Part shown: positions 1-54,624 of the stretch, one piece after another | How the letters are laid out: every line of letters begins with the position of its first letter | How positions within the stretch are numbered: position 1 is the first letter of the stretch | NCBI GenBank assembly: GCA_002721465.1 | Contig: PBKO01000011.1 | Coordinates: 6,332 to 60,955 of the forward strand | Source of the DNA: Gammaproteobacteria bacterium | Lineage (GTDB): Bacteria > Pseudomonadota > Gammaproteobacteria > Magnimaribacterales > D2472 | DNA: 54,624 nucleotides | Direction of reading: 5' to 3' | The notes under the pieces: model-generated | Seen by the model: the letters and a program-made list of their open reading frames with translations, nothing else | Database searches by the model: none | What the model was told of the DNA's origin: nothing | Program-made: the position numbers and the translations under genes

Positions 1-226
1 CATATTGAAATTCGCTTAAAGCTATTTCTGATTTTTCACCTAATTTATTTGTTGAAATAATTTCAGAGGCAGTTGAGTAAACTAAACCTTTTTTTATGAA
101 GAGATCATTTATTTCACATTGGTAAGCATTGTTTCCAAGATTTATTACTTCTTCCATCATTAATATTGATGTATCTTTTTTCACATTTAGATTTGAGAAG
201 GTATCTGTAATAAATAAGGATTTCAT
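1..226 (-). CDS. gshB: Glutathione synthetase, N-terminal part (truncated by window edge)
   Basis: Reverse-strand translation from ATG at 226: MKSLFITDTFSNLNVKKDTSILMMEEVINLGNNAYQCEINDLFIKKG..., resembles the GshB N-terminus (KKDTS.xMM.E). Adjacent to rsmE, as is common in gammaproteobacteria. Not in the ORF track. Confidence 0.75.
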   Translation of the reverse strand, partial: MKSLFITDTFSNLNVKKDTSILMMEEVINLGNNAYQCEINDLFIKKGLVYSTASEIISTNKLGEKSEIALSEFQY

Positions 227-227
227 A

Positions 228-965
228 CTATTTCTTGATTTTACCAAAATAATTTTTTATCAAAGCTGCAACATAAATTGGAGCTGTTTCAGATCTTAAA
301 ACATTGTCACCTAAATATCTAAAATTAATTTTTTTATTGCTCAATTCATTGATCTCATCTTCAGAAAATCCAGATTCAGGCCCAGTTATTATTGAAATAT
401 GATCATTCTTTAGCTCATCCTGATTAAAATATTCTTCTGCAGCAGTATCAAATGCATAAATAATCTCTGAACTTTTGAAAGAAGAAATAGCATCCTTCAA
501 GCTATTTTCAAATGCTAGACTTGGCAAAAAATTATTTCCACATTGTTTACAAACATTTATAACAACTTCTTTTGATTTATCTAATAGCTTTGTAATATTT
601 TTCTTAGCAACACTTTGATCAATAAGTTGTGGTTTATAAATCACAAATTTGTTTACGCCTATTTCAGATAATTTTTGTAACATAAAATTAAAATTACTGC
701 CCTTAATTATAGGAATAACCGCTGTAAGAATTTGATGACAAGTAGCACTTTTTTTTAACTCTTCTATCCTCACAACATCACAGTTTGTTTTAGAGATTGA
801 TATTATTTTACATTTAGCAAAATATCCATGGCCATCAAAAATCTCAATAATAGTACCTTCTTTCAGTCGTAATGCTCTTACCAAATGTTGGCTTTGAGAC
901 TCATCAAGATTAAATTCGTCATTTGGACCTGATACTAACTTGCAATATACTCTATGAATTCTCAC
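228..965 (-). CDS. rsmE: 16S rRNA (uracil1498-N3)-methyltransferase
   Basis: SPOUT-type C-terminus 'ITGPESGFSEDEI...LGDNVLRSETAPIYVAALI'; GTG start. Confidence 0.9.
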   Translation of the reverse strand: MRIHRVYCKLVSGPNDEFNLDESQSQHLVRALRLKEGTIIEIFDGHGYFAKCKIISISKTNCDVVRIEELKKSATCHQILTAVIPIIKGSNFNFMLQKLSEIGVNKFVIYKPQLIDQSVAKKNITKLLDKSKEVVINVCKQCGNNFLPSLAFENSLKDAISSFKSSEIIYAFDTAAEEYFNQDELKNDHISIITGPESGFSEDEINELSNKKINFRYLGDNVLRSETAPIYVAALIKNYFGKIKK

Positions 966-995
966 CTCAATATTATAGCTATAGCTTGGAAATAT

Positions 996-1559
996 ATGTC
1001 AGAGATTAATCTATTATTTATAAGACATGGTCAAGCCTCTGCATCATGGGAAAATCATCTTGATCCAGGCCTGAGTGAAATTGGTAAAGATCAAGCAAAC
1101 AATTTAACATCTGATAAAAAACTTCCAAATTTATCGAATTATGATTTTCTTTCAAGTCCAAAATTAAGGGCAATTGAAACCTCAAAGCCTTTAGCAGAAA
1201 AATATAAAAAAGAAGTAGTGATTGATGAATCATTTATTGAAATTCCTTCGTCAAACATTGAACTAAATAAGAAACAAGAATGGCTAAAGAATATTGTTGA
1301 GATGAAAAAGAAAGATCTTCCAATGTTTATTCAACAATGGCAAAAAAATATTTTTTTAAACATTAGCAATATCAAGAAAGATACAATAATTTTTACTCAT
1401 TTTATGGTGATCAATTCTGTTGTTAGTAATTTTGTTAAAGCTGATTCAATAATGCATTTTTTTCCTGACTATACTTCAATCACAAAAGTAGTATTGGAAA
1501 ATGGTTATATAAAAGATTGTGTAATAGGTGGTAATCAAAAAACTGATATAAATTTTTAA
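996..1559 (+). CDS. Histidine phosphatase family protein
   Basis: 'LLFIRHGQAS' RHG motif. Start re-placed to ATG at 996 (MSEINLLFIRHGQAS), because the track start at 954 overlaps the rsmE start. Confidence 0.8.
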   Translation: MSEINLLFIRHGQASASWENHLDPGLSEIGKDQANNLTSDKKLPNLSNYDFLSSPKLRAIETSKPLAEKYKKEVVIDESFIEIPSSNIELNKKQEWLKNIVEMKKKDLPMFIQQWQKNIFLNISNIKKDTIIFTHFMVINSVVSNFVKADSIMHFFPDYTSITKVVLENGYIKDCVIGGNQKTDINF

Positions 1560-1623
1560 AAACCTATTGAGCAATTTTTAAACAACTGTAAACTTATTAG
1601 TCTTTGTTATTTAAATTTCTATT

Positions 1624-1890
1624 TTGGAAAAAAAAGTTAATTCATTTGATAGCTACTCAAAAAAACCTCTGAGAGATGAGGTCAGAAAAGCTATGAAAAG
1701 ATATTTTAATCAGCTTGATAAAAAGAATACTCCAATAGATGTACATCAACTTGTTTTTAATGAAGTGGAGCCTCCTTTGTTAAGTGCTGTTATGAAATTT
1801 TCAAATAATAATCAATCTAAAGCTGCAAAAATATTAGGAATTAACAGAACAACTCTCAGAACAAAATTAAAAAAATATAATATTGAATAA
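1624..1890 (+). CDS. fis: Fis family DNA-binding protein
   Basis: C-terminal HTH 'NNQSKAAKILGINRTTLRTKLKKYNIE'; directly upstream of purH; TTG start. Confidence 0.85.
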   Translation: MEKKVNSFDSYSKKPLRDEVRKAMKRYFNQLDKKNTPIDVHQLVFNEVEPPLLSAVMKFSNNNQSKAAKILGINRTTLRTKLKKYNIE

Positions 1891-3428
1891 TGAGTTATAT
1901 CGATCCAAAAACAGCTTTAATGAGTCTTTCAGATAAAACGAATTTAAAAAAAATTGTTGAATTTCTTGTAAAAAAAAATGTCAAGATATTATCAACCGGT
2001 GGAACATTTAAAGCTATAAAAAAAATTACTGACAACGTCATTGAGGTATCAGATTTTACTGGATTTGAGGAAATGATGGATGGAAGAGTAAAAACTCTTC
2101 ATCCAAAAATACATGCTGGAATTCTTGCAAGAAGAGATTCGGATATGGAATTATTGGAAGAGAAAGGGTATGAAGGTATAGACCTAGTAATAGTTAATTT
2201 GTATCCATTTCAAGAAACAATTGCCAGTAATTGTTCTTTTGAAGAGGCAATTGAAAAAATTGATATTGGTGGCCCAACGATGATTAGAGCTGCAGCAAAA
2301 AACTTCAAAGATGTGGTTGTGGTTTCAGATCCTAATGATTATGAAGAAATTATTAATGAGTGGAATGAAAATAATGGTATTTCATACGATTTACGTAAAA
2401 ATCTATCACAAAAAGTTTTTTCTTTAATGGCGCAATATAACAAGTCAATTGCTGATTATTTAAATGAAGATAAAGAAGATTTGCATGATTATGCTTTTCA
2501 GAAAAGTATTACTTTAAGATATGGAGAAAATCCTCACCAATCTGCCTCACTATTTACTTTTGATAATCTTAAAAATAAAAATATTGCTAACGCAGATATT
2601 ATTCAAGGCAAAGAACTTTCATACAATAATATAGTTGATGCAGATGCCGCATGGGAATGTGTGAGAGAGTTTAAAAATCCTTCATGTGTGATTGTAAAAC
2701 ACGCTAATCCATGTGGTGTTGCTGAGAGTGAATCTATTTTTGATTCATATGATCGTGCTTTCAAAACTGATCCAACCTCTGCTTTTGGAGGAATAATTGC
2801 ATTTAATAAGCCTGTTGATCTTAAAACAGCAAAAGAAATTAATTCAAGACAGTTTGTTGAAGTTATTATCGCTCCAGACTATGAAAATGATGCTATTAGT
2901 GAGTTTTCTAATAAAAAAAATGTAAGAGTCTTAAAAGTAGATTTAAAACAAGACAATTTATACCCAGGAACTATAAAAAAAGTTTCAGGAGGCATTCTTG
3001 TTCAGGATGATGATCTTAAAAGTGTGGCTGCTGATGATCTAAAGTGTGTTTCTATGAGACAGCCAAGTGAAACAGAAATTAATGATCTAATGTTTGCATG
3101 GAAAGTAGCGAAGTTTGTCAAAAGCAATGCCATAGTTTATGTAAAAAATAAGCAGACTATTGGTATAGGAGCTGGTCAAATGAGTAGAGTTATCAGTGCT
3201 GAAATAGCAAATTTAAAGGCCAAGGAAGAAGGATTAGAGGTTAAGGGTGCTGCAATGGCCTCAGATGCTTTCTTCCCATTTAGGGATGGTATAGATAAAG
3301 CTGCTTCATCTGGAATATCCTCAATAATTCAACCTGGTGGCTCAATTAAAGATGAGGAAGTGATAGCGGCAGCAGATGAAAATGATATCGCAATGTTATT
3401 TACTGGCACGAGACATTTTAGACATTAA
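1890..3428 (+). CDS. purH: Bifunctional AICAR formyltransferase/IMP cyclohydrolase
   Basis: 'LSTGGTFKAI', 'RVKTLHPKIHAGILARR', 'KHANPCGVA', 'ASDAFFPFRDGID'. Confidence 0.97.
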   Translation: MSYIDPKTALMSLSDKTNLKKIVEFLVKKNVKILSTGGTFKAIKKITDNVIEVSDFTGFEEMMDGRVKTLHPKIHAGILARRDSDMELLEEKGYEGIDLVIVNLYPFQETIASNCSFEEAIEKIDIGGPTMIRAAAKNFKDVVVVSDPNDYEEIINEWNENNGISYDLRKNLSQKVFSLMAQYNKSIADYLNEDKEDLHDYAFQKSITLRYGENPHQSASLFTFDNLKNKNIANADIIQGKELSYNNIVDADAAWECVREFKNPSCVIVKHANPCGVAESESIFDSYDRAFKTDPTSAFGGIIAFNKPVDLKTAKEINSRQFVEVIIAPDYENDAISEFSNKKNVRVLKVDLKQDNLYPGTIKKVSGGILVQDDDLKSVAADDLKCVSMRQPSETEINDLMFAWKVAKFVKSNAIVYVKNKQTIGIGAGQMSRVISAEIANLKAKEEGLEVKGAAMASDAFFPFRDGIDKAASSGISSIIQPGGSIKDEEVIAAADENDIAMLFTGTRHFRH

Positions 3429-4696
3429 TGAAAATACTTATTATTGGATCAGGTGGCAGAGAACATGCACTTGCATGGAAATGTGCCCATGATATTTCAG
3501 TCGAGCATATTTTTGTTTGTCCAGGAAATGCTGGCACGCATCTTGAGGATAAAATCAGTAATATCGAGATTAATGCTAGTGATTTTGGCGCCATTGAAAA
3601 TTTTTGTGTAAGTGAAGAGATTGGCCTCGTCATCATTGGTCCAGAACAACCACTTGTTGATGGATTAACCAATTATCTTCAAAGTAAAGGTATTGATACT
3701 TTTGGTCCATCAAAAGAAGCTGCTCAACTTGAAGGCTCAAAGACTTTTTCTAAAGATTTTTTTATGAAATATCATATACCGACAGCAGAATATAAATCAT
3801 TTGATGATTTTGATGATGCTTTAAATTATCTTGATGAAATTGATTACCCTACCGTAGTAAAGGCTGATGGATTGGCAGCTGGTAAAGGAGTAATTATCTG
3901 TGAGAATAAAAATGAGGCGATAAAAGCTCTCCAAAGTATTTTCAAAGATAATGCTTTTGGTTCTGCAGGTAATAAAGTTGTGATTGAAGAATTTTTAGAA
4001 GGTGAAGAAGCGTCGTTTATTGCTGTCGTAAGTAAAGACAAAATAATTCCACTGGTAACAAGTCAGGATCATAAAGCTGTTGGAGATGGTGATGTGGGTT
4101 TAAATACTGGCGGCATGGGTGCATATTCTCCTGCTCCTGTAGTTACTGATGAGATAAATAGAAAAATTCTTGATGAAGTCATGTATCCAACTATGCATGG
4201 ATTAATTAAAGAAAATTCGCCTTATCTTGGATTTCTTTATGCTGGCTTAATGATAAAAGATAACGAAATTAAAGTACTTGAATTTAATTGCAGGTTTGGT
4301 GATCCTGAGACTCAACCAATTTTATTAAGACTTAAATCGAGTTTGGTAGAACTTTGTAAAGCAGCAATTAACGATAATCTTGATTCATATAATATAGAGT
4401 GGACTGAAGAACATTCATGTGGAGTAGTTGTTGCATCAAAAGGATATCCTGAAAATTATGAATCTGGAAAAGAGGTTAGTATTGATCAAAATAAAAGTGA
4501 AAACTCAAAACTATTTCATGCTGGTACAAAATTTGAAAATAACAAAATTTTTACAAATGGTGGAAGAGTCTTTTGTGCGACTGCTCTTGGAAAAGATTTG
4601 AAAGAAGCTCAACAAAACGCATATAATCTTCTAGACAAAGTTCACTTTGAAGACGCTTTTTACAGAACTGACATTGGATATAAAGGAATTAAATGA
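3428..4696 (+). CDS. purD: Phosphoribosylamine-glycine ligase
   Basis: 'IIGSGGREHALAWK', 'VVKADGLAAGKGV', 'EFNCRFGDPETQ'. Confidence 0.97.
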   Translation: MKILIIGSGGREHALAWKCAHDISVEHIFVCPGNAGTHLEDKISNIEINASDFGAIENFCVSEEIGLVIIGPEQPLVDGLTNYLQSKGIDTFGPSKEAAQLEGSKTFSKDFFMKYHIPTAEYKSFDDFDDALNYLDEIDYPTVVKADGLAAGKGVIICENKNEAIKALQSIFKDNAFGSAGNKVVIEEFLEGEEASFIAVVSKDKIIPLVTSQDHKAVGDGDVGLNTGGMGAYSPAPVVTDEINRKILDEVMYPTMHGLIKENSPYLGFLYAGLMIKDNEIKVLEFNCRFGDPETQPILLRLKSSLVELCKAAINDNLDSYNIEWTEEHSCGVVVASKGYPENYESGKEVSIDQNKSENSKLFHAGTKFENNKIFTNGGRVFCATALGKDLKEAQQNAYNLLDKVHFEDAFYRTDIGYKGIK

Positions 4697-5328
4697 GTTT
4701 TTTAAATAACATAGTTAACGAGTTAGATATTGCATTGAAAACTTTATCTGATAAAAAAACAGGTACTGATAGAGTTTACCCTCCTATACCTGAAGGAAAA
4801 AATTCTGAGGATATGTCTCAAAAGGAAAAAAATCTTTCCATTAAATTTATGCGTATAAATCATGCTGGAGAGGTGGCAGCCCAAGCTTTATATAGAGGGC
4901 AGGCTTTTGTTTGCAAAGATCCAGAAGTAAAAAAACACTTAATTCATGCAGGTGACGAAGAGACTGATCATTTGGTTTGGTGTAAAAAGAGATTGGATGA
5001 GCTTGGTGGTAATAGTTCTGCTTTAAATCCATTATGGTATGCCGGTTCATTTGCAATTGGTGCAATATTTGGCTCAATGGGAGAAAAAACTAGTCTTGGT
5101 TTCGTTGAAGAAACAGAGAAACAAGTTGTAATACATCTTCAAAAACATCTTGATAAAGTTTCACACAAAGATAAGGAAACTATTGCGATCTTAAAGACAA
5201 TGCAAGCGGATGAAGATTTACATGCTGGTCAAGCTAATGAATCAGGTGCAGAGGAGTTAGAATCACCAACAAAAAAAGTGATGGAAGTTACTGCGAAGGT
5301 AATGACATCAACTAGTGCATATATTTAA
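4693..5328 (+). CDS. coq7: Ubiquinone biosynthesis hydroxylase Coq7 (demethoxyubiquinone monooxygenase)
   Basis: Di-iron motifs 'RINHAGEVAAQALYRGQ', 'DEETDHLVWC', 'DEDLHAGQA'; 4-bp overlap with purD. Confidence 0.93.
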   Translation: MSFLNNIVNELDIALKTLSDKKTGTDRVYPPIPEGKNSEDMSQKEKNLSIKFMRINHAGEVAAQALYRGQAFVCKDPEVKKHLIHAGDEETDHLVWCKKRLDELGGNSSALNPLWYAGSFAIGAIFGSMGEKTSLGFVEETEKQVVIHLQKHLDKVSHKDKETIAILKTMQADEDLHAGQANESGAEELESPTKKVMEVTAKVMTSTSAYI

Positions 5329-5337
5329 TTTAAATAA

Positions 5338-6660
5338 ATGCAAGAAAACTCCTTAAAAACAAAAGAGATAAATATGCGCAAAGTCGCACTCACTGCTTTG
5401 GCTGGCACCAGTATTGAGTGGTATGATTTTTTTCTTTATGGAGCAGCTGCTGCTTTAGTCTTTCCTACAGCTTTTTTCGGCGAAGTGCCAGAATCAACTG
5501 CATTAATATTATCTTTATTAACCTTCGCGGCTGGTTTTATAGCGAGACCAATTGGGGGAATAATTTTTGGTCATTTTGGCGACAAAGTTGGAAGAAAAAA
5601 GACATTGGTTGCAGCTTTAATGTTAATGGGTATTGCATCTACACTTATAGGCTTATTACCAACCTACGCAATGATTGGTGTTACGGCACCGATACTGTTA
5701 ACGACCCTAAGATTTGCACAAGGTCTTGCAATTGGTGGTCAGTGGGGAGGAGCAATGTTATTAGTTACAGAAAGTGCTCCATCAAATCAAAGAGGATACT
5801 ACGGAGCTTATGCACAAGCAGGAGCCCCTATGGGAGTAATCCTAGCGAATCTAGCATTCATTGCTACAAGTGCATCACTTTCGGATGAAGCATTTATGAG
5901 TTGGGGATGGAGAATACCGTTCATTGCAAGTGCAGTTTTAATTGGTATCAGCATGTATGTTCAAATTACTATGGAAGATACAAAAGCATTTAAGGAGTTA
6001 CAAGATCTAAAAAATAATCAAGAGACATCCTCAAGTCCAATCAAAAAATCTCCAGTACTTGAGGCGATAATAAATTATCCAAAAAGAATTGCTCTTGCTG
6101 CAGGAGCTTTTTTATCTATTCAAGTTACATTTTATATTCTAGTTGCATTTCTATTAGCATATGGAGTAAAAAGTGCAGAAATGTCGAGGGATGATATGTT
6201 AATTGCTGTGCTTATTGGATCTGCAATTATGGTTCCAGTTCAATTTGTTTTTTCAGCTTATTCGGATAGACATGGAAGAAAGGGCATATTTATGACTGGA
6301 GCTTTATTAACTGCAATATGGGCCTTTGCAATTTTTCCATTGGTTGATACTGGTAATTTTTGGTTGATAACTTTGGCTGTTACTTTTGGGTTAGGGTTTT
6401 TGGGTATGATGTATGGACCGCAAGCAGCCTTCTTTACAGAATTATTTTCAACAGAAGTAAGGTATTCTGGTGCGACTTTGGGCTACCAATTAGGTGCAAT
6501 TATTGGAGGAGCTTTTGCTCCAACTATTGCAGCAAAGCTATGGACTGACTTCGATATTTTTTGGGTATCAGTTTACATTGCAATTGCATCAATATTAACC
6601 TTGATCTCTGTAATGTCGCTCACTGAGACTTATAAAACAAACCTTAGCGAAAAAATATAA
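5338..6660 (+). CDS. MFS transporter, metabolite:H+ symporter (MHS) type
   Basis: 'GTSIEWYDFFLYG', 'GGIIFGHFGDKVGRKKTLV', 'RFAQGLAIGGQWGGAMLL', 'YSDRHGRKGIFM'. Start could be the ATG at 5374. Confidence 0.85.
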   Translation: MQENSLKTKEINMRKVALTALAGTSIEWYDFFLYGAAAALVFPTAFFGEVPESTALILSLLTFAAGFIARPIGGIIFGHFGDKVGRKKTLVAALMLMGIASTLIGLLPTYAMIGVTAPILLTTLRFAQGLAIGGQWGGAMLLVTESAPSNQRGYYGAYAQAGAPMGVILANLAFIATSASLSDEAFMSWGWRIPFIASAVLIGISMYVQITMEDTKAFKELQDLKNNQETSSSPIKKSPVLEAIINYPKRIALAAGAFLSIQVTFYILVAFLLAYGVKSAEMSRDDMLIAVLIGSAIMVPVQFVFSAYSDRHGRKGIFMTGALLTAIWAFAIFPLVDTGNFWLITLAVTFGLGFLGMMYGPQAAFFTELFSTEVRYSGATLGYQLGAIIGGAFAPTIAAKLWTDFDIFWVSVYIAIASILTLISVMSLTETYKTNLSEKI

Positions 6661-6693
6661 TTTAGGACAACGTCCTTCAAAATCTGAGTATTA

Positions 6694-8112
6694 ATGACAG
6701 ATATTATTATTTTAAATAGAAATTTAAGATTGCTTGATAATTCAGCTCTTTACTATGGCTCATTAAAATCAAACTTTATTGTGATCTATTTGTATGATGT
6801 TGATTACTGGAAAGCTAATGGCAAATCTTCAAGACAACTTAAGTTTTCAAATGATTGTCTTGAAGAATTAGATGAAGATCTGAAGAAGTTGAACTCAAAT
6901 GTTAATGTATTTAATGGTTCTTTCTATGATTTAGGTAAATGGATAGAAACGAACTATAACAACTTTTCTATACATATAAACCATTGTACTGATGTAAATT
7001 ATTTTCGAGAGGGATTCAATAATTTTAAAGAAAATTTTAAAAATAAAATAACGGTTTATGACGACTATGGTCTTCAGCTAAATAATTTTGATAGAGATAC
7101 TTGGTCAAAGAATTGGAACCATATTATGAATTCAGATTTATTAGGCGTACCAAAACCCTCAAATAATAAAGATAGTTTGAATCTTATAGGATTTAGCGAT
7201 TTTAAGAATGAGATATCTTGTGAATTTTCAGGATTGAGTAATATTCAAAAAGGTGGAACTTCAAAAGCAAAAGAACTTCTAGAAACCTTTCTAGATCAAA
7301 GATGTAAAGGCTATAGAATTAAAATGTCCAGTCCAAGTCAGTCTGAAGAAAGTTGCTCAAGATTATCTCCTCATTTTACATATGGCTCTATTTCAATTAG
7401 GCAGGTCTATAAACAATTAAATAAAATGCTGCCTGAATTAAATAATAAAAAAGATTTATACTCTTTTAAAAAAAGACTTTATTGGCATTGTCATTTTGTT
7501 CAAAAACTTCATACAGAACCTGAGTTAGAATTTTATTCTATGCACAGAATGTGTGATGATCTCAGACCTGATTATGATGATGAAATTATCGAAAAATGGA
7601 TTGAAGGAGAAACTGGATTTCCCTTTTTAGATGCATGTATGAAATTCTTAAGTGAAAATGGGTGGATCAATTTTAGAATGCGAGCCATGATAATGTCATT
7701 TGCATCATATAATCTTTGGCAACCATGGCAAAAAACATCACCGCGCCTGGCTGAACTTTTTACTGATTATGAACCTGGTATACATATTAGTCAGGTTCAA
7801 ATGCAAAGTGGCGTTACTGGGATTAATCTTCCGAGAATATATTCTATATCTAAACAAAGTATGGATCAGGATCCAGATGCGGAATGGACAAAAAATCTTC
7901 TGCCTCAGTTAAATAATTTTGATCCAAAGTTAATTCATAACGCAGAATTAAATAATTCATATATTCCTCAAATAGTTGATCTCAAAACCTCTGCAAAGTT
8001 TGCACGTGATCAAGTATGGGGCATAAGAAAAAGTATAGAGTTTAAGAATGAAGCAAGAAAAGTGTATCTTAAACATGGTAGCAGACGAAGAAGATACACT
8101 AAGACTAGTTAG
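6694..8112 (+). CDS. Divergent cryptochrome/DNA photolyase family FAD-binding protein
   Basis: N-terminal 'NRNLRLLDNSAL' (cf. FRRDLRLxDN); C-terminal 'WIEGETGFPFLDACMKFLSENGWINFRMRAMIMSFASYNL' and 'QMQSGVTGINLPRIYSISKQSMDQDPDAEW'. Confidence 0.8.
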   Translation: MTDIIILNRNLRLLDNSALYYGSLKSNFIVIYLYDVDYWKANGKSSRQLKFSNDCLEELDEDLKKLNSNVNVFNGSFYDLGKWIETNYNNFSIHINHCTDVNYFREGFNNFKENFKNKITVYDDYGLQLNNFDRDTWSKNWNHIMNSDLLGVPKPSNNKDSLNLIGFSDFKNEISCEFSGLSNIQKGGTSKAKELLETFLDQRCKGYRIKMSSPSQSEESCSRLSPHFTYGSISIRQVYKQLNKMLPELNNKKDLYSFKKRLYWHCHFVQKLHTEPELEFYSMHRMCDDLRPDYDDEIIEKWIEGETGFPFLDACMKFLSENGWINFRMRAMIMSFASYNLWQPWQKTSPRLAELFTDYEPGIHISQVQMQSGVTGINLPRIYSISKQSMDQDPDAEWTKNLLPQLNNFDPKLIHNAELNNSYIPQIVDLKTSAKFARDQVWGIRKSIEFKNEARKVYLKHGSRRRRYTKTS

Positions 8113-8662
8113 CTTTCCATTTTATGTTGCATCCCATTGATGGAAGTTGATCATCTGAAATAGGTTCGTTCATAAGGAGACTATTTATAGCTGACCTTAA
8201 ATCTTTTGCAGACGGTCTACTATTGGACCCAGGAGATGTCTCATCCATTCTTCCTCGGTAGACAAGTTTTTGTTTTTGATTAAATAAATAGAATTCTGGT
8301 GTGCATTCTGCTTTATATTTTTTAGCTATGTCTTGTGTTTCATCAAATAAATAAGGAAATGACAAACCAAGAGAGCTCCACAATTCTTTCATTTTGCTTG
8401 GTCTATCTTCCGGGAAATTAATAATGTCATTTGAGCTAATTGCAATCATATTAATATTTTCAAGATAATCTTTTGCAAGCTTAACGAGCTCTTCATGATA
8501 ATGAATGACATATGGACAATGGTTACAGATAAACATTATTAAAGATGGTTTTTCGTTATCAAGTGAATCAGAAGAAAAGCTTTTGTTGGTTAATGAATTT
8601 AATAATTCAAACTTAATTAGATCCGTTTGAAGATCTAGCATACTTGAATAAGTTAAGGCCAT
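8105..8662 (-). CDS. Thioredoxin-fold / AhpC-TSA-like family protein
   Basis: 'LIMFICNHCPYVIHYHEELVKLAKDY' (CNHC redox motif) and 'ECTPEFYLFNQKQKLVYRGRMDE'. Confidence 0.8.
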   Translation of the reverse strand: MALTYSSMLDLQTDLIKFELLNSLTNKSFSSDSLDNEKPSLIMFICNHCPYVIHYHEELVKLAKDYLENINMIAISSNDIINFPEDRPSKMKELWSSLGLSFPYLFDETQDIAKKYKAECTPEFYLFNQKQKLVYRGRMDETSPGSNSRPSAKDLRSAINSLLMNEPISDDQLPSMGCNIKWKAN

Positions 8663-8669
8663 AGAAATA

Positions 8670-9836
8670 TTATAGACTCATTTGCTGCCACTTAACTGGT
8701 ACACCCTCTAGTTTGTATCTATTTGATTCTTCTCGTAATTTTTCATATTCAGTTTTTGAAGAATAGACTGTTACTATTAATGCATTTTCTTTATTTGCTG
8801 TTATTCGAAGCACCCTTCCCATTCGTTGTATTCTCTGTCTTTTTGATGATGAGGCGCTTAAAATCATTGCTCCATCTGCTTCAGGCATATCAAAACCCTC
8901 ATCAAGGGCTGTGCAACTAACCAAAACATTTAATTTACCTGATTTAAAATTCTCAAGATTCTCTTGTCTTTCATCATCTTTAAGATCGGTATTATAAATA
9001 CCTGACTTAAACCCTTTTTTATTAATAATTTTATTGAATTCTTTAGCCTGTTTCTTGTTTTCGGTAAAAACAATCCAACTGTCTCTTTTATATTTCTGTA
9101 TGAGTTCTAAACCATAAGGAATTCTATTCTTAGAATTTTTTACTAATCTTGCCCTATTAAAAATAAGCATTTTCAAAGGATAGTCATTCATATCATTACC
9201 ACCAATAGTTGCTGCCCTTCTTTGGATACTCTTTGTAAATTTCTTGTATTTGTCTTCTTCTTCAGGAAGTAAAGCTGCATAGCCATAAAGAAGTTTAAAG
9301 TTAACAATTACTTCATCTTCTCTTGCATCAATATAGTCATAATCAAAAATTATGTCGCCGAGGATCTTTGTAATTATAGTGTAGAAATTATCATCATAAT
9401 CCCTTTCTGGTGTTGCAGATAATCCAAGTGTTGCGTGCCAATTATTTGTGAGCATATCTCCTCTTTTTTCAGTACCTATCTTATGACACTCATCAACAAT
9501 AAGTAACGTATTTTGACAATCAACATCATCAATAACATTTTTTAAAGAATCTATTGTAGATATACATATTTTTGTAAGTTTGTTCGTTTGTTCTCCTCCA
9601 CCATTTAGGGAGATATCTTTACTATATTCTTGAGATAGGCTCTCATACCATTGATCAAGAAGTGCAATTGAAGGGACGACAATTAAAATTAATTTTTCAG
9701 GATTTACTTCTAAATATTTTTTTATACAGTGAATGGCAAAAAATGTTTTACCACCGCCTGTTACAACTTTAATAATTCCTCTTTTTTTGACCCACCAAAG
9801 GGGGAAAGCTTTCTCCTGCCATTCCCTAAGTTTCAA
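8670..9836 (-). CDS. SF2 DEAD/DEAH-type helicase, XPB/RAD25-like minimal core
   Basis: Walker A 'VVTGGGKTFFA', Walker B 'LLIVDECHKIG', 'LGLSATPERD', 'LDEGFDMPEADGAMILSASSSKRQRIQRMGRVLR' (motifs V-VI). Confidence 0.88.
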   Translation of the reverse strand: MKLREWQEKAFPLWWVKKRGIIKVVTGGGKTFFAIHCIKKYLEVNPEKLILIVVPSIALLDQWYESLSQEYSKDISLNGGGEQTNKLTKICISTIDSLKNVIDDVDCQNTLLIVDECHKIGTEKRGDMLTNNWHATLGLSATPERDYDDNFYTIITKILGDIIFDYDYIDAREDEVIVNFKLLYGYAALLPEEEDKYKKFTKSIQRRAATIGGNDMNDYPLKMLIFNRARLVKNSKNRIPYGLELIQKYKRDSWIVFTENKKQAKEFNKIINKKGFKSGIYNTDLKDDERQENLENFKSGKLNVLVSCTALDEGFDMPEADGAMILSASSSKRQRIQRMGRVLRITANKENALIVTVYSSKTEYEKLREESNRYKLEGVPVKWQQMSL

Positions 9837-10581
9837 AGAAATCTCCTTTCATTAAACTTTCGCCTATTAAAAAAACATTAATATTATGTTCTTGAAGTAT
9901 TTCTATGTCTTTAAAACTTTTAATACCTGATTCTGCAATAAAAATGTTATTTCCTTTGAATATTTCTTTCAATTTAATAGAGTTATTAAGATCAACTTCA
10001 AAAGTTTTTAAATTTCTATTGTTAACCCCAATAAGTGCATTTGAAAATTGTTCTACTCTTGAAAGTTCATTTTCATCATGCACTTCAATGATGAAATCTA
10101 AGCCGAGTTTTTCTGCTGTTTCAGAGAATGTAAATAACTCATTATCATTCAATATAGAAGCAATAAGTAAAATACAGTCGGCTCCAATTAATTTTGATTC
10201 ATAAATTTGATACTCATCAATAATAAAATCTTTTCTTAATATAGGCAGTTTGGTTATAGCTTTTACTTGTTTAAGATATTCGATACTTCCTAAAAAATAA
10301 TCTTCTTCTGTAAGAATGGAGAGAGCTGAAGCACCAAATGATTCATATTCTTTAGCTTTCGAAATTGCGTCAAAATTTTCACTTATTACTCCTGCACTTG
10401 GAGAAGCTTTCTTTATTTCAGCGATGATTGCTTTAGATTTATTTTCTAGGTTTTTCTTGAAATTACTTTGTTCGATATTCTCAAGGTTAATTTTTGAGAG
10501 TAACTCATTGAAAGGAAGACGTAATTTTTTTTCTTCAAGTTTAGTTTTTGTATTTAAAACAATCTCGTCAAGAATATTCAT
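9826..10581 (-). CDS. trpC: Indole-3-glycerol phosphate synthase
   Basis: 'IIAEIKKASPSAGVI', 'LPILRKDFIIDEYQIYES', 'IGVNNRNLKTFEVDL', 'IAESGIKS'. Confidence 0.95.
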   Translation of the reverse strand: MNILDEIVLNTKTKLEEKKLRLPFNELLSKINLENIEQSNFKKNLENKSKAIIAEIKKASPSAGVISENFDAISKAKEYESFGASALSILTEEDYFLGSIEYLKQVKAITKLPILRKDFIIDEYQIYESKLIGADCILLIASILNDNELFTFSETAEKLGLDFIIEVHDENELSRVEQFSNALIGVNNRNLKTFEVDLNNSIKLKEIFKGNNIFIAESGIKSFKDIEILQEHNINVFLIGESLMKGDFFET

Positions 10582-11588
10582 GATTCGTTTGAGACTCTTA
10601 CATAACTACTTAATTTTTGTGCTGCTTGACCGCTATTCATTAAATCAAATGCCATCTCAACACCTTCACTCATTGAATTTACAATACTGGCTAAGTATAA
10701 AGCTGCTCCACTATTTAATGCGATCATATCTTGAACTGCAGATTTTTCTCCTTCAAATGCTCTATTTACATGAAGAAGACTTTCTTGAGATGAACTTGCA
10801 GAAATTTGATCAAATGAAGAGATATTTAATCCAAAATCTTTTGGTGATATTTTATATTCACTAATTTGGCCACCCTTAAGTTCTGAAATAGTGGTTTCTG
10901 AACAAATTGAAATTTCATCAAGGCCATCGTCTCCATGTACTATCATGACATGTTCCATATCAAGGTTTTTAGCAACACTAGAGAACATATTGACTAATTT
11001 TTTCTCATAGACACCCAAAACTTGTCTTCTTGCATTGCAAGGATTTGTATGTGGCCCTAACAAATTAAAAATAGTTTTATCAGCAATTTTTTGTCTTGCT
11101 GGCATAACATATTTCATTGCTTCATGATGAAGTGGCGCAAATAAGAATACAAAACCAACTTGCTCAAAAATTGATTTTAATTTTTCTCTTTCATGGCTTA
11201 TATTTGCTCCAGATTCTACAAGGAAATCTGCGCTACCTGATTTACTGGAGATAGCTTTATTTCCATGTTTTGTAATTTTAGCTCCACCCGCAGCAGCTAC
11301 AAATGAAGATGCTGTAGAACAATTAAAGGTATAAAGACCAGTTCCACCTGTTCCACAAGTATCTATATGGGTTCCATCACCTAAATTATATTTTAGTGAC
11401 TTCTCTTTCATTACAGTCGCTGCAGCTGTAACTTCAGTCTCAGTTATACCTTTTGCGTTTAATGCAATGAGAAATGATTCAATATCAGAATCTCCCACCA
11501 TACCAGTCATTATTAAATTAATAGCTTCTTGCATTTCTTCAAGATTTAAATTTTCTTTATTATTTATTTTATTTAAGAAATCTTTCAT
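10578..11588 (-). CDS. trpD: Anthranilate phosphoribosyltransferase
   Basis: 'DTCGTGGTGLYTFNCSTASSFVAAAGGAKITKHGNKAISSKSGSADFLVESG', 'LGPHTNPCNARRQVLGVY'. Confidence 0.96.
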   Translation of the reverse strand: MKDFLNKINNKENLNLEEMQEAINLIMTGMVGDSDIESFLIALNAKGITETEVTAAATVMKEKSLKYNLGDGTHIDTCGTGGTGLYTFNCSTASSFVAAAGGAKITKHGNKAISSKSGSADFLVESGANISHEREKLKSIFEQVGFVFLFAPLHHEAMKYVMPARQKIADKTIFNLLGPHTNPCNARRQVLGVYEKKLVNMFSSVAKNLDMEHVMIVHGDDGLDEISICSETTISELKGGQISEYKISPKDFGLNISSFDQISASSSQESLLHVNRAFEGEKSAVQDMIALNSGAALYLASIVNSMSEGVEMAFDLMNSGQAAQKLSSYVRVSNES

Positions 11589-12151
11589 GCTTTTTTTATA
11601 AAGTTCTCTATAAGCCTCATGCCATTATTTGTATCGATTGATTCAGGATGGAATTGAACACCATAAATTGGTTTTTCAACATGTTCAACTGCCATTATTA
11701 TTTCTTCATCATCACTTAAAGTTGCAGTTATCTTTAATTCATTTGGAAGAGTTTTTTTCTCTATTATAAGACTATGGTATCTAACAACTTTATAGGAGCT
11801 TTCAATTTGATCAAAAATTAAACTTCCATCGTGATCTATATTTGAAGTTTTTCCATGAAAAATTTTAGGTGCCTTAATAATATTTCCACCGAAAGCTGCT
11901 CCAATTGCTTGATGTCCCAAACAAACACCTAGTATTGGAACTTTTGCTTTCTGTATTAGTTCAATCGATATCCCTGCCTCTTTTGGTGTGCAAGGCCCTG
12001 GAGATATAACTATTTTTTCAGGACTATGATCAATGATTTCAGACACAGTCATTTCATCATTTCTTATGACTTTAATGTTTTTTTCGATGTCACCGATATA
12101 GTGAACCAAGTTATAAGTGAAACTATCATAATTATCTATAACAATAATCAT
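11585..12151 (-). CDS. trpG: Anthranilate synthase glutamine amidotransferase component
   Basis: 'MIIVIDNYDSFTYNLVHYIG', 'ISPGPCTPKEAGIS', 'PILGVCLGHQAIG', 'YGVQFHPESI'. Start re-placed to 12151; gives an ATGA overlap with trpE. Confidence 0.95.
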   Translation of the reverse strand: MIIVIDNYDSFTYNLVHYIGDIEKNIKVIRNDEMTVSEIIDHSPEKIVISPGPCTPKEAGISIELIQKAKVPILGVCLGHQAIGAAFGGNIIKAPKIFHGKTSNIDHDGSLIFDQIESSYKVVRYHSLIIEKKTLPNELKITATLSDDEEIIMAVEHVEKPIYGVQFHPESIDTNNGMRLIENFIKKA

Positions 12152-13614
12152 GAAATCATCTCCATAGCATCCAAGAACACTTTTGATTTTTGTATGCATT
12201 CCTGCCATTCTTTTTCAGGATCTGAATCTGCGACTATTCCAGCACCTGCTCCAACATGAATAAGATTGTCTTTAATGACTGCAGTTCTTATTGCAATAGC
12301 CGTATCAATATTTCCATTCCATGAGATATAACCTATTGCACCTCCATATATTCCTCGTGAACTTGGTTCAAGTTCATTGATTATTTCCATAGCACGAATC
12401 TTTGGGGCACCTGAAAGTGTTCCTGCTGGTAAAGTAGCTTTTAAAGCCTCAATGAAAGTAAGGTTTTTTGAAAGCTTTCCAACTACATTTGAGACTATAT
12501 GCATAACATGAGAGTATCTCTCAATTATCATTTTTTCAGTCAGCTTTACACTTCCAATTTCTGAAACTCTACCAACATCATTTCTACCAAGATCAATTAA
12601 CATTAGATGTTCTGCTAATTCTTTAGGATCACTTAATAAGTCAAGTTCGTTTTTTTTATCTTCATCCTCATTTGTGCCTCTTTTTCTTGTTCCTGCAATA
12701 GGCCTTAAAGTAATTTCATCGTTTTCTAGTCTCACTAAAATTTCTGGAGAAGACCCAACAACTTCACATTCGTCAAGATTTAAATAATACATATAAGGAG
12801 ATGGATTTAGCTTTCTAAGAGCAGAATATAATTCAAAAGAATCACCCTCAAATGACTTATAAAAATCTTGGGCCAATACAACCTGCATTACATCGCCTTC
12901 TTTAATATATTCCTTTACTCTTTTTACAGCACCTATATATTCATTTTTTGTAAAATTTGATGAATATTCTAATTGTCCCGAAATATCCGAATGCTCTATT
13001 TCTCTATACTGACTTGATGAGTCAATGCTGTTTTGAATTTCATCAATTTCTTTTTGTGCATCTTCATATGAGATTTTTTGAGGATCAGCGTTGTAAATTG
13101 CCTGCATAGTTTGATTAAAATTATCATAAACAATTAACTTTTCAGATTTAACTAAATAAATATCTGGCATATCCTCTTCAAATTTTGATTCTTTCTTTGG
13201 AAGATTATTAATTTTTGCCTCAGCATATTTTGCACTTTCATATGCAAAAAAACCTACATATCCACCATAAAATCTTGGCATATCTTTCAAATTGGGTGAC
13301 TTATGAATACCTATTATTTTTTTTAATTCATTAAGAGGTTCATTTGATTCAATTTCATTAATGCCAAGTTCGTTTTTGATTTCAATTTTTTTATCAGATA
13401 CTTTGATAGTATCTTTACAATCCAATCCAATTATTGAGAATTGTGCCCACTTCTCACCTCCCTCAATTGATTCGAGTAAAAAAGTGTTTCGTTTATTCTT
13501 AATTTTAGAAAAAACCTTAATTGGTGAATCTAAATCAAGATCTATAGTCTTTACTAATGGGATAATATTGAAACCATTTTCGCTAAATTCTATGTATTCT
13601 TCTTTACTTATCAT
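12148..13614 (-). CDS. trpE: Anthranilate synthase component I
   Basis: 'SSPEILVRLENDEITLRPIAGTRKRG', 'DLGRNDVGRVSEIGSV', 'LPAGTLSGAPKIRAMEII'. Confidence 0.96.
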   Translation of the reverse strand: MISKEEYIEFSENGFNIIPLVKTIDLDLDSPIKVFSKIKNKRNTFLLESIEGGEKWAQFSIIGLDCKDTIKVSDKKIEIKNELGINEIESNEPLNELKKIIGIHKSPNLKDMPRFYGGYVGFFAYESAKYAEAKINNLPKKESKFEEDMPDIYLVKSEKLIVYDNFNQTMQAIYNADPQKISYEDAQKEIDEIQNSIDSSSQYREIEHSDISGQLEYSSNFTKNEYIGAVKRVKEYIKEGDVMQVVLAQDFYKSFEGDSFELYSALRKLNPSPYMYYLNLDECEVVGSSPEILVRLENDEITLRPIAGTRKRGTNEDEDKKNELDLLSDPKELAEHLMLIDLGRNDVGRVSEIGSVKLTEKMIIERYSHVMHIVSNVVGKLSKNLTFIEALKATLPAGTLSGAPKIRAMEIINELEPSSRGIYGGAIGYISWNGNIDTAIAIRTAVIKDNLIHVGAGAGIVADSDPEKEWQECIQKSKVFLDAMEMIS

Positions 13615-14053
13615 TAGATAAAATTGTTTTAATTTTTATTACGTCTCCAATTTCAATTTTGTTTTCTTCAAACCAACCAGAATTAACTTCTAATGCATAT
13701 TTCGCTGCTTTATTTGAGCAAACTGAATTTTTTGAAAGTGGAACCATATCATATATTCCAATAACTTTACCTCTCTTATTTAAATAACCAACGCTTAAAG
13801 GTATTAAAGTATTTTTCATCCACATGCATTGTTTTTTTTCATATGGCCAAACAAAAAACATTCCATAATTATCTGGAATTGATTTTTTATACATAAGTCC
13901 TTTTTTTCTATCCTCAAATTTTGAAACGACTTGAATTTCATCCAGATAATCATAAATATCAACATCTTTTGATGCATCAAGATGATTTACATAGAGTAAA
14001 AATATTAGATACTTAAATGATTTTTGAACGAAGTTCAAATATTGTTTGCTCAT
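13604..14053 (-). CDS. DUF192 family protein
   Basis: '[56 protein letters not shown]' matches the DUF192 pattern. ATG at 14053 preferred; overlaps the rpe 3' end. Confidence 0.8.
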
Positions 14054-14681
14054 AATTTTCTGTATTGAATATTGCTGAGCCGGCAACAAATGTATCCGCA
14101 CCAGCTTCTGATGCTAAACCAATGGTTTCTTTGTTAATTCCACCATCAACTTCAAGACGAATATCTCTTCCTGAATTATCTATCATCTTTCTAACTTGAG
14201 CGATTTTTTCTAAGGAGTTGTGGATAAATGATTGCCCACCAAATCCAGGATTAACACTCATTATTAAAACTAAGTCTAAGTCATCTAATACGCTCTCAAG
14301 AGTATTTAATGGTGTTGCAGGATTATAGACTAACCCAGCCTTGCAACCTTTATCTTTAATAGCATGAATTGATCTGTGTATATGTTTGGAAGCTTCAGGG
14401 TGAAAACTTATCAAGTCCGCACCAGCTTTTATAAAATTTTGAGCTAAATCATCAACCGGATCAATCATTAAGTGAACATCTATGAACTCTTTTATTCCAT
14501 ATTTTCTTAATGCTTCGCAGACCATTGGACCAATTGTTAAATTTGGAACATAGTGATTATCCATAACATCGAAATGAACCCAATCTGCTCCAGCATCAAG
14601 AACATTCCTTACTTCTTCACCTAATCTTGCAAAATCTGAGGCTAATATTGAAGGCGCAATTATGTAATTTTGATCACTCAT
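14013..14681 (-). CDS. rpe: Ribulose-phosphate 3-epimerase
   Basis: '[16 protein letters not shown]', '[20 protein letters not shown]', '[13 protein letters not shown]', 'LEVDGGIN'. Confidence 0.96.
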
Positions 14682-14684
14682 ATG

Positions 14685-15359
14685 CTAATTCTCTTCGTTA
14701 TGAAGAGTATTGGCAAGCTTTAAACGATCTTGAGTGCCAACATCAATCCAAAATTCGGACGACTTATGAGCAGTAACTTTGCCATTATTTATGTACTTTG
14801 GTAAAACACCTTTCCACATGTTAAAGGTTTCGATATCAAAGACATTTTCATTAAAAATAATTGGATTTATTAGAGATATGCCGCTCCAAGTTAGTTCATT
14901 TAATCCATCTTGCACTTCAACCATGTTCTCATTTTTTATTGAAAAATCTCCATTCCTATTATGATCTGGATTTGGAACACCAATCAAATGTGCTGCTTCA
15001 GTTGTTTTTGGCAAGTTCATGAAGCTAATGCAATGATAGATGTCAGAATTTATTAATAAAAAGGGCTCATCTCCCAAAATATTGAGGGCCTTTAAAACAC
15101 CACCACCAGTTCCAAGTGGCCTTTCCTCAAAAGAAAATAAAATATTATTTTTCGGGAATTTTTCTTTAACATGACCTTCAATTAACTTTGATAAATGAGA
15201 AACATTAATAACAATCTCTGAAAACCCACTTTCAAGTAAATTATTGATATTACGCTCTATCAGAGTTTTATTTCCAACCTTAAGAAGTGGTTTAGGAGTA
15301 TCTTTGGTAAGAGGTAAAAGCCTTTTGCCATAACCTGCAGCTAAAATCATTGCTTTCAT
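14685..15359 (-). CDS. murU: MurNAc-1-phosphate uridylyltransferase-like nucleotidyltransferase
   Basis: 'MKAMILAAGYGKRLLPLTKDTPKPLLKVGNKTLIERNI', 'LINSDIYHCI', 'FWIDVGTQDRLKLA'; overlaps the AmgK-like kinase gene by 4 bp. Confidence 0.83.
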   Translation of the reverse strand: MKAMILAAGYGKRLLPLTKDTPKPLLKVGNKTLIERNINNLLESGFSEIVINVSHLSKLIEGHVKEKFPKNNILFSFEERPLGTGGGVLKALNILGDEPFLLINSDIYHCISFMNLPKTTEAAHLIGVPNPDHNRNGDFSIKNENMVEVQDGLNELTWSGISLINPIIFNENVFDIETFNMWKGVLPKYINNGKVTAHKSSEFWIDVGTQDRLKLANTLHNEEN

Positions 15360-16309
15360 ATTTCTGAAACTCTTTTTATTAAAGTCGGGCTAATCGCATT
15401 AATTATGTATTCTTTAGAAGCATGATTTTCAGGAATCATTTGAAGTAAATTTGATAGAATCATTGGTAAATCATTTAATCTAAAACTTCGATTTTTTGTT
15501 AAATATAAATTTGATAAGGTTCCAAGAATTCTTAAGTTTCTTTGGATAGTGCCCCATCTTAAAAACTCAAAGAAATCATCTTCAGAACAGTCTAATTTAA
15601 CTTTTTTTGAATAGAATTTTAATAAGTCTTTTGTAGCACAAAGGTCTACTTCATGATAATGATCAACCAAAATACCAGCCAGATCTATTCCTATTGGTCC
15701 AATTCTCATATCTTGGAAATCAATTATTGTTAATTCATTATTATCTAAAATGAGATTTCTCCTCTCAAAGTCAAAATGACAATTTACCCATGGATGCTCA
15801 AAAAGACAATTTAATGTTGTGGTAATAAGATTATCAATTGAGGAATTTACATTCACATTTAAAAAATTTCTACAAAAAGCATCTTTGAATAAATTCATTT
15901 GCCTTAGAAGTTCTTCTTTAGTGAATTTATTTATATTATTAATTGAACAATTTTGTATTGCAGAAAGCATTTGTAAGGAACTTTTTAGCAATTCATTCTT
16001 ATTATCTTCATCTAAAATTGAAAGAAGATCTCCATCTCCTAAATCATGCTGAATAGTTACGCCTAAGGCTTTATTATGATGAACTATTTTTGAGCAACTG
16101 ATGTTGTTTTTAATGAGTTCTTCAGAAATTGCTATAAACTTTAAATGATCTCCTTTTGAGGGATTTAAATAACACAACACCATAGAATTATTATCTGCAT
16201 CGATAATTCTCCAATACTCTCTACCACTTGCTTCGAGTTTCAATGAGGATGCTTTAACAGCATGAAAGTTACATTTTTTACTTAGAATTATTACTTCTTC
16301 TTCTTTCAA
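15356..16309 (-). CDS. amgK: AmgK-like aminoglycoside-phosphotransferase-fold sugar kinase
   Basis: APH-type catalytic segment 'WVNCHFDFERRNLILDNNELTIIDFQDMRIGPIGIDLAGIL'; coupled to murU, as in Pseudomonas near lptD-surA. Confidence 0.78.
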   Translation of the reverse strand: MKEEEVIILSKKCNFHAVKASSLKLEASGREYWRIIDADNNSMVLCYLNPSKGDHLKFIAISEELIKNNISCSKIVHHNKALGVTIQHDLGDGDLLSILDEDNKNELLKSSLQMLSAIQNCSINNINKFTKEELLRQMNLFKDAFCRNFLNVNVNSSIDNLITTTLNCLFEHPWVNCHFDFERRNLILDNNELTIIDFQDMRIGPIGIDLAGILVDHYHEVDLCATKDLLKFYSKKVKLDCSEDDFFEFLRWGTIQRNLRILGTLSNLYLTKNRSFRLNDLPMILSNLLQMIPENHASKEYIINAISPTLIKRVSEI

Positions 16310-17167
16310 CTAACTATTTTTAATTTCCTCAGGCAATGGTGTGTCATCTGGAACAAAAAAATCTGGCATTAACTCTCCAAATGGAGCAGAAGCATATTTT
16401 GAAAAATCTTTCACCCCGGCTTCATATAAAACCATATCGTCAATACAGAAATTTCCAGTGAATTCTTTAGAGCTCTTTGTAAGAATTTCATATGCTGAGT
16501 CGGCCATGATTTCTACATTTCTAGATAATTTCATTATCTCATCTCCACCTAGATGATTTTGTACAGCAGCAGTAGCAATTGCAGTTCTTGGCCAAAGCGC
16601 ATTAACCGCTATACCGAATTCTTTAAATTCTTCTGCCATACCTAAAACACACATACTCATAGTGTACTTAGCCATTGTGTAAGCAACAGTTCCTGAGAAC
16701 CACTTCGAATGCATATCAAGTGGTGGTGCAAGATTTAAAATATGAGGATTAGAGGCTTTCTTCAAATGTGGTAAACAATATTTGCTTACCATATAAGTAC
16801 CTCTGCCATTAATTTGATGCATAAGGTCATATCTTTTCATCTCTGTATCAGTCACATTTGTTAATTGAATTGCAGATGCATTATTAATACATATATCAAT
16901 ACCTCCAAAATGATCAACAGTTTGATTGATAGCATCCCTGACATTATCTTCGTTTCTGATGTCACAGATAACAGGTAAAGCTTCACCACCTACTTCAACT
17001 ATCTCATCTGCTGCTGTATAAATAGTTCCAGGAAGTTTTGGATGAGGTTCAGCAGTCTTGGCGGCAATAGCAACTTTTGCACCATCCTCGGCTGCTTTTT
17101 TTACCATTGCAAGTCCAATCCCTCTGCTTCCACCAGATATAAAAATAACTTTATCTTTTAAACTCAT
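16310..17167 (-). CDS. Short-chain dehydrogenase/reductase (HSDL2-like)
   Basis: 'VIFISGGSRGIGLAMVKKAAEDGAKVAIAAKTAEPHPKLPGTIYTAADEI' and 'AYTMAKYTMSM' (YxxxK). Confidence 0.85.
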   Translation of the reverse strand: MSLKDKVIFISGGSRGIGLAMVKKAAEDGAKVAIAAKTAEPHPKLPGTIYTAADEIVEVGGEALPVICDIRNEDNVRDAINQTVDHFGGIDICINNASAIQLTNVTDTEMKRYDLMHQINGRGTYMVSKYCLPHLKKASNPHILNLAPPLDMHSKWFSGTVAYTMAKYTMSMCVLGMAEEFKEFGIAVNALWPRTAIATAAVQNHLGGDEIMKLSRNVEIMADSAYEILTKSSKEFTGNFCIDDMVLYEAGVKDFSKYASAPFGELMPDFFVPDDTPLPEEIKNS

Positions 17168-17188
17168 AATTTTTCCTCATAATTATTA

Positions 17189-17929
17189 TTAAAATTTTTC
17201 CATGTATGGACGTAAATCTAATTCATGTGTCCAAGCATTCTTTTCTTGTGTATGCACAAACCAATAAGCATCAGCAATTGCACTAGGTTGTAGAATACCG
17301 TCTTTTTCTTTGAGAGCATATACGTCTGGAAAATTTTCTTTAATAAATGCAGTATCAATTGCGCCATCAATTATAAAATGAGCAACATGAATGCCTTGTG
17401 GACCAAGTTCTCGTGCCATACTTTGGCTTAAAGATCTGAGAGCAAACTTTGCACTTGAGAAAGCTGCAAAACCTGAACCTCCTCTTACAGATGCGGTTGC
17501 TCCAGTAAAAAATATACTTCCACTATTTCTTTTTTTCATATGCCTGGCTGCTTCTCTTCCAGATAAAAAACCTGCAAAAGCAGCCATTTCCCAAACTTTT
17601 GTAAAAACCCTTGCGGTTGTATCAACAATTGGAAAAAAAACATTAGCTCCAGGATTAAATATTACAACATCAATTGGAGCTACATTATTTTCAACCTCTT
17701 CAAAAAAATCCTTTATAGATGACTCTTCTCTGGCGTCAACACCATAGGCCTTTGCCCATCCTCCAGAATCCTTGATTTCATCAGCTAATTCTTCAAGTTT
17801 ATTGATATTTCTTGGCCTTCTTGCTGGGCAAACCTTATAGCCAAAACTTGCAAACTTTTTAGTTAAAGCTGATCCAGTTGCATCGCCTGCACCAATAATA
17901 ATTGCAGAATATTTTGAAAAATCTTCCAT
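17189..17929 (-). CDS. Short-chain dehydrogenase/reductase
   Basis: 'AIIIGAGDATGSALTKKFASFGYKVCPARRP', 'FFTGATASVRGGSGFAAFSSAKFALRSLSQSMARELGPQGIHVAH'. Confidence 0.83.
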   Translation of the reverse strand: MEDFSKYSAIIIGAGDATGSALTKKFASFGYKVCPARRPRNINKLEELADEIKDSGGWAKAYGVDAREESSIKDFFEEVENNVAPIDVVIFNPGANVFFPIVDTTARVFTKVWEMAAFAGFLSGREAARHMKKRNSGSIFFTGATASVRGGSGFAAFSSAKFALRSLSQSMARELGPQGIHVAHFIIDGAIDTAFIKENFPDVYALKEKDGILQPSAIADAYWFVHTQEKNAWTHELDLRPYMEKF

Positions 17930-17971
17930 ATAAGTGTTTAATTGATTTACTTTACAAAATTGTTAATAAAA

Positions 17972-18577
17972 ATGATAGTAGACTTTATATTTGATGTTGC
18001 CAGTCCAAATGCTTATTTGGCTCATAGAGTAATTCCTGATTTTGAAAAAAGAACAGGGACAACCTTTAATTATATTCCTTGTCTTTTAGGTGGAATACAT
18101 AAACTAACCAACAATCAACCACCATTTGTAGCATTTGCTGAAATTAAAAACAAATCAGACTATCAGATAATTGAACTTGAAAGGTTTGTAAAACAACACA
18201 AACTTGATAAATATAAATTTAATTCTCATTTTCCTCCATCAACAATTCAAATACAAAGAGGCGCCATTGCTGCAAAAGAATTAGGTGTATTTGAACAATA
18301 CATTGAATGTGTCCTGGTTGCTATGTGGGAAAATGATAAAAATCTTTCAGATATAGAAGTATTGAAAGAAACACTTAATGAAAATGATTTTGATGTAAAT
18401 GCAATTATTGAAATAGTTACATCTCAAGCCTGCAAGGATGAACTCATTAAAAATACTAACGAGGCTGTTTCAAGAGGAGCATTTGGTGTTCCAACCTTCT
18501 TTCTTAATGAACAAATATTTTTTGGCAAAGATCACCTTCATCAACTAGAAGAATATATATATTCTTTAAAAAATTAG
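17972..18577 (+). CDS. DsbA-fold 2-hydroxychromene-2-carboxylate isomerase family protein
   Basis: 'VDFIFDVASPNAYLAHRVIPDF', 'NTNEAVSRGAFGVPTFFLNEQIFFGKDHLHQLEEYI'. Start re-placed to ATG at 17972. Confidence 0.85.
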   Translation: MIVDFIFDVASPNAYLAHRVIPDFEKRTGTTFNYIPCLLGGIHKLTNNQPPFVAFAEIKNKSDYQIIELERFVKQHKLDKYKFNSHFPPSTIQIQRGAIAAKELGVFEQYIECVLVAMWENDKNLSDIEVLKETLNENDFDVNAIIEIVTSQACKDELIKNTNEAVSRGAFGVPTFFLNEQIFFGKDHLHQLEEYIYSLKN

Positions 18578-18627
18578 AACCTTTTTAAAAAAATCTTTCA
18601 TAAAGAATGATGTATTAAAATAATAGA

Positions 18628-21054
18628 ATGTCAAAGATAAAAAGAAATTTTCTTATTGCAATTCTTGTTGCTTTTCAGAGTCACATTAAGAGTGATCTCG
18701 TAAATGAGGAAATTTTAAAAATTAATAAATTAGACAATGCTGTCTCATGTTTTATTTATGAGCCATATCTTGGAATTGTAAATAATATTGAAGATCTTGA
18801 AATTAAATCTGAGAAATTTGAAATTACTGATGATGAAATTCTCATCCTTAATGGAGACGTTGAATTAGATTTTCCTGATGGTTTGTTGAATTCACAAAAA
18901 GTTAGAGTAGACAAAGACAGAGGATATGTAGATTTTAAAAGGCAGGGTCAAATATTTTTTAAAGATTATTTTTTTAAAGCTGAAGAAGGAACTTTCAGCA
19001 GAGATGATGGTTATATTAATTTAAAAAATGGGGAAGCATTTTTAAATTCAAGAAATTTAATCATAAGCTTTGAAGAGCTTGATGGGGACTTGGATGATAA
19101 AATTAATCTTTCTAATGTTCAAATGACTTCGTGCTTAGACTCAACAAATGGTTGGGCTATTAATGCTGGCAAAGTATCACTTGATGAATCAACAAAAAGA
19201 GGAATTGCAAGAAACGTAAGAATAAAGATTCTTGATAAGTCCCTAATCAAATTACCTGTCCTTCCTTTTGCTACATCTAATGAGAATATGTCAGGATTTT
19301 TAGAGCCTACACTATCATACTCATCAGATGGATTAGATTTTGTAATTCCTTATTACAAAACTATATCGAAAAGAAGTGATATAACTATTGCTGCCAGAAA
19401 TATCTCTGAAAGAGGTTCTGGAATTGAAACAAATTACAGAAATCTGCATGGTAAGAAGAACAACCTTCGTAATATAGATCTAATTTATTTTAATAGTGAT
19501 AAAGAACATAAAAAAATGTACCCAAGTCAATCTGATGCAAGATGGGCTTTTAGCGTAAAAGATTCATATTTAGACAAAAAAACCCTATGGATAGACTTAG
19601 ATTGGTCAAAGGCTTCGGATGATTTGGTTTTGAGAGACATATCTGGTGAAATAACTTCGATTGGTTCCCAAAGAGAGCAAAATTTGAGACAAAACATTTC
19701 AATTAACGGTATATACAAAAATGTTGAATTTAAAATTTCTCACAATGGATTTCAGAGCCTTAATCCAATACTAACAAATGGGTACAAAACATTACCATCA
19801 ATAAACATAAAATATTATAAAAGTCTTAAAGGATTTTCTATTGAAGAGAACTTAAATTTGTCTGTATTTAAAGCGGATGATGTTCATGGCTTTTATGGGT
19901 ATCAAAATAAAAGTAATCAGTTTCCATTTTTTATAGATCCTGTAGAAGGATCAAGGGTATTCTCTGATTTCAAAATTTATAAAAGTTTTAACTTAAACAC
20001 ATTAAATATCTATTCTGGATTGGGATTAAAAAGTATTAACTATAATCTTGATAATTCACAGCAATCTCAATCAGTAAGTATTCCTAATTTAATTGTTGAC
20101 ATCAATACTATATTTTATAAGAAGAATAAGATGGATATTCATTTATTGAAGCCAAGATTAATCATTGGATATGTAGGATATAAAAATCAAGATTCAAATC
20201 CAATTTTTGACACAAATAAAATTTCGATGATTAATCAATTATCTAATATAAATCGGTTTTCTGGGATGGACAGAATTGGTGACCAAAAATTTTATACTTT
20301 AAATTTGGAATATAAAAAAAGAATGATGCATATGGATAAAATATCGTTATCTGTTTCAAAAAAGTTTTACCTTGAGGATAGAAAGGTATTTCTTGATAGC
20401 ATGCATATGTCAAATGATCCTATGAGCCAAATGAATATGGCTATGATGAATATGTCATCTCAAATGAATGGAATGATGGATATGTCTCAAATGGGTGGAA
20501 TGATGAAGATGCCAATGGATGAAGGGCCAGTTATGATAATGGGCAAGTGGATGCCTAGTATGAAAACAATGATTATGTCGTATACAAGCTATATTGAGGA
20601 ATCAAATAAGATCCCAGTGGGGGGCATTACTATTAATCATAAATTTAAGTCTGCTTCCATGGGTTATGCGAAGAGATACACAAGAATGTCAGGCGACTTT
20701 GGAGTTACTTTGGATTATTCAGAATTATTTACAGACATCAAAATAAAAAATAAAGTTAGCCTAATTGCGAAAATTAAATATGACGATGAAGCAAGCAAAA
20801 AAATTGAATCAATTTTTGGTATTGGTTATGAAAATTGTTGTATTGCAGTGAGGTTAACCACTTCTGACAAAAATCTCTCAAAATATTTAGATAATTTTGA
20901 ATCAACTTCATATGATTTTTTAAATGAAGCATGGAATAATGTTATAGAAATTGAAAATAAGAGTAGAGTTAATTTTCAATTTGAATTTAAAGGTTTAAAC
21001 TCAACTTTTGAAAAGGCAGGAAAAGCATTAAATAACTCTATTCTAAAATATTAA
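18628..21054 (+). CDS. lptD: LPS-assembly protein LptD, with Met-rich insertion
   Basis: OstA-like N-terminal domain ('GDVELDFPDGLLNSQKVRVDKDRGYVDFKRQGQIFFKDYFFKAEEGTFSRDDGYINLKNGEA'), 'MTSCLDSTNGWAI', C-terminal 'YENCCIAVRL' CC pair; followed by surA-pdxA-rsmA. Confidence 0.92.
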   Translation: MSKIKRNFLIAILVAFQSHIKSDLVNEEILKINKLDNAVSCFIYEPYLGIVNNIEDLEIKSEKFEITDDEILILNGDVELDFPDGLLNSQKVRVDKDRGYVDFKRQGQIFFKDYFFKAEEGTFSRDDGYINLKNGEAFLNSRNLIISFEELDGDLDDKINLSNVQMTSCLDSTNGWAINAGKVSLDESTKRGIARNVRIKILDKSLIKLPVLPFATSNENMSGFLEPTLSYSSDGLDFVIPYYKTISKRSDITIAARNISERGSGIETNYRNLHGKKNNLRNIDLIYFNSDKEHKKMYPSQSDARWAFSVKDSYLDKKTLWIDLDWSKASDDLVLRDISGEITSIGSQREQNLRQNISINGIYKNVEFKISHNGFQSLNPILTNGYKTLPSINIKYYKSLKGFSIEENLNLSVFKADDVHGFYGYQNKSNQFPFFIDPVEGSRVFSDFKIYKSFNLNTLNIYSGLGLKSINYNLDNSQQSQSVSIPNLIVDINTIFYKKNKMDIHLLKPRLIIGYVGYKNQDSNPIFDTNKISMINQLSNINRFSGMDRIGDQKFYTLNLEYKKRMMHMDKISLSVSKKFYLEDRKVFLDSMHMSNDPMSQMNMAMMNMSSQMNGMMDMSQMGGMMKMPMDEGPVMIMGKWMPSMKTMIMSYTSYIEESNKIPVGGITINHKFKSASMGYAKRYTRMSGDFGVTLDYSELFTDIKIKNKVSLIAKIKYDDEASKKIESIFGIGYENCCIAVRLTTSDKNLSKYLDNFESTSYDFLNEAWNNVIEIENKSRVNFQFEFKGLNSTFEKAGKALNNSILKY
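20401..20580 (+). repeat. Met-rich coding segment in lptD containing three degenerate ~9-11 aa repeats (SQMNMAMMNMS / SQMNGMMDM / SQMGGMMKM)
   Basis: Codon-by-codon reading of 20401-20580: 23 of 60 codons are ATG. Repeat units at 20425-20457, 20458-20484 and 20485-20511. Confidence 0.9.
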
Positions 21055-21056
21055 TT

Positions 21057-22301
21057 ATGAATAAAATTTTAATATCATTTATCTATTTAGTATCTACTTT
21101 ACAAATATTTGCTGAGACAGTGATACTCGATCGCATTGCTATTATTGTCGATGACGGTGTTGTTATGGAATCGCAAATCAAAAGTAGCATTGTCAAAATC
21201 AATCAAAGATATGAAGATCAAAATATACCTAAGCCTCCATTGGATGTTGTTGAAGAAAATGTTAAAGAACAATTAATAATAGAAGAGTTGCAACTTCAAC
21301 TTGCAGATAGAGCTGGAGTAAGAATCAGTGATGCTGAGTTGAATGTCACAGTAGAAAGATTGGCTAGAAATAATCAAATGAGCTTAGAAGAGTTCATTTC
21401 ATTTATTGAAAATAGTGGAGATTCCTACGAAGACTTGAGAGATGATATTCGAAAAGAAATGAGGATTCAGAGAATCCAAAGAGGACGGGTAAACTCAACA
21501 ATCGATATCACTGAAAAAGAATTTGATGCATTTTTAGCTACAGATGATTCTCTTGATGCCCTTCAACCTGAACTATTAGTTAGACAAATCTTGGTGAAAG
21601 ATAAAAGTACTGCTGACAATGTCATTGATCAGATAAATAAAAACATTGAATTTTCTGATTTGGCAAAACAATACTCACTAAGTGCAACTGCTCAAAATGG
21701 TGGACTTATGTCCTGGAAAAGACTTAATGAAATGCCGGTGTTATATGAGAATGCTCTTGATAAAAAATCTGTGGGTTATATTTCTGAGCCACTAGAAAGT
21801 GGATCAGGATTTCATATTTTAAAACTCGAAGATAAAAAAGGTGATTTTGTGCAATTTCAAGATCAATGGAAATCAAGACATATTCTTTTAATGCCCACTG
21901 CAATTAGAGACGATGAAGAAACTGAAAGACTTTTAAATGAAATTAGAGACAGAATTATCTCTGGTGAAGACTTTGGTGTTCTAGCAGATGAATTTTCAGA
22001 AGATCCAGGTTCAGCAAAGCTTGGAGGTGATCTAGGTTGGTTAGGCCAAGGAGTCCTAGCAGACAAATTTGAAGAAACAATGCTTGCCTCAGAAATTAAT
22101 GAGATTTCTGAAGTATTTAAAACAGAATTTGGTTATCACTTTCTTGAAGTTTTAGAAAAAAGGAATCATGAGCTTACAAATGAATTAATTGAGGAGAGAG
22201 CATATCAAGTATTATATTCAAGAAAATTTGATGAAGAGCTAGATAATACTCTAAGAACAATGCGTGCTGAGGCTTTTGTTGAATTCAAAGAATTAGATTG
22301 A
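21057..22301 (+). CDS. surA: Periplasmic chaperone/peptidyl-prolyl isomerase SurA
   Basis: N-terminal signal, 'ILDRIAIIVDDGVVMESQI', two parvulin domains ('SLSATAQNGGLMSWKRLNEMP', 'FSEDPGSAKLGGDLGWLGQG'). Confidence 0.95.
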   Translation: MNKILISFIYLVSTLQIFAETVILDRIAIIVDDGVVMESQIKSSIVKINQRYEDQNIPKPPLDVVEENVKEQLIIEELQLQLADRAGVRISDAELNVTVERLARNNQMSLEEFISFIENSGDSYEDLRDDIRKEMRIQRIQRGRVNSTIDITEKEFDAFLATDDSLDALQPELLVRQILVKDKSTADNVIDQINKNIEFSDLAKQYSLSATAQNGGLMSWKRLNEMPVLYENALDKKSVGYISEPLESGSGFHILKLEDKKGDFVQFQDQWKSRHILLMPTAIRDDEETERLLNEIRDRIISGEDFGVLADEFSEDPGSAKLGGDLGWLGQGVLADKFEETMLASEINEISEVFKTEFGYHFLEVLEKRNHELTNELIEERAYQVLYSRKFDEELDNTLRTMRAEAFVEFKELD

Positions 22302-23281
22302 AAAAAATAATTTATTCTCCTGGTGAACCTGCCGGTATTGGTCCTGACATAATAATTAAATTATGTTGCTCTAACTCATGGGAAAAATATAAATCATCAA
22401 TAGTCTCAATTGGAGATCCTGAATTATTTATTAGAAGAGCTAAATTATTAAAAAAGAAACTAAAAATAGTTGAAGCTAATTCGTTAGAAGATTTAAAAAA
22501 AAATAAAAAAAATATTCTTCAAATAATCAAAGTATCCAAATGTAAAAATTATCAAGCAGGTGGTCTATCAGCTAACAATGCAGAATATGTAATAGATAAC
22601 TTAGACTATGCAATTGATCAAACACTAAATATAGACAAAGTAGCACTTGTTACCGGCCCTATTAGTAAAGAAAATATTACCTCAATCATTAAGAATTTTT
22701 CAGGTCATACTGAATATATTATGCAAAATACTAAAAGCAAAGATGTACTTATGATGCTTGCGTCTCCAAAATTGAAAGTGGCACTAGCAACTACCCATGT
22801 TCCTTTAAAAAAAGTATCTAAAATGATAAAAAAAGAATTAATTGTTAATAAAATTAAGATACTTAATAACGAACTTAAAAATAAATTTAATATTAAAAAA
22901 CCAAAAATAAGAATACTTGGCCTTAATCCTCATGCTGGTGAAAATGGAAAAATAGGCACAGAGGAATTAGATCATATTAAACCTGCTGTGAGGATCCTCA
23001 AGAAAAATAATATAGATGTTTCTTATCCAATTTCTGCTGATACTGCATTTTCTATTGGCCTATTAAAAGAGACAGACGCATATCTTGGAATGTACCATGA
23101 TCAAGTGCTTCCGGTATTAAAAGCTTTAAGTTTTGGCAACTCAATTAATATTACTCTTGGTATTCCAATTATTAGAACATCTGTAGATCATGGTGTAGCC
23201 CTTGATATTGCTGGAACATCAAAATCAAATTCATCCTCTTTAGATCTCGCAATTAAAACAGCAATAAGATTGACTAAATGA
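22298..23281 (+). CDS. pdxA: 4-hydroxythreonine-4-phosphate dehydrogenase
   Basis: 'SPGEPAGIGPDIIIKL', 'FSGHTEYI', 'LGLNPHAGENGKIGTEE', 'GMYHDQVLPVLK', 'RTSVDHGVALDIAGT'; TTG start, ATGA-type coupling. Confidence 0.95.
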   Translation: MKKIIYSPGEPAGIGPDIIIKLCCSNSWEKYKSSIVSIGDPELFIRRAKLLKKKLKIVEANSLEDLKKNKKNILQIIKVSKCKNYQAGGLSANNAEYVIDNLDYAIDQTLNIDKVALVTGPISKENITSIIKNFSGHTEYIMQNTKSKDVLMMLASPKLKVALATTHVPLKKVSKMIKKELIVNKIKILNNELKNKFNIKKPKIRILGLNPHAGENGKIGTEELDHIKPAVRILKKNNIDVSYPISADTAFSIGLLKETDAYLGMYHDQVLPVLKALSFGNSINITLGIPIIRTSVDHGVALDIAGTSKSNSSSLDLAIKTAIRLTK

Positions 23282-24045
23282 ACTCTAGAGACCTAAGACG
23301 TAAATATGGTCAAAACTATTTAAAAGATAAGGCTATTTTATTCGAAATGGGCGAAGCAATAGCTCCGAGAGAACATGATAATTTTATTGAGATTGGTCCT
23401 GGTTTGGGTGCCCTCACCGATCAAATTAATATAGAAAAAATAAATGTTACATGTATTGAAATAGATGCAAAAAATATTGAATATTTAAGAAAGAAGTATG
23501 ATGGTCCTGCTAGCTTTAAATTCATAAATGAAAATATATTAGATTTTAATTTAGATGATGAAGTTAGTAACTACAGATTAATTGGTAATTTGCCATACAA
23601 TATCTCGACTCAAATAATGTTGAAGTTTATTGAAAATTACAAAAATATTTATGACATGCATTTCTTAGTTCAAAAAGAAGTTGCTGAAAAAGTCACTGGG
23701 AATGTTTCAACCAAAAATTGGGGAAAGTTAGCATTAAAAATTTCTGCTTTTTTTGACAGTGAAGTTCTGTTTGATGTTCCACCAGAATCATTTGATATTA
23801 AGCCTAATGTAAATTCAAGTTTTATAAGGCTCTTGCCAAAAAAAAACATAAATTATGATTTAGAAATCAAATCAGATCTTTACAATATAATTGATTCAGC
23901 CTTTATGTCTCGAAGAAAAAATATAAAGAATAATTTAAAAAATCTTAATATTAATTGGAATGAAGTTGATATAAATCCAAATAAAAGATCTGAAGAATTA
24001 TCAACACAAGATTTTATCTATTTAGCTAAAAGTTTAAAAAAATAA
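23278..24045 (+). CDS. rsmA: 16S rRNA dimethyladenosine transferase
   Basis: 'RKYGQNYLKDKAIL', 'IEIGPGLGALTDQI', 'LIGNLPYNISTQIMLKF'. Confidence 0.95.
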   Translation: MNSRDLRRKYGQNYLKDKAILFEMGEAIAPREHDNFIEIGPGLGALTDQINIEKINVTCIEIDAKNIEYLRKKYDGPASFKFINENILDFNLDDEVSNYRLIGNLPYNISTQIMLKFIENYKNIYDMHFLVQKEVAEKVTGNVSTKNWGKLALKISAFFDSEVLFDVPPESFDIKPNVNSSFIRLLPKKNINYDLEIKSDLYNIIDSAFMSRRKNIKNNLKNLNINWNEVDINPNKRSEELSTQDFIYLAKSLKK

Positions 24046-24852
24046 ATGTCACACTATGTAGTTGGAGATGTTCAAGGTTGCTTTGATGAGCTAATTTCTT
24101 TGTGTAAAAAAATAAAATTTAATCCAAATAAAGATAAGTTAATATTTGCAGGAGATTTTGTTAATAGAGGCCCAAAATCTCTCGAAGTTTTAGAATTTTG
24201 TATTCAAAACAAAAGGTCTGTTTCTGGTGTTCTTGGTAATCATGATTTTTATTTGTTATATCTGATTGAGCACAAAAAAAGAAATAAATCATTAAAACCT
24301 ATTCTTGAATCTAAAAATGTAAATAGAATTTTTAAGTGGTTACGCAAGCAACCCCTTGTTCAAAAGATTAAAATTAATAAATCTAAAGAGGTCTTTTATA
24401 TTGTTCATGCTGGCATTCCATTTTTTTGGAGTCTAAAAACTGCAAAAAAACTTTCAAATGAGTTGCAGGGAGTATTAAAAAAAGATTCCTATAATATTTT
24501 AAAAAAAATGTGGGGTGATTCACCCTCGAGATGGAAAGCAAGCTTAGAAGGTTATAAAAGATATAGAACTATAATTAATTATTTCACTCGAATGCGATAT
24601 CTTGATGTCAATGGGAATCTAAAGTTAAAGAAAAAAGATCTAAAAAAGGAAAAAAATCATATACCCTGGTTTCAACAAACTATAATTAATTTGAAACCAA
24701 AAGAATTTATAGTTTTTGGTCACTGGGCAGCTTTAAATGGTAAGACAAAATTTAAAAATATAATTGGTCTAGATACTGGTTGTGTATGGGGTAAAAAACT
24801 AACAGCAATTAGATTAGAGGATAAAAAGATATTTCAAGTTAATAAATTATGA
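24046..24852 (+). CDS. apaH: Symmetrical bis(5'-nucleosyl)-tetraphosphatase
   Basis: 'YVVGDVQGCFDELISLC', 'FAGDFVNRGPKSLEVLEF', 'VLGNHDFYLL', 'FGHWAALNG'. Confidence 0.94.
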   Translation: MSHYVVGDVQGCFDELISLCKKIKFNPNKDKLIFAGDFVNRGPKSLEVLEFCIQNKRSVSGVLGNHDFYLLYLIEHKKRNKSLKPILESKNVNRIFKWLRKQPLVQKIKINKSKEVFYIVHAGIPFFWSLKTAKKLSNELQGVLKKDSYNILKKMWGDSPSRWKASLEGYKRYRTIINYFTRMRYLDVNGNLKLKKKDLKKEKNHIPWFQQTIINLKPKEFIVFGHWAALNGKTKFKNIIGLDTGCVWGKKLTAIRLEDKKIFQVNKL

Positions 24853-25868
24853 AAATATACAAAGTTGGTGGTGCTGTAAGAGACGGTCTTTTGGGTGTAA
24901 AGGCAAAAGATAACGATTGGGTTGTTGTTGGTTCCTCACCAGATGAAATGATCTCAGAGGGCTTTAAACCTATAGGAAAAGACTTTCCAGTATTCTTACA
25001 CCCTGAAACTAAAGAGGAATACGCATTAGCCAGAACTGAGAGAAAGTCAGGTACTGGTTACCATGGTTTTACATTTTATTTTGGGAAAGAAGTTACCTTA
25101 GAAGAAGATTTATCGAGGAGAGATTTTACAATAAATGCAATGGCTCAAGATGAAAATAATAATATTATTGATCCACTAAATGGTCAGATTGATCTGCAGA
25201 ATCAAATTTTTAAACATGCATCTGAAGCATTTTCAGAAGATCCACTCAGGGCTATTAGGTTGGCAAGATTTTTTACATATGATCACCTGAAAGATTTTAG
25301 TATTAATAGTTCAACAATTGATAAAGTTAATCAAATTGTCTCATCAAATGAAATATCAAAACTTTCATCTGAAAGAGTTTGGATAGAAACATCAAGGGCG
25401 TTATGCAGTTCTAATCCCAGTAATTATTTTGAAAAAATTATTTCCTTGGATTTAATAAAGCCCTTTTTTGAGAATCTAAAAATAGCACATTGTCATAGTC
25501 ATTCAGACACTGAAATCAGATGGTCAGAGCTTCAAATAAATAATCATTTTAAATTAGGCAACAAAATACCTATCCCAAATGAATATAAAAATGCATCTAG
25601 TGTGCTAAAAAGTATTTCAAAAATTACTAATAATGTTGAAGAAAGTCATTTAATTAAAATTATTAAAGATACTCAATTTAAAAGAAATAAAGAGCTTATT
25701 GACAAGCTGCTAACGCTTCCGTGTTTGTCAAAAAATAAAGATTACGTGTCTAGTATTGCTGACGAACTAAACAATACCGATTTTTCTTTCCTTTCAGGTA
25801 TACCAAAAGAGAAAGTTGAGACAGAAAAGTCTAAAATATACAAAGAAATACTTAAAAAGTTTATATGA
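24849..25868 (+). CDS. cca: CCA tRNA nucleotidyltransferase
   Basis: 'MKIYKVGGAVRDGLLGVKAKDNDWVVVG', 'EDLSRRDFTINAMAQDENNNIIDPLNG', 'EDPLRAIRLARF'. Confidence 0.93.
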   Translation: MKIYKVGGAVRDGLLGVKAKDNDWVVVGSSPDEMISEGFKPIGKDFPVFLHPETKEEYALARTERKSGTGYHGFTFYFGKEVTLEEDLSRRDFTINAMAQDENNNIIDPLNGQIDLQNQIFKHASEAFSEDPLRAIRLARFFTYDHLKDFSINSSTIDKVNQIVSSNEISKLSSERVWIETSRALCSSNPSNYFEKIISLDLIKPFFENLKIAHCHSHSDTEIRWSELQINNHFKLGNKIPIPNEYKNASSVLKSISKITNNVEESHLIKIIKDTQFKRNKELIDKLLTLPCLSKNKDYVSSIADELNNTDFSFLSGIPKEKVETEKSKIYKEILKKFI

Positions 25869-26590
25869 GCAAAACTATATTTATTACAGGAGCAGCAAAA
25901 AGAATAGGAAAGGAAATTGCTCTTACCTATAAAGAATTGGGATGGAATATTATTATTCATTACAATTCGTCAAAAAAAGATGCCGAAGATCTTGCTGATT
26001 TTATTAATAAAGATAACCCTGATTCTGCAAAAACTGTAAAGGGTAATTTAGATATCAAAGAAGATGTCGAAAAAATATTAACTGATATAGATGGAATGTT
26101 CCCTTCATTAGATTTACTAATAAATAATGCTTCAACCTTCTACCCTACTCCAATTGAAGAGGTATCTGAAGACCATTGGAATAAGCTAATTGGTAGCAAT
26201 TTAAAAGGTCCTTTATTTTTAATACAAGGTGTAAAAGAAAAACTTAAAAAATCTAATGGTCAAGTGATTAATATTACTGATACAAACCTCTCTAGAGGTG
26301 TTGCAAATTATTCTATATATTCTGCTGCTAAGGCAGGCCTCGAGGCAATTACAAAGGGGCTTGCGAGAGAGCTCGCTCCTGAGATTAAAGTTAATGCAAT
26401 TGCTCCAGGAGCAATGCTTGAACCACCAGATGTTACATGGACAGAAGAACAAAAAAATAAAGTAATTAGCAGTATTCCTTTAAAAAGAATGGGTTCTGAA
26501 AAAGATATTGCCGAAGCTGTAAAATTCTTAGAAAGTTCAGACTATATTACGGGCCAAATTATTAAAGTTGATGGCGGAAGATCTTTGTAA
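25865..26590 (+). CDS. Pteridine reductase / FolM-like SDR
   Basis: 'IFITGAAKRIGKEIALTYKE', 'YSIYSAAKAGLEAITKGLARELAPEIKVNAIAPGAM', terminal 'VDGGRSL'. Confidence 0.8.
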   Translation: MSKTIFITGAAKRIGKEIALTYKELGWNIIIHYNSSKKDAEDLADFINKDNPDSAKTVKGNLDIKEDVEKILTDIDGMFPSLDLLINNASTFYPTPIEEVSEDHWNKLIGSNLKGPLFLIQGVKEKLKKSNGQVINITDTNLSRGVANYSIYSAAKAGLEAITKGLARELAPEIKVNAIAPGAMLEPPDVTWTEEQKNKVISSIPLKRMGSEKDIAEAVKFLESSDYITGQIIKVDGGRSL

Positions 26591-27639
26591 TGAAGGCTTT
26601 GGATGATGCAAAATTTTCTGGAACAAAGAAAGTTGATGAAAGCTTAAAAATTGAAGTTTCAAAATTACAACCTTGGATTGATGAGTTCGTCCCAAAAGCA
26701 GGAAAAATAAATTCCATTGAACAATTTAAAGGTGGTCAATCAAATCCAACATACAAAATTATTACGGAATCAAAAAGTCTTGTATTAAGGCGAAAGCCTC
26801 CTGGAAAACTGCTCCCTTCAGCACATGCAGTGGACAGAGAATATAAAGTAATTACTGCTTTGTATGAGACTGATGTTCCAGTTCCAAAAACATATGGGCT
26901 CTGTGAGGATAATGATGTTGCAGGTACAGAGTTTTTTCTCATGGACTTTTTAGATGGTGATCTATTTTGGGATCCAATGATTCCCTCTCTCAATAACAAA
27001 GATAGAGCAGAGATTTACAAAAATAAGAATAAAACCTTAGCCAAGCTTCACAGTATTGATTATAAAAAAATAGGACTCGAAGACTATGGTAAACCAGGTA
27101 ATTATGTTGCAAGACAGGTTTCAAGATGGTCTAAGCAATACAGGGCATCTGAAACTGACAATATTGAAGCAATGAATAATCTTATTGACTGGTTACCACA
27201 AAATATTCCTGATGATGATGAGACTTCGATTGTTCATGGTGATTACAGGTTAGATAATATGATTTTAAAAAATAATAAGGTAATGGGTATTCTCGACTGG
27301 GAACTATCTACACTTGGACATCCTATTGCAGACTTTAGCTATCATTGTCTATCTTGGAGAACTCAAGAGGCCTTTTGGGATCATGCTAAATTGAAAGAAC
27401 TTGGAGTTCCCTCAGAAAAAGAATATATGGAAATGTATTGTGAAAATTCAGGTAAAGACCTTTCAAAAAATTGGGAGTTTTATATGGCTTTTAATATGTT
27501 CAAAATTGCTGGAATACTTCAGGGGATTTTAGGAAGAGTAAGAGATGGAACCGCATCAAGCAAACACGCTGAGGATCGAGGCATGATGGTTTATCCTTTA
27601 TCAGAAGCAGCCTGGAAGACAATTAAAGAAAATTTCTAG
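26590..27639 (+). CDS. Phosphotransferase family protein (APH; acyl-CoA dehydrogenase-associated type)
   Basis: 'QFKGGQSNPTYKI', 'LVLRRKPPGKLLPSAHAVDREYKVI', 'IVHGDYRLDNMI', 'ILDWELSTLGHPIADF'. Confidence 0.87.
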   Translation: MKALDDAKFSGTKKVDESLKIEVSKLQPWIDEFVPKAGKINSIEQFKGGQSNPTYKIITESKSLVLRRKPPGKLLPSAHAVDREYKVITALYETDVPVPKTYGLCEDNDVAGTEFFLMDFLDGDLFWDPMIPSLNNKDRAEIYKNKNKTLAKLHSIDYKKIGLEDYGKPGNYVARQVSRWSKQYRASETDNIEAMNNLIDWLPQNIPDDDETSIVHGDYRLDNMILKNNKVMGILDWELSTLGHPIADFSYHCLSWRTQEAFWDHAKLKELGVPSEKEYMEMYCENSGKDLSKNWEFYMAFNMFKIAGILQGILGRVRDGTASSKHAEDRGMMVYPLSEAAWKTIKENF

Positions 27640-27642
27640 AAT

Positions 27643-28248
27643 TTATTTTTTTACAAAAAATAAAGTAATGCCTGATAATGAGGTAATTAGCGCAAGAATA
27701 GATAAAAGCTTAAATAGTATATTATTTATATTATCCCTTTCGCGGTAATCCATAATATGAAGTGACCACATTAGGTCCCAGATTCTCCAAGAATCACTTC
27801 TTATTGAACTAATATCACCTGTCATATATCCAACATATACATTTATCTTATCTTTTGTATCTGTCTTTACTTTATATGCAGGTAGAGACCCTCTATATTC
27901 AGAACCTTGTTTCACATCCTTAATAAATATGGCTTCTATGGGATTAAGGGTTGTTTTTTGCGATGTAATCAATAAGGCTTCTTGTTTAGTTAAAGGTTCG
28001 ATAGATTCTCTTTCAGGGTAAGTTTGATAAGACTTTTTACCATCTTTATTTGTCTCTATTAAAGTTAGTCCCAACCTATCAAAAATTCGATACTCTATGT
28101 CTTTAGGAAGTCGATATTGCTCGCCTCTTACCAACTCAATCTTATTGTAAGCAAAATAAATACCTGACACAGTCCACAATCACAATTGAATAGAAACAAA
28201 TATACTTAGGTATCTATGAAAATTTCTTGTGAATTTCTTTGCTCTCAT
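27643..28248 (-). pseudogene. PepSY-family membrane protein interrupted by in-frame TGA at codon 23
   Basis: From ATG at 28248 (overlapping the folK stop): MRAKKFTRNFHRYLSIFVSIQL*LWTVSGIYFAYNKIELVRGEQYR... The TGA is 28182-28180 (plus strand 'tca'). The track ORF starts at the TTG immediately after it (28179). Confidence 0.72.
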
Positions 28249-28628
28249 TAAATTAATTCTTTTAAAGGTTCAGATACAAAAGTATATTTTTCGACTTCAT
28301 CACTTTCAAATAAAATTTCTTCGTTTTCATCGATTTGTAGAACAATATCAATATCAAGAGTTCTTGCACTAAACTTTGGGGCGTTTCTATTTCTTCCAGA
28401 CTCATCCTCAATTAATTTAAGTTTTTTATTGAGTTCGTCAAATGTTAAATTTGTTTCGCCACATACAACTGAATTTAAAAAATCGTCACCTTCAAATCCT
28501 TCAGCTTTTGTTCTATGAATTGAAGACGAACTAGTATTTTGTAAAATTTTAGTTAATTCTTTTTGAGCAAAGTCTAAGTTTTTTTGTGCGTTAATATTGC
28601 TTCCGAGTGATAAAAAATATTTCATCAT
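28248..28628 (-). CDS. folK: 2-amino-4-hydroxy-6-hydroxymethyldihydropteridine diphosphokinase
   Basis: 'YFLSLGSNINAQKNLD', 'FLNSVV', 'ARTLDIDIVL'. Confidence 0.86.
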   Translation of the reverse strand: MMKYFLSLGSNINAQKNLDFAQKELTKILQNTSSSSIHRTKAEGFEGDDFLNSVVCGETNLTFDELNKKLKLIEDESGRNRNAPKFSARTLDIDIVLQIDENEEILFESDEVEKYTFVSEPLKELI

Positions 28629-28972
28629 CTATGGATAATTAAGCCTACATCTTTTGCTCCACGAAGAGCTCCAGGCTTTGATACTCTTAGCTTAATTGAT
28701 TCAACACCAAAATCATCTTTTACCAATGATGCAATGCCTTCAGCTAAAGATTCTTGAAGTTGAAATGAAGATTCTTCAACAAATTTTATTACAGCTTTAC
28801 AAATAGTCTTGTAATCAGTTGTATCTTCTATTGAGTCAGATACTGCTGCTTTTCTGCAATCAAATGGAAATTCCATATCAATGCTCACTTCTTGTTTTAC
28901 TTTTCTCTCCCAATCAAAAATTCCAATGATTGTTTTAACTCTTAAATCTTTTATATAAATAATATCTTTCAT
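28625..28972 (-). CDS. folB: Dihydroneopterin aldolase
   Basis: 'IYIKDLRVKTIIGIFDWERKVKQEVSIDMEF', 'DYKTICKAVIKFVEESSFQLQESLAE'. Confidence 0.93.
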   Translation of the reverse strand: MKDIIYIKDLRVKTIIGIFDWERKVKQEVSIDMEFPFDCRKAAVSDSIEDTTDYKTICKAVIKFVEESSFQLQESLAEGIASLVKDDFGVESIKLRVSKPGALRGAKDVGLIIHR

Positions 28973-29973
28973 TGTTCCAACTCATCCAGTGGCCATCTTG
29001 CTCTTACTTTTGATACGTTATGTCCCTTATTTTTTGGGCTTATCTTCGATCCTACAAAAGCTATCATTGCAGCGTTATCACCACAATATTTCAGATCTGG
29101 GTAATAAACTTTAATATTAAGATCTTCTTCAATGTTTTTAAACTCATTTCTAATAAATTTATTAGCAGCAACTCCTCCAGCAATTATTATGTCCTTTCTA
29201 TTTGTTTTATTGATGGCTTTTGTTATTTTAGCAATTAATAAATCTGAAACAGCCTTTTGAAAAGATGCAGCTATATTTGATTTTACTTTCTCATCTAAAT
29301 TATCTATCTTTTGAACTGTATACAAAACAGATGTCTTTAATCCACTTAGACTCATATCAAGATTATCACTATGAATCATCGGTCTAGGAAAGTCATATGT
29401 TTCTGGATCACCATTTAAGGCTATTTTTTCAATATAGGGACCCCCTGGATATGGGAGATCAAGTAATTTTGCTACCTTGTCAAAAGCCTCTCCAACAGCA
29501 TCATCTTGAGATTGACCGATAATTTGATAGTTACCTTTTTCTTTTACATCAACAATCATGCTATGTCCGCCTGATATTAGTAAACACAAAAATGGCATTT
29601 TAATTTCTGGAAACTCCATCATAGGTGACATCAAATGTCCCTCAAGATGATTTATTGGGATTAATGGAACATCAAGTGCAGAAGATAAGCCTTGAGCAAA
29701 GCTCTCTCCAATTAAAAGTGCTCCTAATAATCCTGGACCAGATGTGTAAGCTATCTGATCAATACATTCTATTGAATAATCACCTAGTGCTTCTCTCATA
29801 ACATTTACTATCTTTGAACAATGGTCTCTTGATGCTAATTCGGGTACTACACCACCATATTGTGTATGCATTTTTATTTGACTATGAATTGATTCACCAA
29901 CTAACCCTTCATGAGAATCATAAATAGCAATTGCAGTTTCATCACATGATGTTTCTATTCCTAAAGTTTTCAT
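28969..29973 (-). CDS. tsaD: tRNA N6-threonylcarbamoyladenosine synthase subunit TsaD
   Basis: 'LGIETSCDETAIAIYD', 'GPGLLGALLIG', 'NHLEGHLMSP', 'LISGGHSMIV', 'GGVAANKFIR'. Confidence 0.97.
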   Translation of the reverse strand: MKTLGIETSCDETAIAIYDSHEGLVGESIHSQIKMHTQYGGVVPELASRDHCSKIVNVMREALGDYSIECIDQIAYTSGPGLLGALLIGESFAQGLSSALDVPLIPINHLEGHLMSPMMEFPEIKMPFLCLLISGGHSMIVDVKEKGNYQIIGQSQDDAVGEAFDKVAKLLDLPYPGGPYIEKIALNGDPETYDFPRPMIHSDNLDMSLSGLKTSVLYTVQKIDNLDEKVKSNIAASFQKAVSDLLIAKITKAINKTNRKDIIIAGGVAANKFIRNEFKNIEEDLNIKVYYPDLKYCGDNAAMIAFVGSKISPKNKGHNVSKVRARWPLDELEQ

Positions 29974-30022
29974 AAAAAATTTTGCAAAATTGTTAATAAA
30001 AGCCTAAACTACGCGACACATT

Positions 30023-30238
30023 ATGCCTTCAATTATAATAAAAGAAACAGAACATTTTGATATTGGTTTAAGAAAATTCAAGCGTGCTTGTGAAAAAGCT
30101 GCAATTGTTCCTGAAATAAGAGCAAGAGAATTCTACGAAAAACCAACTGAGAAGAGAAAACGTCTAATGGCAGCAGCTGTCAAAAGAGCAAGAAAAACTA
30201 ATAGGAAATATTCATTCCCAAGACAAAGATCTAGATAA
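30023..30238 (+). CDS. rpsU: 30S ribosomal protein S21
   Basis: 71 aa; '[33 protein letters not shown]'; divergent from tsaD. Confidence 0.95.
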
Positions 30239-30240
30239 TT

Positions 30241-30684
30241 TTGGCTCTTATATCTGATATTAAAAACGACCTTAAGCAGGCAATGCTTAATAAAGATGAT
30301 TTGGTACGAGATACTTTAAGAATGTTCTTATCCGAAGTTCAAAGATTTGAAATTGATAACAAAGAAGATGTGGATGATGCAAAGGCCATTCAGATTATTA
30401 ATAAAATGATTAAACAAAGAAATGATTCAATTAATCAATTCAAAACTGGTGGGAGAGACGACTTAGCTGAAAAAGAACAACATGAGTCTGACATTTTATC
30501 TAAGTACAAACCTCAACAACTCAGCGATGCAGATATCAAAATCAAAGTGAAAGAAGTTATAGAGCAAACTGGTTCAACTTCAATGCAAGATATAGGAAAA
30601 GTTATGGGTGAGCTAAAATCTTCTTTAGCTGGTTCAGCTGATATGGGTATTGTGAGCAAGATAGTAAAAGAGCTGCTTTCATAA
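30241..30684 (+). CDS. yqeY: GatB/YqeY domain-containing protein
   Basis: '[33 protein letters not shown]', '[32 protein letters not shown]'; TTG start. Confidence 0.92.
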
Positions 30685-30697
30685 AATTTTTTTTAAT

Positions 30698-31399
30698 ATG
30701 AGAAACAAAGATCGTGATCATAACCAACTTAGAGATATCTCAATTGAATCAAATGTTAATATTCATGCGGAAGGATCTGTTTTAGTATCATTTGGAAATA
30801 CCAAAGTTATTTGTAACGCCTCTATTGAAAATAACGTTCCACGATGGATGAAAAACTCCGATGAAGGTTGGATAACTGCTGAATATGGCATGTTACCAAG
30901 ATCCACCAATGAAAGAATGAGTAGAGAAGCTGCAAGAGGAAAACAGAGTGGAAGAACTCAAGAAATTCAGAGGCTAATAGGAAGATCTCTTAGACAAGCT
31001 GTAAATCTTAAATACTTAAAAGGCAAAACAATTAATATTGATTGCGATGTTATTCAAGCTGATGGTGGCACAAGAACGGCATCTATAACTGGAGGTTGTG
31101 TTGCTTTGTTTCTTGCAATTAAGAATCATCATGATGATCATAGAGCGATTAAATCCTTCGTAGCTGCGATATCTCTTGGTATCAAAGACAATAAGATTTT
31201 ATTGGACTTAGATTATGACGAGGATAGCTCAGCTGATACTGACATTAATATTGTGATGAACGAAAATGATGAATTGATTGAAATCCAAGGTACTGCTGAA
31301 GATGCACCTTTTTCAAAATCAGAACTTGTTGATATGCTAGAGATGGGTGGCTCTGCAATAGCAGAGTTAATACAAAAACAAAAAGCTTGTATTGAGTAA
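30698..31399 (+). CDS. rph: Ribonuclease PH
   Basis: '[21 protein letters not shown]', '[38 protein letters not shown]', '[19 protein letters not shown]'. Confidence 0.97.
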
Positions 31400-32038
31400 G
31401 TGAAAGATTATCAAAAACTATTTCTTAATTTAGCAATAGAATCTAATTCTTTGCAGTTTGGTTCTTTCACTTTAAAGTCTGGAAGAAAAAGTCCATATTT
31501 TTTTAATGCCGCAAATATGTTAAGTAATTGTAATCTCTTTGAGTTAGCAAATTGCTATAAAAGTGCTATCGAAGATAAAGAGCTAGAATTTGACTCAATT
31601 TATGGTCCAGCTTATAAAGGTATATTTCTTGGGTCTATTGTTGCAGCAGCTTTTGGTAACGATGGCAAAGAGTATCCTCTTTCATTTAATAGAAAGGAAG
31701 AAAAAGATCATGGAGAGGGAGGCAATATTATTGGGCCGCCTCCATCTGGAAATGTTTTGATCATTGACGATGTTTTATCAGCTGGAACTGCTGGAAGAGA
31801 GTCAATAGAGATGATTTTAAAGCTTTCCGCTAACCCTAGTGCATTTTTAGTCGGTTTGGATAGACAAGAAATAGGTATATCAGAAATTTCCTCAAGCAAG
31901 GAGCTTGAAAAAGACTTCAATATTAGGGTTGAATCTATAGTTAATTTAGACACACTTGTTGATTTTGTTAAAGACGATCAAAAATTTGATAAGCATATTG
32001 AAGATCTCAACAAGTATAGAGAAGAATGGGGAGCATAA
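31400..32038 (+). CDS. pyrE: Orotate phosphoribosyltransferase
   Basis: 'FGSFTLKSGRKSPYFFN', 'FDSIYGPAYKGIFLG', 'FNRKEEKDHGEGG', 'VLIIDDVLSAGTAGRES'; GTG start. Confidence 0.95.
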   Translation: MKDYQKLFLNLAIESNSLQFGSFTLKSGRKSPYFFNAANMLSNCNLFELANCYKSAIEDKELEFDSIYGPAYKGIFLGSIVAAAFGNDGKEYPLSFNRKEEKDHGEGGNIIGPPPSGNVLIIDDVLSAGTAGRESIEMILKLSANPSAFLVGLDRQEIGISEISSSKELEKDFNIRVESIVNLDTLVDFVKDDQKFDKHIEDLNKYREEWGA

Positions 32039-32653
32039 ATGTTTTCAGGAATAGTCCAAGGAACAGGCAAATTATCTAAAATCATCAACAATAAAGATTT
32101 CGTTAGGCTTGAAATAATACCGCCTAAAAACTTTTCAAAAAATCTCAAGAAGGGTTTTAGTATTTCTGTAGATGGAGTTTGCCTCACATCACTTTCTGGC
32201 AATTCAAAAACTTTAAAGTTTGATGTAATAGAAGAGACCTTATCAAGAACAAATTTTAAAGAATTAAAAAAAGGGTCATCTGTCAATCTAGAAAGATCAA
32301 TAACTGCTTCGTCAGAAATTGGTGGTCACTTAATGTCTGGACATATTCATTTTACTGGTAAAGTTAAAAAGATTATTAAAAAGCCATCTACTATCGATAT
32401 TGTAGTTAGCTTCCAAAAAAGATTTAAAGATTATATTTTTGAAAAAGGCTATATAGGTATTAATGGCTGTAGTCTAACTCTAGGAAAAGTAAATAAGGAT
32501 AGTTTCTATTTACATATTATTCCCGAAACTCTCTCAATAACTAATTTGAAAGAATTAAAAACGAATTCATTGGTTAATGTTGAAATAGATCAAAATACTA
32601 TTTCAATTGTAGAGACAGTTAAAAAAACTTTAGCAGCTCAAAAATCTCGATAA
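32039..32653 (+). CDS. ribE: Riboflavin synthase alpha chain
   Basis: 'MFSGIVQGTGKLSKI', 'SVDGVCLTSL', 'GGHLMSGHIHFTGKV', 'GINGCSLTLGKV'. Confidence 0.93.
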   Translation: MFSGIVQGTGKLSKIINNKDFVRLEIIPPKNFSKNLKKGFSISVDGVCLTSLSGNSKTLKFDVIEETLSRTNFKELKKGSSVNLERSITASSEIGGHLMSGHIHFTGKVKKIIKKPSTIDIVVSFQKRFKDYIFEKGYIGINGCSLTLGKVNKDSFYLHIIPETLSITNLKELKTNSLVNVEIDQNTISIVETVKKTLAAQKSR

Positions 32654-33535
32654 AACAGCCATCCTTACAGCAACTCCATTTTTCACCTGCTCTCTTATCA
32701 CTGATTGCTCAGAATCATAAATAGACTCAGTGATTTCTATATAGTTTACTGGTCCTGGATGCATAATTATTGCATCTCCTTTTGCATTATCCATCTTTTC
32801 AGATGTTAGTTGATAGTCTTGTTTATAAGTTTCTAAATCTAAATCTAGCTCTTGTTCAAATCTTTCATGTTGAATTCTTAAAGCCATTACAACATCAGCA
32901 TTGTCCAAAGCTTTATTCAAGTCTGGTTCATATAGTCCTTGTTTATTATCTATATATTTTGTGCACATTGCTGGATGACCTGATAAAACAAGTGCCTCAA
33001 GCTCAAAATTTTTGAGAACCTCAAGAAAAGATGAAGTAACACGAGAATGATCAAGATCACCTACAATTACAATTTTTAGGCTATCTAGAGTTTCTTTGTT
33101 ATCCATTATTGTCTTTAAATCAAGCAAGGTTTGAGTTGGATGTGACAACATGCCCTCGCCTGCATTTACAAAAGTCATATTTGGTAAATATTCTGCAAGA
33201 TCCTTTATCACTGAGTCAGAATGCCTTAGTACACATAAATCAACACCCATTAGATGAAGTGCATCAATAGTCTCATAGATAGTTTCTCCTTTTTGTATAG
33301 AAGAATTATTTACATCGAAATCTAAAACACAACATCCTAGGTTTGATGCGGCGATAGAGAACGAAGATTTAGTTCTGGTGCTTGGTTCACAAAAAACATT
33401 TGCAATGGTCTTATCTGGAAAAAGATCCTCTTTTCTAAAATTACCTTCATCATCAATAAAACTATCAGAAAACTTAATAATTTCTAAAATTTCATTTTTA
33501 GATAAGTCAGAAATAGATATTAGATTTTTAGCCAT
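32630..33535 (-). CDS. pyrB: Aspartate carbamoyltransferase catalytic subunit
   Basis: 'FCEPSTRTKSSFSIAASNLG', 'LRHSDS', 'AGEGMLSHPTQTLLDLKTI', 'IVGDLDHSRVTSSF', 'IMHPGPVN'. Start re-placed to ATG at 33535. Confidence 0.96.
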   Translation of the reverse strand: MAKNLISISDLSKNEILEIIKFSDSFIDDEGNFRKEDLFPDKTIANVFCEPSTRTKSSFSIAASNLGCCVLDFDVNNSSIQKGETIYETIDALHLMGVDLCVLRHSDSVIKDLAEYLPNMTFVNAGEGMLSHPTQTLLDLKTIMDNKETLDSLKIVIVGDLDHSRVTSSFLEVLKNFELEALVLSGHPAMCTKYIDNKQGLYEPDLNKALDNADVVMALRIQHERFEQELDLDLETYKQDYQLTSEKMDNAKGDAIIMHPGPVNYIEITESIYDSEQSVIREQVKNGVAVRMAVLSRFLSC

Positions 33536-33914
33536 TAGTTGAAACAATTGCCTCAATCTCAACATTCACACCCAGAGGTAAACCAGATACTTCTACAGTT
33601 GCTCTTGCAGGAAATGGTTCAACAAAATTATTAATCATAACTTCATTTACTTTTGCAAAATTACCAAGATCGGTTAAAAAAATTGTTATTTTTACAATGT
33701 CTTCTAATCCTAATCCTGCTGCCTCGCATATACTCTTGAGATTTTTAATTACTTGAGTAGTTTCTTCTTCTATGGATCCTTCAACAAGATTTCCTGTTTT
33801 TGGATCTAAGGGTATTTGCCCTGATATAAAGATTAGATCTCCAGTTTTAACAGCCTGTGAGTATGGTCCTATGGCTTGAGGAGCATTTTGTGTTGAGATT
33901 ACTTCCTTAGACAT
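33528..33914 (-). CDS. ridA: RidA family reactive enamine/imine deaminase
   Basis: 'NAPQAIGPYSQAVKTGDLIFISGQIPLDPKTGNLV...PFPARATVEVSGLPLGVNVEIEAI'. ATG at 33914 preceded by AAAGGAG (plus strand ctccttt 921-927 of the 33xxx line); in-frame upstream ATG at 33995. Confidence 0.93.
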   Translation of the reverse strand: MSKEVISTQNAPQAIGPYSQAVKTGDLIFISGQIPLDPKTGNLVEGSIEEETTQVIKNLKSICEAAGLGLEDIVKITIFLTDLGNFAKVNEVMINNFVEPFPARATVEVSGLPLGVNVEIEAIVSTNG

Positions 33915-33984
33915 TTTTAACTCCTTTGACAAAATAAAATTAGGTAGTAATAGAATTGTACATAAAAAAAAATAAATTATTTTA

Positions 33985-36168
33985 CTATTTGTCATTAATA
34001 TTTCTTCTACAACTAGTTGTAAATTTCATGCCTCTTACCTTTTTCATTATATTCTTTAGATCTTCTAAATTTTTAACTTCAATTTCTAATTCAAAACCAG
34101 CAAATTTTTTATCAATTGTTTTTGTATTTACTGAATCAATATTAATTCCATTCTTTGCAAATACCGAACCTAGATCTGAAAGAACTCCAACTCTATCTTC
34201 TGTATTAATTTCTATTTTAGTTTTGTATAAAAGATCCTTCTTATTTTCTCCCCAGATTGCAGGTAAATATCTAGGATCTTTTTTGATATATTTTAAAATT
34301 TGTTTACATTTTTTGTGATGAACAACCATTCCCCTTTCCGTATCTGAATGAGCTGCAACAGGATCTCCATATACTGGGCGGCAACATTTTGCAAAACGAA
34401 CGGTAACACTTTCAATTCTGTTATCTAAAATAATTACAGGATTAGGCTCTTCAATACCTTCTCTAATTTGAAGCCCCGAATAAAATCTTTCAGCGATAAT
34501 ACTTCCAGTTCTCTTGCCCAAACCAAGATCGGTAAGTAAATTATTAAGTGATGTAACTCCAATGGAGTCGAGTATTTTCTTGAGATAGCTTCCTCGATAT
34601 TCTGAAAGACTTGAGCCAGCTCTTTTTAACTCAGTCTCAAGCATCACTTTACCAGCCTTTCTTGCATCTGATTCTTTTTGTTTTCTTAATCTGGCTCTAA
34701 TGAAACTTCTTGCTTTACTTGTAACAACATAATTAAGCCATGAAGGATCTATTTCTGATTTAGTTTTTGATGTGATTATTTCAACAGTTTGACCAGTTTC
34801 AAGTTCAATATTAATTGGTACTTCTTTTCTATTAACTTTGCATCCAATGATTGAATTTCCTAAATCGGTATGAACTTCATATGCAAAGTCTATTGGTGTA
34901 GCTCCTTTTCTTAGAGCATACACGTCACCTTTTGGTGAAAATAAAAAGACCTCGTTAGAATCTAGATCTGTTTTTATGGATTCAGCAAACTCAGATGGAC
35001 TATTAGATTTTTTTTGAAGATCTACTAAGCTACTGAGCCATCTGGTTGCTCTGAGTTCTGATCCCTTCTTTTTATCATTAGTCTTGAACTGCCAGTGAGC
35101 TGCAATTCCAAAACTTGCTATTTCAGACATACTTCTAGTTTGTATCTGTACCTCAATTGGGAAAGCATTTAATGCAAGCAAGCTTGTATGCAGAGCCTGG
35201 TATCCATTACTTTTTGGAATGGCGATATAATCTTTAAATCTATTTTCAATTGGTGAAAAATAGTTATGAATAATTCCAAGAGATCTATAACACTCATCAA
35301 CAGAATCAACGAGTATTCTAAAACCATAAACATCTAAAATTTCAGAAAAAGGTTTATGTTTAGATTTAATTTTTTTATAGATGCTATAGATATTTTTTTC
35401 TCTGCCCTTTACACCAACTTCATCAATTCCATTTGATTTAAGATGCTTTTTGAGTTCTTTTCTTATTTTAGAAACAATTCTTTTTCTGCCTCCACTAGAT
35501 TTTTTTATTGCACTTTCTAGCATTGAGGCTCTTAGAGGATGAATGCATCTAAATGATAAATCCTCTAATTCGGATCTTATATCCTGCATACCAATTCTTA
35601 ATGCTAATGGACCATATAATTCTATGGTTTCTTTAGATTTTTGAATCTGCTTAGATCTTGGTAAATGCTCAATGGTTCTCATGTTATGAAGTCTGTCACA
35701 TATTTTTACCAATATTACTCTTACATCTTTTGAAATTGCTAACATCATTTTTTGAAGATTATTAGCATCTCTCTCTGATGTAGTTTTTATATCTAAAGCG
35801 CTAAGCTTGCTCACTCCATCAACTATCTCTGCAACATCATTTCCAAATAACTTTGCAAGATCATTTTTTTTAACATCACAATCTTCGAGAATATCATGCA
35901 TTAATGCAGCACATATAGAATCAGGATCCATTTTAAGTTCCAATAAAATGCTAGCCACATTTACAGGGTGTGAAATATATTTTGAGCCATCTTTTCTCTT
36001 TTGACCTTCATGAGAATAGAATGCAAATGTATATGCCTTTTGAATCTTTTTAAGATCTTTGACATCAAGATATGATTTTGTTTTTTTATAAAAATCGTAT
36101 GGTAATTTGAGTAGATAATCCTCTGTAAAGTTATTAACTAACGTGCTTGGCAGGACATGGTCACTCAA
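33985..36168 (-). CDS. spoT: Bifunctional (p)ppGpp synthetase/hydrolase
   Basis: HD domain ('SHPVNVASILL', 'ALMHDILEDC'), synthetase 'DVYGFRILVDS...RFKDYIAIPKSNGYQALHT', TGS 'FLFSPKGDVYALRKGATPIDFAYEVHTDLG', C-terminal ACT. Confidence 0.95.
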   Translation of the reverse strand: MSDHVLPSTLVNNFTEDYLLKLPYDFYKKTKSYLDVKDLKKIQKAYTFAFYSHEGQKRKDGSKYISHPVNVASILLELKMDPDSICAALMHDILEDCDVKKNDLAKLFGNDVAEIVDGVSKLSALDIKTTSERDANNLQKMMLAISKDVRVILVKICDRLHNMRTIEHLPRSKQIQKSKETIELYGPLALRIGMQDIRSELEDLSFRCIHPLRASMLESAIKKSSGGRKRIVSKIRKELKKHLKSNGIDEVGVKGREKNIYSIYKKIKSKHKPFSEILDVYGFRILVDSVDECYRSLGIIHNYFSPIENRFKDYIAIPKSNGYQALHTSLLALNAFPIEVQIQTRSMSEIASFGIAAHWQFKTNDKKKGSELRATRWLSSLVDLQKKSNSPSEFAESIKTDLDSNEVFLFSPKGDVYALRKGATPIDFAYEVHTDLGNSIIGCKVNRKEVPINIELETGQTVEIITSKTKSEIDPSWLNYVVTSKARSFIRARLRKQKESDARKAGKVMLETELKRAGSSLSEYRGSYLKKILDSIGVTSLNNLLTDLGLGKRTGSIIAERFYSGLQIREGIEEPNPVIILDNRIESVTVRFAKCCRPVYGDPVAAHSDTERGMVVHHKKCKQILKYIKKDPRYLPAIWGENKKDLLYKTKIEINTEDRVGVLSDLGSVFAKNGINIDSVNTKTIDKKFAGFELEIEVKNLEDLKNIMKKVRGMKFTTSCRRNINDK

Positions 36169-36188
36169 GATAACCGCTCCTTAATCAT

Positions 36189-36458
36189 TTATCCAATATT
36201 TTCGTTTTCTGGATTTGAAGGAACAGAGAATTCGTCAAGTAAGACGTCTTCTTCAAGTGTTTTTTCTAATGTTTCCTGATCGAGTAAACCTTCTTCAATT
36301 TCCCTTAAAGCAACTAAAGTCGGTTTATCATTATCCCATTCCACCAAAGGATCTCTGCTAGTTGTCGAGAGTTGTCTTGCACGCTTAGATGCCATTAATA
36401 TAAGATCAAACCTACTAGGTATCTTCTGTAAACAATCTTCTACTGTAATTCTTGCCAT
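36189..36458 (-). CDS. rpoZ: RNA polymerase omega subunit
   Basis: '[30 protein letters not shown]'; between gmk and spoT. Confidence 0.95.
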
Positions 36459-36496
36459 TTTACGCTCCTGGGTTGAGTATTCTAATTCTTATTAAC

Positions 36497-37123
36497 TCAT
36501 TTATCCAATAAATCTTTTAATATATTGTTACTTTTTCTAGAGTCGTAACTTTTCTTTTCATCAAAAATTATTAATTTTAAATATTCAATAGTCTTCTCAA
36601 AATTATCATTCACTAAAATGTGATCAAAACTCTCTGCGTACATGAGTTCTGATTTTGCATTAACAAGTCTTTTTTTTATTACATTCTCAGAATCTAAGCC
36701 TCTATCTTTTAATCTCTGCTCAAGCTCTTCTAATGATGGAGGCAGTATGAATATAGATATTGTATCTACAAAGGATTTTTTTATTTGCTCATATCCTTGA
36801 ACATCAATATCAAGAATAATATCTTTACCACTGTTAGTTTTTTCATCAATAAAAGTTTTGAGGGTACCATATTGATACTCATGAACAGTTGCATGCTCTA
36901 TAAAAGCATTATCTATTTTTAAAGCATTAAATTCTTCATCTGTAACAAAAAAGTAATCTCTACCATGCTCTTCACCTTCTCGTGGTGAGCGGGTTGTAAC
37001 AGATACTGAGAGTTCAATCTTTCCATCACTTGATTCAACAATTTTTTTTATCAGTGAGGATTTACCGGCACCTGAGGGAGCTGCAAAAATAATCAATTTT
37101 CCTTTTGTTAAATCACTCAACAT
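36497..37123 (-). CDS. gmk: Guanylate kinase
   Basis: 'LIIFAAPSGAGKSSLIKKI', 'VSVTTRSPREGEEHGRDYFFV', 'DIILDIDVQG'. Start re-placed to ATG at 37123. Confidence 0.96.
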   Translation of the reverse strand: MLSDLTKGKLIIFAAPSGAGKSSLIKKIVESSDGKIELSVSVTTRSPREGEEHGRDYFFVTDEEFNALKIDNAFIEHATVHEYQYGTLKTFIDEKTNSGKDIILDIDVQGYEQIKKSFVDTISIFILPPSLEELEQRLKDRGLDSENVIKKRLVNAKSELMYAESFDHILVNDNFEKTIEYLKLIIFDEKKSYDSRKSNNILKDLLDK

Positions 37124-37961
37124 TTTGAATTTGTTCACGCATTTCTTCAATACTTAATTTTATTTCTAGTCCATAACTCTTCAAATTAGATTCATCCAGT
37201 TTTACAGTTAAAGTATTGGCTTCTCTAAATAATTCCTGAAGAATAAAATCTATCTTTTTTCCACTAGTTTTTTTTTGATTTATTTCCTTAACTAAAGACT
37301 CACAATGAAAATTAATTCTGTCTATTTCTTCACTTACATCATGTTTCAAGGCAAGCAAAACAATTTCTTGTTCTAATCTTTTTTTATCTAATGTATCAAT
37401 TATTTCTAAAACTTTTTGCTGATACTTCCTTTTCCTTTTATGAATATTTTTTTGGCTTGCCTTATTTATTTTTGAAATAGTTGTTTTTATATAATTGATT
37501 TTTTTTAAAAGCACTTTACAAATTTTTTTTCCTTCAGAGACTTTTGATGAATGAAAATCTTCTAATGCATTATTGAAGACATCCTTAATATGTTTTTTGT
37601 TTAGATTGATGGACGTATTTATCTGAAAAATCCCAGGTACATTTTTTATATCATTAAATTTGATTTTGCTGGAATCTATAGTGCTCTTTTCAAGTGATGT
37701 TTTAAATTTTTTTAAAAGCTCGGTATCTATCGAATAATATGTTTTTTGAGGCATTTTAAATCTCAGTCTAACCTCAAACTTTCCTCTCTTATTATCTTTA
37801 GAAATTGATTTTTTTATATAGTCCTCGAGATCATTGGGCAGATCATTTGACTTAATAGATATTTCGTTAAATCTATGATTGATGCTCTTTATTTCACAAT
37901 ATATTTCAAAATCATTTTGGATCATCTCAGAGGATCCAAAACCTGTCATACTATTAATCAT
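37113..37961 (-). CDS. yicC: YicC family endoribonuclease-like protein
   Basis: 'MINSMTGFGSSE', 'IKSINHRFNEISIK', C-terminal 'GKKIDFILQELFREANTLTVK'. Confidence 0.93.
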   Translation of the reverse strand: MINSMTGFGSSEMIQNDFEIYCEIKSINHRFNEISIKSNDLPNDLEDYIKKSISKDNKRGKFEVRLRFKMPQKTYYSIDTELLKKFKTSLEKSTIDSSKIKFNDIKNVPGIFQINTSINLNKKHIKDVFNNALEDFHSSKVSEGKKICKVLLKKINYIKTTISKINKASQKNIHKRKRKYQQKVLEIIDTLDKKRLEQEIVLLALKHDVSEEIDRINFHCESLVKEINQKKTSGKKIDFILQELFREANTLTVKLDESNLKSYGLEIKLSIEEMREQIQNVE

Positions 37962-38008
37962 CTAAATATTGTATTTTGCAATTGAGATTTCTACTAGTTA
38001 AATCTATT

Positions 38009-38674
38009 TTAAAAGTTAAATCCTAGCTTTTTTAATTTATTATTTGAAATGTTACGTTCCTTGTTTAAGTTTAATTTATCTTCACAACAATTAAATATTT
38101 CAGAAGATTTAAATTTAAAATCATTCTCAACAAAGAACTTGATAATTTTTGCAGCATTATTTCGACTAAGAGAGTTTTTATAATTGTGTGGTTTATTTTG
38201 ATCATATAACCCAGCAAACCTTAAAATGATTAACTTATCTTGATAATAATTTAATTGCTTTTTTTCATAATCTTGAATGATTTCAGTTCTAAAGCCATTC
38301 TGAATCAAAATATCATCTTCTGAGACTATTTCTTTTTTTGAAGGTCCATAAACTCTTGTGGATGATATTGAAATAAACTTTTGATATGAAATTGTTTTTA
38401 TAAGATTATTTATATTATTTGAAGATTTTAAAAAGCCATCTTTATAATCATTTTCGTTAATGGAATTAGGCTTTGGAAAAAAAATGATAGAATCGAATGT
38501 ATCTGGATCTAGGCTAAAAGAATTATCCGACAGCCAGTCCCAGCAAATGTGACAATCTAAATTTTTTTTATTATTTCTTGATATCCCAATAACCTTGTAT
38601 TTTGATAAATCAAGTATTTCAGAAAGTCTCGAAGCAACTTCTCCATAACCAATTATTAAAATATTCTTTTTCAT
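38009..38674 (-). CDS. NAD(P)-dependent epimerase/dehydratase family protein (YeeZ-like)
   Basis: Rossmann 'ILIIGYGEVASRLSEIL', 'ISISSTRVYG', 'ILRFAGLYD'. Confidence 0.72.
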   Translation of the reverse strand: MKKNILIIGYGEVASRLSEILDLSKYKVIGISRNNKKNLDCHICWDWLSDNSFSLDPDTFDSIIFFPKPNSINENDYKDGFLKSSNNINNLIKTISYQKFISISSTRVYGPSKKEIVSEDDILIQNGFRTEIIQDYEKKQLNYYQDKLIILRFAGLYDQNKPHNYKNSLSRNNAAKIIKFFVENDFKFKSSEIFNCCEDKLNLNKERNISNNKLKKLGFNF

Positions 38675-38732
38675 TGACCAATTTAATAAATATATCTAAA
38701 AGATTTTAAATCTGAGATATATTTTTAATTAT

Positions 38733-40751
38733 TTAAGTGCTTAATAATGGTGCTATAACCAGACTTACAATTGCCATAACATTTATTAATATATTCATTG
38801 CAGGGCCTGAGGTGTCTTTAAAAGGATCACCAACAGTATCGCCAACCACCGTAGCTGAATGTGTATCAGTTCCCTTGCCTCCATAGTTACCTTTCTCTAC
38901 AAATTTCTTTGCGTTATCCCATGCTCCACCTGCATTAGCCATCATTAAAGCCATCAACACACAGCCTAATAAGGCACCTGCAAGCATCCCACCAAGATGA
39001 ACTGGTCCTAGAATAAAACCTACTAACATTGGCGACAAAATTGCTATTGCTCCTGGAAGAAGCATTTTGTTTAATGCTGCCTTTGTAGCTATATCAACAC
39101 ACTTTGCGTTATCAGGCTCTGCTGTACCCTCTAATAGACCAGGTATTTCTCTAAATTGTCTTCGAATTTCTTCTATCATTTCAAAGGCTGCATCGCCAAC
39201 AGCAGTCATAGTTATTGAAGATACTAAAAATGGAATTGATCCACCAATAAACATACCCATTAAAACTCTTGGATCATTTAACGAGAGATACTCAATTCCA
39301 GTAGCAAGCATATATGCAGCAATTATAGCGAGAGCTGCTAATGCAGCTGCACCAATTGCAAAACCTTTTCCTATTGCAGCAGTTGTATTACCTAATTCAT
39401 CTAAAGAATCAGTAATTTCTCTTACCTCTGGTTCCATACCACTCATTTCAGCAATTCCACCAGCATTGTCTGCTACAGGACCATAAGCATCAATTGCCAT
39501 AGTTATGCCAACAGTTGATAACATTCCAACAGCAGCTATACCTACTCCATATAAACCGGAAAAATTTGTTGAGAGTCCAATAATTGCAGCTATTACAAAT
39601 AAAGGCATTACAACTGATTGCATTCCAACACTTAGACCAGTAATCATTACTGTGGCAGGACCAGTTTCACCAGATTTTGCGATCTTTCCAACAGGAGAAT
39701 TCTCTGTCGATCCTCCAGTATAGTATTCAGTAATTAGGCCAATTAGGATTCCTCCAACAGCTCCAGTTAAAACAGAATAAAATACACTCATTTCTATATT
39801 TGGTGACATAGATATACTCATTCCGGCGATAATAAGAAATACTATTGGTGAAAAAAAAGTTCCTAATCTTAATGCAACAGATGGAGATCTTGATACTTGA
39901 GTTCTAACAATACCAATACCAATTAGAGAGCAAAATAAACCTAAGGCAGCAAGCCAAAGAGGCAAGAACATTAAATCAGTATTGCCAACTGATGCAGCTA
40001 TTGCTATGGAAGCTATCATTGCCCCACAATATGACTCAAAGATATCTGAACCCATTCCAGCAATATCTCCTACATTATCTCCAACATTATCAGCAATTAC
40101 ACCTGGATTTCTTGGATCATCTTCAGGAATACCAGCCTCAATCTTTCCAACAAGGTCTGCTCCTACGTCAGCGCTTTTAGTAAAAATTCCGCCACCAACC
40201 CTTGAAAATAATGCGACTGCAGATGCGCCAACTCCAAAACCTTCAAGAGCTTTTGCTATTTTGTCTGGGTCATCCATTACTCCTGAGAAATAAAAATATA
40301 ATCCACCTAATCCAACTAACCCCATTGAAGCAACACATAATCCCATTATTGATCCACCAAAAAATGAGATAGACAATGCCTGTTCAGCTCCAGAGTTTTC
40401 TGCAGCAGTAGCTGTCCTAACATTTGCTTGAGTCGCAGAATACATTCCGATAAAACCAGCAATAGCAGATGATAGTGCGCCAACAGCAATAGCTATTGCT
40501 GTAAACCACCCCAAAGGTGAAAAACCACATGCTATGACAAGAACTAAAACTACTGGGGCAAGTATTTTGTACTCGGTAAACATAAATACTTTTGCACCCA
40601 AATGTATCTGGTCACCAATTTTAACAACTGAATCTTTTCCTGCAGGATATTTCATTATCAAACCATACAGAATAAAAGCAAAAGCGAGCCCAACAAAACC
40701 AGTTACAAATGGCCCCCATGGAGTCATTGGACCTATAATAAAACTTTCCAT
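38733..40751 (-). CDS. hppA: Membrane-bound ion-translocating pyrophosphatase; motifs of the K+-dependent, Na+-type clade
   Basis: '[58 protein letters not shown]', '[16 protein letters not shown]', '[14 protein letters not shown]', '[16 protein letters not shown]'. Confidence 0.95.
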
Positions 40752-40762
40752 ACTATCCCCTA

Positions 40763-42016
40763 TTAACTATTAAAAATTTGTTTATCTAATTCCTCTTCAG
40801 ATGATGCAACTATACATGACACGGCTGCATCTCCGCAAACATTTACTGAGGTCCTTATCATATCCAAAATTCTATCTACGGCCAGAATTATCCCAATAGC
40901 TTCTAAAGGCAATCCAAATTGCTGAAGAATAATAATGAGAGTTATTGTCCCTGCAGATGGGACTGCAGCAGTACCAATCGAAGTAGCAACAGCCAAAATA
41001 ACAACTTGAACATATTCAACCAAAGTAAGCTCAATACCTGACATCTGAGCAATAAAAATTGTAGCCATACCTTGCATGATTGCCGTTCCATCCATATTAA
41101 TAGTTGCTCCAACTGGTACAACGAAAGATGCAACGTTTTTGTTCACACCAAGATTATTTTCAACAGTATTTAGTGTAACTGGAATTGTTGCTGCGCTTGA
41201 TGAAGTTGAAAATGCAAATATTGCAACATCTTTCATCTTCTTAAAAAAAGTTACTACGCTTAGATTAGTAAAAAACTTTAACATTAAAGAGTATGTTAAA
41301 AATGTATGTAAAATTAGTACTGAAATTAAAAGAATTACATACATAAATGCTTCTTGAAAAACATTCAATCCATCAGAAATTACAAATTTACCTATTAAAC
41401 AAAAAACTCCAATAGGCGCAAATGAAATAATCATAATGACCAGCTGCATAAATACAATATTTAATTTTTCAAATGCCTTGCTTATGTTGTCCGTAAGATG
41501 ATTAGTTTTATTCAAAGCTAATCCAAAAATAATGCTAAAAAATACTATCGCCAACATTTGATTATCAGCCATTGCTTGGATTATATTTGATGGAAATATT
41601 CCTAAAATAGTTTCGTAAGTTCCTTGGCCTTCAGGAAGAGAATCTGGAGAAACGCTAAGATCACTTGAATACCCTGATCCAGGCCTAAAAATAGAACCAA
41701 CCAACAAAGACAAGCTTACAGCTATTGTTGTTGTTGTAAGATAAAGGCCAATTGTTTTTAGAGTGATATTACCAAGACTTTTCAAAGATCCTAAAGATGA
41801 AATCCCAGTCACCAAAGAAAAGAATACCAGAGGAACGATCATAAGTTTCAGAAGATTAATAAAAATATCACCGCCAAGATTAAATAAATATGTCCCTATA
41901 AGAAAAGTAAGGTATTCTGGCAGTGGATCCAAATAAAATATAACTGCTCCAAACAGCAGCCCAAAAAACATACCCAAAAGAATATTCTTAGTTAAATTTT
42001 TTGGTGTTTCAATCAT
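40763..42016 (-). CDS. Dicarboxylate/amino acid:cation symporter (DAACS, GltP/GltPh type)
   Basis: '[16 protein letters not shown]', '[14 protein letters not shown]', '[15 protein letters not shown]', '[20 protein letters not shown]'. Confidence 0.92.
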
Positions 42017-42186
42017 GTAATCTCAATCATTTCAAAGTCTTCTTTACCAACTCCGCATTCCGGACATAACCAATCGTCTGGCACATCCTCCCATTTTGTT
42101 CCTGGTTCAATGCCATCATCTGGCCAACCTAACTCTTCGTCATAGATTAATCCACAAACTATGCATTCCCATTTTTTGTAATTCAT
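42013..42186 (-). CDS. rubA: Rubredoxin (57 aa; absent from ORF track)
   Basis: Reverse-strand translation: [57 protein letters not shown]; two CxxC(G) knuckles; 4-bp overlap with the DAACS start. Confidence 0.95.
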
Positions 42187-42258
42187 AAAATATTAAAGAT
42201 AAGTTGTTTGGTATAAAAACATCGAAGATTATAATATCAGATTTATACTATTTAATTA

Positions 42259-42747
42259 ATGAAGCCTGAACAAATATCATCTTGGAAAAAATTTGAAGTA
42301 ATGAATAATGAACTTCAAAACGAAACAATTAGATCATGGTTACTTGAAGATGGACCAATCACTGAAAGGATAAAGTTAAAAAATAAATTCAACTTAAAGC
42401 TTCTTAAAGATGAAGTTTCAAATATTGATAGCTCTGACGAGGACTTTCTTGGAAATATTTCAGGATGTGTGAAAGTCAGGGAAGTTATTTTAATGGCAGA
42501 TAATGTTCCTAAAGTTTTTGCAAGGTCTTTAATTCCAGAAATTACGATCGAGCACGGATTGTCTAAACTCGGTTCTTTGGGGTCAACTCCTCTTGGAGAT
42601 ATTTTGTTTGAAAAAGAAATCTTTAAAAAAATTGAAGTTTTATTTTCTAAGTTTATAGTAAATAAAGAAATATTTTGGGGAAGAAAAACAAAATATAGTG
42701 TAAAGAATTTACCAATTTCTGTAATGGAAGTTTTCCTAGTTAATTAA
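42259..42747 (+). CDS. ubiC: Chorismate lyase
   Basis: 'MADNVPKVFARSLIPE', 'LGSLGSTPLGDILFE'; followed by ubiA. Confidence 0.87.
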   Translation: MKPEQISSWKKFEVMNNELQNETIRSWLLEDGPITERIKLKNKFNLKLLKDEVSNIDSSDEDFLGNISGCVKVREVILMADNVPKVFARSLIPEITIEHGLSKLGSLGSTPLGDILFEKEIFKKIEVLFSKFIVNKEIFWGRKTKYSVKNLPISVMEVFLVN

Positions 42748-42750
42748 ATT

Positions 42751-43599
42751 ATGTATCAAAATATAAGACCTTATGTTGAGCTCGCCAGACTTGATAAACC
42801 TATAGGCATTTATCTTTTATTATGGCCATCGCTTCTTGGCTTACTAATCTCTGGATTTAATTCAAATATAGGTTTTGAAGAATTCTTTATAGTCATAATT
42901 GGATCAATACTAGTTAGGTCTTGTGGGTGCGTAATTAATGACATAAGCGATTTTAAAATTGATAAATTAGTAAAAAGAACGGTCGGTAGGCCCCTAGCAA
43001 GTGGTGCTGTTACTCTTCAGTCTGCTTGGAGATTTTTTTTCTTGTTAAGTTTTCTATCTATATTGATTCTTTTGTTTACAAACCCTTTCACAATAAAAAT
43101 GTCTATGTTTTTTGCTCTTCTTATTGTGTTGTATCCTTTGACTAAAAGATTTTTTGTTGCTCCTCAAATAATTCTAGGAATTACATTTGGCTCAGGATCA
43201 ATTATTTCTTACTCTTTAGTTTCAGATACATTTACAGTATCTATTTTATTGTTATATGTTGGAATAATTGCATGGATAGTTAGCTTCGACACTATTTACG
43301 CTTTTCAGGATAAAGAAGATGATATAAAGATTGGTGTTAAATCTACAGCAATATTGTGGGGTACAAATTCAATAAAAATATGTCAATATCTTCAAATATT
43401 TTTTTATTTCATGTTGACTTTAGTTGCTTTGATAAATTCATTTTCTTTTTATTTTATCATTACATTGATCGTCTTAATTTTGTTGCTTGTTTTGCAAAAG
43501 AAATTGATAAATCAATGCAAGTTTTTAGAGGCCTTTAAAATAAATAATTTGATTGGCCTTGTTGCGGTAATAAGCTTTTATTTTGAAATTATTATTTAA
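42751..43599 (+). CDS. ubiA: 4-hydroxybenzoate octaprenyltransferase
   Basis: 'YVELARLDKPIGIYLLLWPSLLGLL', 'VINDISDFKIDKLVKRTVGRPLASGAVT', 'YAFQDKEDDIKIGVKSTAI'. Confidence 0.94.
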   Translation: MYQNIRPYVELARLDKPIGIYLLLWPSLLGLLISGFNSNIGFEEFFIVIIGSILVRSCGCVINDISDFKIDKLVKRTVGRPLASGAVTLQSAWRFFFLLSFLSILILLFTNPFTIKMSMFFALLIVLYPLTKRFFVAPQIILGITFGSGSIISYSLVSDTFTVSILLLYVGIIAWIVSFDTIYAFQDKEDDIKIGVKSTAILWGTNSIKICQYLQIFFYFMLTLVALINSFSFYFIITLIVLILLLVLQKKLINQCKFLEAFKINNLIGLVAVISFYFEIII

Positions 43600-43605
43600 T
43601 TCATA

Positions 43606-44739
43606 ATGGAAAACCTAAAATTCATTCAAAAAATTTCATCATTGAAAGAGTTGGATTATCAAAAATTAATCAAAAATGACGATAATCCTTTTATACAGTA
43701 TTCTTTTTTAGATTCTTTGGAAAATTCAGAAAGCGTATCTATTAAAAATGGCTGGCAACCCAATCATTTAATATCTTTTAATAAAACCTTAAAGGGTTTT
43801 ATGCCTTTATATATTAAAAATAATAGCCAAGGAGAGTTTGTTTTCGATCATTCTTGGTCATATGCTTTATCTAGAGCAGGAAGGGAGTATTATCCTAAAC
43901 TTTTGACTGCTGTACCCTTTACACCATGTGAAACAAAAAAGTTTTTACAAAAAGAATTTTCATTAGACTTTATTGATAAAACTAAATCTTTTATGGATGA
44001 CAAGGATATCGAGACTTGGCATATACTTTTTCCTGATAAAGATCTTGGAAATAAGTTGAAAGAAAATGACTTTATTGAACGTTACGGATATAAATTTATT
44101 TGGCAAAATAAAAACTATAGCTGTTTTGACGACTATCTTAATGTTTTCAAGTCAAGACAAAGAAAAAATATCAAATCTGAAAGAAAAAAAATAAAAGATC
44201 TTGGAATAACTTTTGAGATAAAAGACCTCGACAATATTACAAAGGAGGATTGGGAAATTTTCTATGATTTTTATAAAAGTACATATCATCAACGAATGCA
44301 AATGCCTTATTTAAATAAGAAATTTTTTGAAGGCGTTCATAAAAATAAGTCAATTTTGAAGCCTGTAATTTTTTTTGCTGTTCATAAAAATAAAAAAATA
44401 GCTGGATCTTTGTGTTTCAAAAGTAAGAAAACTTTATATGGCAGGCATTGGGGCTCTAGTTACAATATTGACTCACTTCATTTTGAATGTTGTTATTATC
44501 AAGGGATAGAATATTGTATAAAAAATAAAATTGACACTTTTGATCCTGGTGTACAGGGCGAGCATAAAATACGAAGAGGTTTCGAGCCACAAAAATCAAG
44601 TTCTTATCATTACATACATAAAGAAGATCTTAGAGGTGCAATTTTAGATTTCTGCAACAAAGAAGAGAAGGAAATTAACAGATATATAGAAGCTTGCAAC
44701 AGATATACTCCATTTAAAAAAGAATATAAAATTAAATGA
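43606..44739 (+). CDS. GNAT-fold N-acyltransferase, COG3146/DUF482-like
   Basis: 'NPFIQYSFLDSLENSESVSIKNGWQPNHL', 'FDPGVQGEHKIRRGFEPQKSSSYHYI'. Confidence 0.78.
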   Translation: MENLKFIQKISSLKELDYQKLIKNDDNPFIQYSFLDSLENSESVSIKNGWQPNHLISFNKTLKGFMPLYIKNNSQGEFVFDHSWSYALSRAGREYYPKLLTAVPFTPCETKKFLQKEFSLDFIDKTKSFMDDKDIETWHILFPDKDLGNKLKENDFIERYGYKFIWQNKNYSCFDDYLNVFKSRQRKNIKSERKKIKDLGITFEIKDLDNITKEDWEIFYDFYKSTYHQRMQMPYLNKKFFEGVHKNKSILKPVIFFAVHKNKKIAGSLCFKSKKTLYGRHWGSSYNIDSLHFECCYYQGIEYCIKNKIDTFDPGVQGEHKIRRGFEPQKSSSYHYIHKEDLRGAILDFCNKEEKEINRYIEACNRYTPFKKEYKIK

Positions 44740-45164
44740 TGCTAAAAAACTTACCTAAGACAAGTCATCAATTATCAATATGTGAAGCAAATTTTCTGCG
44801 TTTAAAAAAAATCTTAATAAACTTTGATAATGATAATTATGAGTATGAAACTGTAAATAATGACTTAAGCCACAATAAAGTAATTTTTAAGATATTACAA
44901 AAATCTAAACATACTTTAATAATTGAGGCTAAGCAGATTTCATCTAAAATGAAAGGTATCAATAATTTTACTTTGCGTTTTCAGGTTTGTCTTGATGCAA
45001 AGCTTGCAGAGGTTATTTCTTATCAAGGAGAAAAACCAATACCATTCTTTCTAAAAAATTCTTTTATTCAATCTAAAGATGAAAAAATACAACAAAATAG
45101 ATTTCTAACTGAGTGGCTGGAATCTATTTTAGCCTCAGGAATTGATACTAGTTTGAAAATATAA
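44736..45164 (+). CDS. DUF1249 family protein (YqiB-like)
   Basis: 'MCEANFLRL'-like 'ICEANFLRLKKIL', 'LRFQVCLDAKLAEVISYQGEKPI'; next to a YqiA-like esterase. Confidence 0.72.
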   Translation: MMLKNLPKTSHQLSICEANFLRLKKILINFDNDNYEYETVNNDLSHNKVIFKILQKSKHTLIIEAKQISSKMKGINNFTLRFQVCLDAKLAEVISYQGEKPIPFFLKNSFIQSKDEKIQQNRFLTEWLESILASGIDTSLKI

Positions 45165-45165
45165 A

Positions 45166-45741
45166 TTGAAAGCCATAATTTTATATTTTCATGGATTCGC
45201 CTCATCTTCAAAGTCAGATAAAGTTAAAATACTAAAAAAATTCTTTTCTAATGAAATTACAAATGCAAAAATTATTGCTCCTGATCTAAGTAATAACTTT
45301 TCAGAAACAATCTCTCAAATTGAGATGTTAATTGAGAGATATAGTAAGTTTGAAATTTGTATGATGGGAAGTTCTCTGGGTGGATATTACGCGTCATACT
45401 TTGCAACCAAGCTTAAGGCCAAGGCTGTTCTAATTAATCCAGCAATCTATCCTCTTGTAGGTTTTGATATTTACTTAGGAAAAAACAAAAATTTTTCTAC
45501 AGGTGAGGAGTTCTATATTACTGATGAAGATATAAAATATTTAAGAACAATATCTTATAAAAAATATAAAAATCAAAGAAATACCCTAATCCTATTAGAG
45601 TCAAACGATGAAGTGTTAAGTTATAAAAATACATGTTCATATTATTATGGATCTAACATTGATATTACATTTGGTGGAGACCATTCATATATATCACTTA
45701 GTAAAAAACTGAATAAAATAAGAAATTTTCTTAATATTTAA
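45166..45741 (+). CDS. YqiA/YcfP-type alpha/beta-fold esterase
   Basis: 'ILYFHGFASSSKSDKVKIL', 'MMGSSLGGYYASYFATKLKAKAVLINPAIYP', 'FGGDHSY'; TTG start. Confidence 0.83.
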   Translation: MKAIILYFHGFASSSKSDKVKILKKFFSNEITNAKIIAPDLSNNFSETISQIEMLIERYSKFEICMMGSSLGGYYASYFATKLKAKAVLINPAIYPLVGFDIYLGKNKNFSTGEEFYITDEDIKYLRTISYKKYKNQRNTLILLESNDEVLSYKNTCSYYYGSNIDITFGGDHSYISLSKKLNKIRNFLNI

Positions 45742-45775
45742 TAAATGTAATTAAATTGAGCAAAAAACTTTATTT

Positions 45776-45792
45776 CGCACAGAAAAAATGCA
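45776..45792. promoter_or_regulatory. NtrC-box-like 17-bp dyad upstream of glutamine synthetase (CGCAC-N7-ATGCA)
   Basis: cGCACagaaaaaaTGCa; same half-site spacing as the enterobacterial NtrC site (GCAC-N7-GTGC), about 70-90 bp upstream of the GS start. Visual match only. Confidence 0.35.
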
Positions 45793-45864
45793 TAATAATA
45801 TCAATATTAGTGCGATTTAATTAAATAAAGCATTTTTAACATTTTTTAACACGAGGAGAATTTA

Positions 45865-46833
45865 ATGAAAACTTACGAATATATTTGGCTCGATGGATAC
45901 AAGCCTGAGCCATCAATGAGAAGCAAAGTCAAAGCTACCAAGGATGAAAGTCCGCCTGATTGGTCATTTGATGGATCTTCAACAGAACAAGCAGAAGGCG
46001 GTAGTTCAGATTGCTTACTTTTACCCGTTCAAACATACGAAAATCCAAATGGTCATGATCTTGTTATGACACAAGTTCAAGCTGCTGACCATACAACTCA
46101 TCCATCAAACTTTAGAGCTGCAGCAGCAGAAGTCGTCACTGACGAATGGTGGTTTGGATTTGAGCAAGAATACTTTTTTACAGATCCTGAAACAGGTGAA
46201 CCACTAGGTTGGGAAAATGGTGAGCCAGTACCTCAAGGTCCATATTATTGTGCAGTTGGTGCTGGAAATGTTTCTGGAAGAGAAATCTCCGATGCTCATC
46301 TTTTAGCTTGCTTAGATCTTGGAATTGAATTAACTGGAACTAATGCTGAAGTTGCAATAGGTCAATGGGAATATCAGTGTTTCGGTAAAGGCATTAAGGC
46401 TGCTGATGATTTATGGGTAAGTCGCTATATGCTATATAAGATTGCTGAAGAATTTGGTGTTGGTGTAAACATACATCCTAAACCAAAAACTGGTGATTGG
46501 AATGGTTCTGGAATGCATACTAACTTTTCAAACGAAGCCATGAGGTCTGCAGGAAGCGAAGAACTTTTTAACTCAATGTGTGATAAGTTAGGTGAAGTAC
46601 ATGCAGATGGTATATCTGTATACGGATCTGATAACGATATGAGGTTAACTGGTCTTCATGAAACACAAAGTATTGATACTTTCTCTTATGGAGTTAGTGA
46701 CAGAGGTGCTAGTATAAGAATACCTGTATACACAGTTGAGCATGATTGGAATGGTTATCTTGAAGATAGAAGACCTGCTTCAAATGCAGACCCTTACAAA
46801 ATTCTTGCACATATTGTAGGCACACTTACGTAA
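45865..46833 (+). CDS. Glutamine synthetase, GSII (eukaryote-type, beta-grasp) family
   Basis: 'YEYIWLDGYKPEPSMRSKVK', 'PDWSFDGSSTEQAEGGSSDC', 'GDWNGSGMHTNFS', 'EDRRPASNADPY'; ~322 aa, much shorter than GSI. Confidence 0.94.
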   Translation: MKTYEYIWLDGYKPEPSMRSKVKATKDESPPDWSFDGSSTEQAEGGSSDCLLLPVQTYENPNGHDLVMTQVQAADHTTHPSNFRAAAAEVVTDEWWFGFEQEYFFTDPETGEPLGWENGEPVPQGPYYCAVGAGNVSGREISDAHLLACLDLGIELTGTNAEVAIGQWEYQCFGKGIKAADDLWVSRYMLYKIAEEFGVGVNIHPKPKTGDWNGSGMHTNFSNEAMRSAGSEELFNSMCDKLGEVHADGISVYGSDNDMRLTGLHETQSIDTFSYGVSDRGASIRIPVYTVEHDWNGYLEDRRPASNADPYKILAHIVGTLT

Positions 46834-46880
46834 TTGTCTTAATGATTTTACTGCCTTATTAATATTGGGCTGTAATAATT

Positions 46881-47960
46881 ATGAATTTAGATAATACAGA
46901 CTTATCATTTTTGAATCAGCTGGCTACTGAGATTATTATTCTTGATAAAAATTTTAATGTTATTTGGCTAAATGACTCAGCTCTTAATAAGGGCTGGGTC
47001 ATGATCAAAAATAAAAAAAATATTATTACAGATCAACTTTCAGCTAAGACTAATTCAACTTTAATCGGGCTATTAAAAAAAACTGTCGAAACATATGGGT
47101 CTAAAACTAAAAGAGATTTTGAAATTATATCTTCAGATGATTCCAAAAGAATAATTGATCTTACAATTAAGTGGAGCAGAGAATATAAGTCATTGATTCT
47201 TGAAATCCTATGTGTAGATAATCTAAATAAAATAATAGACTCTACTAAAACTTTTTCTACACAAAAAATTGCTGCTAATCTTGCGAGAACGTTAGCTCAT
47301 GAAGTAAAAAATCCATTATCAGGAATTAGAGGCAGCGCACAAATCTTAGATAAGAAACTTGATGACAAATTTTCTTCAAAATTCTTAAAAATTATTATTG
47401 ATGAAACAGACAGATTAAATCAAATTGTCACTAAAATTCTTACGCCTCCTACTAAGCCTAATTTAAATTTCTTTAATATTCATTCAGCACTTGAAAAAGT
47501 ATTTGCACTTGCAAAAGCTGATAAAAATCAAGAGATTGAAATAATAAGAGATTATGATCCAAGTATTCCTGAGATTAATGGAGATGAAAATATTTTTGTT
47601 CAAGCTATTTTAAACATAGTAATGAATGCTCAACAAGCTTTGAAAAGTTCTGAAAATCCCTGTATGATAATTAGATCAAGGGTAAGGTACAGTCAGCCAG
47701 TCAATGGCATTATCCATCAAACAGTATGTGGAATAGAAATTGAAGACAACGGTCCAGGAATACCAAAAGATATTCATGATCAGGTTTTTTTTCCAATGGT
47801 ATCTTTAAAAGAAACTGGATCAGGTCTTGGTCTTACAATTGCACAGGATATTATTCGAATTCATGGTGGAGGGATAACTTTTAAATCTGAGCCTGGTAAA
47901 ACGTCTTTTTCAATTAATATCCCACTTAGAATTAAGAATGAGGAGTCAAAAATTGCATAA
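46881..47960 (+). CDS. ntrB: Nitrogen regulation sensor histidine kinase NtrB (GlnL)
   Basis: PAS-like N-terminus, H-box 'NLARTLAHEVKNPLSGIRGSAQIL', 'DNGPGIPKDIHDQVFFPMVSLKETGSGLGLTIAQ'. Confidence 0.92.
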   Translation: MNLDNTDLSFLNQLATEIIILDKNFNVIWLNDSALNKGWVMIKNKKNIITDQLSAKTNSTLIGLLKKTVETYGSKTKRDFEIISSDDSKRIIDLTIKWSREYKSLILEILCVDNLNKIIDSTKTFSTQKIAANLARTLAHEVKNPLSGIRGSAQILDKKLDDKFSSKFLKIIIDETDRLNQIVTKILTPPTKPNLNFFNIHSALEKVFALAKADKNQEIEIIRDYDPSIPEINGDENIFVQAILNIVMNAQQALKSSENPCMIIRSRVRYSQPVNGIIHQTVCGIEIEDNGPGIPKDIHDQVFFPMVSLKETGSGLGLTIAQDIIRIHGGGITFKSEPGKTSFSINIPLRIKNEESKIA

Positions 47961-49329
47961 AATTTGGATTGCAGATGACGACGAGGCTATAAGAATTGTT
48001 CTTGAGGAAACTCTAAATGAAGCTGGTTTTGAAACACAAGTGTTTAAGACTGGTGATGATCTTGTAAAACAATTAGAATCTGAAAGTCCTGATTTAATAA
48101 TAACAGATATTCAAATGCCAGGAATGTTGGGATACGATGTTTTAAAACATATAAACAATAATTTTGAAGATCTTCCGGTTATTGTAATGACTGCTTTTGC
48201 TGATATGCAGGCTGCTGTTGAATCTTTTGGTGGAGGTGCTTTTGAATATATTCCAAAACCTTTTGATCTAGAGGAAGCACTACAGATTGTTGAGAGAGCT
48301 CTTGAAGATAAACCAAAAACAAAAGGACTCAAGAAAGACAATAAATTAGATATTATTGGAGAGTCTCAAGTCATGCAAAATGTTTATAGAGCAATTGGAA
48401 AATTATCCAACACAATAGCGACAGTTTTAATTCAAGGAGAATCTGGAACGGGAAAAGAGCTTATTGCAAAATCACTGCATAAAAATAGTCCAAGGCATGA
48501 CATGCCTTTTATTGCTCTCAATATGGCAGATATTCCGAAAGAGTTGGTTGAATCAGAGTTATTTGGCCACGAAAAAGGATCCTTTACTGGAGCTGTCGAT
48601 AAAAGAGTTGGGAGATTTGAACAGGCAAATGGTGGTACTTTATTTTTAGATGAAATTGGTGATATGCCTTTAGATTCTCAGACAAGATTGCTTCGTGTAC
48701 TTTCGAATAAAGAATTTTATAGAGTTGGAGGAGATAAGCCAATTAAAGTTGACGTAAGAATTATCGCGGCTACTCACCAAAATTTAAGTAATCTTGTTTC
48801 TCAAAAACATTTTAGAGAAGATTTATTTTATAGATTAAATGTTATAAAGATTGACGTGCCTCCAATGAAAGATAGGAAAGAGGATATTGATGATCTATCA
48901 AAATATTTTCTTAAAAACTATTCAGATTCACTAGATGAAGATCTCAGAGTTTTATCAGAAGATGCCAAAAATATCATGATGAAATATGATTGGCCAGGTA
49001 ACGTCAGGCAGTTAGAGAATGTCTGTTATTGGCTAACGTTAATGTCACCAAATCAAAATGTAAAAGCTCAAGATTTACCAACTGAGGTTAAAGAATACGA
49101 GATGGTTGATGTTCCTTCTTCATCATGGGAGGACGGCATGAAAAATTGGCTTAAAAACATCTCGCTAAATATTGACTCTGGGCTTTCTGAAATCGCAATC
49201 ACAAAAATTGAAAAAATGCTTATTAAAACTGCGCTTGAAAGATCTAACGGTAAGAAAAATGATGCCGCACAAATTTTAGGATGGGGGAGAAATACATTAT
49301 CAAAAAAAATGAAAGAGCATGGAATTTAG
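47938..49329 (+). CDS. ntrC: Nitrogen regulation response regulator NtrC (GlnG), sigma-54 activator
   Basis: Receiver 'IWIADDDEAIRIVLEE...DLIITDIQMPG', AAA+ 'GESGTGKELIAKSLH', 'ELFGHEKGSFTGAVDKRVGRFEQANGGTLFLDEIGDMPLDSQTRLLRVL', Fis-type C-terminus. Confidence 0.95.
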   Translation: MRSQKLHKIWIADDDEAIRIVLEETLNEAGFETQVFKTGDDLVKQLESESPDLIITDIQMPGMLGYDVLKHINNNFEDLPVIVMTAFADMQAAVESFGGGAFEYIPKPFDLEEALQIVERALEDKPKTKGLKKDNKLDIIGESQVMQNVYRAIGKLSNTIATVLIQGESGTGKELIAKSLHKNSPRHDMPFIALNMADIPKELVESELFGHEKGSFTGAVDKRVGRFEQANGGTLFLDEIGDMPLDSQTRLLRVLSNKEFYRVGGDKPIKVDVRIIAATHQNLSNLVSQKHFREDLFYRLNVIKIDVPPMKDRKEDIDDLSKYFLKNYSDSLDEDLRVLSEDAKNIMMKYDWPGNVRQLENVCYWLTLMSPNQNVKAQDLPTEVKEYEMVDVPSSSWEDGMKNWLKNISLNIDSGLSEIAITKIEKMLIKTALERSNGKKNDAAQILGWGRNTLSKKMKEHGI

Positions 49330-49730
49330 ACTAGTGGCAAGTTATCCATTTTCCACTGATTAATTCCGCCTTTTAAAATTAAAATATCTTCAAATCCCTC
49401 TTTTTGTAATAGTTCTCCAGAGTTTGGAGAAACGCTCCCCATTTCACATATCAAAACAATAGATTTATCTTTTTTATTAATTTCATTGCTCCTTCTTATT
49501 AGATCATTTGAAGGGATATTGAAAGAATTTGTTATAGACCCATTTTTGAATGACTCTGAGTCTCTCAAGTCAATTAAAAAGGCTTTGTCTTGATTGCAAA
49601 GACTTATTAATTGTTGTGTTGATATCTTTTTTCCACCTTTTCTTGCATTCGAGATTATTAATAAGACAATCACAATTAATAGTGGTCCTGACAAATAATA
49701 ATGTTCAATTAAAAAATTAATTAGTTCCAT
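49326..49730 (-). CDS. Membrane-anchored rhodanese-like protein (YibN-like)
   Basis: N-terminal TM 'YLSGPLLIVIVLLIISNARKGGKKISTQQLISLCNQDKAFLIDLRDSESFKNGSI...ICEMGS...LKGGINQWKMDNLP'. Confidence 0.85.
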   Translation of the reverse strand: MELINFLIEHYYLSGPLLIVIVLLIISNARKGGKKISTQQLISLCNQDKAFLIDLRDSESFKNGSITNSFNIPSNDLIRRSNEINKKDKSIVLICEMGSVSPNSGELLQKEGFEDILILKGGINQWKMDNLPLV

Positions 49731-49775
49731 ATGTATATTATCTATTAAAATAGATTAAATTATGAAAAAAAGTAA

Positions 49776-50396
49776 ATGAAAAATAGAAATCTAATTTTAG
49801 TAAGGCACGGCCAGAGTGAATGGAACAAAAAAAATCTTTTTACTGGTTGGGAAGATCCAGGATTGACAGCGAAAGGTTCTGATGAAGCAAAAAATGCAGG
49901 AACTCTTATCAAAGGTCTAGATATAAAATTTGATTATATGTTTACTTCAGCTCTTATAAGAGCTCAACTAACTGGTTCTATAATCTTGCAAAACATTGGT
50001 CAAGAGGATTTGAAAATTGTAAAAGATAAATCTTTAAATGAAAGATTTTATGGTGATCTTCAAGGTCTAAATAAAGATGAGTGCAGAGAAAAATGGGGTG
50101 AAGAAACAGTCCAAATATGGAGAAGATCTTATGATAAAGGCCCTCCTGGCGGAGAGACTTTAAAAGAAACAGGTGAAAGAGTTTTACCCTACTATTTTGA
50201 AGAAATTCATCCATTAATATTAAAAAATATGAATGTACTTGTTGCTGCGCACGGGAATTCACTAAGGTCATTAATAAAGTTTTTAGATAATATGTCTGAT
50301 GAGGATATTGTTAAGTTAGAAATCCCAACTGGCGCACCAATTCATTATTGCTTTGATGAGAGTGGTAAGGTAATAAGTAAAATAAATTTAATTTAA
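49776..50396 (+). CDS. gpmA: 2,3-bisphosphoglycerate-dependent phosphoglycerate mutase
   Basis: 'NLILVRHGQSEWNKKNLFTGWEDPGLTAKG', 'LNERFYGDLQGLNKDE', 'GPPGGETLKETGERVLPYY', 'VAAHGNSLRSLIK'. Confidence 0.96.
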   Translation: MKNRNLILVRHGQSEWNKKNLFTGWEDPGLTAKGSDEAKNAGTLIKGLDIKFDYMFTSALIRAQLTGSIILQNIGQEDLKIVKDKSLNERFYGDLQGLNKDECREKWGEETVQIWRRSYDKGPPGGETLKETGERVLPYYFEEIHPLILKNMNVLVAAHGNSLRSLIKFLDNMSDEDIVKLEIPTGAPIHYCFDESGKVISKINLI

Positions 50397-50400
50397 TAAC

Positions 50401-51411
50401 TTGAGACTAGAAGACAAAAAATTTTCTAAAGAGATTATTGAATGGTATCGCCTATTTGGAAGGGATAATTTACCTTGGAGAAAGAATGTTTCTCCCTATA
50501 AAATTTGGATTTCAGAAATAATGCTTCAGCAAACTCAAGTTAAAACTGTAATTCCTTTTTACAAAAAATTTCTTAAAAAGTACCCTAATCTAAAATCCAT
50601 TGCTCCTGCAAGAGAAGATGATATTTTGGCTCTATGGACAGGCCTTGGATTCTATAGAAGAGCAAAAAACATCTACAAAACAAAAGAGATAATAAAAAAA
50701 TCTTTCATCAATAGATTCCCAAAAAAATTTAGTGAATTGGTAGAGTTGCCAGGGATTGGAAGATCAACTGCTGGTGCAATTATGTCAATTGCATATCAGG
50801 AGCCTTTTCCTATATTAGATGCAAATGTAAAAAGAGTTATATCAAGATATAAAAAAATCAATTTAAAAGAAAAAACTTCAATCAAAAAACTCTGGTCTTC
50901 TTCAGAAGATCTTACTCCAAAAAAAAATATATTTGAGTATACACAAGGTGTTATGGATCTTGGTGCAACAATTTGTAGAAGCAAATCTGCTGAATGTTTT
51001 GATTGTCCACTAAAAAAGACATGTAAAAGCGCCTTTCAAAATTTTCAAATAGAAACTATGGTCAAAAAAACTAGGCCTATAAAAGATATCTACTTTACCC
51101 TAGCCCATTCAAATAATTCATTTTTGCTATTTAAAAAAAACGATAAAAGTTTTTGGGAAAGTCTTTGGATTCCCTACGATGATAGTTACTTAAATAAAGA
51201 AAGTATTTTTAAGAAATCTTTAAAGAAAAAGACAACAACTATAAACCACTGCTTAACGCACCTAGAATTAAATATAAAAATAGAAATTATTGACTATAAA
51301 AATATATTTAAAGTTAATTCTAATCTAGAACATCAATGGATTAATAAAAAACAAATTCATAATTATGGCCTGCCAAAACCTATAATGACTATAATAGAAG
51401 AATATGTCTAA
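50401..51411 (+). CDS. mutY: A/G-specific adenine glycosylase
   Basis: 'LPWRKNVSPYKIWISEIMLQQTQVKTVIPFY', 'LPGIGRSTAGAIMSIA', 'VMDLGATICRSKSAECFDCPLKKTC' (Cx6Cx2Cx5C cluster motif); TTG start. Confidence 0.96.
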   Translation: MRLEDKKFSKEIIEWYRLFGRDNLPWRKNVSPYKIWISEIMLQQTQVKTVIPFYKKFLKKYPNLKSIAPAREDDILALWTGLGFYRRAKNIYKTKEIIKKSFINRFPKKFSELVELPGIGRSTAGAIMSIAYQEPFPILDANVKRVISRYKKINLKEKTSIKKLWSSSEDLTPKKNIFEYTQGVMDLGATICRSKSAECFDCPLKKTCKSAFQNFQIETMVKKTRPIKDIYFTLAHSNNSFLLFKKNDKSFWESLWIPYDDSYLNKESIFKKSLKKKTTTINHCLTHLELNIKIEIIDYKNIFKVNSNLEHQWINKKQIHNYGLPKPIMTIIEEYV

Positions 51412-51673
51412 AAAAATATTGTGTAAAAAGCTTGAGAAAGAACTTCCAGCTTTACAGATGCCTCCAATGCCAGGACCAAAAGGAATTGAAATAATGAATA
51501 CAGTATCTGCAGAGGCATGGGAGATGTGGAAATCTCATCAAACTACACTTATTAATGAAAAACACCTTGATATGTCTGATCCAAATAATAGAAAGTGGCT
51601 CTTAGAACAAATGGAAAAATTTTTTAATAATGAAGATTATGAATCAGCTTCTGGCTTTAAAGCGCTAGATTAA
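51404..51673 (+). CDS. yggX: Oxidative damage protection / Fe(2+)-trafficking protein YggX
   Basis: 'ILCKKLEKELPALQMPPMPGPKGIEIMNTVSAEAWEMWKSHQTTLINEKHLDMSDPNNRKWLLEQMEKFF'; follows mutY. Confidence 0.94.
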   Translation: MSKKILCKKLEKELPALQMPPMPGPKGIEIMNTVSAEAWEMWKSHQTTLINEKHLDMSDPNNRKWLLEQMEKFFNNEDYESASGFKALD

Positions 51674-51728
51674 AAATAATATTTCATTGATTTTTTGACT
51701 AAATAACTAACTGTAAAAATATTTATAA

Positions 51729-51748
51729 TTGAAACTATATTGGTTCAA
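51729..51748. promoter_or_regulatory. 20-bp inverted repeat TTGAAAC-tatatt-GGTTCAA upstream of the dimethylglycine-dehydrogenase-like gene
   Basis: 7-bp arms with one mismatch in an isolated ~147-bp intergenic region; operator-like by symmetry only. Confidence 0.35.
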
Positions 51749-51820
51749 ACTTTTTGATTTACAAAGTAAAAAAAATAAAGTTTAATTTATTAAGATTCAT
51801 ATTTTTAGGGAGCATGAAAT

Positions 51821-54424
51821 ATGTCTGATAAAACAAATTCTAAATTCCCAAGTGAGGCAGATATCGTAATTGTTGGTGTCGGTGGCATTGTAGGTTCAAT
51901 GCTGGCATATTGGCTTGCAGAGCTTGGTCAAAAAAATGTTGTTGGGCTAGAAAAATCTTCTGTCATACCTTCTGATATTGCATCAACTGCACATGCGTCT
52001 GATTTTGTTTATAACACCACTCATGACAAACTTGGCTGTTGGACAACAGCATTTAGTAGAAAATTCTATGAAGATAATGGATTTTTTCTTAAAAAAGGAG
52101 GTCTTGAAATTTGTAGAAAAGACGATAAGGCGCGTTGGGAAGAATTAAAGAGAAAGGTATCGTCTGGAAAAGCTTTTGGAAGTAATGTTCGACTGATTTC
52201 TGCATCGGAAGCTAAAGAAAAATTCCCATTATTAGACGAAGACTCTTTGCGAGGTGCGATGTGGGATCCGGATGCAGGCCTAGTGATACCAAGATCACAA
52301 GAAGTTGTAAGTTTTGCAGTAGAAACTGCAAAAGATAAAGGATCCTTAAAGACATTCACAAACACCCCTGCTATTGATTTTGAAATTGAAGATGGTCGCA
52401 TTACTGGAGTTAAAACTGAGAAAGGAATTATAAAAACTGAGAAAGTTGTAATTGCGTCTGGAATATGGGGACCTTTAATGGGAAAAAAAGCTGGTGTACC
52501 AGTACCGTTAATGCCATTGGAACATCCTTTATTATTTTTTGGGCCACTTCCAGAGGCACAAGGTGCTGAAGATTTCCTTATATATCCACTATTAAGAGAT
52601 CAAGGAAATTCAGCATATGTGAGAGATACTGGAAGACTCCACGGAGGAATGCTTGAGTGGGGTTTTTATGAAGATAAAAATCCAAGACTGGTTGATCCCG
52701 AAGATATTGGAAATCCAGAAAAAACAATGGGGTCTGACTCAATGAGATATCTTGATCTAGAAGAAGTTGCAGAACCTCTAGAAAAAGCATTTGAAACAAC
52801 TCCAATACTTAATGAACTTGGTTGGGATGAAAAGAGTTCTTTCAATGGACTTTTATCGGTTACGCCAGATGCTGGGTCATTAATAGGCGAAAGTCCAGAA
52901 GTTAGAGGATTTTGGATGTGTGAGGCTGTCTGGGTAAAGGATGGTCCAGGATGTGCAAGATTGTGTGCAGAATTAATGGTAAATGGTAAAAGTCAGGTAG
53001 ATATTCATTCTTTTGACATAAGTAGGTTTTATCCAGAACAAAAAGAAAAAGAATTTGTAAAATCACGCGCATATGAAAATTCACAAACTATTTATACTCC
53101 TGCAGTTCATCCAAGAGAACCCTATATCAGTCAAAGAGAAAAATTTGTAAGTCCTTTTTATGAGAGAGAGATTGAGCTTGGGGGATATTTTGATAATGAA
53201 GTAGCTTGTTGGGAAAGAGCTTTTGCTTATGAAAGCAATAAAGAGAAACTCCAAAAATACGCAAATCAAATACCTACAAGAGAAAATGAGTGGGATAGGC
53301 GACATGTTCCTTATGAGATTGCCAACGCGGAACATTTAGCAATGAGTGATTCTGTTGGCATGATTAATTTATCGCATTTCCCCATCTTAGATATAAAAGG
53401 TCCAGATGCTGAGAAAATGTTAGAGTATCTTTCTGTTGCCAAAGTTGGTGGTAATACTCCAGAGGGTAAAGTTGTCTATACTAACTTTCTTGATGAAGAT
53501 GGCGGAGTTCATGCAGATCTTACTATTTCTAAATTGAGTTCAAATAGCTACCGAGTAGTTACAGGTGGTGCTGATGGAAATAGAGACTGGGTAACATTAA
53601 GAAATTACAGAGACGATAACGGACTTGATGCTGATATAAATATTAGAACTCATGACATAGCAACTTTAGGCTTATGGGGGCCTGATGCAAAAAAAGCATT
53701 GAGTCATTTCGTTGATCCGAATGAAATAAGTATTGAAAACTTTCCTTTTGTGTCTGCTAAAAATCTCTCGCTTAATTTAACAAATGGGAAAAAGATTGAC
53801 GTTTGGGCTGCTCGAATTTCTTACGTTGGTGAAAGTGGTTGGGAAATCTATCTTGATAACAATAGTGAGGACGGTCTAGCTTTGTATGATTCCCTTCTTG
53901 AGGTTGGAGTTATTCCAGTTGGAATCGAAACCTATGCTAATAGTAGAAGGCTTGAGAAGAGCTTTAGACTTCAAGGAGCTGATCTTGAAACTGACTACAA
54001 TGCAATTGAAGCTGCAATTCAAAGACCCTTGGTAAAAGAAGCAGATTTTCATGGTAAAGCTGCTCATCTTTCACACAGAAAAGAAGATCCATGTGCTGTG
54101 CTTTGTACAATGACGTTAGATGATCTTAACGTTTCAAATGATACCAGATATCCAGTTGGTATTTCACCTATCATTGATCCTGCAACAGGTGAAGTACCTA
54201 TAGATAGCAAGGGGAGAAGATCATATACAACGGGCATGTCATACTGCCCTTCTGTCAAAAAATTTGTAGTTATGGGGTACCTTCCTAAAGAAATTGCAAT
54301 TAAAGGTAAGTCACTTTTAATAGAGTACTTCAATGAAGATGGTGATGGTTTATATCCAATGACTGTTGAAATAGTTGGCAAAGGATCCCTGTATGATCCT
54401 ACCAATGAGAGAGTTCGTATCTAG
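51821..54424 (+). CDS. FAD-dependent oxidoreductase fused to GcvT-like folate-binding domain (dimethylglycine/sarcosine dehydrogenase-oxidase family)
   Basis: N-terminal DAO fold ('ADIVIVGVGGIVGSMLAYWLAELG', 'IASTAHASDFVYN'), C-terminal GcvT ('NLSHFPILDIKGPDAEKMLEYL', 'ISYVGESGWEIYLDNNSEDGLALYDSLLEVGVIPVGIETYANSRRLEKSFR'). Confidence 0.88.
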   Translation: MSDKTNSKFPSEADIVIVGVGGIVGSMLAYWLAELGQKNVVGLEKSSVIPSDIASTAHASDFVYNTTHDKLGCWTTAFSRKFYEDNGFFLKKGGLEICRKDDKARWEELKRKVSSGKAFGSNVRLISASEAKEKFPLLDEDSLRGAMWDPDAGLVIPRSQEVVSFAVETAKDKGSLKTFTNTPAIDFEIEDGRITGVKTEKGIIKTEKVVIASGIWGPLMGKKAGVPVPLMPLEHPLLFFGPLPEAQGAEDFLIYPLLRDQGNSAYVRDTGRLHGGMLEWGFYEDKNPRLVDPEDIGNPEKTMGSDSMRYLDLEEVAEPLEKAFETTPILNELGWDEKSSFNGLLSVTPDAGSLIGESPEVRGFWMCEAVWVKDGPGCARLCAELMVNGKSQVDIHSFDISRFYPEQKEKEFVKSRAYENSQTIYTPAVHPREPYISQREKFVSPFYEREIELGGYFDNEVACWERAFAYESNKEKLQKYANQIPTRENEWDRRHVPYEIANAEHLAMSDSVGMINLSHFPILDIKGPDAEKMLEYLSVAKVGGNTPEGKVVYTNFLDEDGGVHADLTISKLSSNSYRVVTGGADGNRDWVTLRNYRDDNGLDADINIRTHDIATLGLWGPDAKKALSHFVDPNEISIENFPFVSAKNLSLNLTNGKKIDVWAARISYVGESGWEIYLDNNSEDGLALYDSLLEVGVIPVGIETYANSRRLEKSFRLQGADLETDYNAIEAAIQRPLVKEADFHGKAAHLSHRKEDPCAVLCTMTLDDLNVSNDTRYPVGISPIIDPATGEVPIDSKGRRSYTTGMSYCPSVKKFVVMGYLPKEIAIKGKSLLIEYFNEDGDGLYPMTVEIVGKGSLYDPTNERVRI

Positions 54425-54480
54425 TGATTAGACTTAATGACAATGCTTACAAACTTGCCTATAATCCAAATTTCAAATAA

Positions 54481-54556
54481 GCCCAGATAGCTCAGTTGGT
54501 AGAGCAAAGGACTGAAAATCCTTGTGTCGGTGGTTCGATCCCACCTCTGGGCACCA
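54481..54556 (+). tRNA. tRNA-Phe (GAA), CCA encoded
   Basis: GCCCAGA acceptor pairs with TCTGGGC; D-arm GCTCAGTTGGTAGAGC; anticodon stem-loop AAGGA-CTGAAAA-TCCTT; T-arm GGTGG-TTCGATC-CCACC; 3' ACCA. Confidence 0.97.
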
Positions 54557-54624
54557 TTCATCAAAATTGTACGAATTAAAATTAATTTTGGATGTTAAAA
54601 TATTTATATGACTTTACAAAAACC

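Follow-up and report, generated by a model that had tools for sequence, protein, structure and literature searches.

The methionine-rich segment of the LPS-assembly outer-membrane protein LptD described here is a selected, lineage-specific elaboration of this protein. SAR86 is a marine group that is abundant but uncultured. In one of its lineages, LptD has gained stretches of methionine that resemble copper sites, as has its partner LptE in some species, and to judge from their sequences, this essential machine for LPS delivery may also handle metal at the cell surface. The analysis started from a stretch of 54,624 nucleotides (the window; contig PBKO01000011.1, positions 6,332 to 60,955), which contains the gene together with its ordinary neighbor:

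18628-21054, plus strand: lptD, encoding the LPS-assembly outer-membrane protein of 808 amino acids (Pfam and PDB profile)
20836-20841, plus strand: conserved Cys-Cys pair on the periplasmic side, Cys737-Cys738, which served to anchor the topology (alignment)
21057-22301, plus strand: surA, a chaperone gene directly 3' of lptD (SurA_N, 3.2e-31)

The initial annotation had named the gene lptD and considered its four disulfide-relevant cysteines to be retained, and both statements were borne out. The product matches Pfam PF04453 (1.9e-27), LptD structures are the sole matches of the family profile in the PDB (best 1.3e-69 for 8h1r), and Cys41, Cys169, Cys737, and Cys738, i.e., the residues that make the two inter-domain disulfides of LptD, are invariant across 40 family members. 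The adjacency of lptD and surA is the usual context of this gene; pdxA, rsmA, and apaH, assigned from a reading of the translations, lie 3' of surA, and no copper gene adjoins lptD. The protein, which is under purifying selection, is 97% identical in two SAR86 cluster genomes, and its own genome also encodes the partner LptE, flanked by genes that by eye resemble leuS and holA. Viral contigs provided no LptD relatives for deepening the alignment. In one congener (G006, L027), lptD is distributed over two frames of 469 and 329 amino acids with a break near residue 470, which is either real or an assembly error; the second piece bears the Met-rich loop.

Within positions 20401-20580, 23 of the 60 codons in the frame of lptD are ATG (translation MHMSNDPMSQMNMAMMNMSSQMNGMMDMSQMGGMMKMPMDEGPVMIMGKWMPSMKTMIMS), which confirms the earlier count and frame apart from a residue string that had omitted the first M. 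Given a background of 2.4% Met in the window's open reading frames of 150 codons or more, the probability of 23 or more Met among 60 residues is 4e-22 per stretch, and the second-densest 60-residue stretch in these long frames has 6 Met. The segment consists of two parts, loop 9 with 17 Met and strands 18-19 plus their periplasmic turn with 6 Met, the first of which comprises the following features:

20392-20526, plus strand: Met-rich extracellular loop 9, residues 589-633, with 17 Met among 45 residues (strand count and profile alignment)
20443-20511, plus strand: tandem repeat within loop 9 with a 27-bp (9-codon) unit in 2.4 copies (repeat analysis)

The internal repeat recognized in the initial annotation corresponds to this 27-bp period. 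Loop 9 contains seven MxM and eight MxxM motifs, a cluster whose exposure is predicted by homology. The own genome contains 40 occurrences of the motif MxMxM. Among the sites whose frame was checked, no long reading frame apart from LptD has a Met-dense stretch; in a few other long frames the motif stands by itself with 3-5 Met nearby, and the remaining sites are located in short or out-of-frame stretches. A presumed second Met-rich gene on contig 14 was rejected, since its MxMxM cluster is an out-of-frame reading of a TonB-receptor-like gene. This gene (L123:612-2861, minus strand) has His/Asp/Glu-rich stretches (HEDDHDEDEHEDEHH) and perhaps encodes a zinc receptor.

The topology was derived from a backward count of the strands that starts at the Cys737-Cys738 turn. 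We take this turn to be periplasmic as in LptD generally, and the count places residues 589-633 on the outside between strands 17 and 18. Profile alignment to the LptDs of Klebsiella and Pseudomonas shows the loop to follow the equivalent conserved strand. The assignment relies on homology and strand parity because the AlphaFold model built with seven sequences (pLDDT 29, pTM 0.25) was unusable and therefore discarded. By both lines of argument the Met-rich loop is a predicted enlarged extracellular loop 9. The earlier view of an enlarged barrel loop behind a YYFEDR-like strand thus holds for residues 589-633, but its extension to the whole of 20401-20580 does not, as Met 636-650 belong to strands and a turn. 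In E. coli and Pseudomonas, loop 9 of the equivalent gene product likewise stands after a conserved strand ending YYF/FYL-x-D/E-R; it is exposed in E. coli, where it is bound by antibody on cells (PMC6592684), and it is lengthened in P. aeruginosa as well. In contrast to the SAR86 lineage, loop 9 of Klebsiella and P. aeruginosa is not rich in Met and is not accompanied by a Met stripe in the barrel.

The Met-rich loop is graded across the sister genera and absent from the basal genera and from two other SAR86 families. Each of the genus's 25 full-length LptDs possesses it, with 24-49 residues and 6-18 Met, and pooled over 1015 residues the Met content of loop 9 is 36%, compared with 1.3-2.9% elsewhere in these proteins. 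With respect to the sister genera, the number of loop Met ranges from 1-11 in g13 and 4-8 in g12 to 3 in g2 and g16 and 0 in g3; in g14, g15, g17, and g18 the loop is short and contains no more than one Met, and no Met-rich loop was found at the position of loop 9 in the two other SAR86 families compared. Based on 56 near-relative pairs, which are not mutually independent and several of which are at near-saturated synonymous distances, the dN/dS ratio of the loop is about 0.20-0.23, compared with 0.10 for strands 18-19 and 0.15 for the remainder of LptD; a value of about 0.2 indicates that the loop is selected. The alignment of orthologs proposed in the initial annotation identified the Met as the better-conserved loop positions, with 88% of loop Met conserved pairwise versus 80% of the non-Met loop positions and 79% of the Met elsewhere. 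Lys and Ile are scarce in the loop, Leu, Ile, and Phe are rare, there are 0-2 His and no Cys, and the AT-rich composition of the genome (32% GC) would not drive the loop toward Met.

Loop length changes in steps of 27-bp, 9-codon units, the sequence of which depends on the lineage. The combination of these repeat-unit changes with the conserved Met and the low dN/dS indicates that slippage supplies the variation and that selection holds Met at about 36%. A one-off expansion by slippage only, missing from close relatives, had been named at the outset as the finding that would speak against a functional loop; it is ruled out because the loop is present in all 25 full-length congeners, has a dN/dS of about 0.2, and is best conserved at its Met positions. 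A neutral low-complexity expansion of a dispensable loop through replication slippage is likewise hardly credible: the tandem units in several lineages with differing unit sequences would fit, as would the E. coli loop 9 deletion, which leaves growth and the vancomycin and rifampicin MICs near wild type (PMC6592684), but such an expansion would not be kept in every full-length congener across near-saturated synonymous pairs at a dN/dS of about 0.2.

The same repeat turnover might serve to alter the surface met by phages and grazers, with Met as a by-product or an anti-adhesive residue. LptD is a phage receptor, and deletion of loop 9 from P. aeruginosa LptD results in thermosensitive plating of phage DEV (PMC12892993). 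Loop length differs by whole 27-bp units even among near relatives, and lptD of G012 (L193, G012:C2:108000-118000) shares 96-99% identity by tblastx with lptD of G008 (L022), compared with 77% in the downstream surA region, as if lptD had recently been exchanged; an assembly chimera is the alternative. However, the loop dN/dS of about 0.2 is not raised, Met positions are conserved better than their neighbors, and the co-varying barrel stripe described below would have no explanation, so that we consider a variable loop shaped by phages improbable.

Six of the 23 Met, whose location in the barrel wall was overlooked in the initial annotation, probably face the lumen and co-vary with the loop. 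They form the center of a larger sector:

20527-20595, plus strand: Met stripe, residues 634-656, comprising strands 18-19 with the periplasmic turn between them (M636, M638, M642, M645, M648, M650)
20320-20340, plus strand: turn on the periplasmic side that joins strands 16 and 17, RMMHMDK (M567, M569), part of the Met-gained sector
20188-20286, plus strand: loop 8, a lumen loop (PIFD...RFSGMDRIGD) with the lineage-specific Met 534 and 547

Relative to the loop-less genera, the genus acquired Met at 18 columns that do not belong to the loop, 10 of which fall within 92 positions around strands 16-21 (P 8e-6), or 13 if loop 8 is added (P 1.5e-7). At positions 638, 648, and 650, the residue flanked by hydrophobic neighbors in loop-less genera is K, N, S, or Y. 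These three stripe positions therefore probably lie on the lumen side, where Met replaces the polar residues of those relatives. Column 535 contains Met in most congeners and Ile in the window LptD. Outside the stripe, the genus-gained Met include codons 166, 221, 239, 502, 534, 535, and 547 (window 19123-20268) as well as codon 801 (21028-21030). Two examples are M221 and M166, the latter located shortly ahead of the jellyroll Cys. At codons 239, 535, and 801, the residues of the window LptD are V, I, and L.

The number of loop Met and the occupancy of the stripe rise and fall jointly (rho 0.85 for 46 proteins; rho 0.84 within g13), and in a tree-based comparison loop and stripe change together in nearly all pairings of supported independent comparisons. 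Because only three independent changes occur on supported branches (four on all branches), the relationship is not significant after tree correction (p 0.25), and the co-variation is therefore suggestive. It would also be expected if the loop folded into the barrel as a plug or gasket, packing its Met, chosen as a flexible and hydrophobic residue, on the stripe and on LptE and thus sealing a barrel with a small LptE. The gain of Met in loop 8, which is located in the lumen with LptE, and the LptE size of about 150-190 amino acids are in agreement with such a seal. Yet a plug would tolerate Leu, Ile, and Phe, which are rare in the loop, it would leave the periplasmic-turn Met (642, 645, 567, and 569) and the His-rich, hydrophilic LptE insert unexplained, and E. 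coli is near wild type in growth and in both MICs without loop 9 (PMC6592684). We therefore rate a plug as possible but rather unlikely.

In 71 of the 99 family genomes, LptE was identified from its location between leuS- and holA-like genes and from its sequence, the weakest matches being doubtful, and the family profile matches LptE structures (1e-4). With the Pfam LptE model, none of 27 genomes gave a match above the cut-off and 26 gave no match to the partner at all; the family-wide set was built up from the single sub-threshold match (14.7 bits), which is flanked by a leuS-like and a holA-like gene. In 10 genomes of one subclade of the genus, a Met/His insert is present in the LptE hairpin, e.g., SMKMDHSMHSNHSMHMNHSNN; inserts of this kind (MDHSMHSNHSMHMNHS-like) are located at L124:4293-4802 (minus strand) and at loci L125-L133 and L140. 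The four inserts counted contain 3-8 His. LptE of the window's species (L155) is plain, as is that of the genus's other LptE-bearing genomes outside the subclade. Nine of the 10 insert genomes are represented in the LptD tree, all of them in one clade of 11, whose two members without the insert are G033, for which no LptE was detected, and G012, which has a different type of LptE and an lptD that looks exchanged. In solved structures LptE is situated between the extracellular loops of LptD (PMC6164715), and the insert hairpin may point outward. The insert was overlooked in the initial annotation and is a new finding; as a sequence feature it appears to be the best hint for a metal rather than an oxidant sink or a phage-exposed loop.

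The explanation that we favor, albeit tentatively and at somewhat less than an even chance, is a binding surface for a soft metal of the Cu(I) type on LptDE, perhaps with a Met relay through the barrel wall. The flexible extracellular loop 9 would supply MxM and MxxM ligands and would be joined to the lumen-side Met stripe of strands 18-19, which reaches the periplasmic turn, so that a metal such as Cu(I) could be captured outside and then held or passed along the stripe. In one subclade, LptE would add a second Met/His-rich site inside the barrel. The His-bearing insert, the precise barrel positions, and the preference for Met favor soft-metal binding over the plug, phage-decoy, and oxidant-sink readings. 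Since there are points for and against metal binding, our commitment remains guarded; the loop with its signature of selection, its joint change with the stripe, and the LptE insert are observed, while lumen facing, metal binding, and any transfer are inferred from sequence features, and capture for buffering or exclusion seems more likely than a true import path. It is doubtful that LptDE moonlights as a complete outer-membrane copper path or store, with the loop outside, the stripe in the wall, a periplasmic Met turn, and the LptE site in a subclade.

Known copper proteins resemble individual parts of this arrangement. The Met-rich sequence of CueO binds Cu(I)/Ag(I) according to the title of a work cited in PMC12509749. 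The corresponding E. coli segment is similar to loop 9 in the spacing of MxM/MxxM and in Met density (14 of 45 residues versus 17 of 45), and it has the words MDHS and HMNH in common with the LptE insert. However, CueO is a periplasmic enzyme without homology to LptD, and its segment is His-rich, whereas loop 9 is almost free of His. In Ctr1, flexible extracellular Met motifs are joined to Met in the membrane part, which is reminiscent of loop 9 and the stripe, but Ctr1 is a helical eukaryotic copper importer without homology. The methionine-only MxMxxM motif of Ctr1 is described as selective for Cu(I)/Ag(I) (PMC9117721). PcoB/CopB, an outer-membrane copper channel with a disordered His/Met-rich N terminus (PMC12509749), shares with LptD an outer-membrane barrel with a disordered Met/His-bearing segment, which in PcoB serves copper handling; the PcoB segment is N-terminal, periplasmic, dominated by His, and encoded with the oxidase PcoA, whereas that of LptD is an extracellular loop. 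Searches of the loop and LptE insert peptides against plasmids and the PDB returned no copper-protein match, and one splicing-factor match was judged to reflect low complexity. A short MxHxM-type DNA pattern was uninformative, as it is present in 19 of 19 genomes searched.

With respect to the genomic background, no Cu-exporting P-type ATPase was found in 30 SAR86 genomes, compared with 14 of 14 control genomes, and no multicopper oxidase was detected in the same number of SAR86 genomes, with positive controls. Copper handling at the surface of SAR86 could matter, given the undetected exporter and oxidase; both are likewise missing from the loop-less genera and therefore cannot explain the restriction of the loop to some genera. 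MsrA is present in 30 of 30 genomes searched, mostly in two copies, and contig 16 of the own genome encodes an MsrA-thioredoxin-MsrB fusion with a signal-peptide-like start (L121:3965-5242, minus strand; predicted secreted). Together with the exposed Met cluster, these reductases would suit a sacrificial sink in which surface Met scavenge oxidants generated by sunlight. A periplasmic reductase cannot, however, get to an extracellular loop, the Msr genes are equally present in loop-less genera, and neither the precise lumen positions nor the His of LptE would be expected, which makes an oxidant sink very unlikely. Neither Msr nor copper genes separate the loop-bearing from the loop-less genera.

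LptD is an antibiotic target that is both essential and widely conserved. In the literature searched, no metal role of LptD and no pairing of "methionine-rich" with LptD was found. If LptDE did serve as a copper path or store, a metal route would be built into the essential LPS translocon, and a metal-handling LptDE would tie LPS export to the trace-metal biology of the surface ocean.
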